Shown here: piece after piece, positions 1-48,662 of the stretch
Position numbering within the stretch: position 1 is the first letter of the stretch
Layout: every line of letters starts with the position of its first letter
DNA from: Methanimicrococcus sp. OttesenSCG-928-J09
Lineage (GTDB): Archaea; Halobacteriota; Methanosarcinia; Methanosarcinales; Methanosarcinaceae
DNA: 48,662 nucleotides
Direction: 5' to 3'
NCBI GenBank assembly: GCA_030266245.1
Contig: JAJDHP010000005.1
Coordinates: 1-48,662, forward strand
Made by a program: the position numbers and the translations under genes
Notes under the pieces: generated by a model
Told to the model about the DNA's origin: nothing
Databases searched by the model: none
Seen by the model: the letters and a program-made list of their open reading frames with translations, nothing else

Positions 1-728
1 CAACTGTAACTTACAATCCAGGCTCAGGTGCATTCGCAGATGCAAATCCCAGAACAGAAATATTGACTTTGTCCGGCGGATCCGCAACTGTTCTAGGTAT
101 TGCAGAAAAACCAATACAGGCAACTTTTGTTTTCAGTAACTGGAATACTGCTGATGTTCCTCCTGCGAGTGTTGCACCTGGTATAACCACAGTTGACGAA
201 AATACAACATTCGCAGCTGTTTACGTTGCTGCGCAAGCAATAAATATTGATGGTACGACTGTTTATTCGACAGATTTAGCTCATACAATCTATGATGTAT
301 CAAGTGTGACTATTAACGCCGATTTTGCAGGTCTGAGTTTGTCCACGATACCTGACACAATTGCAACTGCTACCTATGATAGTACTGAAAACACTATCAC
401 ATTTGCTGTTGCTCCAAGTGGAGGGGACATATATAAAACAGAGTATTTCACAGATGTAACCTTCATTTTTAATAGCCCTGGTACATATACACCATCTACC
501 GTTGTTACCTCTGTCCTTTGTGAAGGTATGTTCATTGAAGGGTTCTCATATCCAAGCACAACGTTCGGCCTTCCTAAGGATTTATGGACTGATGAGTTTG
601 ATTCGTTAGGTGCTCCTCTAGGTTCAGGTACACTCGGGACTTTCGATGGTTGGTCTGATGCACTACCAACTGCTCAAGATCCTATTGTTATTACAACTAA
701 CATGGATCTGTATGCTATCTGGACTTAA
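1..728 (+). CDS. C-terminal part of a surface protein with InlB-like (Listeria-Bacteroides) repeats, 5'-truncated
   Basis: The reading frame is open from the left edge (codons from position 3) to TAA at 726-728, so only about 241 C-terminal residues are present. Two segments look like Listeria-Bacteroides (InlB B-type, beta-grasp) repeats: one at the edge (TVTYNPGSGAFADANPRT, then a WNTA stretch and TVDENTTFAAVY) and one at the end, which closes with the typical DLYAIWT. Such repeats occur in large secreted adhesin-like proteins of bacteria and of host-associated archaea. The composition is rich in Thr, Ser and Val and nearly free of Cys, as expected for an extracellular protein. No C-terminal membrane anchor or sorting signal is visible. 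The TTG at 63 is internal and is not a start. The repeat assignment is by eye; binding partner and full length are unknown. Confidence 0.8.
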   Translation, partial: TVTYNPGSGAFADANPRTEILTLSGGSATVLGIAEKPIQATFVFSNWNTADVPPASVAPGITTVDENTTFAAVYVAAQAINIDGTTVYSTDLAHTIYDVSSVTINADFAGLSLSTIPDTIATATYDSTENTITFAVAPSGGDIYKTEYFTDVTFIFNSPGTYTPSTVVTSVLCEGMFIEGFSYPSTTFGLPKDLWTDEFDSLGAPLGSGTLGTFDGWSDALPTAQDPIVITTNMDLYAIWT

Positions 729-735
729 ACATAGT

Positions 736-770
736 AAACGGGATTTTTCCCGTTTCTATTTTCTTTTTTT
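736..770 (+). terminator. Hairpin plus T-tract after the surface-protein gene
   Basis: AAACGGGA (736-743) pairs with the TCCCGTTT ending at 755, giving an 8-bp stem with a four-base T loop. It is followed by CTATTTTCTTTTTTT. It starts 7 bases after the stop codon. In archaea the T-tract alone may terminate; the hairpin makes this an unusually clear site. Confidence 0.6.
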
Positions 771-987
771 ATCTCGTTATTTTTTAATGTTTATATGAAC
801 AAATTCACCTTTAGGATGAAAGAAAAACCGTTTTCTTAAACAATTCATTTGAAAATTACTGGCTGAATGAAGTTTCTTCCGATTTTTTCATTTCTGATTT
901 TGATCCCTTTCTTCAAATCTAATCCGATAACAACAAGCGTCATCATTGATCGCATCATTTATTTCTTTGCTGATCATTTTATTTTTT

Positions 988-1302
988 ATGATAACTCAAA
1001 AAAAGCAATTTATTTTCGTTCTTGTCATCCTCTTGGCAATTATCGCTCTTGCCGGCTCAGGATGTCTTAAGAAAGACGATAATTCATCGGATGAAACAGA
1101 TAATGATACGGACAGTCTGGTTTTTTCCGCGAAATTCGGCACACAGCCGATAATACTTTGTGGTTCTGATCCTGAGGGCGAAAATCCGCGGTTTTACATG
1201 TATGTTCCGGCAAAAGAAGTTGAAGGAAACAATTTGGTTTTGACATTTAATAAAACGGCAGATGATATTTCCAAAAAGGTCATGATTAGAACAGCCATTT
1301 AA
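988..1302 (+). CDS. Small predicted lipoprotein of unknown function
   Basis: Encodes 104 residues from ATG at 988. An upstream in-frame ATG at 946 would put an extra hydrophobic stretch before the signal peptide, so 988 is preferred: it gives a short K-rich n-region (MITQKKQF), a hydrophobic core, and a lipobox AGSGC with the lipidated Cys at about residue 26. After the Cys comes an acidic linker (KKDDNSSDETDNDTD) and about 65 residues with no recognised domain. The protein is short for a surface lipoprotein and could be the remnant of a longer one. It lies alone, 260 bases after the previous gene. No function is proposed. Confidence 0.55.
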   Translation: MITQKKQFIFVLVILLAIIALAGSGCLKKDDNSSDETDNDTDSLVFSAKFGTQPIILCGSDPEGENPRFYMYVPAKEVEGNNLVLTFNKTADDISKKVMIRTAI

Positions 1303-1537
1303 ATTGAGCTGTAAATCCTTTGCTCGTATATGAAAAATCTATTGAAATTTCGTTTTAACATTCTTTGAGTTAAATCTTTTAAAACCATAAGATTGAATCT
1401 AATTCAAAATCGTGTTAGGGCGGATTAATCTTATTGGGATTGTTGAACTTGGAGTGTTTAAATTTATCTCTATTCTAATCATGACCCTTATTTTTTCAAA
1501 CATTTATTATTAATACAACCAATCCCTATTTTTTCGT

Positions 1538-3697
1538 ATGACAACACGAAAAACTTCTGTTTCTAACAATTCACCCTCCTCTCCAAAGAAAACATTCCAT
1601 TCAACCGAAATTAACTCTAACGATTTCGATTTTGAATATAATTCTGATCTTCAAATTCCAACTGACATAATCATCGCCGACACAAGCGCGGTCATTGACA
1701 GCGTCATTTCTGCTTCAATCAAAAACGAGAGATACCAACCAATTGAAAATGATGTCTTGACAGTCATTATTCCCGAGGCGGTTTTGGCGGAACTTGAAAA
1801 TCAGGCAGACAGCAAAAGAGAAACAGGAGTTTACGGGATTGACGAACTTCTTATTCTTCGGCAAATGGATGAGGAAGGACAGATTCAGCTGAAATTTGAA
1901 GGCAATCGACCGACAGTTCATCAAATCAGGGACGCAAAACTTGGAGAAGTGGACGCGCTGATCAGACAGACGGCAATGGATGCCGGCGGCCTCTTTGTCA
2001 CAGCCGATAAAGTACAGGCGATTGTGGGAAAAGCACGCGGCTTGGATGTTGATTATGTGCCGCCCGTTCTTCGCGAATCTGAGGCGGATATTTCGGGATT
2101 GGCGGTTCTTTCGTTTTTCGATGACCAAACCATGTCGGTTCACTTGAAAACAAATGTCATGCCGATGGCGAAGCGCGGTTCTGTCGGCGAAATGCGTTAC
2201 ATTCCGATTCGTGATGAATTATGTACGGCAGCAGAGCTGGAACACATCAAATCCGAATTGGTTCACTTTACAAAAATCGATTCCGAATCTTTCATCGAAA
2301 TGGAATATAGCGGCGCTTTGATTCTTCAAGTCCGTGACATGAGAATCGCAATCACCGAAGCGCCGTTTTCCGACGACTTTGAAATCACAATCGTTCGACC
2401 AATTGCCAACGTGGATTTCGATAAATATCAAGCGACTGACGTTCTCAAAGAACGTATTTTAGAACAGCGCGGCATTTTGATTGCCGGATCTCCCGGTGCC
2501 GGGAAGTCTACCTTTTCAGCCGCCGTCGCCAAATTCCTTCTTGAAAACGGCAACGTTGTCAAAACAATGGAATCTCCGCGCGATCTGCAGGTTCCGGTCG
2601 AAATTACGCAGTATGCGCCGCTGGAAGGCAAAATGGAAAATACAGCGGATTTACTGCTCCTCGTTCGTCCCGATTACACCATCTATGACGAAGTTCGAAA
2701 AACACAGGATTTCATGCTCTTTGCCGACATGCGTCTTGCCGGTGTCGGTATGATCGGCGTTGTTCACGCGACAAGAGCGATTGACGCCGTTCAAAGACTG
2801 ATCGGCAGAATCGAACTCGGTATCATTCCCCAAGTCGTCGACACGGTTATTTTCATCGACAAAGGACAAATCTCCAAAGTTTACGTTTTGGAATTTACTG
2901 TCAAAGTGCCGCACGGCATGATGGAAGCCGATTTGTCGCGTCCTGTCATTACCGTCAGCGACATCGCTTCCAAAAAGACGGAATTTGAAATTTACACTTA
3001 CGGCGAACAAGTCGTTGTCATGCCCGTCGGACCCGGCGGCGCAACATCAATGACAGAGAGAAAGCCATTCTGGGCGGAAACCGAAGCCAACCTCGCCGCC
3101 GAAATCGAGCGCTACGCTTCCGGGCCCTTCGAAGTCGAACTCGTTTCAGATACAAACGCTGTCGTCAAAGTCAAAAGCTCGGATAAAAAGAAAGTTATCG
3201 GCCGCGGCGGCGACACAATCAATAGAATCGAATCCCACACAGGACTCCGGATAGATGTCCGTGAAATGCCCGTTCAGTATTTCCACAGAAAAAAGAAAGA
3301 ACACGATTACGATTTTGATGATGACGGCGACGACCGCAGTGACAGCAGTCGCGGTACAGGATCCGGCAGAAAAAACCGCCGTTCTTCTCATTTCGACGAC
3401 TTTGATGAAATGTTTGACAGCGACAGTTACGGCTATGATACCTTTGAAGGCGGCGTTTCCGATTACGTCATCCCGATTTTTGAAAAGACGAAAAAGCACT
3501 TTATTCTCAAAGTGCCCGAACTTTCGGGAAAAGATGTTGACGTTTTTATTTCCGGAAAACCGTTCTTTAATGCGACTGTCGGCCGTACCGGCGAAATCAA
3601 ATTGAGAACCGATTCCGAATTGGTTGAAAAAATAAAAGACGGTTTCAGAAACGGTGAATTGATTGAAGTTCGACGCTCCAACGGGTCGGCAGAATAA
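1538..3697 (+). CDS. PIN domain / VirB11-like ATPase / KH domain protein
   Basis: The 719-residue protein has the three-part architecture of the archaeal PINc-type ATPase family (similar to MJ1533). The N-terminal PIN nuclease-like domain (about 44-175) opens with ADTSAVID and carries acidic residues further on (VDALIRQ, FVTADK). The central secretion-ATPase-type P-loop domain has Walker A GSPGAGKST at 317-325. A KH RNA-binding domain has VIGRGGDTI at 553-561, followed by an Asp/Ser/Arg-rich linker (about 585-630) and a small C-terminal beta-rich domain. The family is thought to act on RNA, but its substrate is not established. A TTTATTATT element at about 1502-1510 lies roughly 30 bases before the ATG, suggesting a very short leader. 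It converges on the ferredoxin-like gene with only 28 bases between the stops. Confidence 0.9.
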   Translation: MTTRKTSVSNNSPSSPKKTFHSTEINSNDFDFEYNSDLQIPTDIIIADTSAVIDSVISASIKNERYQPIENDVLTVIIPEAVLAELENQADSKRETGVYGIDELLILRQMDEEGQIQLKFEGNRPTVHQIRDAKLGEVDALIRQTAMDAGGLFVTADKVQAIVGKARGLDVDYVPPVLRESEADISGLAVLSFFDDQTMSVHLKTNVMPMAKRGSVGEMRYIPIRDELCTAAELEHIKSELVHFTKIDSESFIEMEYSGALILQVRDMRIAITEAPFSDDFEITIVRPIANVDFDKYQATDVLKERILEQRGILIAGSPGAGKSTFSAAVAKFLLENGNVVKTMESPRDLQVPVEITQYAPLEGKMENTADLLLLVRPDYTIYDEVRKTQDFMLFADMRLAGVGMIGVVHATRAIDAVQRLIGRIELGIIPQVVDTVIFIDKGQISKVYVLEFTVKVPHGMMEADLSRPVITVSDIASKKTEFEIYTYGEQVVVMPVGPGGATSMTERKPFWAETEANLAAEIERYASGPFEVELVSDTNAVVKVKSSDKKKVIGRGGDTINRIESHTGLRIDVREMPVQYFHRKKKEHDYDFDDDGDDRSDSSRGTGSGRKNRRSSHFDDFDEMFDSDSYGYDTFEGGVSDYVIPIFEKTKKHFILKVPELSGKDVDVFISGKPFFNATVGRTGEIKLRTDSELVEKIKDGFRNGELIEVRRSNGSAE

Positions 3698-3725
3698 CTG
3701 CCGTGCCGACATTTATTTTTTTAAA

Positions 3726-4184
3726 TCAATGAATCAACCGCGGCAAACACTTCGTACAAATCCAAGAATCCTGTCCGTCTTTTCGAACATTCATCAAATA
3801 AGCGTCTTCATCGGTTCTGCCGCACATAAAACAAACCGTGTCGCTGTTCATGACTGCGCCGTTTTCCAAATTGACTTCCGTGCTGCGTTTTTCCGATGTC
3901 TTCGTCTTCATATTGTTCATTTTGTGCATTTCATTCGCTTTTTCTTCATTAAACGCCAAAGCTTCTCTTTTTTCAATCGTCAGAGCACCGGTCGGACAAA
4001 TGTTAAGGCACGCGCCCATTCCATCACATAAGTCTTCTGAAATGACTTTCGCCTTGCCGTTGATGATTTCAATCGCGCCTTCGGCGCAGGGTGAAACACA
4101 TTCACCGCAGCCGTTGCAGAGTTCTTCATCAATTTTAACAATACTTCTGTAAACCTTCTTGCTCGAAGCCATACTTAATTCCAT
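3726..4184 (-). CDS. Ferredoxin-like Fe-S protein with C-terminal ClpX-type zinc finger
   Basis: Encodes 152 residues. The first [4Fe-4S] motif is complete (Cys23, 26, 29, 33 in [11 protein letters not shown]). The second is [11 protein letters not shown], in which the second Cys is replaced by Met56, leaving Cys53, 59 and 63, so this site may hold a [3Fe-4S] cluster or no stable cluster. After a charged linker, CFMC (117-120) and CTKC (142-145) are spaced as in the ClpX-type C4 zinc finger. The start at 4184 is preferred over the Met five codons in because GAGAGGG lies 4 bases before it. It is transcribed divergently from the DUF116 operon. It likely carries electrons for, or docks to, an unknown partner; the exact role is unknown. 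Confidence 0.8.
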
Positions 4185-4268
4185 TTTTCCCTCTCTTTGT
4201 TTATTTAGTTTGGTTTTTCATTTGTTTTTTATTATGTTCATTTTTCTTTTTTCAATAACGACTAATAA

Positions 4269-4280
4269 GTATATAAAAGA
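4269..4280 (-). promoter_or_regulatory. TATA box for the ferredoxin-like gene; rest of 4185-4487 is AT-rich spacer
   Basis: Read on the minus strand this is CTTTTATATAC, a near-ideal archaeal TATA box, predicting a start near 4244 and a leader of about 60 bases. On the plus strand TTTATAAAC at 4313-4321 is a weaker candidate for the DUF116 operon. The spacer is otherwise AT-rich and shows no gene or repeat. Confidence 0.5.
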
Positions 4281-4487
4281 TACTCTTTGTTCTTTTGTCT
4301 TTTTCCTAAATTTATAAACTTATTATCATTTTTTTTCATTTCTTTGAGAAATGATTTTATTAAATAACTCATTTTAGACTTTAGGATTTACAATTTCAAT
4401 CAAAAACGAAAATGTGTCAAAAACGTTTAATGAGGTCTTTACATCGCTTTTAATTACATACTTCTTGGAAAAATTGCTGTTTGGCTT

Positions 4488-5195
4488 TTGCTTTTTATAA
4501 TTATTTTTAATTTGCTGGCTCTGGCAATCGGTATTTACAGCATCCGCCATAAAAAAATTATTTTCCCGAAATTCGTTCTGTTCATGCTTTATTTATTTTA
4601 TTCGCCGGTCAAATGGTTTTTCTCGGCTTTTTCAATGAATGATTTGCTCGTTGACGAAATTCTCGTCGAAATTCAAAATTCTGTTTATTTGGAAAAATTC
4701 AAGGCGCAGACCGAACGAAAAGTCATTCTTCTGCCGCAATGTCTCAGAAGCAGTGATTGTCACGCCCGCTGCGATCCGCTGTACGGTTTTGTCTGTACCA
4801 AATGCGGCCGCTGCGACATCGGAAGCATCACAAAAGAAGCCGAACAGCGCGATTTCAAAGTCTTTGTCGTTCCCGGCAGTAGTTTTGTCAAGAAAATATT
4901 CAAAGAATACAGACCGACCTCCTGTATCGGCGTCGCCTGTCCGGTCGAGCTGAGCGAATCCATGCAAAAAACATCTGTTGTTCCGTCTCAAGGTGTTTAT
5001 CTGATTAATGACGGTTGTTTCGAAACAAAAGTCAATGTCTGCGATGTCGTTGAAAAAATGGAATTGGTTTCTCCCGTCAGCGAGACGGCCGATTTGAAAA
5101 TCAAAACGGTTACCTTATACGATTTTATAGACAATGAAAATGAAGAAACCGGGACTGAAATTGAAACTGAAACTGAAAACAAAGGAGGCCGCTGA
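4488..5195 (+). CDS. DUF116 family membrane-anchored Cys-rich protein (first of two)
   Basis: Encodes about 235 residues. The N-terminal 60 residues are hydrophobic with one or two membrane segments. The DUF116 domain follows with conserved Cys clusters: LPQCLRSSDCHARCDP, FVCTKCGRCDIG, then VPGSSFVKKIF, CIGVACPVEL and a final NDGCFET. The C-terminus is acidic and Thr/Glu-rich (TGTEIETETE). The Cys pattern suggests metal or Fe-S binding at the cytoplasmic membrane face, but the family has no established function. The start is uncertain: the frame opens after a TGA at 4431 and has no ATG before residue 33, so TTG at 4488 is the only early candidate and lacks a good ribosome-binding site. The next gene begins 2 bases after the stop, so the two are co-transcribed. 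Confidence 0.75.
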   Translation: MLFIIIFNLLALAIGIYSIRHKKIIFPKFVLFMLYLFYSPVKWFFSAFSMNDLLVDEILVEIQNSVYLEKFKAQTERKVILLPQCLRSSDCHARCDPLYGFVCTKCGRCDIGSITKEAEQRDFKVFVVPGSSFVKKIFKEYRPTSCIGVACPVELSESMQKTSVVPSQGVYLINDGCFETKVNVCDVVEKMELVSPVSETADLKIKTVTLYDFIDNENEETGTEIETETENKGGR

Positions 5196-5197
5196 TC

Positions 5198-5833
5198 ATG
5201 TATGACGAAGTTGGTCGTGTGATTGCTATTTGTTTGGTTTTATCTGTTATCTTTTTGTTTATCGCTCTTTATATTGGTCACACGCGCCTTCAGAAAAATG
5301 CGTTTTTCGCGTCTTATGCGTCCCGAACGCTGGATTTCTTCTATAAGCCGCTTCTTGCTGTTTATATGTTTATTTACAAAAGTCCCGACAAACTTCATGA
5401 AAAGATGGCTGTCATTAAAAACAATGCTCAGCGCAAGAAGTTTTCAAACACAAAGACCAGAATCGTTTTGGCGCCGCACTGCATGCGTCACATTGACTGC
5501 AAAGCGCGGACCACGAGAACCGGCATCCAGTGCACTTCCTGCGGAAAATGTAATTTCGCGAAAATCAAAACCCTTTCAGAAGAGCACGGCTATAAACTTT
5601 ATATCATTACAGGTTCCTCTTTCGTTAAGCACATTTTAAGACATCCCGATGCAAAAGGAACGGACGGCGTTCTTGCAATCGGCTGTTATTATGAAATTAA
5701 CAAAGGAATGCGTGAATTAAAGCGCAAGAAAATAATGACATACGGCGTCCCGCTGCTTACAAGCGGCTGCTACAACACGCAAATTGATTTGGAAGAATTT
5801 GAGAGACAATTGATTTATTTCGAGGGAAAATGA
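5198..5833 (+). CDS. DUF116 family membrane-anchored Cys-rich protein (second of two)
   Basis: Encodes 211 residues, a paralogue of the gene just upstream. It has an N-terminal membrane segment (about 8-28) and a second hydrophobic patch near 45-60. The DUF116 core carries LAPHCMRHIDCKA, CTSCGKCNFAK, ITGSSFVKHIL, AIGCYYEINKGM and SGCYNTQ. The Cys positions match the first copy except CIGVACPVE, which becomes AIGCYYE. GGAGG lies 9 bases before the ATG, inside the end of the preceding gene. The next gene overlaps by ATGA. Tandem paralogues kept together suggest a heterodimer or a division of labour; that is inference. The reaction is unknown. Confidence 0.85.
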   Translation: MYDEVGRVIAICLVLSVIFLFIALYIGHTRLQKNAFFASYASRTLDFFYKPLLAVYMFIYKSPDKLHEKMAVIKNNAQRKKFSNTKTRIVLAPHCMRHIDCKARTTRTGIQCTSCGKCNFAKIKTLSEEHGYKLYIITGSSFVKHILRHPDAKGTDGVLAIGCYYEINKGMRELKRKKIMTYGVPLLTSGCYNTQIDLEEFERQLIYFEGK

Positions 5834-6360
5834 TGACTGAAAAGAAGCACGGCTGCGGTTGCGATCACGAACATTCCGAACATGAACACATTCACGATCA
5901 TGAACACAATCATGGTCATACTCATGAACATGCTCACGCTCGCGGTTATGATAAACCGTTAATTGACGATGCCGATGATGATTGTTCCTGCGCTTGTTCT
6001 CATCATCCCGAAGACGAAGAATCCAAAAAAATCGTCACTCAAATGGTTTCGCAATTGGATGAAGTTATTGCCTTGTCTTCCGGTCCTGTTTACGGCGATT
6101 TTATCGCGAATGAATCCCTTCATCTTCGTTTGATTGAGCTTTTGGAAAAAGTGCAGGCGGCTTCTTTGTCGCTTCCCTCTGATTTCAAAATCCGTAAACC
6201 GAAAGCCGACTGGGAATTTTTAGAAACGCTGACAGAACAGATTATTCACCCGACATTCGGTATGAATCCCGAGACACTTTGGGATATTGTGCGTTTGGAA
6301 ATTCCACATCAGCATAAAATGCTGGGGATTATTATTAACGGCTGCAGTCACGAACATTAA
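5830..6360 (+). CDS. Histidine-rich putative metal-binding protein of the DUF116 operon
   Basis: Encodes 176 residues; the start ATG overlaps the upstream stop (ATGA), so translation is probably coupled. Residues 7-36 are dominated by His with Glu, Asp and Gly (HEHSEHEHIHDHEHNHGH), preceded by CGC and followed by CSCACSHH near 52-59. This resembles the metal-storage or delivery tails of HypB, SlyD and zinc-transport proteins. The remaining 110 residues form an unrecognised, probably helical domain ending in NGCSHEH. No signal peptide or membrane segment is seen, so it is likely cytoplasmic. Co-transcription with two Cys-rich DUF116 proteins suggests metal handling or cluster maturation (inference). 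Confidence 0.75.
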   Translation: MMTEKKHGCGCDHEHSEHEHIHDHEHNHGHTHEHAHARGYDKPLIDDADDDCSCACSHHPEDEESKKIVTQMVSQLDEVIALSSGPVYGDFIANESLHLRLIELLEKVQAASLSLPSDFKIRKPKADWEFLETLTEQIIHPTFGMNPETLWDIVRLEIPHQHKMLGIIINGCSHEH

Positions 6361-6413
6361 TCTTATTTTTTTGAATCTGAAGAAAAGAAATCATCGCTTT
6401 TTTAATTTTTTTT

Positions 6414-6591
6414 AAATTGGTGCGGCTCGCGCGCGGTAGCGGCAGCAATTGCTGCAAACGGAATCGGTAAGGTAGCTAACTGAAACGGCAACAGTAAGGT
6501 AGCTAACTGAAACGGCAGCGGCTGGTAGCAAACTGTAACGGCACCAGCAAGATAGCTGTAGTAATTAGTTTTGCGTTCGGTAGGTACATAT
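6414..6591 (+). repeat. Dispersed intergenic element, copy E1
   Basis: Starts with the family head AAATTGGTGCGGCTCGCGCG 54 bases after the upstream stop. It continues with internal degenerate repeats built on AACGGCAACAGTAAGGTAGC and ends with the family tail TAGTTTTGCGTTCGGTAGGT followed by ACATAT. No gene is seen in it. See the finding on this family for the other copies. Confidence 0.8.
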
Positions 6592-6657
6592 AATTATAAA
6601 AATTAATGAAAAAACCGGACATGGAGGGCAAATATCTTAATTTAGATATGTCATTTC

Positions 6658-6883
6658 ATTGAATTATTCGTCCGAATCCGCAACCTCAATTTTGCTCGCT
6701 GCGCTCGGCAAAATCTCGTTTTGCGGTCGTTTTTGAACTTTTATCATTTCAATAAAACCAAACATCCGTTTTTTACAAATCACTCAAACCCGAACTCCGT
6801 TTTTCTCATAATCATAAAATGAAACGGGAGTTCGGTTTTTATCAAATTGAAGAAAACCGATGTTTCATTTTTATCAAAAATAA
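6658..6883. repeat. 224-bp structured repeat, copy A (flanks RNase P RNA)
   Basis: A near-copy lies at 7412-7634 in the same orientation, on the other side of rnpB. At 6678-6726 CCGCAA pairs with TTGCGG and, nested inside, TTTTGC pairs with GCAAAA around the loop TCGCTGCGCTCG. At 6760-6865 there is a second long imperfect hairpin, from AAACATCCG to CGATGTTT, with CCGAACTCCGTTT near its apex. Because rnpB is transcribed leftward, the second hairpin and the T-rich stretch before it may end the rnpB transcript. Confidence 0.8.
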
Positions 6884-6902
6884 ACAAAAATAGAAAATTT
6901 TA

Positions 6903-7273
6903 ACGCGGGTCCGGCGAGTAAGCTCCCTTCTGTTTTCTGTACTCTCAAAGAACATTCTTATCTTTGATTCATCAATAAAATTGAATTTTATGAAATGTAC
7001 GACGGCATTCGGCTTTGCGTCTTTTAACTCGGGCGCGCTTTCAAATCGAACGCGTTCTCCCGAAACAACTTGCACCTGCGGGGTTTTACCGTTGCATCCG
7101 TGCGCCGTGCGTCTCCGTTCTTCACTTCATCGCTGACACGGCCCGGTATCGTTTCTGTGCCATAGCCTTGACTCTCGCCAAATGTTCTTTACAAACATCC
7201 GCAAATCTGAAAGAGGGTGGGGAGACTTTCCTCAGGAAATTGAATTCCCGCAGCCGCCCTGCCGCTCCCGCGT
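6903..7273 (-). ncRNA. rnpB: RNase P RNA (archaeal type)
   Basis: Read on the minus strand, the conserved elements appear in order: GAGGAAAGTCTCCCCACC near the 5' end (CR-I), CAGAAACGATACCGG (CR-II/III region), GGTAAAACCCCGCAGG (CR-IV region) and ACAGAAGGGAGCTTAC (CR-V). The ends pair to make helix P1: ACGCGGG at the 5' end (7273 down to 7267) with CCCGCGT at the 3' end (6909 down to 6903), giving about 371 nt. This is the ribozyme subunit that removes tRNA 5' leaders. A TATA box sits about 27 bases upstream and a T-rich tract follows the 3' end. Two open frames overlapping it are spurious. The exact ends are inferred from P1 pairing. Confidence 0.93.
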
Positions 7274-7295
7274 CAGTTTGAAAAAAGGTCGGCGT

Positions 7296-7305
7296 GATAT
7301 TTAAG
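7296..7305 (-). promoter_or_regulatory. TATA box of the RNase P RNA gene
   Basis: On the minus strand this reads CTTAAATATC. It is centred about 27 bases upstream of the inferred RNA 5' end at 7273, the standard archaeal spacing. Confidence 0.6.
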
Positions 7306-7411
7306 AATTCTCTTTTGAGTTTTTTTAATTTATATAATCAATAATTTTTGGAATGGCAAATGACAGCAATAGCAGAAATAATAAACGAACTGAACTGTTA
7401 ATTGTAGTTTT

Positions 7412-7634
7412 ATTGAATTATAGGGCGAATCCGCAACCTCAATTTCGCTCGCTGCGCTCACGAAATCTCGTTTTGCGGTCGTGTTTGGACTTTTATTTAT
7501 TACAAAAGACAAACATCCGGTTTTAATTAAATCACTCAAAACCGAACTCCGTTTTCATTGAGTTTGACATTGAAAAGATGGAGTTCGTTTTTCATTAAAT
7601 TGAAGAAAAATGATGTTTCTTTTTGAAAAAATAA
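7412..7634. repeat. 224-bp structured repeat, copy B (flanks RNase P RNA)
   Basis: Direct copy of 6658-6883. The outer stem CCGCAA/TTGCGG (7431-7478) is identical to copy A. The inner stem is TTTCG/CGAAA where copy A has TTTTGC/GCAAAA, so both arms changed together. The downstream long hairpin (AAACATCC to GATGTTT) and its inner CGAACTCC/GGAGTTCG are kept. It lies just upstream of the rnpB promoter and just past the 3' end of trm56, so it may separate the two leftward transcripts. Confidence 0.8.
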
Positions 7635-7704
7635 AATGAAAAGTAAAAATGAAATGTTTAATCAAAAAAAAACAATAGTAAAGTAAAGAACTAATCAAAA
7701 ATGG

Positions 7705-8262
7705 TCAGCTGTCCTGTTTATTCTTCTCTTTCAATTCATCATCATGAATGACTTTCTTTCCTTTCGCCATCGGCACCACCGTCAATTCCGCGTTTTCAAA
7801 TGGGACGGTCAGCGGATCTGTTTCGGCGATTCTGTCCATCGTAATCGCAAGCGCCGCCACTTCCGAGTGAGGCTGGTTGCCGACAGCAACATTCCAGTCC
7901 GACAACTCATAGATTTCGCCGGGGACTTTTTCGGCGCCGACAACAATCATCAGTTTATCCGCTTTTTTCAGCTCGGGAACAGCATCCGGCAAATTAATGC
8001 CGTACATGGAAAGATGACAGACTTTGCCGCCCTCTTCCTGCCATTTTTTGATTTCACGAATCATATGAACATCATTTTTGACAAAAAAGTCGCCGCCCCA
8101 GCGCGTTGTCATTTCAATAATGTTGTCTGTGATCTTTTGATCGTTTGATGCAAGCAGCATGCCTTTCGCGCCGAGCGCGCGGGCTGTCAAACCAACGTGC
8201 GTTGTAATTCTTTTATCTCTTTCCGGACGGTGACCAAGTCTTAAAACAACAATTTCCTTCAT
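7705..8262 (-). CDS. trm56: tRNA (cytidine(56)-2'-O)-methyltransferase (aTrm56)
   Basis: The 185-residue protein matches the archaeal Trm56 family, which methylates the 2'-OH of C56 in the T-loop of tRNAs using S-adenosylmethionine. Family signatures are visible: VLRLGHRPERDKRITTHVGL at the N-terminus, then RWGGDFFV and HLSMYGINLPD. The C-terminal knot of the SPOUT fold carries VVGAEKVPGEIYELSDWNVA followed by VGNQPHSEVAALAI. The length is normal for the family. The C-terminal KEKNKQDS tail is polar and probably disordered. It is a single gene; the next gene downstream on this strand is rnpB, beyond repeat B. Confidence 0.95.
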   Translation of the reverse strand: MKEIVVLRLGHRPERDKRITTHVGLTARALGAKGMLLASNDQKITDNIIEMTTRWGGDFFVKNDVHMIREIKKWQEEGGKVCHLSMYGINLPDAVPELKKADKLMIVVGAEKVPGEIYELSDWNVAVGNQPHSEVAALAITMDRIAETDPLTVPFENAELTVVPMAKGKKVIHDDELKEKNKQDS

Positions 8263-8311
8263 TTGCGCGGCACTCTCTTATTTTATGGGTGATGTTTTCA
8301 TTTTGTTTTCC

Positions 8312-8377
8312 TTTTGAAAACTAATTTGAATCGTTTCGAAAACAAATTTGAATCGTTTTGAAAACGAATTTGAATCC
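8312..8377. repeat. Three tandem 22-bp repeats upstream of trm56
   Basis: Three consecutive 22-bp units (TTTTGAAAACTAATTTGAAT plus CG, and two near-copies) lie 50-115 bases upstream of trm56, within the divergent spacer 8263-8605. The period is two helical turns. The rest of the spacer is very AT-rich and shows no gene. Confidence 0.7.
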
Positions 8378-8605
8378 TTCTTAAAATCAACAGATAGCCA
8401 AATACACCACATAACATTTAAATGATTATTCCTTCTTTTTATATTATATAAAAATTTGAATTCGTTCATTTCGAGTAAACTTTTAAATAATTTAGTAGAT
8501 ATTTTGTTCAATTGTAGATTAATATCTTAATAATATATCTCTCTAATATATCTATTAATTAAAAACGATTTAAAGTTAAAAACGAAAAAAACGAATTAAG
8601 CAGAT

Positions 8606-9517
8606 GTGATCATCTTGGATCTTGAAATATTTACTAAAAAAATTGACTCGGTTATACGCCGCTATCGTACGGTTTATGACCTGCTGGAATTTTTGGCGAT
8701 TGCTTTTATTATGCTATTGATTGCCATTTTTTTCAACATAGAAGATATCTTTAAACTCATTCCGTGGACAGAACCCTATGTCGGTCTGGCACCGGACATT
8801 CCTTTCTTTACAGTTAATTATGAAACGATTTTCCTTTTCTTCATCGTCTGTCTGTTCTCCTTATTGATTCTTGAAATCATTGACAGAAACAGAAAAAGAA
8901 TTTATAAAACACTCAAAAAAGAGGCGCCGAAGAAACAAAAGTCTCAGGATATCGTTGAAAATACGTATCCTGAACTCAAAGACCGTTTGAAAACGGCTTA
9001 CGACCACAAAAATGCGGATCCCGAAAACTTCATCGTCACCGAACTCAAAACATCCGTCTCACAAGATGTCGAAGGCGTTGCGTCAACCGATCTGATTGAC
9101 AAAAGAAGACTCGGAACCAGCTTAGCCGCGATTTTTGTTGCAGCCCTCTTTTTAGGCGTCATTTTCTTCACAGGATTTACAGCACCCTTTTCGCCAGGCG
9201 ATGTTTATGACAGATTCCCGAACGGCACAATAACACAGCCGCCGATCGATGAAAACTCATCCTCCAATAATTCCTCCAGCATCCCGACAGAAGCGCCGCC
9301 GATTGCGGCCGAGCCCGGCGTTGACATAGATGTGACGCTGCCGCCCGGCGCAGGAACCGGACCCGGGGATATGCTCGAAGGGTCGGACAACAATTTCACA
9401 CCGTCAAAACCCTACCCGCCCGAAAGCTTAAGTTCGCAGCACTTCTACGACTCACTGCCGGCCGGTTACGAAGATGTCATAAAAGATTATTTCAAGAAAT
9501 TGGCTGAAAACAGCTGA
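8606..9517 (+). CDS. Membrane protein of unknown function heading the MoxR/VWA gene set
   Basis: Encodes 303 residues from GTG at 8606; no better start or clear ribosome-binding site is seen. Two membrane segments (about 28-47 and 71-91) are followed by a basic, charged cytoplasmic region (about 92-165), then a third membrane segment (about 171-192). The last 100 residues are probably extracellular, rich in Pro, Ser, Asn and Gly with no Cys, and end in a short helix (YEDVIKDYFKKLAENS). No known domain is recognised. Its position 137 bases before the MoxR gene suggests it belongs to the same system, perhaps as an anchor or client. That is inference from context only. Confidence 0.7.
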   Translation: MIILDLEIFTKKIDSVIRRYRTVYDLLEFLAIAFIMLLIAIFFNIEDIFKLIPWTEPYVGLAPDIPFFTVNYETIFLFFIVCLFSLLILEIIDRNRKRIYKTLKKEAPKKQKSQDIVENTYPELKDRLKTAYDHKNADPENFIVTELKTSVSQDVEGVASTDLIDKRRLGTSLAAIFVAALFLGVIFFTGFTAPFSPGDVYDRFPNGTITQPPIDENSSSNNSSSIPTEAPPIAAEPGVDIDVTLPPGAGTGPGDMLEGSDNNFTPSKPYPPESLSSQHFYDSLPAGYEDVIKDYFKKLAENS

Positions 9518-9654
9518 TTTCAATTTTTATTTTCATTAATTCATTCATAAATTATTCATAAACTCATCAATACAATTTATTAATTCAACAAAATTACAAT
9601 TACAAATCAATTACAAGTTTATCAATTACAATTACATCTACAGAGGAAAATAAA

Positions 9655-10854
9655 ATGGAACCGGAAAACTATTCAAACGAAGAATTTAACGACAACGACT
9701 CCGATGTTTTTTACGCGGAAACTGCTGACGGAAACGCTGCCGAATCGGAATCATATTCTTATGATGCTTCCGATGCGTCTGCTTCCGAAACAGCACCGGC
9801 ACAAACATACAGCTCACCCGAGTCCGTTGCCGACCCCACACTCTTAAAAACTTATGAAAACGCAAGCAAAATCTTTACAACACTTTTTGACGAAATCGGA
9901 AAAGTCATTGTCGGTCAGCAGGAAGTCGTTGAACAAGTCATGATCGCACTTTTATGTAACGGTCACGCTCTTTTAGAAAGTAACCCTGGTCTCGGTAAAA
10001 CATTAACAATTTCAACCATTTCAAAAGTGGTCGACCTTTCCTTTAACCGTATCCAGTGTACGCCTGACTTAATGCCGGCCGACATTACAGGTACAACAAT
10101 CGTGGAAGAACACGGCGGCGACAAAAAATTCCGTTTTGAACATGGTCCGGTTTTCGCCAACATCGTTTTGGCTGACGAAATTAACCGTGCTTCTCCGAAA
10201 ACACAATCCGCGCTTTTAGAAGCCATGCAGGAAAAACAGGTCACCGTTGCCGGTCACACCTATCCTTTGGACAAGCCGTTCTTCGTTTTAGCAACACAGA
10301 ACCCGATTGAACAGGAAGGAACTTACCCGCTTCCGGAAGCCCAGCTCGACCGTTTCCTTTTAAAAATCCTCGTTCCCTATCCTGATTATAAAGAAGAACT
10401 CGAAATCGTCAACCGCTACACAGCACAGTCTTCACCCGAAACTTCACGCGGCATCTCTAAAGAAACCCTGATGAGCCTTCAAAAATTAACAAAAGATGTT
10501 CCGATTGCCGACGATTTAAAAGACAGAACCATCCGCTTGGTTATCAGATCACGTGACGGCGGCGCAATCGAATACGGCGCATCACCGCGTGCATCCATCG
10601 CAATTATCCTGGCTGCCAAAGCCCGCGCTTTAATCCACGGCCGCAATTATGTCGCCGAAGAAGATGTTATCGCCATGTCCTACCCGGTTTTAAGACACAG
10701 AATCATTCTCAGCTTTGAAGCAGAACGCTCCGGCGTCACACCCGATGACGCAATCGAAGACCTTCTCATTGACGGCGGCTTCTTAAAACCCAGGCCGCAG
10801 GAAACCGAATCTTCCGGTATTCGCGCTAAATTGCCGTTCGGTTCCAAAAAATAA
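9655..10854 (+). CDS. MoxR-type AAA+ ATPase
   Basis: Encodes 399 residues. The first 60 form an acidic Glu/Asp/Ser/Ala-rich tail not typical of the family. The MoxR AAA+ core follows: Walker A NPGLGKT at 110-116, Walker B VLADEIN at 171-177, ASPKTQSALLEAMQEKQV, sensor-1 LATQNPIEQEGTYPLPEAQL and the arginine-finger segment DRFLLKI. The C-terminal lid contains ASPRASIAI. MoxR ATPases act as chaperones that activate protein complexes, usually with DUF58 and VWA partners, exactly the genes that follow here. GAGG lies 9 bases before the ATG. The client is unknown. Confidence 0.93.
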   Translation: MEPENYSNEEFNDNDSDVFYAETADGNAAESESYSYDASDASASETAPAQTYSSPESVADPTLLKTYENASKIFTTLFDEIGKVIVGQQEVVEQVMIALLCNGHALLESNPGLGKTLTISTISKVVDLSFNRIQCTPDLMPADITGTTIVEEHGGDKKFRFEHGPVFANIVLADEINRASPKTQSALLEAMQEKQVTVAGHTYPLDKPFFVLATQNPIEQEGTYPLPEAQLDRFLLKILVPYPDYKEELEIVNRYTAQSSPETSRGISKETLMSLQKLTKDVPIADDLKDRTIRLVIRSRDGGAIEYGASPRASIAIILAAKARALIHGRNYVAEEDVIAMSYPVLRHRIILSFEAERSGVTPDDAIEDLLIDGGFLKPRPQETESSGIRAKLPFGSKK

Positions 10855-10933
10855 TTTTGCAGAAAAGTGAAAGCGAAAAAAGTTATGCAGAAAATGAATG
10901 CAAATAAGTTGTGCAGAATTATAATGCCAAACG

Positions 10934-10991
10934 AATGCAAAAAATAATGCTAAACAAATGCAAAAAATAATGCAAAAAATAATGCAAAAAA
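10934..10991. repeat. Degenerate 12-bp tandem repeats between MoxR and DUF58 genes
   Basis: About five copies of AATGCAAAAAAT, some altered, fill the end of the 175-base spacer. Looser ATGCAG/ATGCAA motifs extend back to 10857. No gene is seen; this may be an internal promoter region or simple-sequence expansion. Confidence 0.6.
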
Positions 10992-11029
10992 GTATCGACT
11001 GGTAAACAAAACCCTCATACTGAAAAATC

Positions 11030-11908
11030 ATGGCTGAAACAAAACATAATTTCGATATTGAGTTTCTCAGGCAGCTGGACCGCTACAACATGGCGATTCG
11101 AAAACGCGTGTCCACTGTTTATGCCGGAAACCGTCCCTCTACCCGTATCGGAAAAGGCATCGACACGGTCGGCTACCGCGAATATTATCAAGGCGACGAA
11201 ATGAAAGACATCGACTGGAAAGCATATTCCAGAACCGAAAAGCTCTACGTTCGTCAATTCGAAGAAGAAAAAACACTCACGGCGCACATATTATTGGACG
11301 CCAGCAAAAGTATGGATTTCCCCGACGGCAATATTAAAAAATATGAATACGCCGCAATGATGGCACTCGGTGTTGCTTATACCGTTTCCCGCAAAAATGA
11401 CAAATTTGCGATATCCACATTCAATGAAAATATCGGCATCAACGCCCCGAAACGCGGCATGAGATATCTGCTTGAACTGACCGACAGATTGGCAGCGCTT
11501 GAGCTGGAAGGAACAACCGATTTGGACGTCTGTACCCACAAATATGAAAAACTCATCAAATCCAGATCCCTTGTTGTTATCATTTCCGATTTTATGGAAG
11601 ATATCAAACACATTGAATCCTCCATCCACCGTCTTTCCGGAAACGATTTAATGCTGATTCAAGTGCTGGATCCGTTTGAAAAAAATCTGCCGATCAAAGG
11701 CGATTCCAGGTTCTTTGATATGGAAACCGGCGACGAAATGAAAACATATTTGAGCGATTCTTTCAGAAACAACTATTTGAAAGAATTAGAAAATCACAAC
11801 GCTGCAATCGATGGAATCTGTAAAAAAACCGGCGCTAAATTTTATTCATTCACGACAGACGCGCCCGTCTTTGATTCATTCTTACAGATTATTGACAGAG
11901 GTGCATAA
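11030..11908 (+). CDS. DUF58 family protein, MoxR partner
   Basis: Encodes 292 residues. The DUF58 signature is clear near residues 58-72: EMKDIDWKAYSRTEKLYVRQ, followed by ILLDASKSMDF. The latter carries the DxSxS metal-site motif of a VWA-like fold, and VVIISDFMED supplies a further acidic metal ligand. No signal peptide or membrane segment is present, so it probably acts in the cytoplasm as an adaptor between the MoxR ATPase and membrane partners. The end of the gene (GACAGAGGTGCATAAT) is nearly repeated just downstream as the ribosome-binding site of the next gene. Confidence 0.92.
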   Translation: MAETKHNFDIEFLRQLDRYNMAIRKRVSTVYAGNRPSTRIGKGIDTVGYREYYQGDEMKDIDWKAYSRTEKLYVRQFEEEKTLTAHILLDASKSMDFPDGNIKKYEYAAMMALGVAYTVSRKNDKFAISTFNENIGINAPKRGMRYLLELTDRLAALELEGTTDLDVCTHKYEKLIKSRSLVVIISDFMEDIKHIESSIHRLSGNDLMLIQVLDPFEKNLPIKGDSRFFDMETGDEMKTYLSDSFRNNYLKELENHNAAIDGICKKTGAKFYSFTTDAPVFDSFLQIIDRGA

Positions 11909-11932
11909 TATGGTTGGCAGAGGTGCATAATT

Positions 11933-13852
11933 ATGGCGATTGCAGATTCACTCGCTTCTCTTCCGTTTATTTTCCCGCTGGCGTTACTCGGTCTTCTGTC
12001 GATTATTCCGCTGATTATCCTGTATATGCTTCTTCCAAAACCCTTCAAAGTAAGCATGCCTTCCGTCATGTTTTTAATGAAAGTGGAAGAGTCCCGTGAA
12101 AAAATTTATTCATCCATTACAAAAATTGTCAAAGATCCGCTTTTCATCATACAGCTGCTTGTTCTAATCATGCTGGCGGTTGCTGCGGCAGGTCCTTACA
12201 TTTTATCTTACGACACGCTGAGTGACAAAAATACAGTTATTATCATTGACGGATCCGCCAGTATGCAGGTCGGAGACCGTTTCGGCGAAGCACAGCGCGA
12301 TGCTCCGCGTTATCTCAGCCAAATCAATACAGTTATTTTAGCCGAATCTATCCCGGTCATCATCGCTGAAAATGTAAGCGCGGCCGAAGCGGAACGGGCA
12401 ATAAAAGGACTGTCTTCAAAAGCCGTGACAGCAGATATCGGATCTGCCATGGCGTCCGCTGCCAACATACTTTCTGCAAAAGGCGGCTCGGTTTACGTTC
12501 TGTCCGACTTTACATCCTGGGACGGATTAAATCCGATGGAGGCGAAGAACCTTCTCGGCAGCGGTTTAGATGTGACTTTTGTTCCGTACGGAACGACAAC
12601 CAAGAACAATCTGGCAATTATTAACGGATATTTGGAAAAGTCAAACGGGACATACAATTATTATTTCATGGTCCGCAATTATGATACGGGCGTAAAATCC
12701 GTTTACGCAAACGTGACCACGACACTTCCCAACGGTTCAAGACTGGTTTATTCACCATTGACGGTTTCCGTTCCCGGCGACGGCGTTGAAACATTTGTTT
12801 TCAAAAATGTCCGCAGCGGCACAACGGAAATCAAATTAATGACCGATGACGCGATTGAATCTGATAATTATGCTTACGTTTCCATTCCGGGAACTCAGTC
12901 CGCTGATGTTCTCTATATCTCGGATTCAGGCAGCGCTAAAGAAACTCTGCCGTCTCAAATCGCTCTTTCACTCATTCCCGAATTGACCGTGAAGAGTGTT
13001 GATGAAGTTCCCGAGGAACTTTCGCCCGATTACAGTTTTGTTGTCGTGAATATGGGAGACCAAGCTCTGACAAGCGAAGAAATTGATACGCTGCACACTT
13101 ATGTTTCAGACGGCGGCAATTTGGTTTTTGTTGCCGGCAAGTATCTGGAAGCTGCCAATCAGACTGTCAATATGTCAAAAATGCTTCCGGTTCGCATTAA
13201 TTCAACTGTCACCAGCATTGACGGTACGCAGATTTATGCAATCGGCAACGACTTCACAACCGGTCTTGATTTAAACAGCGTTTATATGAAAACGTATCTG
13301 GATGCCGAAACACGTGATTTATCAGCAACGACTTATCCTGTTATGACAATGGAAGGCGTTCCGATTATGGCATATGGTCCGTACAATAACGGAACCGTTT
13401 TCTATTTCGGTTTGGATGATCACTCCGGCGAAGATGCCTGGAACAACTTTGCCAGTTTCCCGGCGTTCCCGGTTTTCTGGATCCGCATTGCCGATTACTT
13501 TGCCGGTATCGGAGACATTTCCGAATACAATGTTAAAGCCGGAACAATCATGACGCTTTCCGCAGATACTGAAATTATGACGCCCGGCGGCAAAACGACA
13601 ACAAACCGCGTTTTGTTTGACACAGTCGGCGTTTATACAATCGGGCAGAAGAAAGTTGCTGTTAATATGTATAATGATAAAGAATCCAATACAATGACTG
13701 AGCGGATGACCGGTGTTGAAAATGCCAACGACGGCGGTGAATTGCCGACGCAGTATGAAATCAAGACGAATTTATTCTATATTTTCGCGATACTGGCGGC
13801 ACTGCTTATGATATTGGAGCTTTATCTGCTCAGAAAACGGGGGGATATTTAA
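11933..13852 (+). CDS. BatA-like membrane protein with VWA domain
   Basis: Encodes 639 residues. The N-terminus carries two membrane helices (about 9-32 and 60-84) as in BatA/Aerotolerance-type proteins. A VWA-like domain (about 92-215) follows, with metal-site DGSAS in VIIIDGSASM and VYVLSDFTSW. Next come a beta-rich domain (about 220-310) and a class I glutamine-amidotransferase-like fold (about 320-480; FVVVNMGDQALTSEEIDTLH then VSDGGNLVFVAGKY) without an evident catalytic Cys. The C-terminus ends with a membrane helix and RKRGDI. GAGGTG lies 8 bases before the ATG. The next gene begins directly after the TAA. Most of the protein is expected to lie outside the membrane. Confidence 0.88.
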   Translation: MAIADSLASLPFIFPLALLGLLSIIPLIILYMLLPKPFKVSMPSVMFLMKVEESREKIYSSITKIVKDPLFIIQLLVLIMLAVAAAGPYILSYDTLSDKNTVIIIDGSASMQVGDRFGEAQRDAPRYLSQINTVILAESIPVIIAENVSAAEAERAIKGLSSKAVTADIGSAMASAANILSAKGGSVYVLSDFTSWDGLNPMEAKNLLGSGLDVTFVPYGTTTKNNLAIINGYLEKSNGTYNYYFMVRNYDTGVKSVYANVTTTLPNGSRLVYSPLTVSVPGDGVETFVFKNVRSGTTEIKLMTDDAIESDNYAYVSIPGTQSADVLYISDSGSAKETLPSQIALSLIPELTVKSVDEVPEELSPDYSFVVVNMGDQALTSEEIDTLHTYVSDGGNLVFVAGKYLEAANQTVNMSKMLPVRINSTVTSIDGTQIYAIGNDFTTGLDLNSVYMKTYLDAETRDLSATTYPVMTMEGVPIMAYGPYNNGTVFYFGLDDHSGEDAWNNFASFPAFPVFWIRIADYFAGIGDISEYNVKAGTIMTLSADTEIMTPGGKTTTNRVLFDTVGVYTIGQKKVAVNMYNDKESNTMTERMTGVENANDGGELPTQYEIKTNLFYIFAILAALLMILELYLLRKRGDI

Positions 13853-16519
13853 ATGTATTTTGAAATGCCGTTGCTGCTGCTTTTAATCATCCCTGTCGCG
13901 TTGATTGCTCTTTATTTCTTCCAAAAAGCGTTTGGACGAAAGCAGAAGCTTCTTGTCAGCTCACGCGCTGTCATTGCTGTTATTTTGATTATTGCGCTCG
14001 CGAATCCGGTTTCGTTTATGACCGTGACGCGAACAGATGTTAATCCGGATTTGGTTCTTGTTGCCGACAGTACGCCGAGTATGGGATATTTCTCAACAGG
14101 CGCCGGTCAGGAGCTTTATGATTATTTCTCGGACAAATTCCAAATTAAGTACGATACGCTTGGCGGAAATTCAACGGCGCTCGGCGAAAAAGTGGCTCAG
14201 TATGCTGACGGTAAAAATCAGATTATTTTAGTGTCAGACGGAAACAGCAACTATGGAAAGACTCTGGAAGAAGGTATTGATGTCGCTGTTCAGACAAATA
14301 CAACCGTTTCCGCTGTCGTGCCGACGCTTGAAAAGAACGATTTAAGTATCGAGCTCACGGGAGATAAGTCTGTTATTTACAGTAATGTTCAGGAATTCGG
14401 TGTGACTGTTCGTCAGGCCGGTACCGGTAATGTCACTTATACTTATGTTATCAAGCAGAACAACAATACGATTCTGAATGAAACATTTTCAATGACTGAC
14501 GGGGAACAGGAAAAGACAACGTATTTCCAAACCCGTTTCATGTATCTTGGCGCGCATACGCTTGAAGCGACATTGACCTCATCCGCGGACACCGATCCGA
14601 TTAATAATGCTTTTACAAAATCCATTTATGTGATTGAAAAACCGAATGTCATTGTTGTCACATCTGAGCCGAAAGCCTCTTTGACGCAGGTGACGGGCTC
14701 TCTTTACAATGTGACTGTTGTTGAAACGCTTTCCGCTTTCGGAGCAAGTTTGCCGGATGCGCTGGCTGCTTCAAAAACGGTTGTTTTGGACAATATGTTT
14801 GTCGGCAATATGACTGATGAGGAAGTTGCTTATTTGAAAGAGTATGTTTCAGAAGGCGGCGGATTACTGGTTGTCGGCGGTAAAACTTCTTATGATTATC
14901 CGGTCGGTCACTCGTATCTGGATTCGTCATTTGAAAAATTGCTGCCTGTCGTTTCTGTTCCGTCCGATTGGGAAGGTATTCAGGATGTTTATCTTTTCAT
15001 TGACGTTTCAGACAGTGCCAGTGCGCATAATGCAAATAATGAGCCGATTCTTTCAAGCATTAAAAAATCAGCCATCAATATCATTGAAAGCGATTATTTC
15101 AAAGAAGCGAATATCACTTATTTCACAATCGGCGATAAGTCCCGTAATGATACCGGCGAATTCTTCTTTGTCGGCAATCCGCGTGAATCTGAGGCTCTTA
15201 AAAAAGAAATCGAAGAGCTGAAAACCGGTGACGGCCAAACGGATTTGGTTCACACCTTTGACCGCGCGATTCCTGTCATGGAAAACAGATCCGGTCAGCC
15301 TCTTGTCATTATCATTTCTGACGGCAATCTGCTGAATCAGAGAACTTATAATGAATTGCTGCGCGCTGCGAATCAGGCTGATAAATACGGTGCTACGATG
15401 CTTTTCATGAACACATATACAAACGGCTCAAAGCGCCCGAGTCAATTTAATGATTCTCGCGGCAACATTTACGCGAAATCCTTGATGAGAAATTACAAGG
15501 GCGACGGTGTTTATGTTGAGTCCAATAAGGGTCTTCCGATTTATCCGAATTTCTCACAAATGTTCGGCGAAGTTGAAAATCCCAATGAAAATGTGACAGA
15601 GACCAATCTTTATGTTTCAAACCCGAAGCATTTCATTGTTCAGGGTTTGAATCTCAGTGAAACGAATATCAGCGGCTACAACGGTGTGACACCGAAAGCC
15701 GGTTCCGATAAGCTGGTTATTGCCGGTGACGGTTCTCCGATTTTAACGGTTTGGCGCTACGGTCTCGGCCGTGTTGCGGCACTGACAACGGACAATGGTG
15801 ACGGTAACGGTAATTATTGGGCATCAGAGCTTTACGGATCGCCGGGCTCAAAGCTCATATCAGCAACGACAAATTGGGTCATGGCAGATCCGAATAAAGA
15901 AAGCGGTCTTGTGATTGATTGTCCGGACGCGTATGTCGGGCAGCCTGTGACGCTTCGTGTTAATATGTATGATCCGGGTGTTCCCGTATTGACGCTGAAT
16001 GAGCAGAAATTGCTTTTGACAATGGAATCCGAAGGTGTTTATGTGACGGAATTAATTTTTAATGAAACCGGCACATACAATATTTCCGGCTACCCTGTGA
16101 CGGTGAATTATCCGCTTGAATACCGCAACATCGGTGTTTATCAGGATTTCCGCAAATTGATTGAATCGACAGGCGGCATCGTTTATACTGTGTCTGAAGC
16201 GAAATCGCTTTATGTTAAGTATAACGGTGAAACCACCAGTTATCAGACCCGCGAAGCAGTCAGTTTCAATGTTTATTTGTTGTTGCTGGCGCTTCTCATT
16301 TTCTTAGCCGAAGTCATTTATCGCCGTGTTACTGAAATCCGGGAATTAAAGCGGCTTCATGAAGAATATGACCGCCGCGAAAAGGAATCACCCGGTTCCA
16401 TGCCTGCAAGACCTGATATGTCGCAGTTCCGCCGGCAGAATGATATGGTGGCGGATGCCAAAGGCGATGCTAAAAAGTTCCTGGCGAAAATGAAAGATAA
16501 AACCAAAAAGAACAAGTGA
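13853..16519 (+). CDS. Large membrane protein with two VWA-like domains and an amidotransferase-like fold
   Basis: Encodes 888 residues; the ATG follows the upstream TAA with no spacer. Two N-terminal membrane helices (about 5-24 and 38-58) precede a first VWA-like region (LVLVADSTPSM, IILVSDGNSNYG). Next come an Ig-like beta domain (about 155-265) and an amidotransferase-like segment (VVLDNMFVGNMTDEEVAYLK, EGGGLLVVGG). A second VWA domain has a classical metal site (FIDVSDSAS about 380-388; VIIISDGNLL). Further beta domains and a C-terminal membrane helix (about 806-824) lead into a basic cytoplasmic tail rich in Arg, Lys and Glu. It is the last gene of the MoxR set. It resembles the larger partner of BatA pairs; the function is unknown. 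Confidence 0.85.
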   Translation: MYFEMPLLLLLIIPVALIALYFFQKAFGRKQKLLVSSRAVIAVILIIALANPVSFMTVTRTDVNPDLVLVADSTPSMGYFSTGAGQELYDYFSDKFQIKYDTLGGNSTALGEKVAQYADGKNQIILVSDGNSNYGKTLEEGIDVAVQTNTTVSAVVPTLEKNDLSIELTGDKSVIYSNVQEFGVTVRQAGTGNVTYTYVIKQNNNTILNETFSMTDGEQEKTTYFQTRFMYLGAHTLEATLTSSADTDPINNAFTKSIYVIEKPNVIVVTSEPKASLTQVTGSLYNVTVVETLSAFGASLPDALAASKTVVLDNMFVGNMTDEEVAYLKEYVSEGGGLLVVGGKTSYDYPVGHSYLDSSFEKLLPVVSVPSDWEGIQDVYLFIDVSDSASAHNANNEPILSSIKKSAINIIESDYFKEANITYFTIGDKSRNDTGEFFFVGNPRESEALKKEIEELKTGDGQTDLVHTFDRAIPVMENRSGQPLVIIISDGNLLNQRTYNELLRAANQADKYGATMLFMNTYTNGSKRPSQFNDSRGNIYAKSLMRNYKGDGVYVESNKGLPIYPNFSQMFGEVENPNENVTETNLYVSNPKHFIVQGLNLSETNISGYNGVTPKAGSDKLVIAGDGSPILTVWRYGLGRVAALTTDNGDGNGNYWASELYGSPGSKLISATTNWVMADPNKESGLVIDCPDAYVGQPVTLRVNMYDPGVPVLTLNEQKLLLTMESEGVYVTELIFNETGTYNISGYPVTVNYPLEYRNIGVYQDFRKLIESTGGIVYTVSEAKSLYVKYNGETTSYQTREAVSFNVYLLLLALLIFLAEVIYRRVTEIRELKRLHEEYDRREKESPGSMPARPDMSQFRRQNDMVADAKGDAKKFLAKMKDKTKKNK

Positions 16520-16660
16520 TAAATTAATAAGAACGGTTGAGATCTTTTCTCTTCCGGTCTTTTTTCTTTTCTTCTCTTTTCTCCTCTTTTTTTTATTTTC
16601 TCTTTTATTCCCATCTTTTCAATTTATTTGAAAACCGCTTTGAATTTTATCATTTTTTAA

Positions 16661-16945
16661 AAATGGTGCCGATCGCGCGCACAGCTGCTTTTTTGCGGTT
16701 ATTTCTGAGTTTATTGGACTGCGGCGGCAGCCGCAAAAATCGCGAAGCGATTTTCAGCAAACACCTCCCTCCCACTGCAAACTAAAACCTGACTCCAATC
16801 GGTAACAAACATCTCCCTCCCACTGCAAAAAAGAAACTGACCCCAAGCGGTACAAACATCTCCCTCCCACTGCAAAAAAGAAACTGACTCCAATCGGAAT
16901 CGGTAAGGTAGCTGTAGTTGGCACGCGTTCGGCAGGTGCATATTA
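16661..16945 (+). repeat. Dispersed intergenic element, copy E2
   Basis: Begins with AAATGGTGCCGATCGCGCGC 142 bases after the VWA gene stop. It contains a hairpin AAAAATCGCGAAGCGATTTT (16734-16753), then about three copies of a 47-bp unit starting CTCCCTCCCACTGCAAA. It ends with the family tail CACGCGTTCGGCAGGTGCAT. The segment TGCAAACTAAAACCTGACTC is the complement of the 24-bp unit of the 19783-20142 array, linking the two copies. The rest of 16520-17023 is T-rich and no gene is seen. Confidence 0.75.
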
Positions 16946-17023
16946 TAAAAAAATAAATGAAAAGATATAATGTGAGCAGATCGGGACCGGCAGTAATTTA
17001 ATTTGTTTTACTTTATTCGCATT

Positions 17024-17935
17024 TTATTTTCTTTTTGTTTTCCAACTCATCCAAAAAACGGCAGCGATTATCAAAAATGCTGTAAAAACGGCAATTGCTT
17101 TTAATAATTTAATTCCCGCCGCCGTTTTTTCTGATGACATAGAAGTTTTATCTGCTTCGTTTATCAGACCTTTTTTTGCTTCCTGATTGTTCTTTTCATT
17201 CTGCGTTATTTTTTCGTTATTTGTTTCTTTTTCAGTTTCATTTTCTTTAATCCCTGCCGTTCCGTTTCGGCTGGTTCCTGTTGTTTTTTTCATATTTGTT
17301 TCATCTGTTTCATCTTTTGATTGTTCAATCTTGATCGGAATAATATAGCCGACAGGTGTTTGTGTTTCAGGATTTCTGATAATTTTTAATTTCAATTCAT
17401 TTTCTGTGAATTGTTTTGATTGTTTTGTCGGAATTGAAATTTTCAATGTGTGCATTTCTCCCGGCAAAACGGCGGCTGAGGCTTCTGATAACAAGATACC
17501 GCTTTTTTCTGTCCGCTTTCCGTTTTCTTCAATATAAAAAATGTAATTGTTCGGATTGTTTCCGGTATTTCTCAAAAAAACAGTTTTTATTATCGTTTCT
17601 TTTGAATTGATTTCGTTCGCTGTTATTTCCAATTTCATCGGCGAAATGGAATCGCTGATCTCGATTTCTTTTTGAATCGGTTCACAAAAAACAACATTTG
17701 ATGTTCCGACAGACAACAAAATAAAAACTGCAAATAAAACGAACGCGAACGAAGGGAATGAAAGGGCTGAAAGATGTGAATACGAAATTCTTTCTTTTTC
17801 TCTTCTTTCGTTTTTGGTTTCGCATTTTGTTTTATTTCTAAGATTATTTTTTGATTTTCTTGCGGATTCGCTTTTTCTTTCTCTTGTTTTCAAATTTCCA
17901 CCTTTTCTTTTGGATATGAGGGAAACATTTTTCAT
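17024..17935 (-). CDS. Putative surface protein with an Ig-like domain and C-terminal membrane anchor
   Basis: Encodes about 303 residues from the ATG at 17935. An in-frame ATG at 17983 and a TTG at 17893 preceded by AGGTGG are alternatives; the start is unsettled. An unusual 55-residue stretch of Lys, Arg, Glu and Asn precedes a membrane segment (about 62-82). The outer part contains a beta-sandwich resembling archaeal NEW3/CARDB-type domains (TVFLRNTGNNPNNYIFYIEE, LPGEMHTLKISIP). A long Lys/Glu/Asn/Thr-rich linker leads to a C-terminal membrane helix and a KTKRK tail. It is a single gene; no function is proposed. Confidence 0.65.
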   Translation of the reverse strand: MKNVSLISKRKGGNLKTRERKSESARKSKNNLRNKTKCETKNERREKERISYSHLSALSFPSFAFVLFAVFILLSVGTSNVVFCEPIQKEIEISDSISPMKLEITANEINSKETIIKTVFLRNTGNNPNNYIFYIEENGKRTEKSGILLSEASAAVLPGEMHTLKISIPTKQSKQFTENELKLKIIRNPETQTPVGYIIPIKIEQSKDETDETNMKKTTGTSRNGTAGIKENETEKETNNEKITQNEKNNQEAKKGLINEADKTSMSSEKTAAGIKLLKAIAVFTAFLIIAAVFWMSWKTKRK

Positions 17936-17972
17936 AAACAATAAAGGGTTCGATTTTTTCAAAAAACAAAAG

Positions 17973-17980
17973 TTTATATG
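17973..17980 (+). promoter_or_regulatory. TATA box ahead of the candidate structured RNA
   Basis: TTTATATG on the plus strand predicts a transcription start near 18003, at the left edge of a compact GC-richer block. It overlaps the leader of the leftward surface-protein gene, so it could also be incidental. Confidence 0.4.
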
Positions 17981-18002
17981 CAAAGCTCTTACTGCTGTCG
18001 AA

Positions 18003-18213
18003 ATTCTAAAAAAGTGTGCTGTCGCCTTTTACTAACACCCAAGAATCATATTTTCCGGTAATCCTCAATCTTCTTCGGTTTCCCTCGCAAAAGGCATTTT
18101 TGCACGAGATTATTGTACCGCATCGGGGTTGTCCGAACAATCACTGACCGAGTTCTCCGGATTCTCATGCCGGGACCTATACGATGCGACAAACACAAAA
18201 GACGGGCAAAGGA
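18003..18213 (+). ncRNA. Candidate structured RNA or 5' leader of the amidohydrolase gene
   Basis: A 200-base block with higher GC than its surroundings and no credible open frame. Predicted pairings: CGGTA 18056-18060 with TACCG 18116-18120; AATCT 18067-18071 with AGATT 18107-18111; an inner CTCG/CGAG; and CGCATCG 18119-18125 with CGATGCG 18182-18188. The last encloses two small hairpins (GGTTGT-CCGA-ACAATC and a CCGG/CCGG stem). ACA follows the last stem directly, as in an H/ACA guide RNA. CCTTT near 18025 could close the whole with AAAGG near 18208. It ends 69 bases before the amidohydrolase start. The family is not recognised; all pairings are by eye. Confidence 0.4.
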
Positions 18214-18281
18214 TAAATAATTTGTTTGATGTTTTTGATTATAAAAATCATTTTTCTATTCATTTTTATTTCAGGTGACCT

Positions 18282-19598
18282 ATGTCAGGCTTTGATGATT
18301 CCGATTTTGTAAGACTTCTTGAAATCATAGATCAAACAGAAAAAGAACGGCAGAGTGAAACTGCCGGCAATTTTCCAAAGTCGACATCAATTGACGGATA
18401 CGGCGATTATTCCGGAAATTATGATCGTGTCGTTTCAGGTCTGATTTTCGCCGGCGGCAACGATGACGGTGATGATATTAATGACGGTCCCAACCTTATT
18501 TACGGCAACGTTTACATCGAAGACGGCATCATTCGTGAAATCGAAGAAAGACGCGGCTCTTCTATGAAATCCTTGAATTGGATTGTGCCGCGTTTTGTGA
18601 ACGCACACACGCATATCGGTGACACTTTGATAAAAGACCCGCCGCTGGGTCCCGACGTGACGCCTTACGCTTACAAAAGAGATTTAGATTCTTTGGTCCG
18701 GCCGCCGAACGGTTTAAAACACCAATTCCTTTCCGCTCTGACGCAAGAAGATGCTGTCAGTTCAATGGAATCCGCGATTTGGGATATGTATCAAAGCGGC
18801 ATTTCGGTTTTCGCCGATTTTAGGGAAGGCGGGTTGAACGGTGTTTCCGCTCTGATTGAGGCATCAAAGAATGCGTCTCGGGATATTCATCCTGTTATTT
18901 TCGGGCGCCCGACTTTTCCGCAATCATATGCCGAAAACGGCGGCAGTTCCTCTTCTGATATTTTAACATCTCATTCATTTTTAGATGAATTGAGAGATTT
19001 GCTGGAAACCTCTGATGGTATCGGTGTCAGCGGCGCCAATGATTTGGATGAATATGTTTTGGCTAAAATCGCTGCAAAAACACAGTCAAAACGACGGAAA
19101 CTGGCGATTCATGCCGGTGAAAAAGACCGCAGCGACATCGAATCCGCCCTCTCATTAGATCCTGATTTATTAATTCATATGACACACGCTGAAAATGAAG
19201 ACATTAAAACAGCAGCCGATAATCGGATCCCGATTGCTGTTTGCGTTCGTTCCAATTTAGTGACCGGTGTCGGGCTGCCGCCCATTTTAAATATGCTTGA
19301 AGCCGGCATCCCCGTTTGTATCGGAACAGACAACGTGATGCTGAATTCACCGGATATGTTTGAAGAGCTTCACTTTTTATCCAAAATTTACGGAATATCC
19401 GATGCCGCCCTTTTCAGAATGGCAAATCTGAACGGTGCCGAAGCTTTAGGATGCCGGTTTACAGGATCAATTGAAATCGGAAAAAAAGCCGATATGATGG
19501 TTTTAAACGCCAAATCCCTGAATTTAAAACACGTCAAAAACCCATTGGCAGGATTTGTCAGAAGAGCGGGTGTCAGTGATATATTAGGTCTCGTGTAA
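18282..19598 (+). CDS. Metal-dependent amidohydrolase (deaminase-like)
   Basis: Encodes 438 residues. AGGTGA lies just before the ATG, a strong ribosome-binding site. The amidohydrolase TIM-barrel ligands are all visible: HxH in VNAHTHIGD, His in LAIHAGEKD, His in LLIHMTHAEN and Asp in VCIGTDN. A C-terminal small-domain strand set (GSIEIGKKADMMVLN) is typical of the family. The first 65 residues are acidic and Gly/Asp/Ser-rich before the usual beta-sandwich begins (LIYGNVYIEDGIIREIE). The family hydrolyses or deaminates purines, pyrimidines and related rings. The HAGE and HMTHAE motifs fit the cytosine/adenosine-type deaminase branch, but the substrate cannot be read from the sequence. Confidence 0.85.
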   Translation: MSGFDDSDFVRLLEIIDQTEKERQSETAGNFPKSTSIDGYGDYSGNYDRVVSGLIFAGGNDDGDDINDGPNLIYGNVYIEDGIIREIEERRGSSMKSLNWIVPRFVNAHTHIGDTLIKDPPLGPDVTPYAYKRDLDSLVRPPNGLKHQFLSALTQEDAVSSMESAIWDMYQSGISVFADFREGGLNGVSALIEASKNASRDIHPVIFGRPTFPQSYAENGGSSSSDILTSHSFLDELRDLLETSDGIGVSGANDLDEYVLAKIAAKTQSKRRKLAIHAGEKDRSDIESALSLDPDLLIHMTHAENEDIKTAADNRIPIAVCVRSNLVTGVGLPPILNMLEAGIPVCIGTDNVMLNSPDMFEELHFLSKIYGISDAALFRMANLNGAEALGCRFTGSIEIGKKADMMVLNAKSLNLKHVKNPLAGFVRRAGVSDILGLV

Positions 19599-19782
19599 AA
19601 AATCGTTTCATCGCCTTTCGGGCGATTCACGATTTTTACGGGCGGTGAGAGGGCGGTGTTTGTGAAAATTCGCTGCGCGAATTTTTATGGCTCCGCCTAA
19701 GATTTCATCAGGTGTTTACTTAAAAATTGCTTCGCAATTTTTTACGGCTGCGCCGCTGCAAGCAGGCGTCAGACGCAACCGG

Positions 19783-20142
19783 TTGGAGTCAGGTTTTAGT
19801 TTGCATTTGGAGTCAGGTTTTAGTTTGCATTTGGAGTCAGGTTTTAGTTTGCATTTGGAGTCAGGTTTTAGTTTGCACTTGGTGTCAGGTTTTAGTTTGC
19901 ACTTGGTGTCAGGTTTTAGTTTGCATTTGGAGTCAGGTTTTAGTTTGCATTTGGAGTCAGGTTTTAGTTTGCATTTGGAGTCAGGTTTTAGTTTGCATTT
20001 GGAGTCAGGTTTTAGTTTGCATTTGGAGTCAGGTTTTAGTTTGCACTTGGTGTCAGGTTTTAGTTTGCACTTGGTGTCAGGTTTTAGTTTGCACTTGGTG
20101 TCAGGTTTTAGTTTGCACTTAGTGTCAGGTTTTAGTTTGCAG
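19783..20142. repeat. Array of fifteen 24-bp tandem repeats (part of element copy E3)
   Basis: Fifteen head-to-tail units of TTGGAGTCAGGTTTTAGTTT plus GCAT, with a second version TTGGTGTCAGGTTTTAGTTT plus GCAC. The order of types is A4-B2-A5-B4, where A is GAG and B is GTG (the last unit has TTAGTG). Such blocks indicate expansion by slippage or unequal exchange. There are no spacers, so it is not a CRISPR array. Because 24 is a multiple of three, long open frames run through it in two phases, but no start site supports translation. To the left (19640-19770) are two hairpins, AAAATTCGCTGCGCGAATTT and AAAAATTGCTTCGCAATTTT. Confidence 0.95.
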
Positions 20143-20231
20143 TGGGAGGGTTGTGTTTAAGAAAAATCGCTTCGCGATTTTTGCTGTCGCCGTCGACTGC
20201 TGCCGCGCGCGAACTGCACAATTTTTCAAAA
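20143..20231 (-). repeat. Head of dispersed intergenic element, copy E3
   Basis: Read on the minus strand it begins with AAAAATTGTGCAGTTCGCGC about 125 bases after the stop of the CbiC-like gene. It carries the hairpin AAAAATCGCGAAGCGATTTT also found in copy E2, then CCTCCCACTGCAAACTAAAA, which leads into the 24-bp array. Confidence 0.75.
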
Positions 20232-20355
20232 AAACTCGAAAAACAAAACCCGATTTTTAAAACAATCTCGAAAAACAAATCCCGTTAGTGAAAATAATCT
20301 CAAAAAAACGAAACGACAAGTATTGAATAACTTAAAAAAAGATGAAATGAAGAAG

Positions 20356-21105
20356 TTACAAACCTTCTTCATAAATTTTCATTAATTCGACCAAACATGC
20401 GGCTGCCGTTTCCACGCCGCCTTTTGTTTGCGCCATCGTAATCAGCGGCAATTCAACAGGAATATCTGCCAAATATTCTTTAGATGTCATTTGGGTGTTG
20501 ATTCCGGCAGGGAACCCGAGTACGAGATACGGCATGCTGCCGCGCTCGGCGACACGGCAAACGCTGAGAAGCGCAGGGTCATCTTTGCCGATAACGACAA
20601 TTGAACTCTGGACATCGTCTTTTAATATCATGAATCCTGCCATCGATTTGGAAATGTTGTGTTTTTTCGCAAACTCTTCAGCTTTCGGATGCTCGGCAAC
20701 ACAAATAATCTCAGGAATTTTTAAAACAACTTTTTTTGCAGGCTGATCCGAATCAAAACCGCCGCGCGGCTTATTGACTGCTGCTTTCTCATTCTCTTCC
20801 TGAATTCTTGAAAGAATCGCGGCGCGCATCAGCGGCGTATCCGTATAAATCGTTGATTCGTTTTTTAAAGCCTTCAAACCGGCAGCAACAGGGTGTGTTT
20901 TGAAAATAAGATGACGCTTATAATCAATATCGCCCGAAACCTCTGTACAAACTTTCCGAATTCTGTTTTCGTTCACATTATCATGAATTTCGTTAAATTC
21001 TTCTGTTTTTGGTTCCTTTTTCGGAGTCGGCATCGGAACATGCTGAAGCTGATCATAAATTTCACTGATACTGATTTCGATATCTTTCGGATCTTCGCCG
21101 GACAT
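20356..21105 (-). CDS. CbiC-like (precorrin-8X methylmutase family) protein, divergent
   Basis: Encodes 249 residues; GAGGTG lies 5 bases before the ATG. The C-terminal two thirds resemble cobalt-precorrin-8 methylmutase: HPVAAGLKALKNESTIYTDT, RVAERGSMPYLVLGFPAGIN and the closing TKGGVETAAACLVELM. CbiC moves a methyl group from C-11 to C-12 in cobalamin synthesis, using a catalytic His in an R-x-I-H-type motif. Here the matching segment reads IRKVCTEVSGDIDY, with no His at that point, and about 45 acidic residues precede it. It may therefore be a non-catalytic or altered paralogue. No other cobalamin gene is nearby. Fold assignment fairly sure; activity doubtful. Confidence 0.75.
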   Translation of the reverse strand: MSGEDPKDIEISISEIYDQLQHVPMPTPKKEPKTEEFNEIHDNVNENRIRKVCTEVSGDIDYKRHLIFKTHPVAAGLKALKNESTIYTDTPLMRAAILSRIQEENEKAAVNKPRGGFDSDQPAKKVVLKIPEIICVAEHPKAEEFAKKHNISKSMAGFMILKDDVQSSIVVIGKDDPALLSVCRVAERGSMPYLVLGFPAGINTQMTSKEYLADIPVELPLITMAQTKGGVETAAACLVELMKIYEEGL

Positions 21106-21267
21106 TTTGACACCTCATAATTCGTTTTGAACAAGACTGTAAAAAACAGACTTCAATATAAAATATTGGATAATATTGGTTCCATTAATTAAATGATTTG
21201 TTTTTGAACAAAAAGTAAGGAAAAAAGGCATACTGATTATAAATAACCAACTTCTGACTTTGAATCG

Positions 21268-21311
21268 ATTCTGAACTTATTCTGAACTTATTTTGAACTT
21301 ATTTTGAATAA
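21268..21311. repeat. Four tandem 11-bp repeats in the pst upstream region
   Basis: ATTCTGAACTT occurs twice, then ATTTTGAACTT and ATTTTGAATAA, head to tail with an 11-bp period. It lies about 160 bases beyond the CbiC-like gene start and about 390 bases before pstS. The rest of 21106-21497 is AT-rich and shows no gene. Confidence 0.7.
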
Positions 21312-21497
21312 ATCTTGAATTAGATAGTTGGACTGATTTTGAATTATTGGAACGGGATTAATTTTGAATTAAATCCGCTTGAAAAAATGAATTCATTTTT
21401 TTTATTTTGAACATTCCTATGAAAAAGTTCAATCATTAATATTCGTCAAGAATCGGGTTGTTGGGAGCGTGTATGTCTGCAGAATATGATTCCGCCA

Positions 21498-21539
21498 ATG
21501 ACAATTATGTATATATTTATGACAAATCGGTATATATTA
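21498..21539 (+). promoter_or_regulatory. Two tandem 21-bp repeats, candidate regulatory site of the pst operon
   Basis: ATGACAATTATGTATATATT is followed after 21 bases by ATGACAAATCGGTATATATT. Both contain a TATATATT promoter-like core, so two TATA boxes with identical ATGACAA flanks are spaced two helical turns apart. They lie 160-200 bases before pstS. A role in phosphate-responsive control is inferred from position only. Confidence 0.5.
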
Positions 21540-21640
21540 TCTATATTTTCTATACTATATTGTGAGTAAATATAAATAAGTGCAGATTGTTGTCGAAATT
21601 GTAAGAGATCAAAAATCAATCAGCAAAAATTAAAACAAAA

Positions 21641-21667
21641 ATTGTCCGGTCAATGATCCGGAACAAT
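21641..21667 (+). other. Hairpin in the pstS 5' untranslated region
   Basis: ATTGTCCGG pairs with CCGGAACAAT (one bulged A) around the loop TCAATGAT, ending 34 bases before the pstS ATG. A-rich and T-rich flanks could extend the stem. It could affect translation or mRNA stability. Confidence 0.45.
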
Positions 21668-21701
21668 CAATTTTTGCAATATTCAAACGGAGTAAAACTC
21701 T

Positions 21702-22634
21702 ATGAAAACAATTCAAAATTTAAAAAATATAAAGACAACATTTGTAAAGAAAGAAACAACGAAATCTACAAAACGATTCCCGGCGCAACTTCCGGCACAA
21801 TTAACAGCCTTATTCTTCATTCTTCTGCTCGCCTTTTCCGGTGCGGGATGCCTTGGACAGGACGCAGATGACAAAACACTTGTTCTCAGCGGGTCAACCA
21901 GCGTTCTTCCGCTTGCTCAATCTCTTTCCGAATCCTATATGAAAAATGATACTGAAGCACTCATCAGCGTCAAAGGCGGCGGTTCAGGAACCGGCATCGC
22001 CGAATTAATCGATTCAAGCAACGACATCGCTATGTCTTCCCGAAAAATAAAAGACACTGAAGCTTCAAACGCCGAATCGAAAGGAATTAAACCCATCGAA
22101 TACGAAATCGCAAAAGACGGTATTGCTGTCATTGTCAATCCTGCCAATCCCGTTAATAACCTGACGCTTGAACAAATTCAAAAAATATACAGCGGCGAAA
22201 TCAAAAACTGGAAAGAAGTCGGCGGAGAAGACGCGCAAATCGCAGTCATCGCCAGAGATTCGGCTTCCGGAACACAGGAATTCTTTACAGAAGCCGTGAT
22301 GGGCGATGTCAGTTACAGAAGTGACTTAATTACTCAATCTGCAACAGGCGCCGTCACACAGGAAGTTTCCCGCAATACAAAAGCCATTGGATTTATCGGC
22401 GCCGCTTACCAAGGCAATTCCATTAAAACAGTCGGCATTAAAATCGGCGAAACAACCGTGATGCCCACAGAAGAAAACATATTAAGCGAAACCTACCCGC
22501 TGTCCAGAGGATTGTATTTCTACGCGGACCAGGATGTAAAACAAATCGCAGATGATTTTATCACATTCGTTTTGAGCCCGGAAGGACAGAAAATCGTTCG
22601 CGAAACCGGTTACGCTCCCGTTAAAAACACATGA
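21702..22634 (+). CDS. pstS: Phosphate ABC transporter substrate-binding lipoprotein PstS
   Basis: Encodes 310 residues; GGAG lies 11 bases before the ATG. A long basic n-region (about 33 residues) leads to a hydrophobic core and lipobox SGAGC with Cys50, so the protein is likely tethered outside the membrane. The mature part starts the phosphate-binding fold with LVLSGSTSVLPLAQSLSESY and continues with SVKGGGSGTGIAELI, YSGEIKNWKEVGG and RDSASGTQEFF. The last two carry phosphate-contacting Ser, Arg and Thr residues. It captures phosphate and delivers it to PstCA. First gene of pstSCAB-phoU. Confidence 0.96.
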   Translation: MKTIQNLKNIKTTFVKKETTKSTKRFPAQLPAQLTALFFILLLAFSGAGCLGQDADDKTLVLSGSTSVLPLAQSLSESYMKNDTEALISVKGGGSGTGIAELIDSSNDIAMSSRKIKDTEASNAESKGIKPIEYEIAKDGIAVIVNPANPVNNLTLEQIQKIYSGEIKNWKEVGGEDAQIAVIARDSASGTQEFFTEAVMGDVSYRSDLITQSATGAVTQEVSRNTKAIGFIGAAYQGNSIKTVGIKIGETTVMPTEENILSETYPLSRGLYFYADQDVKQIADDFITFVLSPEGQKIVRETGYAPVKNT

Positions 22635-22771
22635 ATCGGCTGAATGAATTTAAAAATCAGTCAGAACATCTGTAAAAAAATCAGAAAAAACATCTGAAAT
22701 TCGGAATAATAGAAGAATTTTCTAAAAAATTTCTGATAAAAATATCAAGATAAATCTTAAACGGGAAAATT

Positions 22772-23665
22772 ATGACAAATCGTCAGATCAGAGATTTCAA
22801 AGAGAAATCCATGAAATCTCTCTTTTTCATTGGCGGAGTCGGGACTATTTTTGTCCTGATTCTGATTTGTTTATTTTTGTTCACGGAAACGCTGAACTTT
22901 TTTAAAACATACGATTTCATCGAATTCGTTACCGGATTCGAATGGAAACCCGGAACAAATCCGGCGCAATACGGACTTCTGCCCCTGCTGGCAGGAACAT
23001 TGATTGTAACAGGCGGCGCAATTATTTTAGCGGTCCCGATTGGTATTCTCAGCGCGATTTATATTGCTGAATCTTCCGGCCCGAAAACAGCTGAAATATT
23101 AAAATCATCTGTTGAATTTTTAGCAGGAATCCCCTCTGTTGTATTGGGTTTTTTCGGTCTGATTATATTGGTTCCGGCGATTCAATCCGCTTTTGATTTA
23201 ACAACGGGGCAGACAGCGCTGACAGGATCTGTCATTTTAGCGATTATGGCGCTTCCGACAATCATTTCTATTTCCGAAGATGCGATTTCTGCTGTTCCCG
23301 CGCCGCTTAAACAAGGATCTTTTGCGCTCGGGGCGAACCGCTGGCAGACAATATACAAAGTTATCATTCCGGCAGCCTTCTCCGGCATTTCTGCTGCAAT
23401 CATTTTAGGAATCGGCCGGGCGGTCGGAGAAACGATGGCAGTTATGATGGTGACGGGAAACATGGCAATCATTCCGGGTTCTGAACTGTTCCTCTCTTCC
23501 GTTCGAACAATTACCGCGACAATCGCGCTTGAAATGGGAGAAACGGCAAAAGGAACCGAACATTATTACGCCTTATTCGCTGTCGGTGCCGTTCTTTTCA
23601 TATTAACGCTCGGAATAAATCTTGTTGCGGATGCCGTTAAAAAGAAGCAGCGCGCGGGGGTTTAA
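22772..23665 (+). CDS. pstC: Phosphate ABC transporter permease PstC
   Basis: Encodes 297 residues with six predicted membrane helices. The binding-protein-dependent permease loop (EAA motif) is near 180-210: QGSFALGANRWQTIYKVIIP. The preceding AGIPSVVLGFFGLIILVPAI is typical of PstC. The protein forms the membrane channel with PstA. A 137-base spacer separates it from pstS, and pstA begins one base after its stop. The short N-terminus before the first helix (about 18 residues) is normal. Confidence 0.96.
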   Translation: MTNRQIRDFKEKSMKSLFFIGGVGTIFVLILICLFLFTETLNFFKTYDFIEFVTGFEWKPGTNPAQYGLLPLLAGTLIVTGGAIILAVPIGILSAIYIAESSGPKTAEILKSSVEFLAGIPSVVLGFFGLIILVPAIQSAFDLTTGQTALTGSVILAIMALPTIISISEDAISAVPAPLKQGSFALGANRWQTIYKVIIPAAFSGISAAIILGIGRAVGETMAVMMVTGNMAIIPGSELFLSSVRTITATIALEMGETAKGTEHYYALFAVGAVLFILTLGINLVADAVKKKQRAGV

Positions 23666-23666
23666 A

Positions 23667-24659
23667 ATGACATTTGAAAACAAAGATCTCAGCGGCAAAA
23701 GAAACCCCGCTCCAAAAAAAGAATCCCAAAAAACCACATGCCAAAAAAACTCATTTCAAAAAAGCACATGCCAAAAAAATGCATTTCAAAAAACCGCATA
23801 CCGAAAAAGACAGGATTTCTTCCAAAAAGCAGCTTTTCTGGCAATGAAACTCTCCATCATTTCAGTTATATTGATCTTGCTTTTAATTGTCGGTGATATT
23901 TTCATAAAAGGATATTCTGCAATCACTTGGGAATTTCTGACGGAAATGCCGTCAAATCAAATGACAGAAGGCGGAATTCTTCCGTGCATTATCGGAACGG
24001 TTGAATTGGTCGCGCTGTCTCTTCTGGTTGCGGTGCCTCTCGGAATCATCGCGGCAGTTTATTTAACGGAATATGCGGCGGACGGAAAAATCAAAAACTG
24101 CATTGAACAGGCTGTTAATAATTTGGCGGGAACACCGTCCGTTATTTTCGGGCTTTTCGGAATGGCGCTTTTCATTAAATATATCGGTCTTCCGATGTCG
24201 CTGCTGACTGCCTCCCTGACAATGGGACTTCTAATTATGCCGGCCATCATTCGAACGACACAGGAAGCGCTCCTCTCTGTTCCGAAAGAATACAGAGAAG
24301 CGTCACACGCGCTGGGCGTTACCAAATGGGAAACAATTCGCCGGGCCGTTTTGCCGTCGGCGTTTTCCGGAATGATTACGGGAATTATTATCAGTGTCGG
24401 GCGTGCTGCCGGAGAAACGGCGCCGATTTTGTTCACGGGAGCGGTTTATTACTATCCGAGATTGCCTGATTCTGTTTTTTCACCGTTTATGGCACTCTCA
24501 TATCATTTGTATGTCATGGCAACGGAAAGCATGAACATTGAGCTGACAAGGTCGCTTCAGTACGGAACTGCATTTGTTTTGCTGGCAATCGTTTTTGTAA
24601 TGAATTTAGCGGCGGTCGGGGTTCGGAAATATTATAAAATGAAATTTAAACCAAATTAA
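23667..24659 (+). CDS. pstA: Phosphate ABC transporter permease PstA with repeat-bearing N-terminal tail
   Basis: Encodes 330 residues from ATG at 23667, one base after pstC. An upstream in-frame start would overlap pstC and is not used. The permease core has six helices, with NNLAGTPSVIFGLFGMALFI and the EAA loop REASHALGVTKWETIRRAVL. The first 55 residues are an unusual Lys/Gln/Cys-rich cytoplasmic tail of imperfect repeats (KSTCQKNAFQKTAYRK). The DNA underneath is an A-rich repeat of about 30 bp, suggesting recent expansion. The core assignment is secure; the tail has no known role. Confidence 0.95.
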   Translation: MTFENKDLSGKRNPAPKKESQKTTCQKNSFQKSTCQKNAFQKTAYRKRQDFFQKAAFLAMKLSIISVILILLLIVGDIFIKGYSAITWEFLTEMPSNQMTEGGILPCIIGTVELVALSLLVAVPLGIIAAVYLTEYAADGKIKNCIEQAVNNLAGTPSVIFGLFGMALFIKYIGLPMSLLTASLTMGLLIMPAIIRTTQEALLSVPKEYREASHALGVTKWETIRRAVLPSAFSGMITGIIISVGRAAGETAPILFTGAVYYYPRLPDSVFSPFMALSYHLYVMATESMNIELTRSLQYGTAFVLLAIVFVMNLAAVGVRKYYKMKFKPN

Positions 24660-24720
24660 TTAAGCCACATTAAACCAAATTAATTAAACCAAATTAATTA
24701 AGCCAAATTAATAAATCAAA
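24660..24720. repeat. Short AT-rich tandem repeats between pstA and pstB
   Basis: About four copies of a 15-17 bp unit related to CCAAATTAATTAAG. They probably reflect simple-sequence expansion in the spacer; no stem ending in a T-tract is seen, so the operon is likely continuous. Confidence 0.55.
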
Positions 24721-24757
24721 ATAATCATGCTAAAATTAAATCACACGGGAAAATAAA

Positions 24758-25633
24758 ATGAGTACAACACAACTGAAAAATGCTTTTTCATTTGAAAATG
24801 CCGTTAAGCTCGGCGCCGGTACAGACTACGAAAATCGGGCGGAATTTGAAAACGCAATCGGTGTTTATACTGAAGAGAAAAATGAAAACGCGATCCAAAT
24901 TGAAAACTTAAATTTATGGTACGGGAAACACCAGGCTTTGAAAAATATTTCAATGGACATTCCCAAAAATAAAGTTTTTTCATTTATCGGTCCTTCCGGC
25001 TGTGGAAAATCGACTTTCCTCCGGACGATGAATCGGATGAATGATATGATTCAGGATTGCCGAATCGAAGGAAAAATCATCATTGACGACGAAGAAATTT
25101 ACAGCCGGGAAACGGATGTAACGGATTTAAGAAAACGTGTCGGAATGGTATTCCAAAAAGCGAATCCGTTTCCAATGTCAATTTATGAAAACGTTGCTTA
25201 CGGTCCTAAAATCCATGGTGTTTCCAAAAAAGAAATTCCGTCTATTGTTGAAGAATCGCTCAAAGCCGCCGCGCTTTGGGATGAAGTTAAGGATCGGCTG
25301 AAAAGTCCGGCGTTATCGCTCAGCGGCGGTCAGCAGCAAAGACTCTGTATTGCAAGAACGCTGGCAGTAAAGCCAGAAATCATCTTATTTGATGAACCGT
25401 GCAGCGCTCTGGATCCGATTTCAACCGGAAAAATTGAAGAATTGATGACGGAATTAAAGAAAAAATACACCATCATCATCGTCACGCACAATATGCAGCA
25501 AGCGACCAGAATTTCTGATTATACGGCTTTTTTCCTCTCCGGCGAATTGATTGTATCGGGAAAGACGGCACAGATATTTGAAAATCCTCAGGATAAAAGA
25601 ACTGAAGGATACATTACGGGGCGTTTCGGATGA
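24758..25633 (+). CDS. pstB: Phosphate ABC transporter ATP-binding protein PstB
   Basis: Encodes 291 residues. Walker [11 protein letters not shown]-loop [20 protein letters not shown], signature [16 protein letters not shown], Walker [14 protein letters not shown] and the switch His in [10 protein letters not shown] are all intact. [10 protein letters not shown] after the P-loop is the typical PstB motif. About 43 residues precede the domain, longer than usual. It powers phosphate import through PstCA. The stop overlaps the phoU start (ATGA). Confidence 0.97.
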
Positions 25634-26337
25634 TGCGTGAAAATTATACGGCGGAATTAGAGCGGATGAGAAACGCTGTTATTCTGATGGGCGAACTCGC
25701 TGTTGAAATGTTTGATTTATGCGCAGACATGTTTGAAAAAGAAAACGCTGCTTCTGTCGGTAAATTAAATATGATGAGAACGCGGCAGGAAGCGATTGAA
25801 AAAGAAATCGAAAAAAATGTGACGACATTAATTACGCTTCAGCAGCCTGTTTCAAAAGAAACGCGCGAGATCATCGGCGCGGTCAGGATTTCAGCGAATT
25901 GGCGTAAAATCGGAAGTCACATTACTGATATCGCGCTGTATTCTGAAACGTGTTCGGCGAATCTGAAATCAGATGAACTGAATTATAATAAACTGATTCA
26001 AATTAAAACGGCTGTATTTGAAATGCTGACCGGCGCTGTCAGCGCTTACAAAATGAGAAAACCTGATGAAGCAATCAAAATCGCTGAAAGGGATGATGAA
26101 ATAGATGATGTTTTAAAAGAGATTCAGGAAAGCTTATCGAATGAATCTGAACGGATTTTAAACAAGTCAACCGGCAATTCAAATGAGTTAAATGATCCAA
26201 ACGGTGTCGTCCCAAGCACTTTCTCACTTTGTTCTTTAATTATTGCCGAACACATTGAAAGAATCGGTGATCATGCTGCTGATATTTGTGAAGAAATCGT
26301 CTATTTGGAAAGATATGAATTTTTGAAATTGAATTAA
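25630..26337 (+). CDS. phoU: PhoU phosphate-signalling regulator
   Basis: Encodes 235 residues, all-helical, with the two three-helix repeats of PhoU. The metal-binding motif of the second repeat is visible as [19 protein letters not shown] near the C-terminus. In the first repeat the matching segment is [16 protein letters not shown], more degenerate. PhoU modulates the Pst transporter and phosphate signalling. A Ser/Asn-rich insertion (about 178-195) lies between helices of the second repeat. The start overlaps pstB by four bases. It is the last gene of the operon. Confidence 0.93.
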
Positions 26338-26482
26338 AAACAAAAAAAGAAGCGGAAATGAGATAAATCCGAAAATAAAAGAAAAATTTAATGAAAAAAC
26401 GAAATAATAAAAATAAATAACATTAAATAAAAACGTAATGAAGAAATAAAATGAAAAAAAGAAATAAAATGGAAAATCAGCT

Positions 26483-26938
26483 TTATTCGCTGACTTCCAG
26501 TGTTTCGCTTCTTACAACCAAAACTTGCTGTTTGGCGTTTCGAATCACTTTTTCTGAAACGCTGCCGAGAATTAATCTCTCGATCGCTTTTTTACCGGTG
26601 GCGCCGACAACAATTAAGTCGGCGTTAATTTTGTTGGCGTATTGAACGATTTCCTGGCCGGCGGCACCGGACAAACTGACTGTTTCAAAAGAAATGCCGG
26701 CAGAATTCGCTTTCTCACGAACAAATTCAAAAGCTGCTTCCGATTCGAGTTTTATATTTTCGGCAACCATTTCCCATTCAACGCTGGTCGGCGTAATATT
26801 GGAAACATCGGAGACATAAACCGCGTGTAATTCTGCGCCTGTCAATTTGGCCAGACCAACTGCGGTATTGATTGCTTTTTTAGCATATTCTGTTCCGTCT
26901 GTTCCGACAACGATTGTGTTATAGAAATTTTCTGTCAT
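26483..26938 (-). CDS. UspA-family universal stress protein
   Basis: Encodes 151 residues, one Usp domain. It starts with TIVVGTDGTEYAKKAINTAV and ends with the ATP-binding signature GATGKKAIERLILGSVSEKV (G-x2-G-x9-G-S), so it is the nucleotide-binding type. AGGTGT lies 8 bases before the ATG. Such proteins are small cytoplasmic dimers of generally unknown specific role. It is convergent with phoU, and an AT-rich spacer of about 500 bases separates it from the divergent PKD gene. Confidence 0.93.
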   Translation of the reverse strand: MTENFYNTIVVGTDGTEYAKKAINTAVGLAKLTGAELHAVYVSDVSNITPTSVEWEMVAENIKLESEAAFEFVREKANSAGISFETVSLSGAAGQEIVQYANKINADLIVVGATGKKAIERLILGSVSEKVIRNAKQQVLVVRSETLEVSE

Positions 26939-27371
26939 AAACCGACACCTTTCACCTGTTTTGAAAAATAATCTTAAAAAAATTATTCTAAATTAAATAA
27001 TTTAAATCATTAAATAACTAAATTAAATTAACTAAATCTAATAATTAGGTCAATAACCAATAAATATTATCAAGTTCTACAATCATAATTAAGCTAATTA
27101 ATTCAGTAATTAATTCAGCTAATTTAAGCAATAACAATTAGGAACATTAAATATAAAACTGCTTCATCATTTTCAATAAAATTCCCTCTTACTATATTTG
27201 GGTTTTTAATGTGAAGAGCTTTATATATAGTACTAAATGTATTAATATTAATAATGGGTGATTTAAAGTATTGAATCGAAATTATTATATGTTATTGGCA
27301 TAATTAGATTATGTCTATTTTATTTGATGATGTCACGATAATGATAAATCGAATAGAAATTATCTTTTAGA

Positions 27372-27403
27372 ATTTATAATACAGTTTTTCCTGTGTTATA
27401 AAT
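27372..27403 (+). promoter_or_regulatory. Palindrome overlapping the promoter of the PKD surface-protein gene
   Basis: ATTTATAATACAG and CTGTGTTATAAAT are inverted repeats matching at 12 of 13 positions, separated by TTTTTC. The right arm contains the likely TATA box TTATAAATT, about 35 bases before the ATG at 27439; GGAG lies 8 bases before that ATG. This looks like an operator or a symmetrical promoter. The rest of 26939-27438 is very AT-rich with further TATA-like stretches and no gene. Confidence 0.55.
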
Positions 27404-27438
27404 TTTCAAAAGTCGTTCTTAAATATGGAGTACAGAAC

Positions 27439-29211
27439 ATGGTTACACAGAACAATTTGTTTAAAAAGATTGCAGGAGTCGCGCTGATTCTTTGCCTTTT
27501 ATTCTCGCTGACCCCTGCGGGTGCCGCCTCTGGCGGTTATATCGAAGTCGGAACAATTCCCGTTCCTGATTTCACGGGAACGCCACTGAAAGGAAAAGCA
27601 CCTTTAGAAGTCCAATTCACGGACAACTCTTCAGGCGCACAGAAAAGTATGAAATACCTTTGGGATTTCGGAGACGGCAGTACATCAACTGATAAAAATC
27701 CGAAACACACCTACACTAAAGAAGGTTACTTCACAGTTACTTTAACATTAACAAACGATTACGGAACTAAAAACATGTCCAAGAAAGATTATGTTTATGT
27801 CGGTTCCGGTCCGATCGCTAATTTTACAGCTGACAAAACATCCAGCACATCCGCGTTAAATGTTAGATTTACAGATCAGTCCACTGGTGCCCCTACTTCA
27901 TGGTTATGGGATTTCGGTGACGGAACAACATCCACAGAAAAGAATCCGTCTCACTCATACAGCAAACTCGGATCTTACAATGTGTCCTTAACCGTTTCAA
28001 ATTCATTCGGTAAAGACACGATGACAAAATCTTCCTATATCAACATTAATGCTGCGCCCTATGTTTTCTTTACAGCAAACACATCAGGCACCCGTCAGAT
28101 TGCATTTACAAGTTTTGCAAATGTTACAGAACCGGCAACATACAGCTGGAACTTTGGTGACGGAACATCCTCTTCTGAAAAGAACCCAACACACACATTC
28201 AAGACTGCAGGCAAGTACACTGTTTCGTTAACCGTTGGTGACAAATACAGCAACTACACCTACACAATTAAGAATTTGAGTGTCCCTGACCCGATTAAAG
28301 CAGATTTCACTGCAGCAAACAACATCGGCGGTTCTCCGTTAAAAGTTCAGTTCACTGATACCTCTTCCGGAAGCAACTTGTCCTATCACTGGAATTTCGG
28401 TGACGGAACAACATCTAATGACAAGAACCCGTCACACACATACAACACTCCGGGAACATACAACGTCGCATTAACCGTTATCGGCGGCTGCGGTGTCGAT
28501 TCCATCATTAAGAATGGATTCGTCAGCGTTGGAAAAGTGCCTGTCGCAGAATTTACCGGAACCCCGACATCAGGCTCCTCACCGTTGGCTGTTCAGTTCA
28601 CAGACAACTCAAAAGGAGAAAACCTCAAATACAGCTGGGACTTCGGAGACGGTAAAACATCTACAGACAAGAACCCGAAACACACCTACGAAAAGAGCGG
28701 CACCTACACTGTTAAGTTAACTGTGTCCAACTCTTACGGCAACAACACCGCAACAAAAGACAAGTACATCACAGTCGGCAGTGTCCCGCGCGCGAACTTT
28801 AATGCAGACGTCCTCTCAGGAATTGCACCGCACCCGGTTCAGTTTACAGACCTTTCTACAGGTGAGCCGACATCCTGGTCATGGGACTTCGGAGACGGTT
28901 CAACATCTACTGAAAAGAACCCGAAACACACCTACCAGAAATCCGGTTACTACAACGTTACTTTGACCGTTAAGAATGCTTACGGACAATCTACACTCTA
29001 CAGAATGGGCGACGGACAGGAAGTTTGGGCAGAAGATGCCAACAAAACAACTGAAAAGGCTCCTGAAGAAGTGAAGACAAATGAGCCCGCTGAAGAACCG
29101 CAACCGACAGAAGAAAAGAAGAAGACCGCAATTCCGGGCTTCGGCTTGACATTGGCAATTGCCGCTGTCTTCTGTTTGGCAGGAATCGGCGCATACAAAA
29201 AGAGAAAATAA
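27439..29211 (+). CDS. Surface protein with six PKD domains and a PGF-type C-terminal sorting signal
   Basis: Encodes 590 residues. The signal peptide has a hydrophobic core at about 11-25 and a likely cut after SLTPAGAASG. Six PKD beta-sandwich domains of about 80 residues follow, each with the W-x-F-G-D-G core: WDFGDGSTSTDKNP, WDFGDGTTSTEKNP, WNFGDGTSSSEKNP, WNFGDGTTSNDKNP, WDFGDGKTSTDKNP and WDFGDGSTSTEKNP. The C-terminal 60 residues are Pro/Glu/Thr-rich and end with IPGFGLTLAIAAVFCLAGIG plus a basic tail, resembling the PGF-CTERM signal processed by archaeosortase. The protein is therefore probably displayed on the cell surface, perhaps in the S-layer. It is a monocistronic gene. Confidence 0.93.
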   Translation: MVTQNNLFKKIAGVALILCLLFSLTPAGAASGGYIEVGTIPVPDFTGTPLKGKAPLEVQFTDNSSGAQKSMKYLWDFGDGSTSTDKNPKHTYTKEGYFTVTLTLTNDYGTKNMSKKDYVYVGSGPIANFTADKTSSTSALNVRFTDQSTGAPTSWLWDFGDGTTSTEKNPSHSYSKLGSYNVSLTVSNSFGKDTMTKSSYININAAPYVFFTANTSGTRQIAFTSFANVTEPATYSWNFGDGTSSSEKNPTHTFKTAGKYTVSLTVGDKYSNYTYTIKNLSVPDPIKADFTAANNIGGSPLKVQFTDTSSGSNLSYHWNFGDGTTSNDKNPSHTYNTPGTYNVALTVIGGCGVDSIIKNGFVSVGKVPVAEFTGTPTSGSSPLAVQFTDNSKGENLKYSWDFGDGKTSTDKNPKHTYEKSGTYTVKLTVSNSYGNNTATKDKYITVGSVPRANFNADVLSGIAPHPVQFTDLSTGEPTSWSWDFGDGSTSTEKNPKHTYQKSGYYNVTLTVKNAYGQSTLYRMGDGQEVWAEDANKTTEKAPEEVKTNEPAEEPQPTEEKKKTAIPGFGLTLAIAAVFCLAGIGAYKKRK

Positions 29212-29467
29212 GATTTTAAATAAGTGAAGAGAAGATTTCTTCTTTTCATTTCTTTTTTATTTTTTAGCGCTCTGAAAAGAGATATTTAATTTGTTTTACT
29301 GTTTTTTATTGTTTGACCGTTTTCTAATACAAACACCTGTTTTAAATCGAATTTAATTTGTTTTACTTTATTTATTCGGTTATTTGTTTTGGTTTTTAAT
29401 TTTCAAAATCGTGGTCCTTCTTTTGATTTTTGGATAAAATGTTCCTCCTCTTTTTCTTGATTCTTTT

Positions 29468-29638
29468 AAATTTGTGCGGCTCGCGCGCGTGGACAGCAGT
29501 GAATGCAAACTGTAAGGCAGCAGCTGTGGTCGGAACCGGTAAAGTAGCAGCAGCAAACGGAAATAGTAAGGCAGCAGCAAACGAAAAGATGTGGAGGTAA
29601 CTGTGCTAATTAGTTTTGCGTTGGCAGGTGCATATTAT
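29468..29638 (+). repeat. Dispersed intergenic element, copy E4
   Basis: Head AAATTTGTGCGGCTCGCGCG; internal units built on GCAAACGGAAATAGTAAGGC; tail TAGTTTTGCGTTGGCAGGTG plus CATATTAT. It lies 257 bases after the PKD gene stop and has the same orientation. The rest of 29212-29875 is AT-rich and otherwise holds only the small stem-loop at 29774. Confidence 0.8.
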
Positions 29639-29773
29639 GAGAAAAATTAATTGAAAATACAAAATAGAAAATTTGAACAATTTATGAAAAAATAGAATCG
29701 AATCCGATAGATTACTGAAAAAGATTACCGAAAAACGTTTTGGTAATATTCATTGAATGAATGGGTACGAATT

Positions 29774-29820
29774 TCCAATTCCTCCTTTCACTCGCTGTGC
29801 TCGTGAAACTCGTCATTGGA
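29774..29820. repeat. Structured repeat, copy C (nested stem-loop only)
   Basis: TCCAAT (29774) pairs with ATTGGA (29820 end). Inside, TTTCAC pairs with GTGAAA around TCGCTGTGCTC. This is the same two-stem plan and loop as copies A and B near rnpB, but both stems have different sequences that still pair. The long second hairpin of A and B is absent. It lies 55 bases past the 3' end of the pyrimidine reductase gene. Confidence 0.65.
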
Positions 29821-29875
29821 GGAACTGTTGTTTTGTTTTTTCAATCTAATTAAAAAAGATTTGGTATTTTGAAAA

Positions 29876-30589
29876 TCAATCGCCATCGCGATTTACTTTC
29901 CAAGTCAACAAAATCCCGTCTTCTATTTTTTCGGCTGACTCCAAAGTCAGGCGGCGAATATTTTCTTCGTTGAAACCGTCGCCGTCCGCGAATGTCGGCG
30001 CTGTTTTTCCGCCGATTATCAGGTTGCCGACGAATATTTTTAATTCATCCGCTAATCCTGTCGAAATCAGCCCGTAGTTGAGCGCAGCACCGCCTTCGAC
30101 CATCAGGCGGTTAATTCCTTCTTTTTTCAGCTGTACAGCCATTTCTTCAAGATTTACTTGGTTTGTGCCGGCGACAATAATCTTTGTATCCGGCATCTTT
30201 GAAAGCGCAGTGACTTTTTCTTTATTTTCTTTTTCAGCCGACTCAGCTATCACAATAATTTTTCTGCCGACGCCTTTCTTGAATATGTCCGCATCAACCG
30301 GTGTTCGGGCGCGGCTGTCAACAATAATTCGAATCGGATTTTCTTCTTTTCCATCAGCGACACGCTTTTCCCGTCTTTGGGCGGATTTAACCGTCAAACT
30401 CGGATCGTCTGCTAAAACAGTGCCGATTCCGACCATAATCGCATCCGTTTCCGCACGCAATTCGTCCACGCGCTCAAAATCGGCTTTGCCGGAAATTTTG
30501 ACCTGCTTTCTTTCATATGTAGAAAGTTTACCGTCGGCAGACATGGCGGAGTTGATAAAAATGTACGGTCGCGAGGATCTTGGAATCAT
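29876..30589 (-). CDS. 2,5-diamino-6-(ribosylamino)pyrimidinone 5'-phosphate reductase (RibD C-terminal-like)
   Basis: Encodes 237 residues, one RibD-C/dihydrofolate-reductase-like domain. Motifs: RPYIFINSAMSADGKLSTYE at the N-terminus, DAIMVGIGTVLADDPSLTVK, RIIVDSRARTPVDADIF, and the NADPH-site segment GINRLMVEGGAALNYGLI. The family uses NADPH to reduce the ribosyl side chain of the pyrimidine intermediate to ribityl in archaeal riboflavin and F420 precursor synthesis. It lacks the deaminase domain of bacterial RibD, as is normal in archaea. The length is slightly above the usual 220. It is a single gene; no other riboflavin gene is in the window. Confidence 0.92.
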   Translation of the reverse strand: MIPRSSRPYIFINSAMSADGKLSTYERKQVKISGKADFERVDELRAETDAIMVGIGTVLADDPSLTVKSAQRREKRVADGKEENPIRIIVDSRARTPVDADIFKKGVGRKIIVIAESAEKENKEKVTALSKMPDTKIIVAGTNQVNLEEMAVQLKKEGINRLMVEGGAALNYGLISTGLADELKIFVGNLIIGGKTAPTFADGDGFNEENIRRLTLESAEKIEDGILLTWKVNRDGD

Positions 30590-30765
30590 AATAATCGTGT
30601 CCGGGGAACTGTGGAATAAATATGGAATAATTTTGAAAAATTATTGAAAATAATTCATGAAAACGAATCCGGTGAATTATAAACGAATAGATCTGAATAA
30701 AATATAAAATGAAATATGAAATAAAATAAAAATAAAACAAAAAAGGAAATGAAGCAAACGCTTCA

Positions 30766-31629
30766 TTATTCCATTTGAATTAACGGGAGCAAAAGATCGC
30801 GGTCAAGCAGCATTCCTTCTAATTTGCCGTCTGAACCGACAACCGGAATCTGATCGATTCTGGCACGTTTCATTTTGCGGGCGCAGGAACTGATGCTTGA
30901 AATTTTAGTTGCGGTAATCATATCTGAAACCATGATGTCCTTTGCGAATTTATCTGTCGGCAGCTTAACGCTGGAAACACTGTAATAAATGCTCATCGTG
31001 TCGCGCATGGATTCCCAAGTCCAGCTGTCATCGTCATCGCCGGCGGACATATCTGATTTTTCGACACGGTCTTCAATAATGCTTGAACCGACAACATCTC
31101 TGTCAGAAATAATGCCGACAAGATTGAGGCCGGAATCAACAATGGGGCAGGCCTTAACATCGGCCAGATCCATTAATAAAGAAACGACCGGAAGCGGCGT
31201 GTCACTCCACAGAACGTAAACGTTGGAGGACAAATAATCCTGAATCGGAGTTTCGATATCGAAATCCGCAATCGCACCGATCACGTCGGCCGTTGTAATT
31301 AATCCTTCCAAATGACCGTGTTCATCCACAACCGGAAGACGGCGGATGTTCTTTTCGTAAAGAAGGCGGGCTGCTTCCTTTAATGATGCGCCGACCTGAA
31401 CTGTAATCGGGTTTCTGGACATCAATAAAGCCAGCTGTTCTTCTTCGGGGTTTTTGAGAATGTTTGTTCTTGAAACGATACCGACAACTTTGTTATCTTT
31501 TAAAACCGGAACTCCTGAGACTTTTTTATCTTTGAGGATGCTCAAAACTTCGTCTCTGGAACCTGGCAAAGTCGCACTGGCCACATTCTTGACCATGATA
31601 TCTTCAACATTCGGGATATTAGAAGCCAT
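30766..31629 (-). CDS. Protein with four CBS domains
   Basis: Encodes 287 residues made of two CBS pairs: about 8-60 (VEDIMVKNVASATLPGS, VSGVPVLKDNKVVGIVSRTN), 68-122 (IRRLPVVDEHGHLEGLITTA), 128-180 (ACPIVDSGLNLVGIISDRDV) and 228-285 (IDQIPVVGSDGKLEGMLLDR). An acidic insertion (SAGDDDDSWTWE) lies between domains three and four. CBS pairs bind adenosine nucleotides or S-adenosylmethionine and act as sensors. With no effector domain attached it is probably a regulatory subunit for an unknown partner. The ATG has no good ribosome-binding site, so a leaderless transcript is possible. Confidence 0.92.
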   Translation of the reverse strand: MASNIPNVEDIMVKNVASATLPGSRDEVLSILKDKKVSGVPVLKDNKVVGIVSRTNILKNPEEEQLALLMSRNPITVQVGASLKEAARLLYEKNIRRLPVVDEHGHLEGLITTADVIGAIADFDIETPIQDYLSSNVYVLWSDTPLPVVSLLMDLADVKACPIVDSGLNLVGIISDRDVVGSSIIEDRVEKSDMSAGDDDDSWTWESMRDTMSIYYSVSSVKLPTDKFAKDIMVSDMITATKISSISSCARKMKRARIDQIPVVGSDGKLEGMLLDRDLLLPLIQME

Positions 31630-31926
31630 TTTTACACGCGCCGTATTGAATTTTGAATAAAAACTGTAAGTTGTTTTGATTTAATATTCTTCTATGAATA
31701 TTAATCCAACTTTTACTTTAAAAGAGGATACTGAGATAAATAATTGTTGTTATTTGAAAAAATCATGAAATAAGAAACTAAGAAACATAAATTTCATATT
31801 CATGTAAGAAACATAAATTTCAATTCATAAGAAATAATAAATTTCATATTTTCGCACTTTTCATAAATTTAAATGAAACCGCACTTTTGCAAATGTTTAT
31901 AATCATTCATAAATAATTACATTTCG

Positions 31927-32307
31927 ATGTCAGAAAATACTTCTTCTTCAGAATCTTCACAATTTTCAGCCAAACGATTCTATGTTATCGTTGTAATCGG
32001 TTTGTTAATCTTCTCAATTTTTGCCGTCTTTTCTTACGCGGCAAAATCAAAATATGAATCCGGCGATTTGACGCCAGAAGATGTTGCAAAACAAAAAAAC
32101 ATATACGCTGTTGCCAAAATAATGTCTTTTGTCGGCTTCCTCATCGCGCTTATTCCAAGCGTTAAAATTCTTCAGAATACCATTCAAAAAATGAGGGAAG
32201 AAACAACCGGCAGTTCTTCTGTTTCCGTTGAAAATCAAAAAAAAGATGAAAATAAAAAAGAAGATGAAGATAAAAAAGATAAAGAAACCGATGGAAAGAA
32301 TGAATAA
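31927..32307 (+). CDS. Small two-helix membrane protein of unknown function
   Basis: Encodes 126 residues. A Ser-rich N-terminus (about 17 residues) precedes a membrane helix (about 18-38), a short charged segment (SKYESGDLTPEDVAKQKN), a second helix (about 60-80) and a strongly charged Lys/Glu/Asp tail (KKDENKKEDEDKKDKETD). A TTTATAATC element at about 31893 lies some 33 bases before the ATG, pointing to a leaderless or nearly leaderless mRNA. No domain is recognised. It is convergent with the lipoprotein gene that follows. Confidence 0.65.
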   Translation: MSENTSSSESSQFSAKRFYVIVVIGLLIFSIFAVFSYAAKSKYESGDLTPEDVAKQKNIYAVAKIMSFVGFLIALIPSVKILQNTIQKMREETTGSSSVSVENQKKDENKKEDEDKKDKETDGKNE

Positions 32308-32418
32308 ATCTCTTAATTCTAATTTTTTTTGAATCTTTAAAATTTTAAGTATTATTCCTTTTGGTATGTTTTATCTTCATTCTATTTTTGATTTTTATTT
32401 ATTGTCTGTCGGTTCTGT

Positions 32419-32880
32419 TTATTCTGTTCCGTTGTATGGGTACATATAAATGTCAAACGGCTGCTCAATCATGTTCGGTTCCAAACGGAAAGGTGATTTT
32501 GATATGTAGTCGCCGGCTGAAAGTGTTTCGCTGCCGTCCATGTCTGCAAATGCTGTAACTGTGTAGATGCCTTTCGGGTCCAAAACATTATGGTGAATCA
32601 TTGTATAGGTGTAATTTTCTTTTGATCCGTTTTCTAAAATCAATTGCTCCATCGTGGACTGATTTTTGGGGTCTGTTATGTCAACTAATTCAATATAGAT
32701 TTTGGCATCAGCAAACGGCTGTGAACCGTCTTCCATCATGATTTTTCCTTCAATCGTGTATGCTTTAGCGCCCAAACAGCCGAAAGCGGCAGCTGCTAAA
32801 AACAGGCACAGCATAATTAAAACTGTACTTTTAATTCCAATGCCGCTTCTTTTTTCAAACGTGTTCATTTTTCTTCCCAT
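32419..32880 (-). CDS. Predicted lipoprotein with a small beta-sandwich domain
   Basis: Encodes 153 residues from 32880. The Met at 32868 is an alternative and has GGGAAG 4 bases before it. The basic n-region and hydrophobic core lead to lipobox AAFGC with Cys35. The mature 118 residues look like a transthyretin/Ig-like or YbaY-like sandwich (TIEGKIMMEDGSQPFADAKI, GIYTVTAFADMDGSETLSAG). It probably sits on the outer face of the membrane. The function is unknown. It is 51 bases downstream of the CYTH gene stop on the same strand, so the two may share a transcript. Confidence 0.7.
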   Translation of the reverse strand: MGRKMNTFEKRSGIGIKSTVLIMLCLFLAAAAFGCLGAKAYTIEGKIMMEDGSQPFADAKIYIELVDITDPKNQSTMEQLILENGSKENYTYTMIHHNVLDPKGIYTVTAFADMDGSETLSAGDYISKSPFRLEPNMIEQPFDIYMYPYNGTE

Positions 32881-32931
32881 CCTGAATATTTTTGATCCTG
32901 ATTTGATATTGATTTAATAATTGCAACTGTC

Positions 32932-33477
32932 TCATTGTTTCTTCTGATTTTCTAAAACCATTTCCAAATAGGAAGTCGTTATTGAATCTTCTTTTGATAA
33001 ACCGTAATTCCCTAAAAATTCAAAAATTCTGTCAATTTCATTCTGTATTTCCGTCTTGTCGGAAGCGTCTCTTAAATTGCTTTCCACTTCCACAAATTCG
33101 CCGAGGTTTTCAACGACATCAAAACCGATAATGAAATTATTCCAGTTGTAAATTTCCCGGCGTTTTTTAACGGCGCCTGAAACAAAGTATCCGAGCGCAG
33201 TTAAAATATTCTCCATTTCATCCGCATCCACCGGGCTGTTGTATTCCGGTCTTGTTTTTGAAACCGTGTCAATCTTTTTTCCCTTGTAAGTAATTTCCCC
33301 CGCCCCGTTAACGGAACGAATGCGAAGTGCTTCATCCGTTTGCGCAAAATCGCGCTCTGCAGAATTAAAATAAATATCATTCTGTTCTTCCGCGCCTGCG
33401 AATTCGGCGCCTTTTTGAATCAAATCCTGTTTTATTTTATCATGCGGGACACGCACTTTGACTTCGACTTCAAACAT
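32932..33477 (-). CDS. cyaB: CYTH-domain protein (class IV adenylate cyclase / triphosphatase-like)
   Basis: Encodes 181 residues from ATG at 33477; an in-frame ATG seven codons earlier is not used because family members begin with the ExExK strand, here MFEVEVKVRV. Further CYTH tunnel residues are seen in DEALRIRSVNGAGEITYKGK, KTRPEYNSPV, VKKRREIYNW and FVEVESNLRD. The triphosphate-tunnel fold binds Mg or Mn and a triphosphate. Archaeal members are annotated as CyaB, but whether they make cAMP or cleave inorganic or thiamine triphosphate is unresolved. The fold assignment is sure; the reaction is not. Confidence 0.9.
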   Translation of the reverse strand: MFEVEVKVRVPHDKIKQDLIQKGAEFAGAEEQNDIYFNSAERDFAQTDEALRIRSVNGAGEITYKGKKIDTVSKTRPEYNSPVDADEMENILTALGYFVSGAVKKRREIYNWNNFIIGFDVVENLGEFVEVESNLRDASDKTEIQNEIDRIFEFLGNYGLSKEDSITTSYLEMVLENQKKQ

Positions 33478-33596
33478 ATAGACAAAAAAGGCATTCACAG
33501 ATTAAATAAATTGTTGAATCAAAGAATAAACAAGACTTAAAGACTACAAATAAAAATAAGATACGAAAAACAATCCCGCTTTTTATTGTTTTTGTA

Positions 33597-33768
33597 AAAT
33601 TTGTGCGGTTCGCGCGTGCGGGGTGTCGGCCGCAGTAGCAGTAGGGCAGCAAACTGAAACGGTGACGGTAAGGTGGCGTAACAAACGGAATCGGTAAGGT
33701 AAGAATGGAAAATGGAAACCTGCCGGTAGCTGTGCTAAATTAGTTTTGCGTTCGGCAGGTGCATATCG
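33597..33768 (+). repeat. Dispersed intergenic element, copy E5
   Basis: Head AAATTTGTGCGGTTCGCGCG; internal units such as AACGGAATCGGTAAGGTAAG; tail TAGTTTTGCGTTCGGCAGGT plus GCATAT. Unlike most copies it is not downstream of a gene in its own orientation; it lies between the starts and ends of leftward genes. Nothing else is seen in 33478-33831. Confidence 0.8.
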
Positions 33769-33831
33769 TAAGAAAAAACAAACAAAACAAAAAAAGAAAA
33801 ATGCAAATGAATAAAAGAAAATGTTTAGAAA

Positions 33832-34044
33832 TCAGGCTGTATAAGCACTGATATCTGTTTGAACAACGGAATAAGTAATCTTTGCTTTCCTGTCTTCAAA
33901 CTGCTCATAAAATTGAGCTCTTTGAACTAATCCCTTGAAAAATTCATTTTCAACAGGTGAACACTCTTTTTTGATGCCGTATCCGGCAGTTTTGTTTAAA
34001 GCGATACTTTCATTGAAATCGTTTGATTCGATTGTGGCGTTCAT
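33832..34044 (-). CDS. Small protein of unknown function (70 aa)
   Basis: A strong GGAGG lies 9 bases before the ATG (GGAGGACTTTATC then ATG), which is the main reason to believe in this short gene. The product is soluble, mixed in charge and has no membrane segment, signal or Cys pair: MNATIESNDFNESIALNK at the start and QTDISAYTA at the end. No family is recognised. It stands alone between repeat E5 and the AfpA gene; the 185-base spacer upstream contains an AAGACT/AGTCTT inverted repeat at about 34071-34095. Confidence 0.6.
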   Translation of the reverse strand: MNATIESNDFNESIALNKTAGYGIKKECSPVENEFFKGLVQRAQFYEQFEDRKAKITYSVVQTDISAYTA

Positions 34045-34229
34045 GATAAAGTCCTCCGTCTTTTTAATCTAAGACTGTAAAACATACAAAGTCTTTTTTG
34101 GGTATTAAAGAGGAAGGAAGCGGGGTGAAAGTATTAATTGATAGAAAAAACATACAAGGCTTACGAAATAAACAAAACTATTAGGTATGATTTTAGTAAA
34201 GCACAAAATAAAAAAAGAAAAGAGAGAAC

Positions 34230-34787
34230 TCACTTAAAGTATTTCTTCAACTTTTCAGGTGACTTCAGCACTTTAATATTTTCCATCTTCACTAACTTTT
34301 TCGTATTTTCCAAATCGATTTTTCTCATTTTCAAAGAAAACTCGCGGCCGTTCGGCGCTTGCGTTTTTATTTTTCCTTTCTTTTGATCGACCGGATAGAT
34401 GTAAATCGGAACATCTGTCTTCGCCGTTTGCGCAACCGCATTCGTCAGCAATGTGTCGCCGATTCCGTAAACGATTTTAGAAACTGTATTCGCGGTCGCC
34501 GGTGAAATAATCAAAGCGTCATATTTACCTGTCTGTAAGTCGCCGAGAATAAAAGGCGCGTTCGGTCCTTTTTCAACCGTACAAGAATCAAAAGCGTTTG
34601 AAACATCCTCGAACTGTTTGTACCATTTCAAAACAGTTTCGCCTTCACCGGATACGAAAACGTCGATTATGTAATCTTTTTCTTTAATCGCCTTCATGAC
34701 TTCAACAGTTTCAGTCAGCTTGTCGCCGGCGCCGGTAATTCCCCAGGCCAGCTTTCTTGTTTTTTGACGGGATTCTTTTTTTGACAT
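34230..34787 (-). CDS. afpA: Archaeoflavoprotein, AfpA / MJ0208 family
   Basis: Encodes 185 residues of the flavoprotein (Dfp/UbiX-like) fold. Characteristic are LAWGITGAGDKLTETVEVMK at the N-terminus, GPNAPFILGDLQTGKYDALI, and the FMN-site segment SPATANTVSKIVYGIGDTLL followed by TNAVAQTAKTDVPIYIYPVD. AfpA of Archaeoglobus is an FMN protein that accepts electrons from ferredoxin. The related DmrB-type enzymes reduce dihydromethanopterin, so a methanopterin role is an alternative. GGTGAT lies just before the ATG. It is separated from larA by 185 bases and is probably transcribed alone or after larA. Confidence 0.85.
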   Translation of the reverse strand: MSKKESRQKTRKLAWGITGAGDKLTETVEVMKAIKEKDYIIDVFVSGEGETVLKWYKQFEDVSNAFDSCTVEKGPNAPFILGDLQTGKYDALIISPATANTVSKIVYGIGDTLLTNAVAQTAKTDVPIYIYPVDQKKGKIKTQAPNGREFSLKMRKIDLENTKKLVKMENIKVLKSPEKLKKYFK

Positions 34788-34880
34788 TAAATCACCATAT
34801 TTATAAAATTTAGAAGATAGAATAATACGTAAAACAATTTCTTTCTATAAATGAGTATGGAGATAATAAATTTAAGGGCG

Positions 34881-34915
34881 AACGCCGCGCGCGAGCAGCA
34901 CAATTTTTCAAAAAA
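34881..34915 (-). repeat. Solo head of the dispersed intergenic element, copy E8
   Basis: On the minus strand AAAAATTGTGCTGCTCGCGC then GCGGCG, 58 bases after the larA stop and in the same orientation. No internal repeats or tail follow, so this is a truncated copy or a minimal form. The flank TTTTTTGAAAAATTGTGC also matches copy E3. Confidence 0.65.
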
Positions 34916-34972
34916 GAAATGAAACTGACCCGCGTTTTACGATAAAAAGAAAAAAGAAATGAAAAAAAGTTT

Positions 34973-36241
34973 TTATGATTTCATAACCGGGAGCGTTTGA
35001 CCGCCGTAAGGAATCACATGAAACTTGGCGTCTGGATTCTTGGCAAGAACTTGAGCAATTGCGTCTTCAACGGATTCACAAGGGTTGAAAAACGCTTCGG
35101 CAGCATCTTCGGTCGGAAGCGATGAAACCAAATACAGATCAAATCTTTGAGATGCTGCAGCTGTTGTTGCAGCTTTATGACCGCCGAATTCAAATTCGGC
35201 TTTAAATCGGGCAACAGCTTCGCAAGCGGTTTTACATTCTTTATTCCATCTGTTGTAAATCTCATTTCCAATGCCGTCGCGGCATTCGGCGACAACGATA
35301 ATTGCGCCGCCTTCTTTAACGGCTTGCGTTGCGTTATCGAGCGCCTTGTTTGTTTGATACAGGTTGATGTCTTTGGGATAGCCACCGCAGGAAACAATGA
35401 CAGCGTCTGCCGGCTCGACATTAATTTTATACATGGCGTCAACGACTTTGACGCCTTCGCGGTGCGCTTTTATGTAATCGCCTGAAAAAGCGGCGATGAC
35501 TTTTTTATGACTGTCCAAAACAACATTTAATATGAAATCCAAACCGATGATGCCGGCCGCTTCTTCTAAATCCTGGCGGACAGGACTGTCAATGCGGCCC
35601 GATGCGGCATTCTTTTCAATCATCATTTTGTGATTCGTGATGACGGATTTTTTGGAGCTGACGCCGGGGAGTAATGATTTAGCGCCGCCGCTGTAACCGG
35701 CGTAATAATGGAAACCGACTTCGCCGATTCCGACAATTAAATCATTTTCGGGAATGTCGCTGTAAATTTCAATCGGTGTTCCGCGTGAAGTTTCGCCGAA
35801 AGAAGTTGTCGGAAATGTGCCGACTTCATGCTGAATAAATTTAAAACGCTTGTAGATATCGTCACCGAGAAGTTTTTTTATTTCGTCACGGTTTTGAGCG
35901 CGGTGAAGACCGAGCGCGAAGTAAAAAGTAATATTTTCATCGGGAACACCGGCTTCCGCCAGTTCTTCCAAAACGAAAGGAATTAAATAAGCAGACGGCG
36001 TCGGCCGAGTGATATCATTAATAATAATTGCGATTTTTTGGAAAGGATCCGCCATTTCAGAAAGACGGCGTGTTCCGACCGGATTCTTCAGCGCGTCTCT
36101 GACGATTTTGTCGGAATTTGCAGTTTCGGGTGTTGATTCGCCCTCATCCGCCGGCAGCACAAAACTTAAAAAAGACGACTCAGGAAGTTCAAAAGAAACT
36201 TCACCGCTGCCGTAAGGAACAGATACAATTTTATTTGACAT
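34973..36241 (-). CDS. larA: LarA-family nickel-dependent lactate racemase-like protein
   Basis: Encodes 422 residues from ATG at 36241; an upstream in-frame ATG at 36325 gives a 28-residue extension unlike the family, so the internal start matching MSNKIVSVPYGSGEVSFELP is chosen. LarA signatures are present: IIINDITRPTPSAYLIPFVL (D-x-TRP), FYFALGLHRAQNRDEIKKLL (H-R), YYAGYSGGAKSLLPGVSS and VITNHKMMIEKNA. LarA racemises 2-hydroxyacids with a pincer nickel cofactor made by LarB, LarC and LarE. None of those is in this window, so the substrate and cofactor supply are open. It is divergent from the YqaA-type gene. Confidence 0.88.
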   Translation of the reverse strand: MSNKIVSVPYGSGEVSFELPESSFLSFVLPADEGESTPETANSDKIVRDALKNPVGTRRLSEMADPFQKIAIIINDITRPTPSAYLIPFVLEELAEAGVPDENITFYFALGLHRAQNRDEIKKLLGDDIYKRFKFIQHEVGTFPTTSFGETSRGTPIEIYSDIPENDLIVGIGEVGFHYYAGYSGGAKSLLPGVSSKKSVITNHKMMIEKNAASGRIDSPVRQDLEEAAGIIGLDFILNVVLDSHKKVIAAFSGDYIKAHREGVKVVDAMYKINVEPADAVIVSCGGYPKDINLYQTNKALDNATQAVKEGGAIIVVAECRDGIGNEIYNRWNKECKTACEAVARFKAEFEFGGHKAATTAAASQRFDLYLVSSLPTEDAAEAFFNPCESVEDAIAQVLAKNPDAKFHVIPYGGQTLPVMKS

Positions 36242-36368
36242 TAATATTTCACTTCTGTTTGACTCACTTCTATTTGTATTGATTTCAAAAATCGGATATA
36301 CATTTATATACCTTGTTGTCAGCATTCGTTTCGATTATAAATCTGTTCGGGTCAGCCGAACAATTTCG

Positions 36369-36428
36369 TTTTGCTGCATTTTGCAATATTTTGCAGCATT
36401 TTGTAATATTTTACAATATTTTGCAGAT
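36369..36428. repeat. Six tandem 10-bp repeats with phased T-tracts
   Basis: Head-to-tail decamers TTTTGCTGCA, TTTTGCAATA, TTTTGCAGCA, TTTTGTAATA, TTTTACAATA, TTTTGCAGAT. A T4 tract every 10 bases is the classic pattern for intrinsically bent DNA. It lies 43-103 bases before the YqaA-type gene and 128 bases upstream of the divergent larA start. Confidence 0.85.
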
Positions 36429-36471
36429 TCGTTTTGTTTCTTTTTGAAAGGGAAGGTACTCGGAGAAAAAC

Positions 36472-36957
36472 ATGTTTGAAACCGTCTGGCCGATAATTCA
36501 GGACTTTTTGTTCAATTACGGCTACCTAAGCTTATTTGTCAGCGCTTTGCTGGCTGCCTCCCTGATTCCGCTCAGTCCGGAAATATTAATTGCCATGATG
36601 TGTCAAACCCATAACTTTTGGGGTATCGTTTTAGTGGCGACTGCCGGCAGTTATCTCGGATCTGTCACAACTTATGTCCTCGGATATTGGGGCGTTCACA
36701 AAATTTCAGATAAATTCGAAATTATCAGCCCCGAAAAATATGAGAAGGGGTTGAAACTTTTTGAAAAATACGGCGCTTGGATACTGCTGCTTACATCAGT
36801 TCCAATAATCGGAGACGCATTTGTCTTTGTTGCCGGCGCGCTGCGGTATGAATTTAAAAAATTCTCAATACTGACAATTATCGGAAAATTTGCCCGATTC
36901 GTTCTGGTTTTAGTCCTGTGTCAGCTGGGCTATGATATCACAATATCATTGATATAA
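36472..36957 (+). CDS. YqaA/DedA-type (VTT domain) membrane protein
   Basis: Encodes 161 residues. The start matches the small YqaA branch of the VTT/SNARE-associated family: FLFNYGYLSLFVSALLAASL then IPLSPEILIAMM. The re-entrant motif region GSYLGSVTTYVLGYWGVHKI and the later FEKYGAWILLLTSVPIIGDA with AGALRYEFKKF are typical. Four membrane segments are expected. Family members are implicated in lipid scrambling or membrane homeostasis; the substrate is not known. AAGGGAAGG lies about 20 bases before the ATG. It is a single gene with phased T-tracts upstream. Confidence 0.88.
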   Translation: MFETVWPIIQDFLFNYGYLSLFVSALLAASLIPLSPEILIAMMCQTHNFWGIVLVATAGSYLGSVTTYVLGYWGVHKISDKFEIISPEKYEKGLKLFEKYGAWILLLTSVPIIGDAFVFVAGALRYEFKKFSILTIIGKFARFVLVLVLCQLGYDITISLI

Positions 36958-37158
36958 TAACGCAAACAGAAAGACTTATGGGGGAACGAAAGAACGCTTC
37001 AAAAAGAAAATACGGGAAACGGAATCGTATGTAAGCTATAAATATAATTAAACATAATAGTTTACATACAAACATCTTTTTTATCACACATTTACGCCAC
37101 ATGCAAAAATTATGAATTATGCCACATACAACAATTCAAAGAGCTCGAGGGAATACGT

Positions 37159-38172
37159 TTGAACGCAAGAATCAAATACAGCGGAACAGAAAAGATAGAA
37201 CAGAAAATTTTTGACGAACTGGATGAAAAAATCGAAGCACGCTTAAATGCGCTCGCTGACGAAACACGCGATTCAATCATTAATGAAATCCGCGAAGAAC
37301 TCCAGCCGGAAACGGTTCCCTATGACAGACTCAGATTAATTGAACAGCGCATTCATGAAATTTCAACAACGCAGGACGGAATCGTCCGCGAAATTGTGGA
37401 TATAAAAACAACATTAATGGCGCTCTCCAAAGAGCTGGACAAAGCAAACAGATCGGACAGCACATATGGCAGTACATACGGCAACAGCACATATGAAGCG
37501 CCTGCCGTCTCTAAAAATCCTTATGACTCATATCTTCCGGAATCCGGATCTGAACCGGTCCGAACGGCCGAATCTCCTTTTTCATCTTATACACCTTATC
37601 CGACAGCAACGCCGGCAGACACACGCCGTGCAATGCAGCCGCCCGGATTCGGAGGCAATGAACCGAGCGGACCGGCAACACCGATTACACCCGTCACATT
37701 TAATTCAAGAAAAGCAGACGGATGGGAATATCAGGAATTCATGCCGGTTAAAAAAAATAACGCGGAACCTGAAAAATTCGTTCCGGCAAAGACAATTCCG
37801 GCAAGCAACGATCCGTTTTATTTCGCCGACTCCGAAGAGGAAATTTTAGATGTCTCTCCGCTAAGAGAACCGGAAACGCGCAAAGAAGCGCCGGTGTCCC
37901 CCTTTGAAAACATTCCGCTGACGATTCAAAAAGTGAAAGTTGAGGAACAGGAAATCCCCGACAGAAGCGAATACATTATCGGAAACAATCAGAAGCCGAG
38001 AGCTGCTGAAAGAGATGAAGATAATAACGCCAACTGCGAATACATTATTGCGGAAAAAGATGTCGGAAGCAGAAAGTTCGGCGGCCGCCGCGGCAGCAAA
38101 CCGCAAGGGGAATTGAAAGAAAAAGTCATTTCTGACGATGAAAACGACACCGAAATTTTCACATATGAATAA
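37159..38172 (+). CDS. Coiled-coil and disordered protein upstream of smc, unknown function
   Basis: Encodes 337 residues from TTG at 37159, supported by GAGGG 8 bases earlier. Residues about 10-95 are strongly helical and charged with heptad-like spacing (IEQKIFDELDEKIEARLNAL, RLIEQRIHEISTTQDGIV), probably a coiled coil. The remaining 240 residues are Pro/Ser/Thr-rich and probably disordered, with two copies of a SEYIIGNNQK/CEYIIAEKDV motif and an Arg/Gly patch (GSRKFGGRRGSKP). No known domain is recognised. It lies 201 bases before smc on the same strand and may be an accessory factor of the condensin-like complex. That is inference from position. Confidence 0.75.
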   Translation: MNARIKYSGTEKIEQKIFDELDEKIEARLNALADETRDSIINEIREELQPETVPYDRLRLIEQRIHEISTTQDGIVREIVDIKTTLMALSKELDKANRSDSTYGSTYGNSTYEAPAVSKNPYDSYLPESGSEPVRTAESPFSSYTPYPTATPADTRRAMQPPGFGGNEPSGPATPITPVTFNSRKADGWEYQEFMPVKKNNAEPEKFVPAKTIPASNDPFYFADSEEEILDVSPLREPETRKEAPVSPFENIPLTIQKVKVEEQEIPDRSEYIIGNNQKPRAAERDEDNNANCEYIIAEKDVGSRKFGGRRGSKPQGELKEKVISDDENDTEIFTYE

Positions 38173-38193
38173 CCGATACGGCGATAAATTACG

Positions 38194-38298
38194 ATAAACA
38201 GTTAACAGCCGGTTAATAAACAGTTGACAACCGATTAATAAACAGTTAACAATTGGTTAATAAGCAGTTAATATTAATAAACAGTTAACAACCGATCA
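38194..38298 (+). promoter_or_regulatory. Tandem 22-bp repeats upstream of smc
   Basis: Three exact-length 22-bp units (ATAAACAGTTAACAGCCGGT plus TA, and near-copies) run from 38194 to 38259. A shortened unit and one further copy (38277-38298) follow. The core GTTAAC is palindromic. The period is two helical turns. Position between the coiled-coil gene and smc suggests a protein-binding array or promoter element. Confidence 0.65.
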
Positions 38299-38373
38299 AA
38301 TTACAATAAACGGTTAAATACAATAAACAAATGAATAGAGCGTTTGAGGAAATCACCTGCGGGAGAAAAATAA

Positions 38374-41300
38374 GTGTATATCAAAGAGATTGAATTTGTC
38401 AATTTTAAGTCCTTTGGGAAACGTGTCAAGATACCGTTTTACGAAGGATTTACGGCAATATCGGGTCCGAACGGCAGCGGAAAATCCAACATTATTGATG
38501 GGATCCTCTTTGCGCTCGGTCTCTCCGGTTCTAAAACAATGCGTGCCGAAAAATTGACGGATTTGATTTTCAATGACGCGAAATCTAAGCAGCCCGAATT
38601 TGCACAGGTGACGATTACTTTTGATAACACCGACAGAAAAGCGCCGGTGGAAGCCGATGAGTTTGAAATTTCAAGAAAAATTAAACAAACGAAATCGGGC
38701 TATTACAGCTATTTTTATTTTAACGGCAAATCCGTGAGTTTAACGGAAGTACATGAACTGCTCGGAAAAGCGGGCGTGACGCCCGAAGGTTACAATGTCG
38801 TTATGCAGGGTGACATTTCACAGATTACTGCGAAAATGAGTCCGACAGAACGCCGCAAAATTATTGATGAAATCGCCGGCGTTTCAGAGTTTGATGAAAA
38901 GAAACAGAAATCTCTTGCCGAACTCGATATTGTCAAAGAGCAGATTGAAAAAATTGACATTATTATTGAAGAAGTGAAAGCTCAATTAGACCGACTCTCA
39001 TCGGAAAGAGAACACGCTTTAAAATACAGAACGCTTCGCGAACAGAAGCAGAAGTATGAAGGCTATTTGATTTTATCCAAATTAAAAGATGCTAAAACAG
39101 AACTCTCCAACGTGGAAAACGAAATTACAAAATATGAAGCGTTGGCAGCTGAAACGGAAGAGAAAATAAAAGAGCGTGAAGACGAACTGATTTCCGCGGA
39201 ATCTGAACTGGCGTCACTGAATACGGAAATTCGTCAGAAAGGCGAAGACGAACAGATTCGGATTAAAACGGAAATTGAAGAAATCAAAGGACAGATTTCA
39301 CGCGCTAAAGAAAGCATCGGCGTTTTAGAACGTGAAGAAAGCAGCTTTGAATCCAAACGTCGCGATTTGTTTGTAAAAATCGACGGGCGCAAAAAAGAAA
39401 TTGAAGAGCATGAAAGAAAGCTCGCTGAAGAAAAAAGGAAAGAAGATGCCGTATTAAAGGAACAGTCCGACAGAAATACGGAAAAAGTAATCATGGCTTC
39501 AAAAATCGCCGCGATCGATAAAAAATTCGCAGAGCAGACTTCTGTTTCCAACAAGAAAAGAGAAGAACTGGAAATTCTCAAAAATGAAAAGAATCAGCTT
39601 ATTCGCGATGAAGACCGTTTAACAGATGCTCTTCGCCGCAAAGCATCGGAAATCAAAGATATTGAAGATGAAATCAGCGATGCAAAAGCAAATGCAGAAA
39701 ACGCAGGAAGCGACACAAAGATTGCAGAATATGAGATTTCCAAATTGACGGAAGAATCCGACAAACTCAAACGCGATGTCGATGATTTGGAATCAGCTCA
39801 GAAACGCTTGTCGGATGACAAGAAAAAATTGGAAGAATCTGTTTCCGGAAAGGAAAAGGAATTCGGAATTATTGAAGCCCGTGTTCAGGCAACCGAAGTG
39901 GGCAGTACTTATTCTCACGCTGTTGAAGAAATTTTAAAAGCATCCAAACGTGAGGAGCTTTACGGCATTGTCGGCGCTGTCGCTAATTTAGGCCGCGCAG
40001 ACCAAACATACGCTAAAGCGCTTGAAATTGCTGCCGGCGCGAAGATGCAGGCAATTATTGTTGAAAATGATGCTGACGCAGAACATGCCATTAATTACCT
40101 GAAACGCAAAAGTCTCGGCCGCGCGACATTTTTACCTCTGAATAAAATGGAGCCGAAAAGAAGTCTGCCGGATTTATATGATAAAGTTCCGGGATTTGTC
40201 GGCTATGCAGTTGATTTGATTGATTACGATCCGGAATTTGAGCCGGCTTTTTGGTATGTTTTCAGAGATACCGTTATTGTTGACACTCTTGAAAACGCGC
40301 GCCGGTCTTTGGGACGCTACAGAATGGTAACGCTTGACGGCGATACGCTTGAAAAAAGCGGCGCGATGATCGGCGGTTCAACTTCTCAGAAAACACGTGT
40401 TTCGTTCGCCGCGACCGAACGCGATCGTTTAGATTCTTTGGCAGCTGAAATTCGTGAAATTTACAGAAAACGCGCCGAGCTGATTACCAAGCTGGATGAC
40501 TTGGACGGCAAAATTACAACCGCGAATAAGAGAATCACGGGGATTTCAAATGAAATTTCCAAGATGGAAATGCGGATTGAAGAAATTAAAGACCGTGAGA
40601 ACCGTTTATCTGAAATTCTGGAAGGCAAACAGACCCTTTTGGACAGCCTCGGCAAGGAACGCGAGCAGTTGAAAAATGAAATGAATGAAGTTATTGAATT
40701 GCGTTTAGCGAAAGAAGAAGTTCAGAAAGAATTGGAAGCTGAAATCCAAAAGATTGATGCCGAACTCAATAATCCTGAATTGGAAGAATTACGCGGAAAA
40801 GCGCAGCGCATTGACGATGAAATTCAGCGCCTGAAAGAAAGACTCGGCGACATTAAATCGGATATGAATGCGATTGAGCTTTCCAAAAAGCATGCGGAAG
40901 AAATCGTTGAAGAAACGAAAACGGAAATTGAAGGGCTGGAAGAAAAGAAAAGAACCGGCAAAGACAATATTGCCGCGCTTCAGGCTGAAATTGACGGCTA
41001 CGAAGAGCAGAAAAAGCAAAATGAAGCGCGCGAGCTCGAAATTACGAATGAACTGAAAGAACTTCGTGAAAGACGAGAATCGCTTGAACAAAAAGCGGAT
41101 GACGCACGCAAGAAAGCGGAAAAAATCCGTTATTCCTACGAAGAAATTAAACACCACAAGGATGCCTGCTTCCTCACGAAACAGACGCTCGAAAAGCAAT
41201 ACATTGACTTATCGAACGAAGTCAGAGACCGCGGTCTTGAAGAGGCGGCGGATGATGAGGAAATTCCATCATATCAGACTGTTTATATCACAATTGAATC

Positions 41301-41910
41301 CTTGGAAAAGGAAATGGAATCGCTTGAACCGGTTAACATGCGCGCAATTGATGAATATGATTCTGTCAATGAGCGCCAGGAAGAATTAATCGGCCGCCGC
41401 GACACGCTCTTTAATGAGCGCGAAGAACTTTTAACGCGTATCGATCAGTACGAACAGCTGAAGCGCGACACGTTTATGGAAGCTTACAACGGTATTAATG
41501 AAAATTTCAAGCTTGTTTTCTTTGAACTGGCGGATGGTCACGGCGAGTTGATTTTAGAAAATCCGAATGATCCGTTTGCCGGCGGTATGACGCTTCACGC
41601 GCAACCGAAAGGTAAAAACATTCTGCGTTTGGAATCTATGTCGGGCGGTGAAAAAAGTTTGACCGCGCTTGCATTTATTATTGCGATTCAGGGATACAGA
41701 CCGGCGCCGTTTTATGTTTTCGATGAAGTTGACCAGAACTTGGACGGCTGGAATGTCGAGCGTGTTGCCGCGCGTGTTGAAAAATCCGCGAAACTTGCGC
41801 AGTTTATTGTTATTTCTCTTCGTAAACCGATGCTGGAACAGTCGGACAGAATTATCGGCGTTACCCAGTTGGAAGGCACAACAAGTATTACAGGGGTGAA
41901 AGCGACATGA
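38374..41910 (+). CDS. smc: Chromosome segregation ATPase SMC
   Basis: Encodes 1178 residues, normal for prokaryotic SMC. GTG start with GGAG about 9 bases earlier. Walker A GPNGSGKSN (31-39), a QGDI Q-loop, a long coiled coil to about 500, a hinge (about 525-670, with YGIVGAVANLGRADQTYAKA), the returning coil, signature MSGGEKSL at 1089-1096, and Walker B YVFDEVDQNLDG with the catalytic Asp1117-Glu1118. SMC dimers with the ScpA-ScpB bridge organise and segregate chromosomes. The segment after Walker B is DQNLDGWN rather than the common DxxLD-x-x-N variants, a minor difference. The stop overlaps scpA by ATGA. Confidence 0.97.
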   Translation: MYIKEIEFVNFKSFGKRVKIPFYEGFTAISGPNGSGKSNIIDGILFALGLSGSKTMRAEKLTDLIFNDAKSKQPEFAQVTITFDNTDRKAPVEADEFEISRKIKQTKSGYYSYFYFNGKSVSLTEVHELLGKAGVTPEGYNVVMQGDISQITAKMSPTERRKIIDEIAGVSEFDEKKQKSLAELDIVKEQIEKIDIIIEEVKAQLDRLSSEREHALKYRTLREQKQKYEGYLILSKLKDAKTELSNVENEITKYEALAAETEEKIKEREDELISAESELASLNTEIRQKGEDEQIRIKTEIEEIKGQISRAKESIGVLEREESSFESKRRDLFVKIDGRKKEIEEHERKLAEEKRKEDAVLKEQSDRNTEKVIMASKIAAIDKKFAEQTSVSNKKREELEILKNEKNQLIRDEDRLTDALRRKASEIKDIEDEISDAKANAENAGSDTKIAEYEISKLTEESDKLKRDVDDLESAQKRLSDDKKKLEESVSGKEKEFGIIEARVQATEVGSTYSHAVEEILKASKREELYGIVGAVANLGRADQTYAKALEIAAGAKMQAIIVENDADAEHAINYLKRKSLGRATFLPLNKMEPKRSLPDLYDKVPGFVGYAVDLIDYDPEFEPAFWYVFRDTVIVDTLENARRSLGRYRMVTLDGDTLEKSGAMIGGSTSQKTRVSFAATERDRLDSLAAEIREIYRKRAELITKLDDLDGKITTANKRITGISNEISKMEMRIEEIKDRENRLSEILEGKQTLLDSLGKEREQLKNEMNEVIELRLAKEEVQKELEAEIQKIDAELNNPELEELRGKAQRIDDEIQRLKERLGDIKSDMNAIELSKKHAEEIVEETKTEIEGLEEKKRTGKDNIAALQAEIDGYEEQKKQNEARELEITNELKELRERRESLEQKADDARKKAEKIRYSYEEIKHHKDACFLTKQTLEKQYIDLSNEVRDRGLEEAADDEEIPSYQTVYITIESLEKEMESLEPVNMRAIDEYDSVNERQEELIGRRDTLFNEREELLTRIDQYEQLKRDTFMEAYNGINENFKLVFFELADGHGELILENPNDPFAGGMTLHAQPKGKNILRLESMSGGEKSLTALAFIIAIQGYRPAPFYVFDEVDQNLDGWNVERVAARVEKSAKLAQFIVISLRKPMLEQSDRIIGVTQLEGTTSITGVKAT

Positions 41911-42941
41911 GTTCTGAAATTGGTTCTTCAGAAATTGGCTCTTCTGATATCGGCTCTTCTGATGTTGGCTCTTCTGAAATTGACTCAATTCTTATCAATG
42001 ATGAGAGCTTAGACGATTCTGAGAGAAATTCCGGCAGAAATACTGACGGAAACGAAGATGGCTTCATCATGAAAAACGAAAATGCAAAATCCTATTTCAT
42101 CGACTCACTCGGTGACAGTTTGGCCGAGAGCGGCATTAATGTTGACAGTCTTGACTTTTCATCTTTTATCGGCAACGAGCCGATTGAAATTCTTGTCGAG
42201 CTTGCTAAAAACGACAAAATTGACCCTTGGAATATTGATATTGTTCAGGTAACGGATACTTTCCTGAATAAAATCGAAGAGCTTCAGCAAATGGATCTGC
42301 GCATTTCCGGCAGAACGCTGCTCTACTCCTGTGTTCTGCTGCGTATGAAATCAACCGGTCTTTTCCGCGAGGAGGAAGAGATTTTAGAAGATTTCTATGA
42401 GGAAGAAGATAATTATGAGGAAGAATTCGATATCAATGAATTCAATATGCCTCTTCTGCCGGTTCGCCGTTCTGCGCGCCGTCCGGTTACTTTGAAAGAA
42501 TTGATTGATGAGCTGAAAAAAGCGGAAAAAGATGTTGTCAAGAGAAGAGAGCATCTGCATGCTGAAAGCAACCGCCGTTACATTGATGTCGAGCTGACAA
42601 CTGAAGATGTGATGAATATCGCGCATGATGAAGCGATATTAAAGAGAACGGGAACGCTTCTTGAACTTTTGAAGCAGTTTTTCAAAAAGCAGGAATTTGT
42701 GACGCTGGACGAGATTTTTGAACTCGACGGCGCCGACAGAATTATGGATTACATTACGCTTTTATTCCTGGCGGCAATGAAAGAAGTCGTTCTTTATCAA
42801 AAAGAAATGTACGGGACACTTTTCATTTATCCGTTCAGTGCCGCTTTTGTAAATGCGATTGGTGAAGATGCCGCAATCAGTGACGAAGCTGTAATCAGTG
42901 ACGAAGCGCCTGAAACGGCAGAAGCGGAATCTGCTGACTAA
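41907..42941 (+). CDS. scpA: Segregation and condensation protein ScpA (kleisin)
   Basis: Encodes 344 residues. The ATG overlaps the smc stop. The kleisin body starts near residue 90 with PIEILVELAKNDKIDPWNID and IVQVTDTFLNKIEELQQMDL; the N-terminal helical domain binds the SMC neck. The C-terminal winged helix (about 245-305) includes FVTLDEIFELDGADRIMDYI. An acidic linker (EEEEILEDFYEEEDNYEEEF) joins them. The first 25 residues are five copies of an SSEIG-type repeat not expected in the family; an internal Met at residue 55 (MKNENAKSYF) would be a more usual start. ScpA bridges the two SMC heads. Confidence 0.92.
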   Translation: MSSEIGSSEIGSSDIGSSDVGSSEIDSILINDESLDDSERNSGRNTDGNEDGFIMKNENAKSYFIDSLGDSLAESGINVDSLDFSSFIGNEPIEILVELAKNDKIDPWNIDIVQVTDTFLNKIEELQQMDLRISGRTLLYSCVLLRMKSTGLFREEEEILEDFYEEEDNYEEEFDINEFNMPLLPVRRSARRPVTLKELIDELKKAEKDVVKRREHLHAESNRRYIDVELTTEDVMNIAHDEAILKRTGTLLELLKQFFKKQEFVTLDEIFELDGADRIMDYITLLFLAAMKEVVLYQKEMYGTLFIYPFSAAFVNAIGEDAAISDEAVISDEAPETAEAESAD

Positions 42942-42978
42942 AAACAATAAAAGAATTCTAAAAACAAAAGAGAATCTG

Positions 42979-44193
42979 ATGAGCAATATGACAGAGGAAA
43001 ACACTGCAAAACAAATTATTGAAGCCGCTTTATTTGCCGCCGGCAGCGCTGTTGCTGTCGAAACTCTAATGAAGATTTCCGGTCTTTCTAAAAAGGAGGT
43101 GACGCGTTTGGCTGCTGAACTTCGGGAAGACTATGCGGCGCGCGGATCAGGCATTGAAATTTCAGATTTATCCGGCCGTTTTGTAATGCAGATTAAGCCT
43201 GAGTTCGCGGAAAAAGTAAAAGATGTCGCGCCGAAAGAATTGACGTCACCGCAATTAAAAACGCTTTCAATTATTGCTTACCACCAACCGATTACAAAAG
43301 CGGAAGTCGTTGAAATGCGCGGCGGTAACGCTTATGAACATGTGAATGAGTTACATGAGCGCGGTTTTATTGAATTGAAGCCGCACGGCCGCACGACAAT
43401 GATGACGACGACTAAATTGTTCGCGGAATATTTCGGCATCGCTTCAAATGATTCGGCGGATGTCAGAAATAAGATGGTTGAAATTTACAGAGCGCAGGGC
43501 GGTCAAAGTGATATATCCCGCTTCGCGTTCCAGAAGAAGCTGGCCGTTACTGAGATGTACGAATCTTTGATGCGTATGTGCGGCATTACGAATTATAAAG
43601 TTGTGAACCCGTACAATCCGGATGAAAATGATTTGAAGATTCTGGAAGAAACGGATATTTTAATTATGGCGAAAGGTTACGCCGACAAGCTCCAAACTTT
43701 GAATCCGCCGTATGGCGGCGCTGTTTTGGAAATGTCTTCTACGACGTTCGGTGATTTGATGGATGACATTCATCTGATTGAAAAAGAACTCGGCGAAGAT
43801 TTCACGCGCTTCGGTAAACATTCAAAGAAAGAAGAAAATTTGAATGATTTGAAGGAGCTTTTGGAAATTTATCGCAATAAAGCGTTGATGGTCAAATCAA
43901 AAGCAAGTCCGGGAACGGAAATGTCGGCAAAAATCCTGGGAGAACTCGGAATCGGTCTTTCAGTTGACGGTATTGTTGTGTCGCCTGATTACGGCACTAC
44001 AAAAGGCGGCAAAAAGGTGAAAAAGGGAGAAGTGACTTTCCCGACGCACAAAAGCCAATCCGGTAATTTGATCAAACGTGTTTGTGAAAAATATGACGCT
44101 GTTATCGGCGGTTTAAGGGAAGTCGATAAAGCCGAAAGAGAAGTCGCCAAAAAAGGGAAGGCTAAAGAAACACCGGAATCTGAAAACGAATAA
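42979..44193 (+). CDS. scpB: ScpB-type SMC complex subunit with long C-terminal extension
   Basis: Encodes about 404 residues from ATG at 42979; the Met three codons later is also possible, and a frame start at 42898 inside scpA is not used. Residues about 5-165 are the tandem winged-helix ScpB domain (IIEAALFAAGSAVAVETLMK, LKTLSIIAYHQPITKAEVVE, RGGNAYEHVNELHERGFIEL). The remaining 240 residues roughly double the usual size and match no domain I recognise (HLIEKELGEDFTRFGKHSKK, SAKILGELGIGLSVDGIVVS); the tail is Lys-rich. ScpB pairs with ScpA on the SMC heads. The gene starts 37 bases after scpA and ends the operon. Confidence 0.88.
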   Translation: MSNMTEENTAKQIIEAALFAAGSAVAVETLMKISGLSKKEVTRLAAELREDYAARGSGIEISDLSGRFVMQIKPEFAEKVKDVAPKELTSPQLKTLSIIAYHQPITKAEVVEMRGGNAYEHVNELHERGFIELKPHGRTTMMTTTKLFAEYFGIASNDSADVRNKMVEIYRAQGGQSDISRFAFQKKLAVTEMYESLMRMCGITNYKVVNPYNPDENDLKILEETDILIMAKGYADKLQTLNPPYGGAVLEMSSTTFGDLMDDIHLIEKELGEDFTRFGKHSKKEENLNDLKELLEIYRNKALMVKSKASPGTEMSAKILGELGIGLSVDGIVVSPDYGTTKGGKKVKKGEVTFPTHKSQSGNLIKRVCEKYDAVIGGLREVDKAEREVAKKGKAKETPESENE

Positions 44194-44694
44194 GCTCCCT
44201 TTTTCTGTTTTTTATTTTTTTTGTTTTTTAGATTTTTATTTTTCAGAATTTTGAAAAATTACATTTAATTTCTATCTTTTTTTGAAAAACTCGTATTTTA
44301 TATTTTCATATTTCTATCTCTCTCTTTATCTATTTTGTAATATTTTTCCGGCCATGTTTTAATAAATTCCATTTTATGGATCTATTTTTATTTTTCAATG
44401 ATGGTTGCCATTATTATATAAATTCTCTTCTTTTGAAAACGGTATGGGTTGCTGTTATATCATTCATTTCAAAAATCTGATTGATGTATTTCAGTATTTA
44501 ATGTAATATTAAACAAAACCTTTCAACCCTTACTTTTTAAATACAAGTTTTAAACGTTTTAAAATCATATATTCTAATTATGTATTCAAAACGTTTTATA
44601 TTGTTTTTCTATTTAATCTATAGTTTATTGAGTTTAAGATATATAGGATAGCCGATTAAAGAATTATTGATGGTACCAAATGGGGTGTTTCATC
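44194..44694. other. Gene-free AT-rich spacer between scpB and the transglutaminase-like gene
   Basis: It starts with T-rich runs that probably end the smc operon transcript. AAACGTTTTA occurs twice (near 44552 and 44588), about 36 bases apart and about 110-140 bases before the next gene, and could be a control site. No gene, hairpin or longer repeat is seen. Confidence 0.5.
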
Positions 44695-45618
44695 ATGAAA
44701 TTCGAAATAAAAACAATCGGTAGGATGGTTTGTTGTATTATAATTTTCTGTCTTTGCATTACCTTTGCGCCGGACGGAATGAACAGCATCAGCAATGAGA
44801 GATCTGAAGGCGTATTGCCGGATTTTTTATCGTCAACACTTGCGCAGGAAGTAAACAGCGGAAGTACTGCCGGAACAAGCAGCGAAGAAATGTCTGAAAC
44901 AAAATCCTTCTCTGAAAGTGATCCTGGTGGGGAAAAAAATTATGGGGAAAACAACGAAAATAACAAAGAAGAATTCTGTAAAGAGTATGCTAATAATGCA
45001 GCTAGCAGCATAAATAATTCCAATAACAGCACTAACAGAACAAATAATACAGGTAACAGCACAAATAATGCCGGTAACAGCATTAACAACACCAACAATA
45101 CAAATTATCCCAATAACCGCACTGATGTTGAAATCATAAATGGAAATGGCGAAGATATTGAAGTTATTGGAAAAGGATTTTACACACACAATCTTTTCTT
45201 TACGGAAGATGCTCAGCGTTATGTTATTGTTTATCCTGACGACACCTATGTTTCTTTGACACGGAATAAGGAGTCGGAACACAAATCTTATGACGAAATC
45301 TGCGGATTTCTGTAGACGGACAAAACAGATGAAAATATATATGTGCCGGAAACATACGTTTGCATAAATTATGCGGCTGACTTGGTAAATGCAGCAGAGA
45401 AATTAGGGATTTCCTGCGGTTTGCTGCTGCTGACATTTGAAGAAGATATTCCCAGCCATACTTTAAATGTTTTCATGCTGGAAGACGATCAGATTATGTA
45501 TGTTGACACAACAGGTTCTTTAAATAAAGCCGGAGTCGATCGTTACTTCTTTGAGCTGAATGTCGGCGACTTTTACGAAGAGATGGGAAATATTTACAAA
45601 ATGTATGAATTTTGGTAA
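44695..45618 (+). CDS. Secreted transglutaminase-like protein with in-frame TAG (possible pyrrolysine)
   Basis: The frame runs from ATG 44695 to TAA 45616-45618 with a single TAG at 45313-45315, codon 207 of 307 sense codons. GGGGTG 7 bases before 44695 favours it over ATG 44680. The N-terminus has a membrane or signal segment (about 11-25), then an Asn/Ser/Thr-rich repeat linker (NNTGNSTNNAGNSINNTNNT). After the TAG the frame encodes a transglutaminase-like core: Cys in YVCINYAADLVNAAEK, His in IPSHTLNVFMLED, Asp in MYVDTTG. The catalytic residues thus lie beyond the TAG and need readthrough. Pyrrolysine insertion is plausible in a methylamine-using methanogen; a disabled gene is the alternative. 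Confidence 0.65.
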
Positions 45619-45735
45619 AAACGATTCTTCCTTTCTTATTTTTCTTTTTTTTGTTTAAATTAAAACCGAAATATCGTTTCTTCCTTTTCTTCAATTTGAT
45701 AGAAACCGAACTTTTCTATTAGTTGTCTTATTCTG

Positions 45736-46023
45736 TGTACCTGCCCATGCAAAACTAATCGGCACGGATACTTGCAGGTTTCCGTTTTCCATATTTACCT
45801 TGCCGATTCCGTTTGCTGCTGCTGCCGTACTGTTTCTGTTACAGCTTGCCACCTTACTGTTTCTGTTACAGTTTGCTACCCTACTGTTTCCGTTACAGTT
45901 TGCTACCTTACTGCTGCCGTTACAGTTTGCTGCCTTACTGCTGCCGTTACAGCTTGCTGCCTTACTGTTGCCGTTACAGCTTGCTGCTGCCTCCGCCCAC
46001 GCACGCGCGAGCTGCACAAATTT
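45736..46023 (-). repeat. Dispersed intergenic element, copy E6, with 27-bp tandem units
   Basis: On the minus strand: head AAATTTGTGCAGCTCGCGCG at 46023; about six tandem 27-bp units built on GTAAGGCAGCAAGCTGTAAC plus GGCAACA; then AACGGAATCGGCAAGGTAAA and the tail TAGTTTTGCATGGGCAGGTA. The unit length keeps one phase open for 122 codons, but other copies break that frame, so it is not called a gene. It lies 118 bases past the transglutaminase-like gene and points toward it. Confidence 0.85.
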
Positions 46024-46197
46024 TATTTTACAAAATAAAAAACCGACAATCAGTTCCAACTCGTATCAGAAAAAGAAAGCCTACACTTCGTTTTATTAAT
46101 AGTCAAAAAAAGTAAAAAATTTAAAGTTTCAATTCCGATTTGAATTGAAAGCTCAAAAAACGTGTATCTTTTATGTATCGTGTTAACGGAGGCTGAA

Positions 46198-46241
46198 TCT
46201 GCGAGTTTTGGTCAATTGGGTTTTTAACCAAGACTCGCAGA
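46198..46241. other. Strong 15-bp hairpin in the 46041-46768 spacer
   Basis: TCTGCGAGTTTTGGT (46198-46212) pairs with ACCAAGACTCGCAGA (46227-46241) along 15 bp with one G-T pair. The loop segment TTGGGTT can instead pair with AACCAA, so two exclusive folds are possible. No T-tract follows. The rest of the spacer is AT-rich, with a G/T-rich strand at 46270-46380 and TTCAACTAA-type short repeats just before argH; no gene is seen. Confidence 0.6.
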
Positions 46242-46768
46242 CTCGGGGTTTACATGTGTCTATGAGGAACTATTTTGGTTCGTTTTTTGTTTTTGTTGGG
46301 GTTTTTATTGGGTTAATGATTTCGTTTTTGGGAGTTTTTGTGTGTTTTACAAGGGATTGGGTTACAAGCCGTCATAGAATTTTTTAATATCAGTCCTGAT
46401 CTTATCAAAATTTCTGTCGGCTTTATCATATTGATTTTGGCTTTTTGATTGAAACCGTTTTGTTAATTGTTCAATTGTTTTATTTTCTCATAAACCAATT
46501 AGCAATATCTTATAATATATTTCAACTATTTAAATATTTGTCAATACTATATTTTTTATGTATTTGTATTTCATTAATATAATTTTGTCCGCTCAAAATC
46601 TGATCTATGTGTGCGGGATTATTTTAATATTTGAACGCCCAAAACATAATATTTATTTTACATTCGCAATTTTGAAAATATTTAATTCAATTATTCAATT
46701 CAGTTCATTTACTTCAACTAATTCAACTATTCAGTTAATTCAACTAATTTAATTCAAAGGATGATTTT

Positions 46769-48238
46769 ATGAGTGATATTTTAAGACGAGGCCGTCTCAG
46801 CAAAACACCGAGTGAAGAAATGCGGGCTTACACCTCCTCCATGGATGCCGACCGATGGATTTTTGAAGCGGACGTGTACGTGGATATGGCGCACACGCTC
46901 ATGCTTTATGAACAGGAAACTATTTCAAAAGAAGACTGTTCTAAAATATTGTCCGGTCTGCTTCAAATTAAAGAAGAAGGAATGGAAACACTCGACTTCA
47001 GTTATGAGGACATTCACATTTCACTCGAATCACGCTTAATTGATCTTATCGGCGAAGAAGCCGGCGGACGCATGCATTCGGGGCGCTCCCGCAACGACGA
47101 AGTCGCAACCTGCATCCGCTTTGCGCTTCGAGGCGAACTTCTTCTTTTGCTGGAAGATTTAATGAAATTGGAATCTGTGCTCACAGAAACGGCATCCAAT
47201 CACATTCATACGCTCATGCCCGGGTTCACGCATCTGCAGCACGCTCAGCCGACAACGCTCGCACATCACCTGGCCGCTCACGCAGACGCAATTGAACGTG
47301 ATATCGAACGCCTTCTTTCCGCTTACAGCCGCGTCAATCTCTGTCCGCTCGGGTCTGCCGCGTTTGCGTCCACCGGATTTCCGATTAACAGATACGTTAC
47401 CGCGCAGCGTCTCGGATTTTCAAATCCGATGACCAATTCAATGGACGCCGTCAGCAGCCGCGATTTCCTAATCGAATGCGCCGCCGCTTTTTCCAATATT
47501 ATGATAAACCTCAGCCGAATGGCTGAAGAATTAATTCTCTGGTCAAGCCAGGAATACAATTTTGTGGAATTGGATGACACATACGCGTCCACTTCTTCCA
47601 TTATGCCGCAGAAGAAAAATCCGGACACCGCCGAATTAATGCGCGGTAAATCCGGAACCGTTGTCGGCTCGTTGGCCGCGCTCATGACAATCTGCAAAGG
47701 ACTTCCGCTCAGCTACAACCGCGATTTGCAGGAAGCAACGCCGCACATCATAAAAAGTGTGAATGTGACGGACGCTTCTGTTCGAATGATGTCTGGCATC
47801 ATTGAAACGCTGACAATTAACGAAGAAGTCATGAAGACTCAGTCTGTTGCCGGATTCACAACCGCGACAGAGCTGGCCGACACAATGGTTCGCGAAGCCG
47901 GAATTCCGTTCAGAACAGCGCACCAAATTGTCGGAACACTCAGCCGAACGACAACAGCGCCGACACTTTCCGAAATAGATGCCGTCGCCGCTGATATTCT
48001 CGGCTATAAGCTTTCCGAAAAAGGTCTTACCGAAGACGCTGTCGCCGGCGCTCTTGATCCCATGAGCAATGTCGAACGCCGTTTAGTTGTCGGCGGTCCC
48101 GCGCCGATTCAAATGCGCGATGATCTGACTGAAAAAAGAAGACGCTTGGCAGCACTTCAAAAAGAAATCTGGGCGATTGATTTGGCGGTTGAAAAAGCGC
48201 TTGATAATTTAACAGAAGAAGTTAAGAAAACGATTTGA
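46769..48238 (+). CDS. argH: Argininosuccinate lyase
   Basis: Encodes 489 residues, normal for ArgH. AAGGATGA lies before the ATG. The fumarase/aspartase superfamily signature GSSxMPxKxNP appears as SSIMPQKKNPDTAELMRGKS. Other active-site segments are MHSGRSRNDEVAT, PGFTHLQHAQPTTLAHHLAA with the catalytic-base His, and LPLSYNRDLQEATP. It splits argininosuccinate into arginine and fumarate, the last step of arginine synthesis. No other arg gene is in the window. The spacer upstream is AT-rich with short TTCAACTAA-type repeats. Confidence 0.97.
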   Translation: MSDILRRGRLSKTPSEEMRAYTSSMDADRWIFEADVYVDMAHTLMLYEQETISKEDCSKILSGLLQIKEEGMETLDFSYEDIHISLESRLIDLIGEEAGGRMHSGRSRNDEVATCIRFALRGELLLLLEDLMKLESVLTETASNHIHTLMPGFTHLQHAQPTTLAHHLAAHADAIERDIERLLSAYSRVNLCPLGSAAFASTGFPINRYVTAQRLGFSNPMTNSMDAVSSRDFLIECAAAFSNIMINLSRMAEELILWSSQEYNFVELDDTYASTSSIMPQKKNPDTAELMRGKSGTVVGSLAALMTICKGLPLSYNRDLQEATPHIIKSVNVTDASVRMMSGIIETLTINEEVMKTQSVAGFTTATELADTMVREAGIPFRTAHQIVGTLSRTTTAPTLSEIDAVAADILGYKLSEKGLTEDAVAGALDPMSNVERRLVVGGPAPIQMRDDLTEKRRRLAALQKEIWAIDLAVEKALDNLTEEVKKTI

Positions 48239-48349
48239 TTCGCCCGGTCTTGTTTTCTCATTTTCTTTTTTTGTTTTTATTTTTATAATAATGATTGGGT
48301 GTTTTTTTGTTTTTGTAAAGTCGTGGGATATTTTTTCGTTTTCTTTTCT

Positions 48350-48535
48350 AAAAATTGCAGCGACTCGCGCGTGCGAACAGGCGATTGCAAATGCAAACGG
48401 CAGGCAGCAATAACAAACGGAATCTGTAAGGTAACAATGGTAAACGGAATCTGTAAGGTAACATGGTAAACGGAATCGGTAAGGTAACAATGGTAAACGG
48501 AATCGGTAAGGTACATTTAGCACGTTCGCGTCAGC
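48350..48535 (+). repeat. Dispersed intergenic element, copy E7
   Basis: Head AAAAATTGCAGCGACTCGCG 112 bases after the argH stop. About four tandem units of AACGGAATCGGTAAGGTAAC plus AATGGTA follow (23-27 bp apart). It ends with a degenerate tail GCACGTTCGCGTCAGCGAAC that can itself form a hairpin. A fragment resembling another head and unit (ATTGCGGCAATACAAACCGT, GCAGCAGCAATGCAAACAGC) follows at 48580-48625. Confidence 0.75.
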
Positions 48536-48630
48536 GAACGGATGTGATTAAAATTAGCTGATACATATAGAAAACAGAAAATTGCGGCAATACAAACCGT
48601 ATGGCAGCAGCAATGCAAACAGCAGATCTT

Positions 48631-48662
48631 TTATTGTTTGCTTTCATCCTCGCCGAATTCTT
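48631..48662 (-). CDS. Possible C-terminus of a leftward gene running off the window
   Basis: On the minus strand the frame from the right edge reads EFGEDESKQ then TAA at 48633-48631. An acidic, polar end like this is typical of a protein C-terminus and the position after repeats fits, but ten codons are too few to be sure. Confidence 0.3.
   Translation of the reverse strand, partial: EFGEDESKQ

Follow-up and report, generated by a model that had tools for sequence, protein, structure and literature searches.

The methylamine methyltransferases MtmB, MtbB and MttB carry pyrrolysine (Pyl) in the active site, and MttB and MtbB require it. Kivenson et al. reportedly described in Science in 2025 an archaeal "Pyl code", in which some archaea read all TAG codons as pyrrolysine. 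Outside the methyltransferases, Pyl is established for Thg1 and has been proposed for transposases (PMC2933860, PMC8211752), and a 2010 review treats UAG as both a sense and a stop codon in pyl-bearing archaea (PMC2933860). The passages that we found in the Methanimicrococcus literature mention pyrrolysine and do not mention TAG reassignment. Here we analyze a 48,662-nucleotide stretch of DNA from Methanimicrococcus sp. OttesenSCG-928-J09 (the window), in which one gene (the TAG gene) is interrupted by an in-frame TAG. We put at about 90% the probability that this gene yields one exported protein in which UAG is decoded as Pyl at residue 207, as part of a sense use of TAG shared by the whole genus.

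An in-frame TAG is conserved in three orthologs

Retranslation of the plus-strand frame 44695-45618 recovers what had been claimed for it from the letters alone: its only internal table-11 stop is the TAG at 45313-45315, codon 207. The frame closes with TAA and spans 307 residues.

42898..44193, +, scpB, the upstream neighbor (Pfam PF04079, E 6e-41)
44695..45618, +, whole gene through the TAG, predicted to encode a 307-residue exported protein of the papain/transglutaminase superfamily (translation, in-frame homologs)
45313..45315, +, candidate pyrrolysine codon, the in-frame TAG at codon 207 (the M. blatticola and Ast373 orthologs match it with TAG; a sense codon in homologs outside the genus)

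This TAG is the only one used among 38 ORFs in a crude gene call of the window; 24 ORFs use TAA and 13 use TGA, in line with the earlier note's remark that the other window genes stop with TAA or TGA. The 100-codon extension past the TAG scores 28, a coding-like value. Between the TAG gene and a downstream lyase gene, positions 45772-46038 hold short-period repeats (CTGCCGTTACAG-type units).

All three known Methanimicrococcus orthologs, those of the window, the isolate M. blatticola DSM 13328 and the MAG Ast373_bin29, share TAG at exactly this codon (CGFL-TAG-TDKTD, CQFL-TAG-DDLTD and CRFL-TAG-SDVTY, respectively). The latter two proteins share 55-58% amino acid identity with that of the window, and the M. 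blatticola ortholog reads EVCQFL-Pyl-DDLTDQNIYIPNEY around the site, with Pyl standing for TAG. Homologs from other genera and phyla run continuously across the junction and always have a sense residue at this position (K 12, R 8, L 6, E 5, A 4 and others), with 16 residue types in the column and Lys or Arg the commonest. Relatives thus show either TAG or a sense codon here and no other stop, which answers the comparison that the earlier note had proposed. The order scpB-TAG gene is common to the window, M. blatticola and Ast373; no copy of the gene was found behind scpB in three other species, and in one genome (G002) the next gene after scpB is the one that in M. blatticola comes after the TAG gene.

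Synonymous divergence among the three orthologs is saturated, with dS ranging from 1.4 to beyond estimation (1.9-4.7 after the TAG). Nonsynonymous divergence is similar on the two sides of the codon (dN 0.16-0.31 before and 0.19-0.29 after), and dN/dS is well under 1 on both, indicating strong purifying selection that extends over the part bearing the catalytic triad. Since selection persists past the TAG despite saturated synonymous sites, both parts appear to be translated as one protein. These comparisons make a very strong case for translation through the TAG in frame, and the read-through originally proposed for this gene accordingly holds up in three species.

The TAG gene is predicted to encode an exported cysteine enzyme

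The protein begins with a hydrophobic segment, continues through a linker rich in Asn, Ser and Thr, and ends in a catalytic domain:

44713..44769, +, hydrophobic stretch near the N-terminus, aa 7-25, probably a signal peptide or else a membrane anchor (19 residues, hydropathy 2.29)
45010..45120, +, Asn/Ser/Thr-rich linker, aa 107-141, with nine N-X-S/T sequons, lacking in M. blatticola and Ast373, whose proteins are shorter
45142..45615, +, catalytic domain, aa 150-307 (AlphaFold2 model, pLDDT 84.8, pTM 0.80)
45361..45363, +, codon of the predicted catalytic Cys223, invariant in 30 homologs
45457..45459, +, codon of the predicted catalytic His255, invariant in 30 homologs
45505..45507, +, codon of the predicted catalytic Asp271, invariant in 30 homologs

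The codons of all three triad residues lie 3' of position 45315, so the Cys-His-Asp triad falls wholly after the TAG, as first described. In the 30-sequence alignment and the AlphaFold2 model, Cys, His and Asp follow one another in the order of the superfamily and sit on a helix and two neighboring strands (helix 74-87, which the Cys opens, strand 106-112 and strand 118-122, in domain numbering). Among solved folds, Foldseek ranks the papain-like protease domain of Marasmius oreades agglutinin (MOA; probability 1.00, E 6.6e-4) as nearest. The Cys-His-acid order is common to MOA and other papain/transglutaminase-superfamily enzymes, and the predicted fold may be as well. Unlike MOA, the TAG-gene protein has no lectin part, and the resemblance amounts to a TM-score (TMq) of just 0.45 at 13% identity. 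Searches of Pfam and NCBIfam matched no curated family apart from a spurious sub-threshold hit to Presenilin, and a sequence search of the PDB yielded no family name; the protein is therefore classified by fold and motif and is assigned to no named family. The earlier description of the gene as transglutaminase-like thus survives at the level of the superfamily, from residue order and predicted fold, and finds no counterpart among Pfam or NCBIfam families. We call the product a papain/transglutaminase-superfamily enzyme, possibly a peptidase or a transglutaminase, that is probably exported and active.

Residue 207 is the ninth of a ten-residue helix that precedes the catalytic Cys helix in the model, 16 residues before the Cys itself, and is flanked by the conserved F205 and D209. 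Its place near the helix end and its variability in homologs make a surface position likely. Of 11 columns as variable as this one, 5 show a single residue across the three orthologs. This comparison gave no statistical proof of selection for Pyl at the site, and the retention of TAG is not sufficient proof on its own.

The window's genome encodes a complete pyrrolysine pathway

Looking for the pyl genes had been suggested as a check on read-through, and the set is complete: pylT (CTA anticodon), pylS, pylB, pylC and pylD follow one another on a single contig of the window's genome (archaeal assembly, 1.375 Mb, 58% complete). ARAGORN called pylT and an NCBIfam model pylS, while pylB, pylC and pylD were assigned by cluster position and sequence. 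All six Methanimicrococcus genomes carry pylS, and in M. blatticola, too, pylT adjoins pylS. In the sampled DNA, tRNA-Pyl is the only tRNA with a CTA anticodon. The NIKS, YxCxxxF and GGQ motifs of the single aRF1 are all canonical, and we therefore rejected an altered release factor as the basis of UAG read-through. Folding against shuffled sequences and covariation analysis revealed no conserved RNA structure after the TAG across the three orthologs. Only M. blatticola fell below its shuffles (z -3.3, against +0.3 for the window and -0.5 for Ast373), and the covariation term of the consensus fold was positive, that is, unfavorable; a PYLIS-like element is thus unsupported.

TAG behaves as a rare sense codon in the sampled genomes

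TAG usage was counted in 849 crudely called ORFs with a resolved downstream stop, drawn from 398 kb of the window's genome (about 29% of it), 415 kb of M. blatticola and 400 kb of another Methanimicrococcus species (G001). TAG ends only 21 of these ORFs, 15 of which run on into coding-like sequence, compared to 35 of the 828 that end in TAA or TGA. The excess holds in the window's genome (6/8, Fisher p 8e-7), in G001 (6/8, p 2e-7) and in M. blatticola (3/5, p 0.0014). A pylS-bearing relative with a 4.2-Mb genome (G015) gave 1/3, which is not significant. No clear case of a gene with TAG as its true stop emerged from the sampled stretches. The most ambiguous site for full reassignment is a small M. 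blatticola gene of unknown function (L055:8346-9245) with two in-frame TAGs, the second of them two codons before TAA. In these samples, TAG behaves as an ordinary rare sense codon across Methanimicrococcus genes, with TAA and TGA as stops. The special recoding event that the earlier note had envisaged thus gives way to a general pattern, as TAG looks like sense in essentially every sampled-genome gene that uses it.

In-frame TAGs occur in MttB and MtbB, at their known canonical Pyl sites, and in several other genes:

L023:326-1474 (G000:C5) and L122-L127, L142, L158, radical SAM protein, TAG at the same codon across species
L016:3116-3955 (G000:C16) and L236-L238, gene immediately upstream of pylT; in each of the species checked (4/4), TAG precedes TGA by five codons
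L025:6408-9431 (G000:C8), M1 aminopeptidase, TAG at aa 659 in the window's genome only, CAG/CAA in five congeners
L048:19252-20001 (M. blatticola), RluD-type pseudouridine synthase, TAG within the HMSHxGHPVAGD motif, where the window's genome has AAA

All Methanimicrococcus genomes (6/6) and both of a sister genus (2/2) have TAG at one shared codon of the radical SAM gene (SLKSA-Pyl-ENGICAGFEIPA), and Lys is the commonest residue of this column elsewhere (10 of 22 other genomes). By these comparisons the radical SAM gene is a stronger candidate for a conserved Pyl than the window gene. Homologs of the gene upstream of pylT read on beyond the TAG column; its product resembles terpene-cyclase/prenyltransferase repeats, with no match in a Pfam search. 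The M1 aminopeptidase TAG was gained recently, via one transition, and a sense codon subject to drift would be expected to arise in this way at Gln and Lys codons. In-frame TAG also occurs in large, repeat-rich surface proteins of the window's genome (L019:8773-11100) and of M. blatticola (L050:15304-17664).

Proposed decoding and alternative explanations

We propose that the UAG of the TAG gene would be decoded by tRNA-Pyl(CUA), charged by PylS with pyrrolysine supplied by PylBCD, so that residue 207, in a surface helix ahead of the active-site Cys, would be Pyl. No gene-specific recoding would be involved, TAG being a rare sense codon genome-wide with TAA and TGA as stops, and synthesis of active enzyme would become dependent on the Pyl supply. 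The case that residue 207 is Pyl is strong but indirect. A pseudogene or a sequencing or assembly error would account for a lone stop in the otherwise open frame of a MAG, but three assemblies made independently, including that of an isolate, agree on the TAG, and selection past it is purifying; we reject this reading as having practically no chance of being correct. Scarcely more credible are two separate genes, the second a 91-residue ORF starting at GTG 45343, the sole in-frame start 3' of the TAG. A search upstream of this GTG found nothing resembling a Shine-Dalgarno sequence, consistent with the original observation that the rightward part lacks a ribosome-binding site of its own; a protein begun there would start within the folded domain and be missing the helix ahead of the Cys, and homologs are unbroken over the junction, so this candidate, too, was rejected. 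Insertion of Gln or Lys by another suppressor tRNA would fit the CAG/CAA or AAA codons that other species have at two TAG sites. It is nevertheless very improbable, given that tRNA-Pyl is the sole tRNA with a CTA anticodon found in the sampled DNA and that MttB and MtbB depend on Pyl.

A leaky stop is the alternative to be taken most seriously, though we consider it unlikely. Translation would mostly end at residue 206, producing a short exported stalk, while a minority of ribosomes would insert Pyl and make some full enzyme, in a ratio perhaps tuned by methylamine or Pyl supply. The canonical aRF1 motifs imply that termination at UAG may compete and give this 206-residue product, and an introduced-amber reporter in Methanosarcina acetivorans was mostly terminated, with 20-30% full length (PMC2933860). 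The short product, however, would lack the entire triad, selection is alike before and after the TAG, TAG is nearly absent as a stop in the sampled ORFs, and the radical SAM protein, M1 peptidase and RluD carry it at places where truncation should disable the enzyme. In another reading, Pyl at 207 would have been kept for a specific function in this enzyme, such as contact with a substrate or cofactor through the imine ring. Its retention in 3/3 orthologs at saturated synonymous distance and its proximity to the catalytic Cys speak for this, but the outgroup residue varies freely, the model places the site beside variable positions, and comparable columns are often just as conserved; we regard it as doubtful. 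In all likelihood Pyl207 is a lysine-like residue that is tolerated on the surface; it is unlikely to be catalytic, and there is only a weak case that Pyl does anything special in this protein. It is similarly improbable that Pyl is functionally required in the exported enzyme or that synthesis is gated by the supply of Pyl, and so of methylamine; if true, this would connect the substrate of the methanogen with its interface at the cell surface or in the gut.

Comparison with known pyrrolysine systems

Standard annotation stops such genes at the TAG, and here the whole catalytic center of the putative exported enzyme is lost; the radical SAM protein of all six species would suffer similar damage. 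TAG sites that match CAG/CAA or AAA/AAG codons of sister species suggest a route by which a stop codon could be captured as a sense codon. A genus-wide sense TAG that includes M. blatticola, a cultured gut methanogen, would allow predictions of the Pyl code to be tested directly by proteomics.

The TAG pattern of Methanimicrococcus fits the reported archaeal Pyl code: complete pyl genes, rare internal TAG and TAA or TGA stops are common to both. That code reportedly places Pyl in many proteins that have nothing to do with the use of methylamines, as the sequences suggest for Methanimicrococcus. MtmB, MtbB and MttB resemble the TAG gene in having an in-frame TAG at a conserved codon that is read as Pyl, as it probably is in the TAG gene; their Pyl lies in the active site, whereas homologs vary at the TAG-gene site, which is probably exposed on the surface. 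Close parallels are Thg1 of Methanosarcina acetivorans and the amber transposases, non-methyltransferase genes with an in-frame TAG in pyl-bearing Methanosarcinaceae, as here, and they render out of date the suggestion that Pyl outside the methyltransferases would be nearly new (PMC2933860, PMC8211752). Pyl is not essential in Thg1, a further likeness to what we propose for the TAG gene (PMC2933860, PMC8211752). The Thg1 amber codon is confined to one species, while the TAG described here is present in all three known orthologs, in a protein predicted to be exported.
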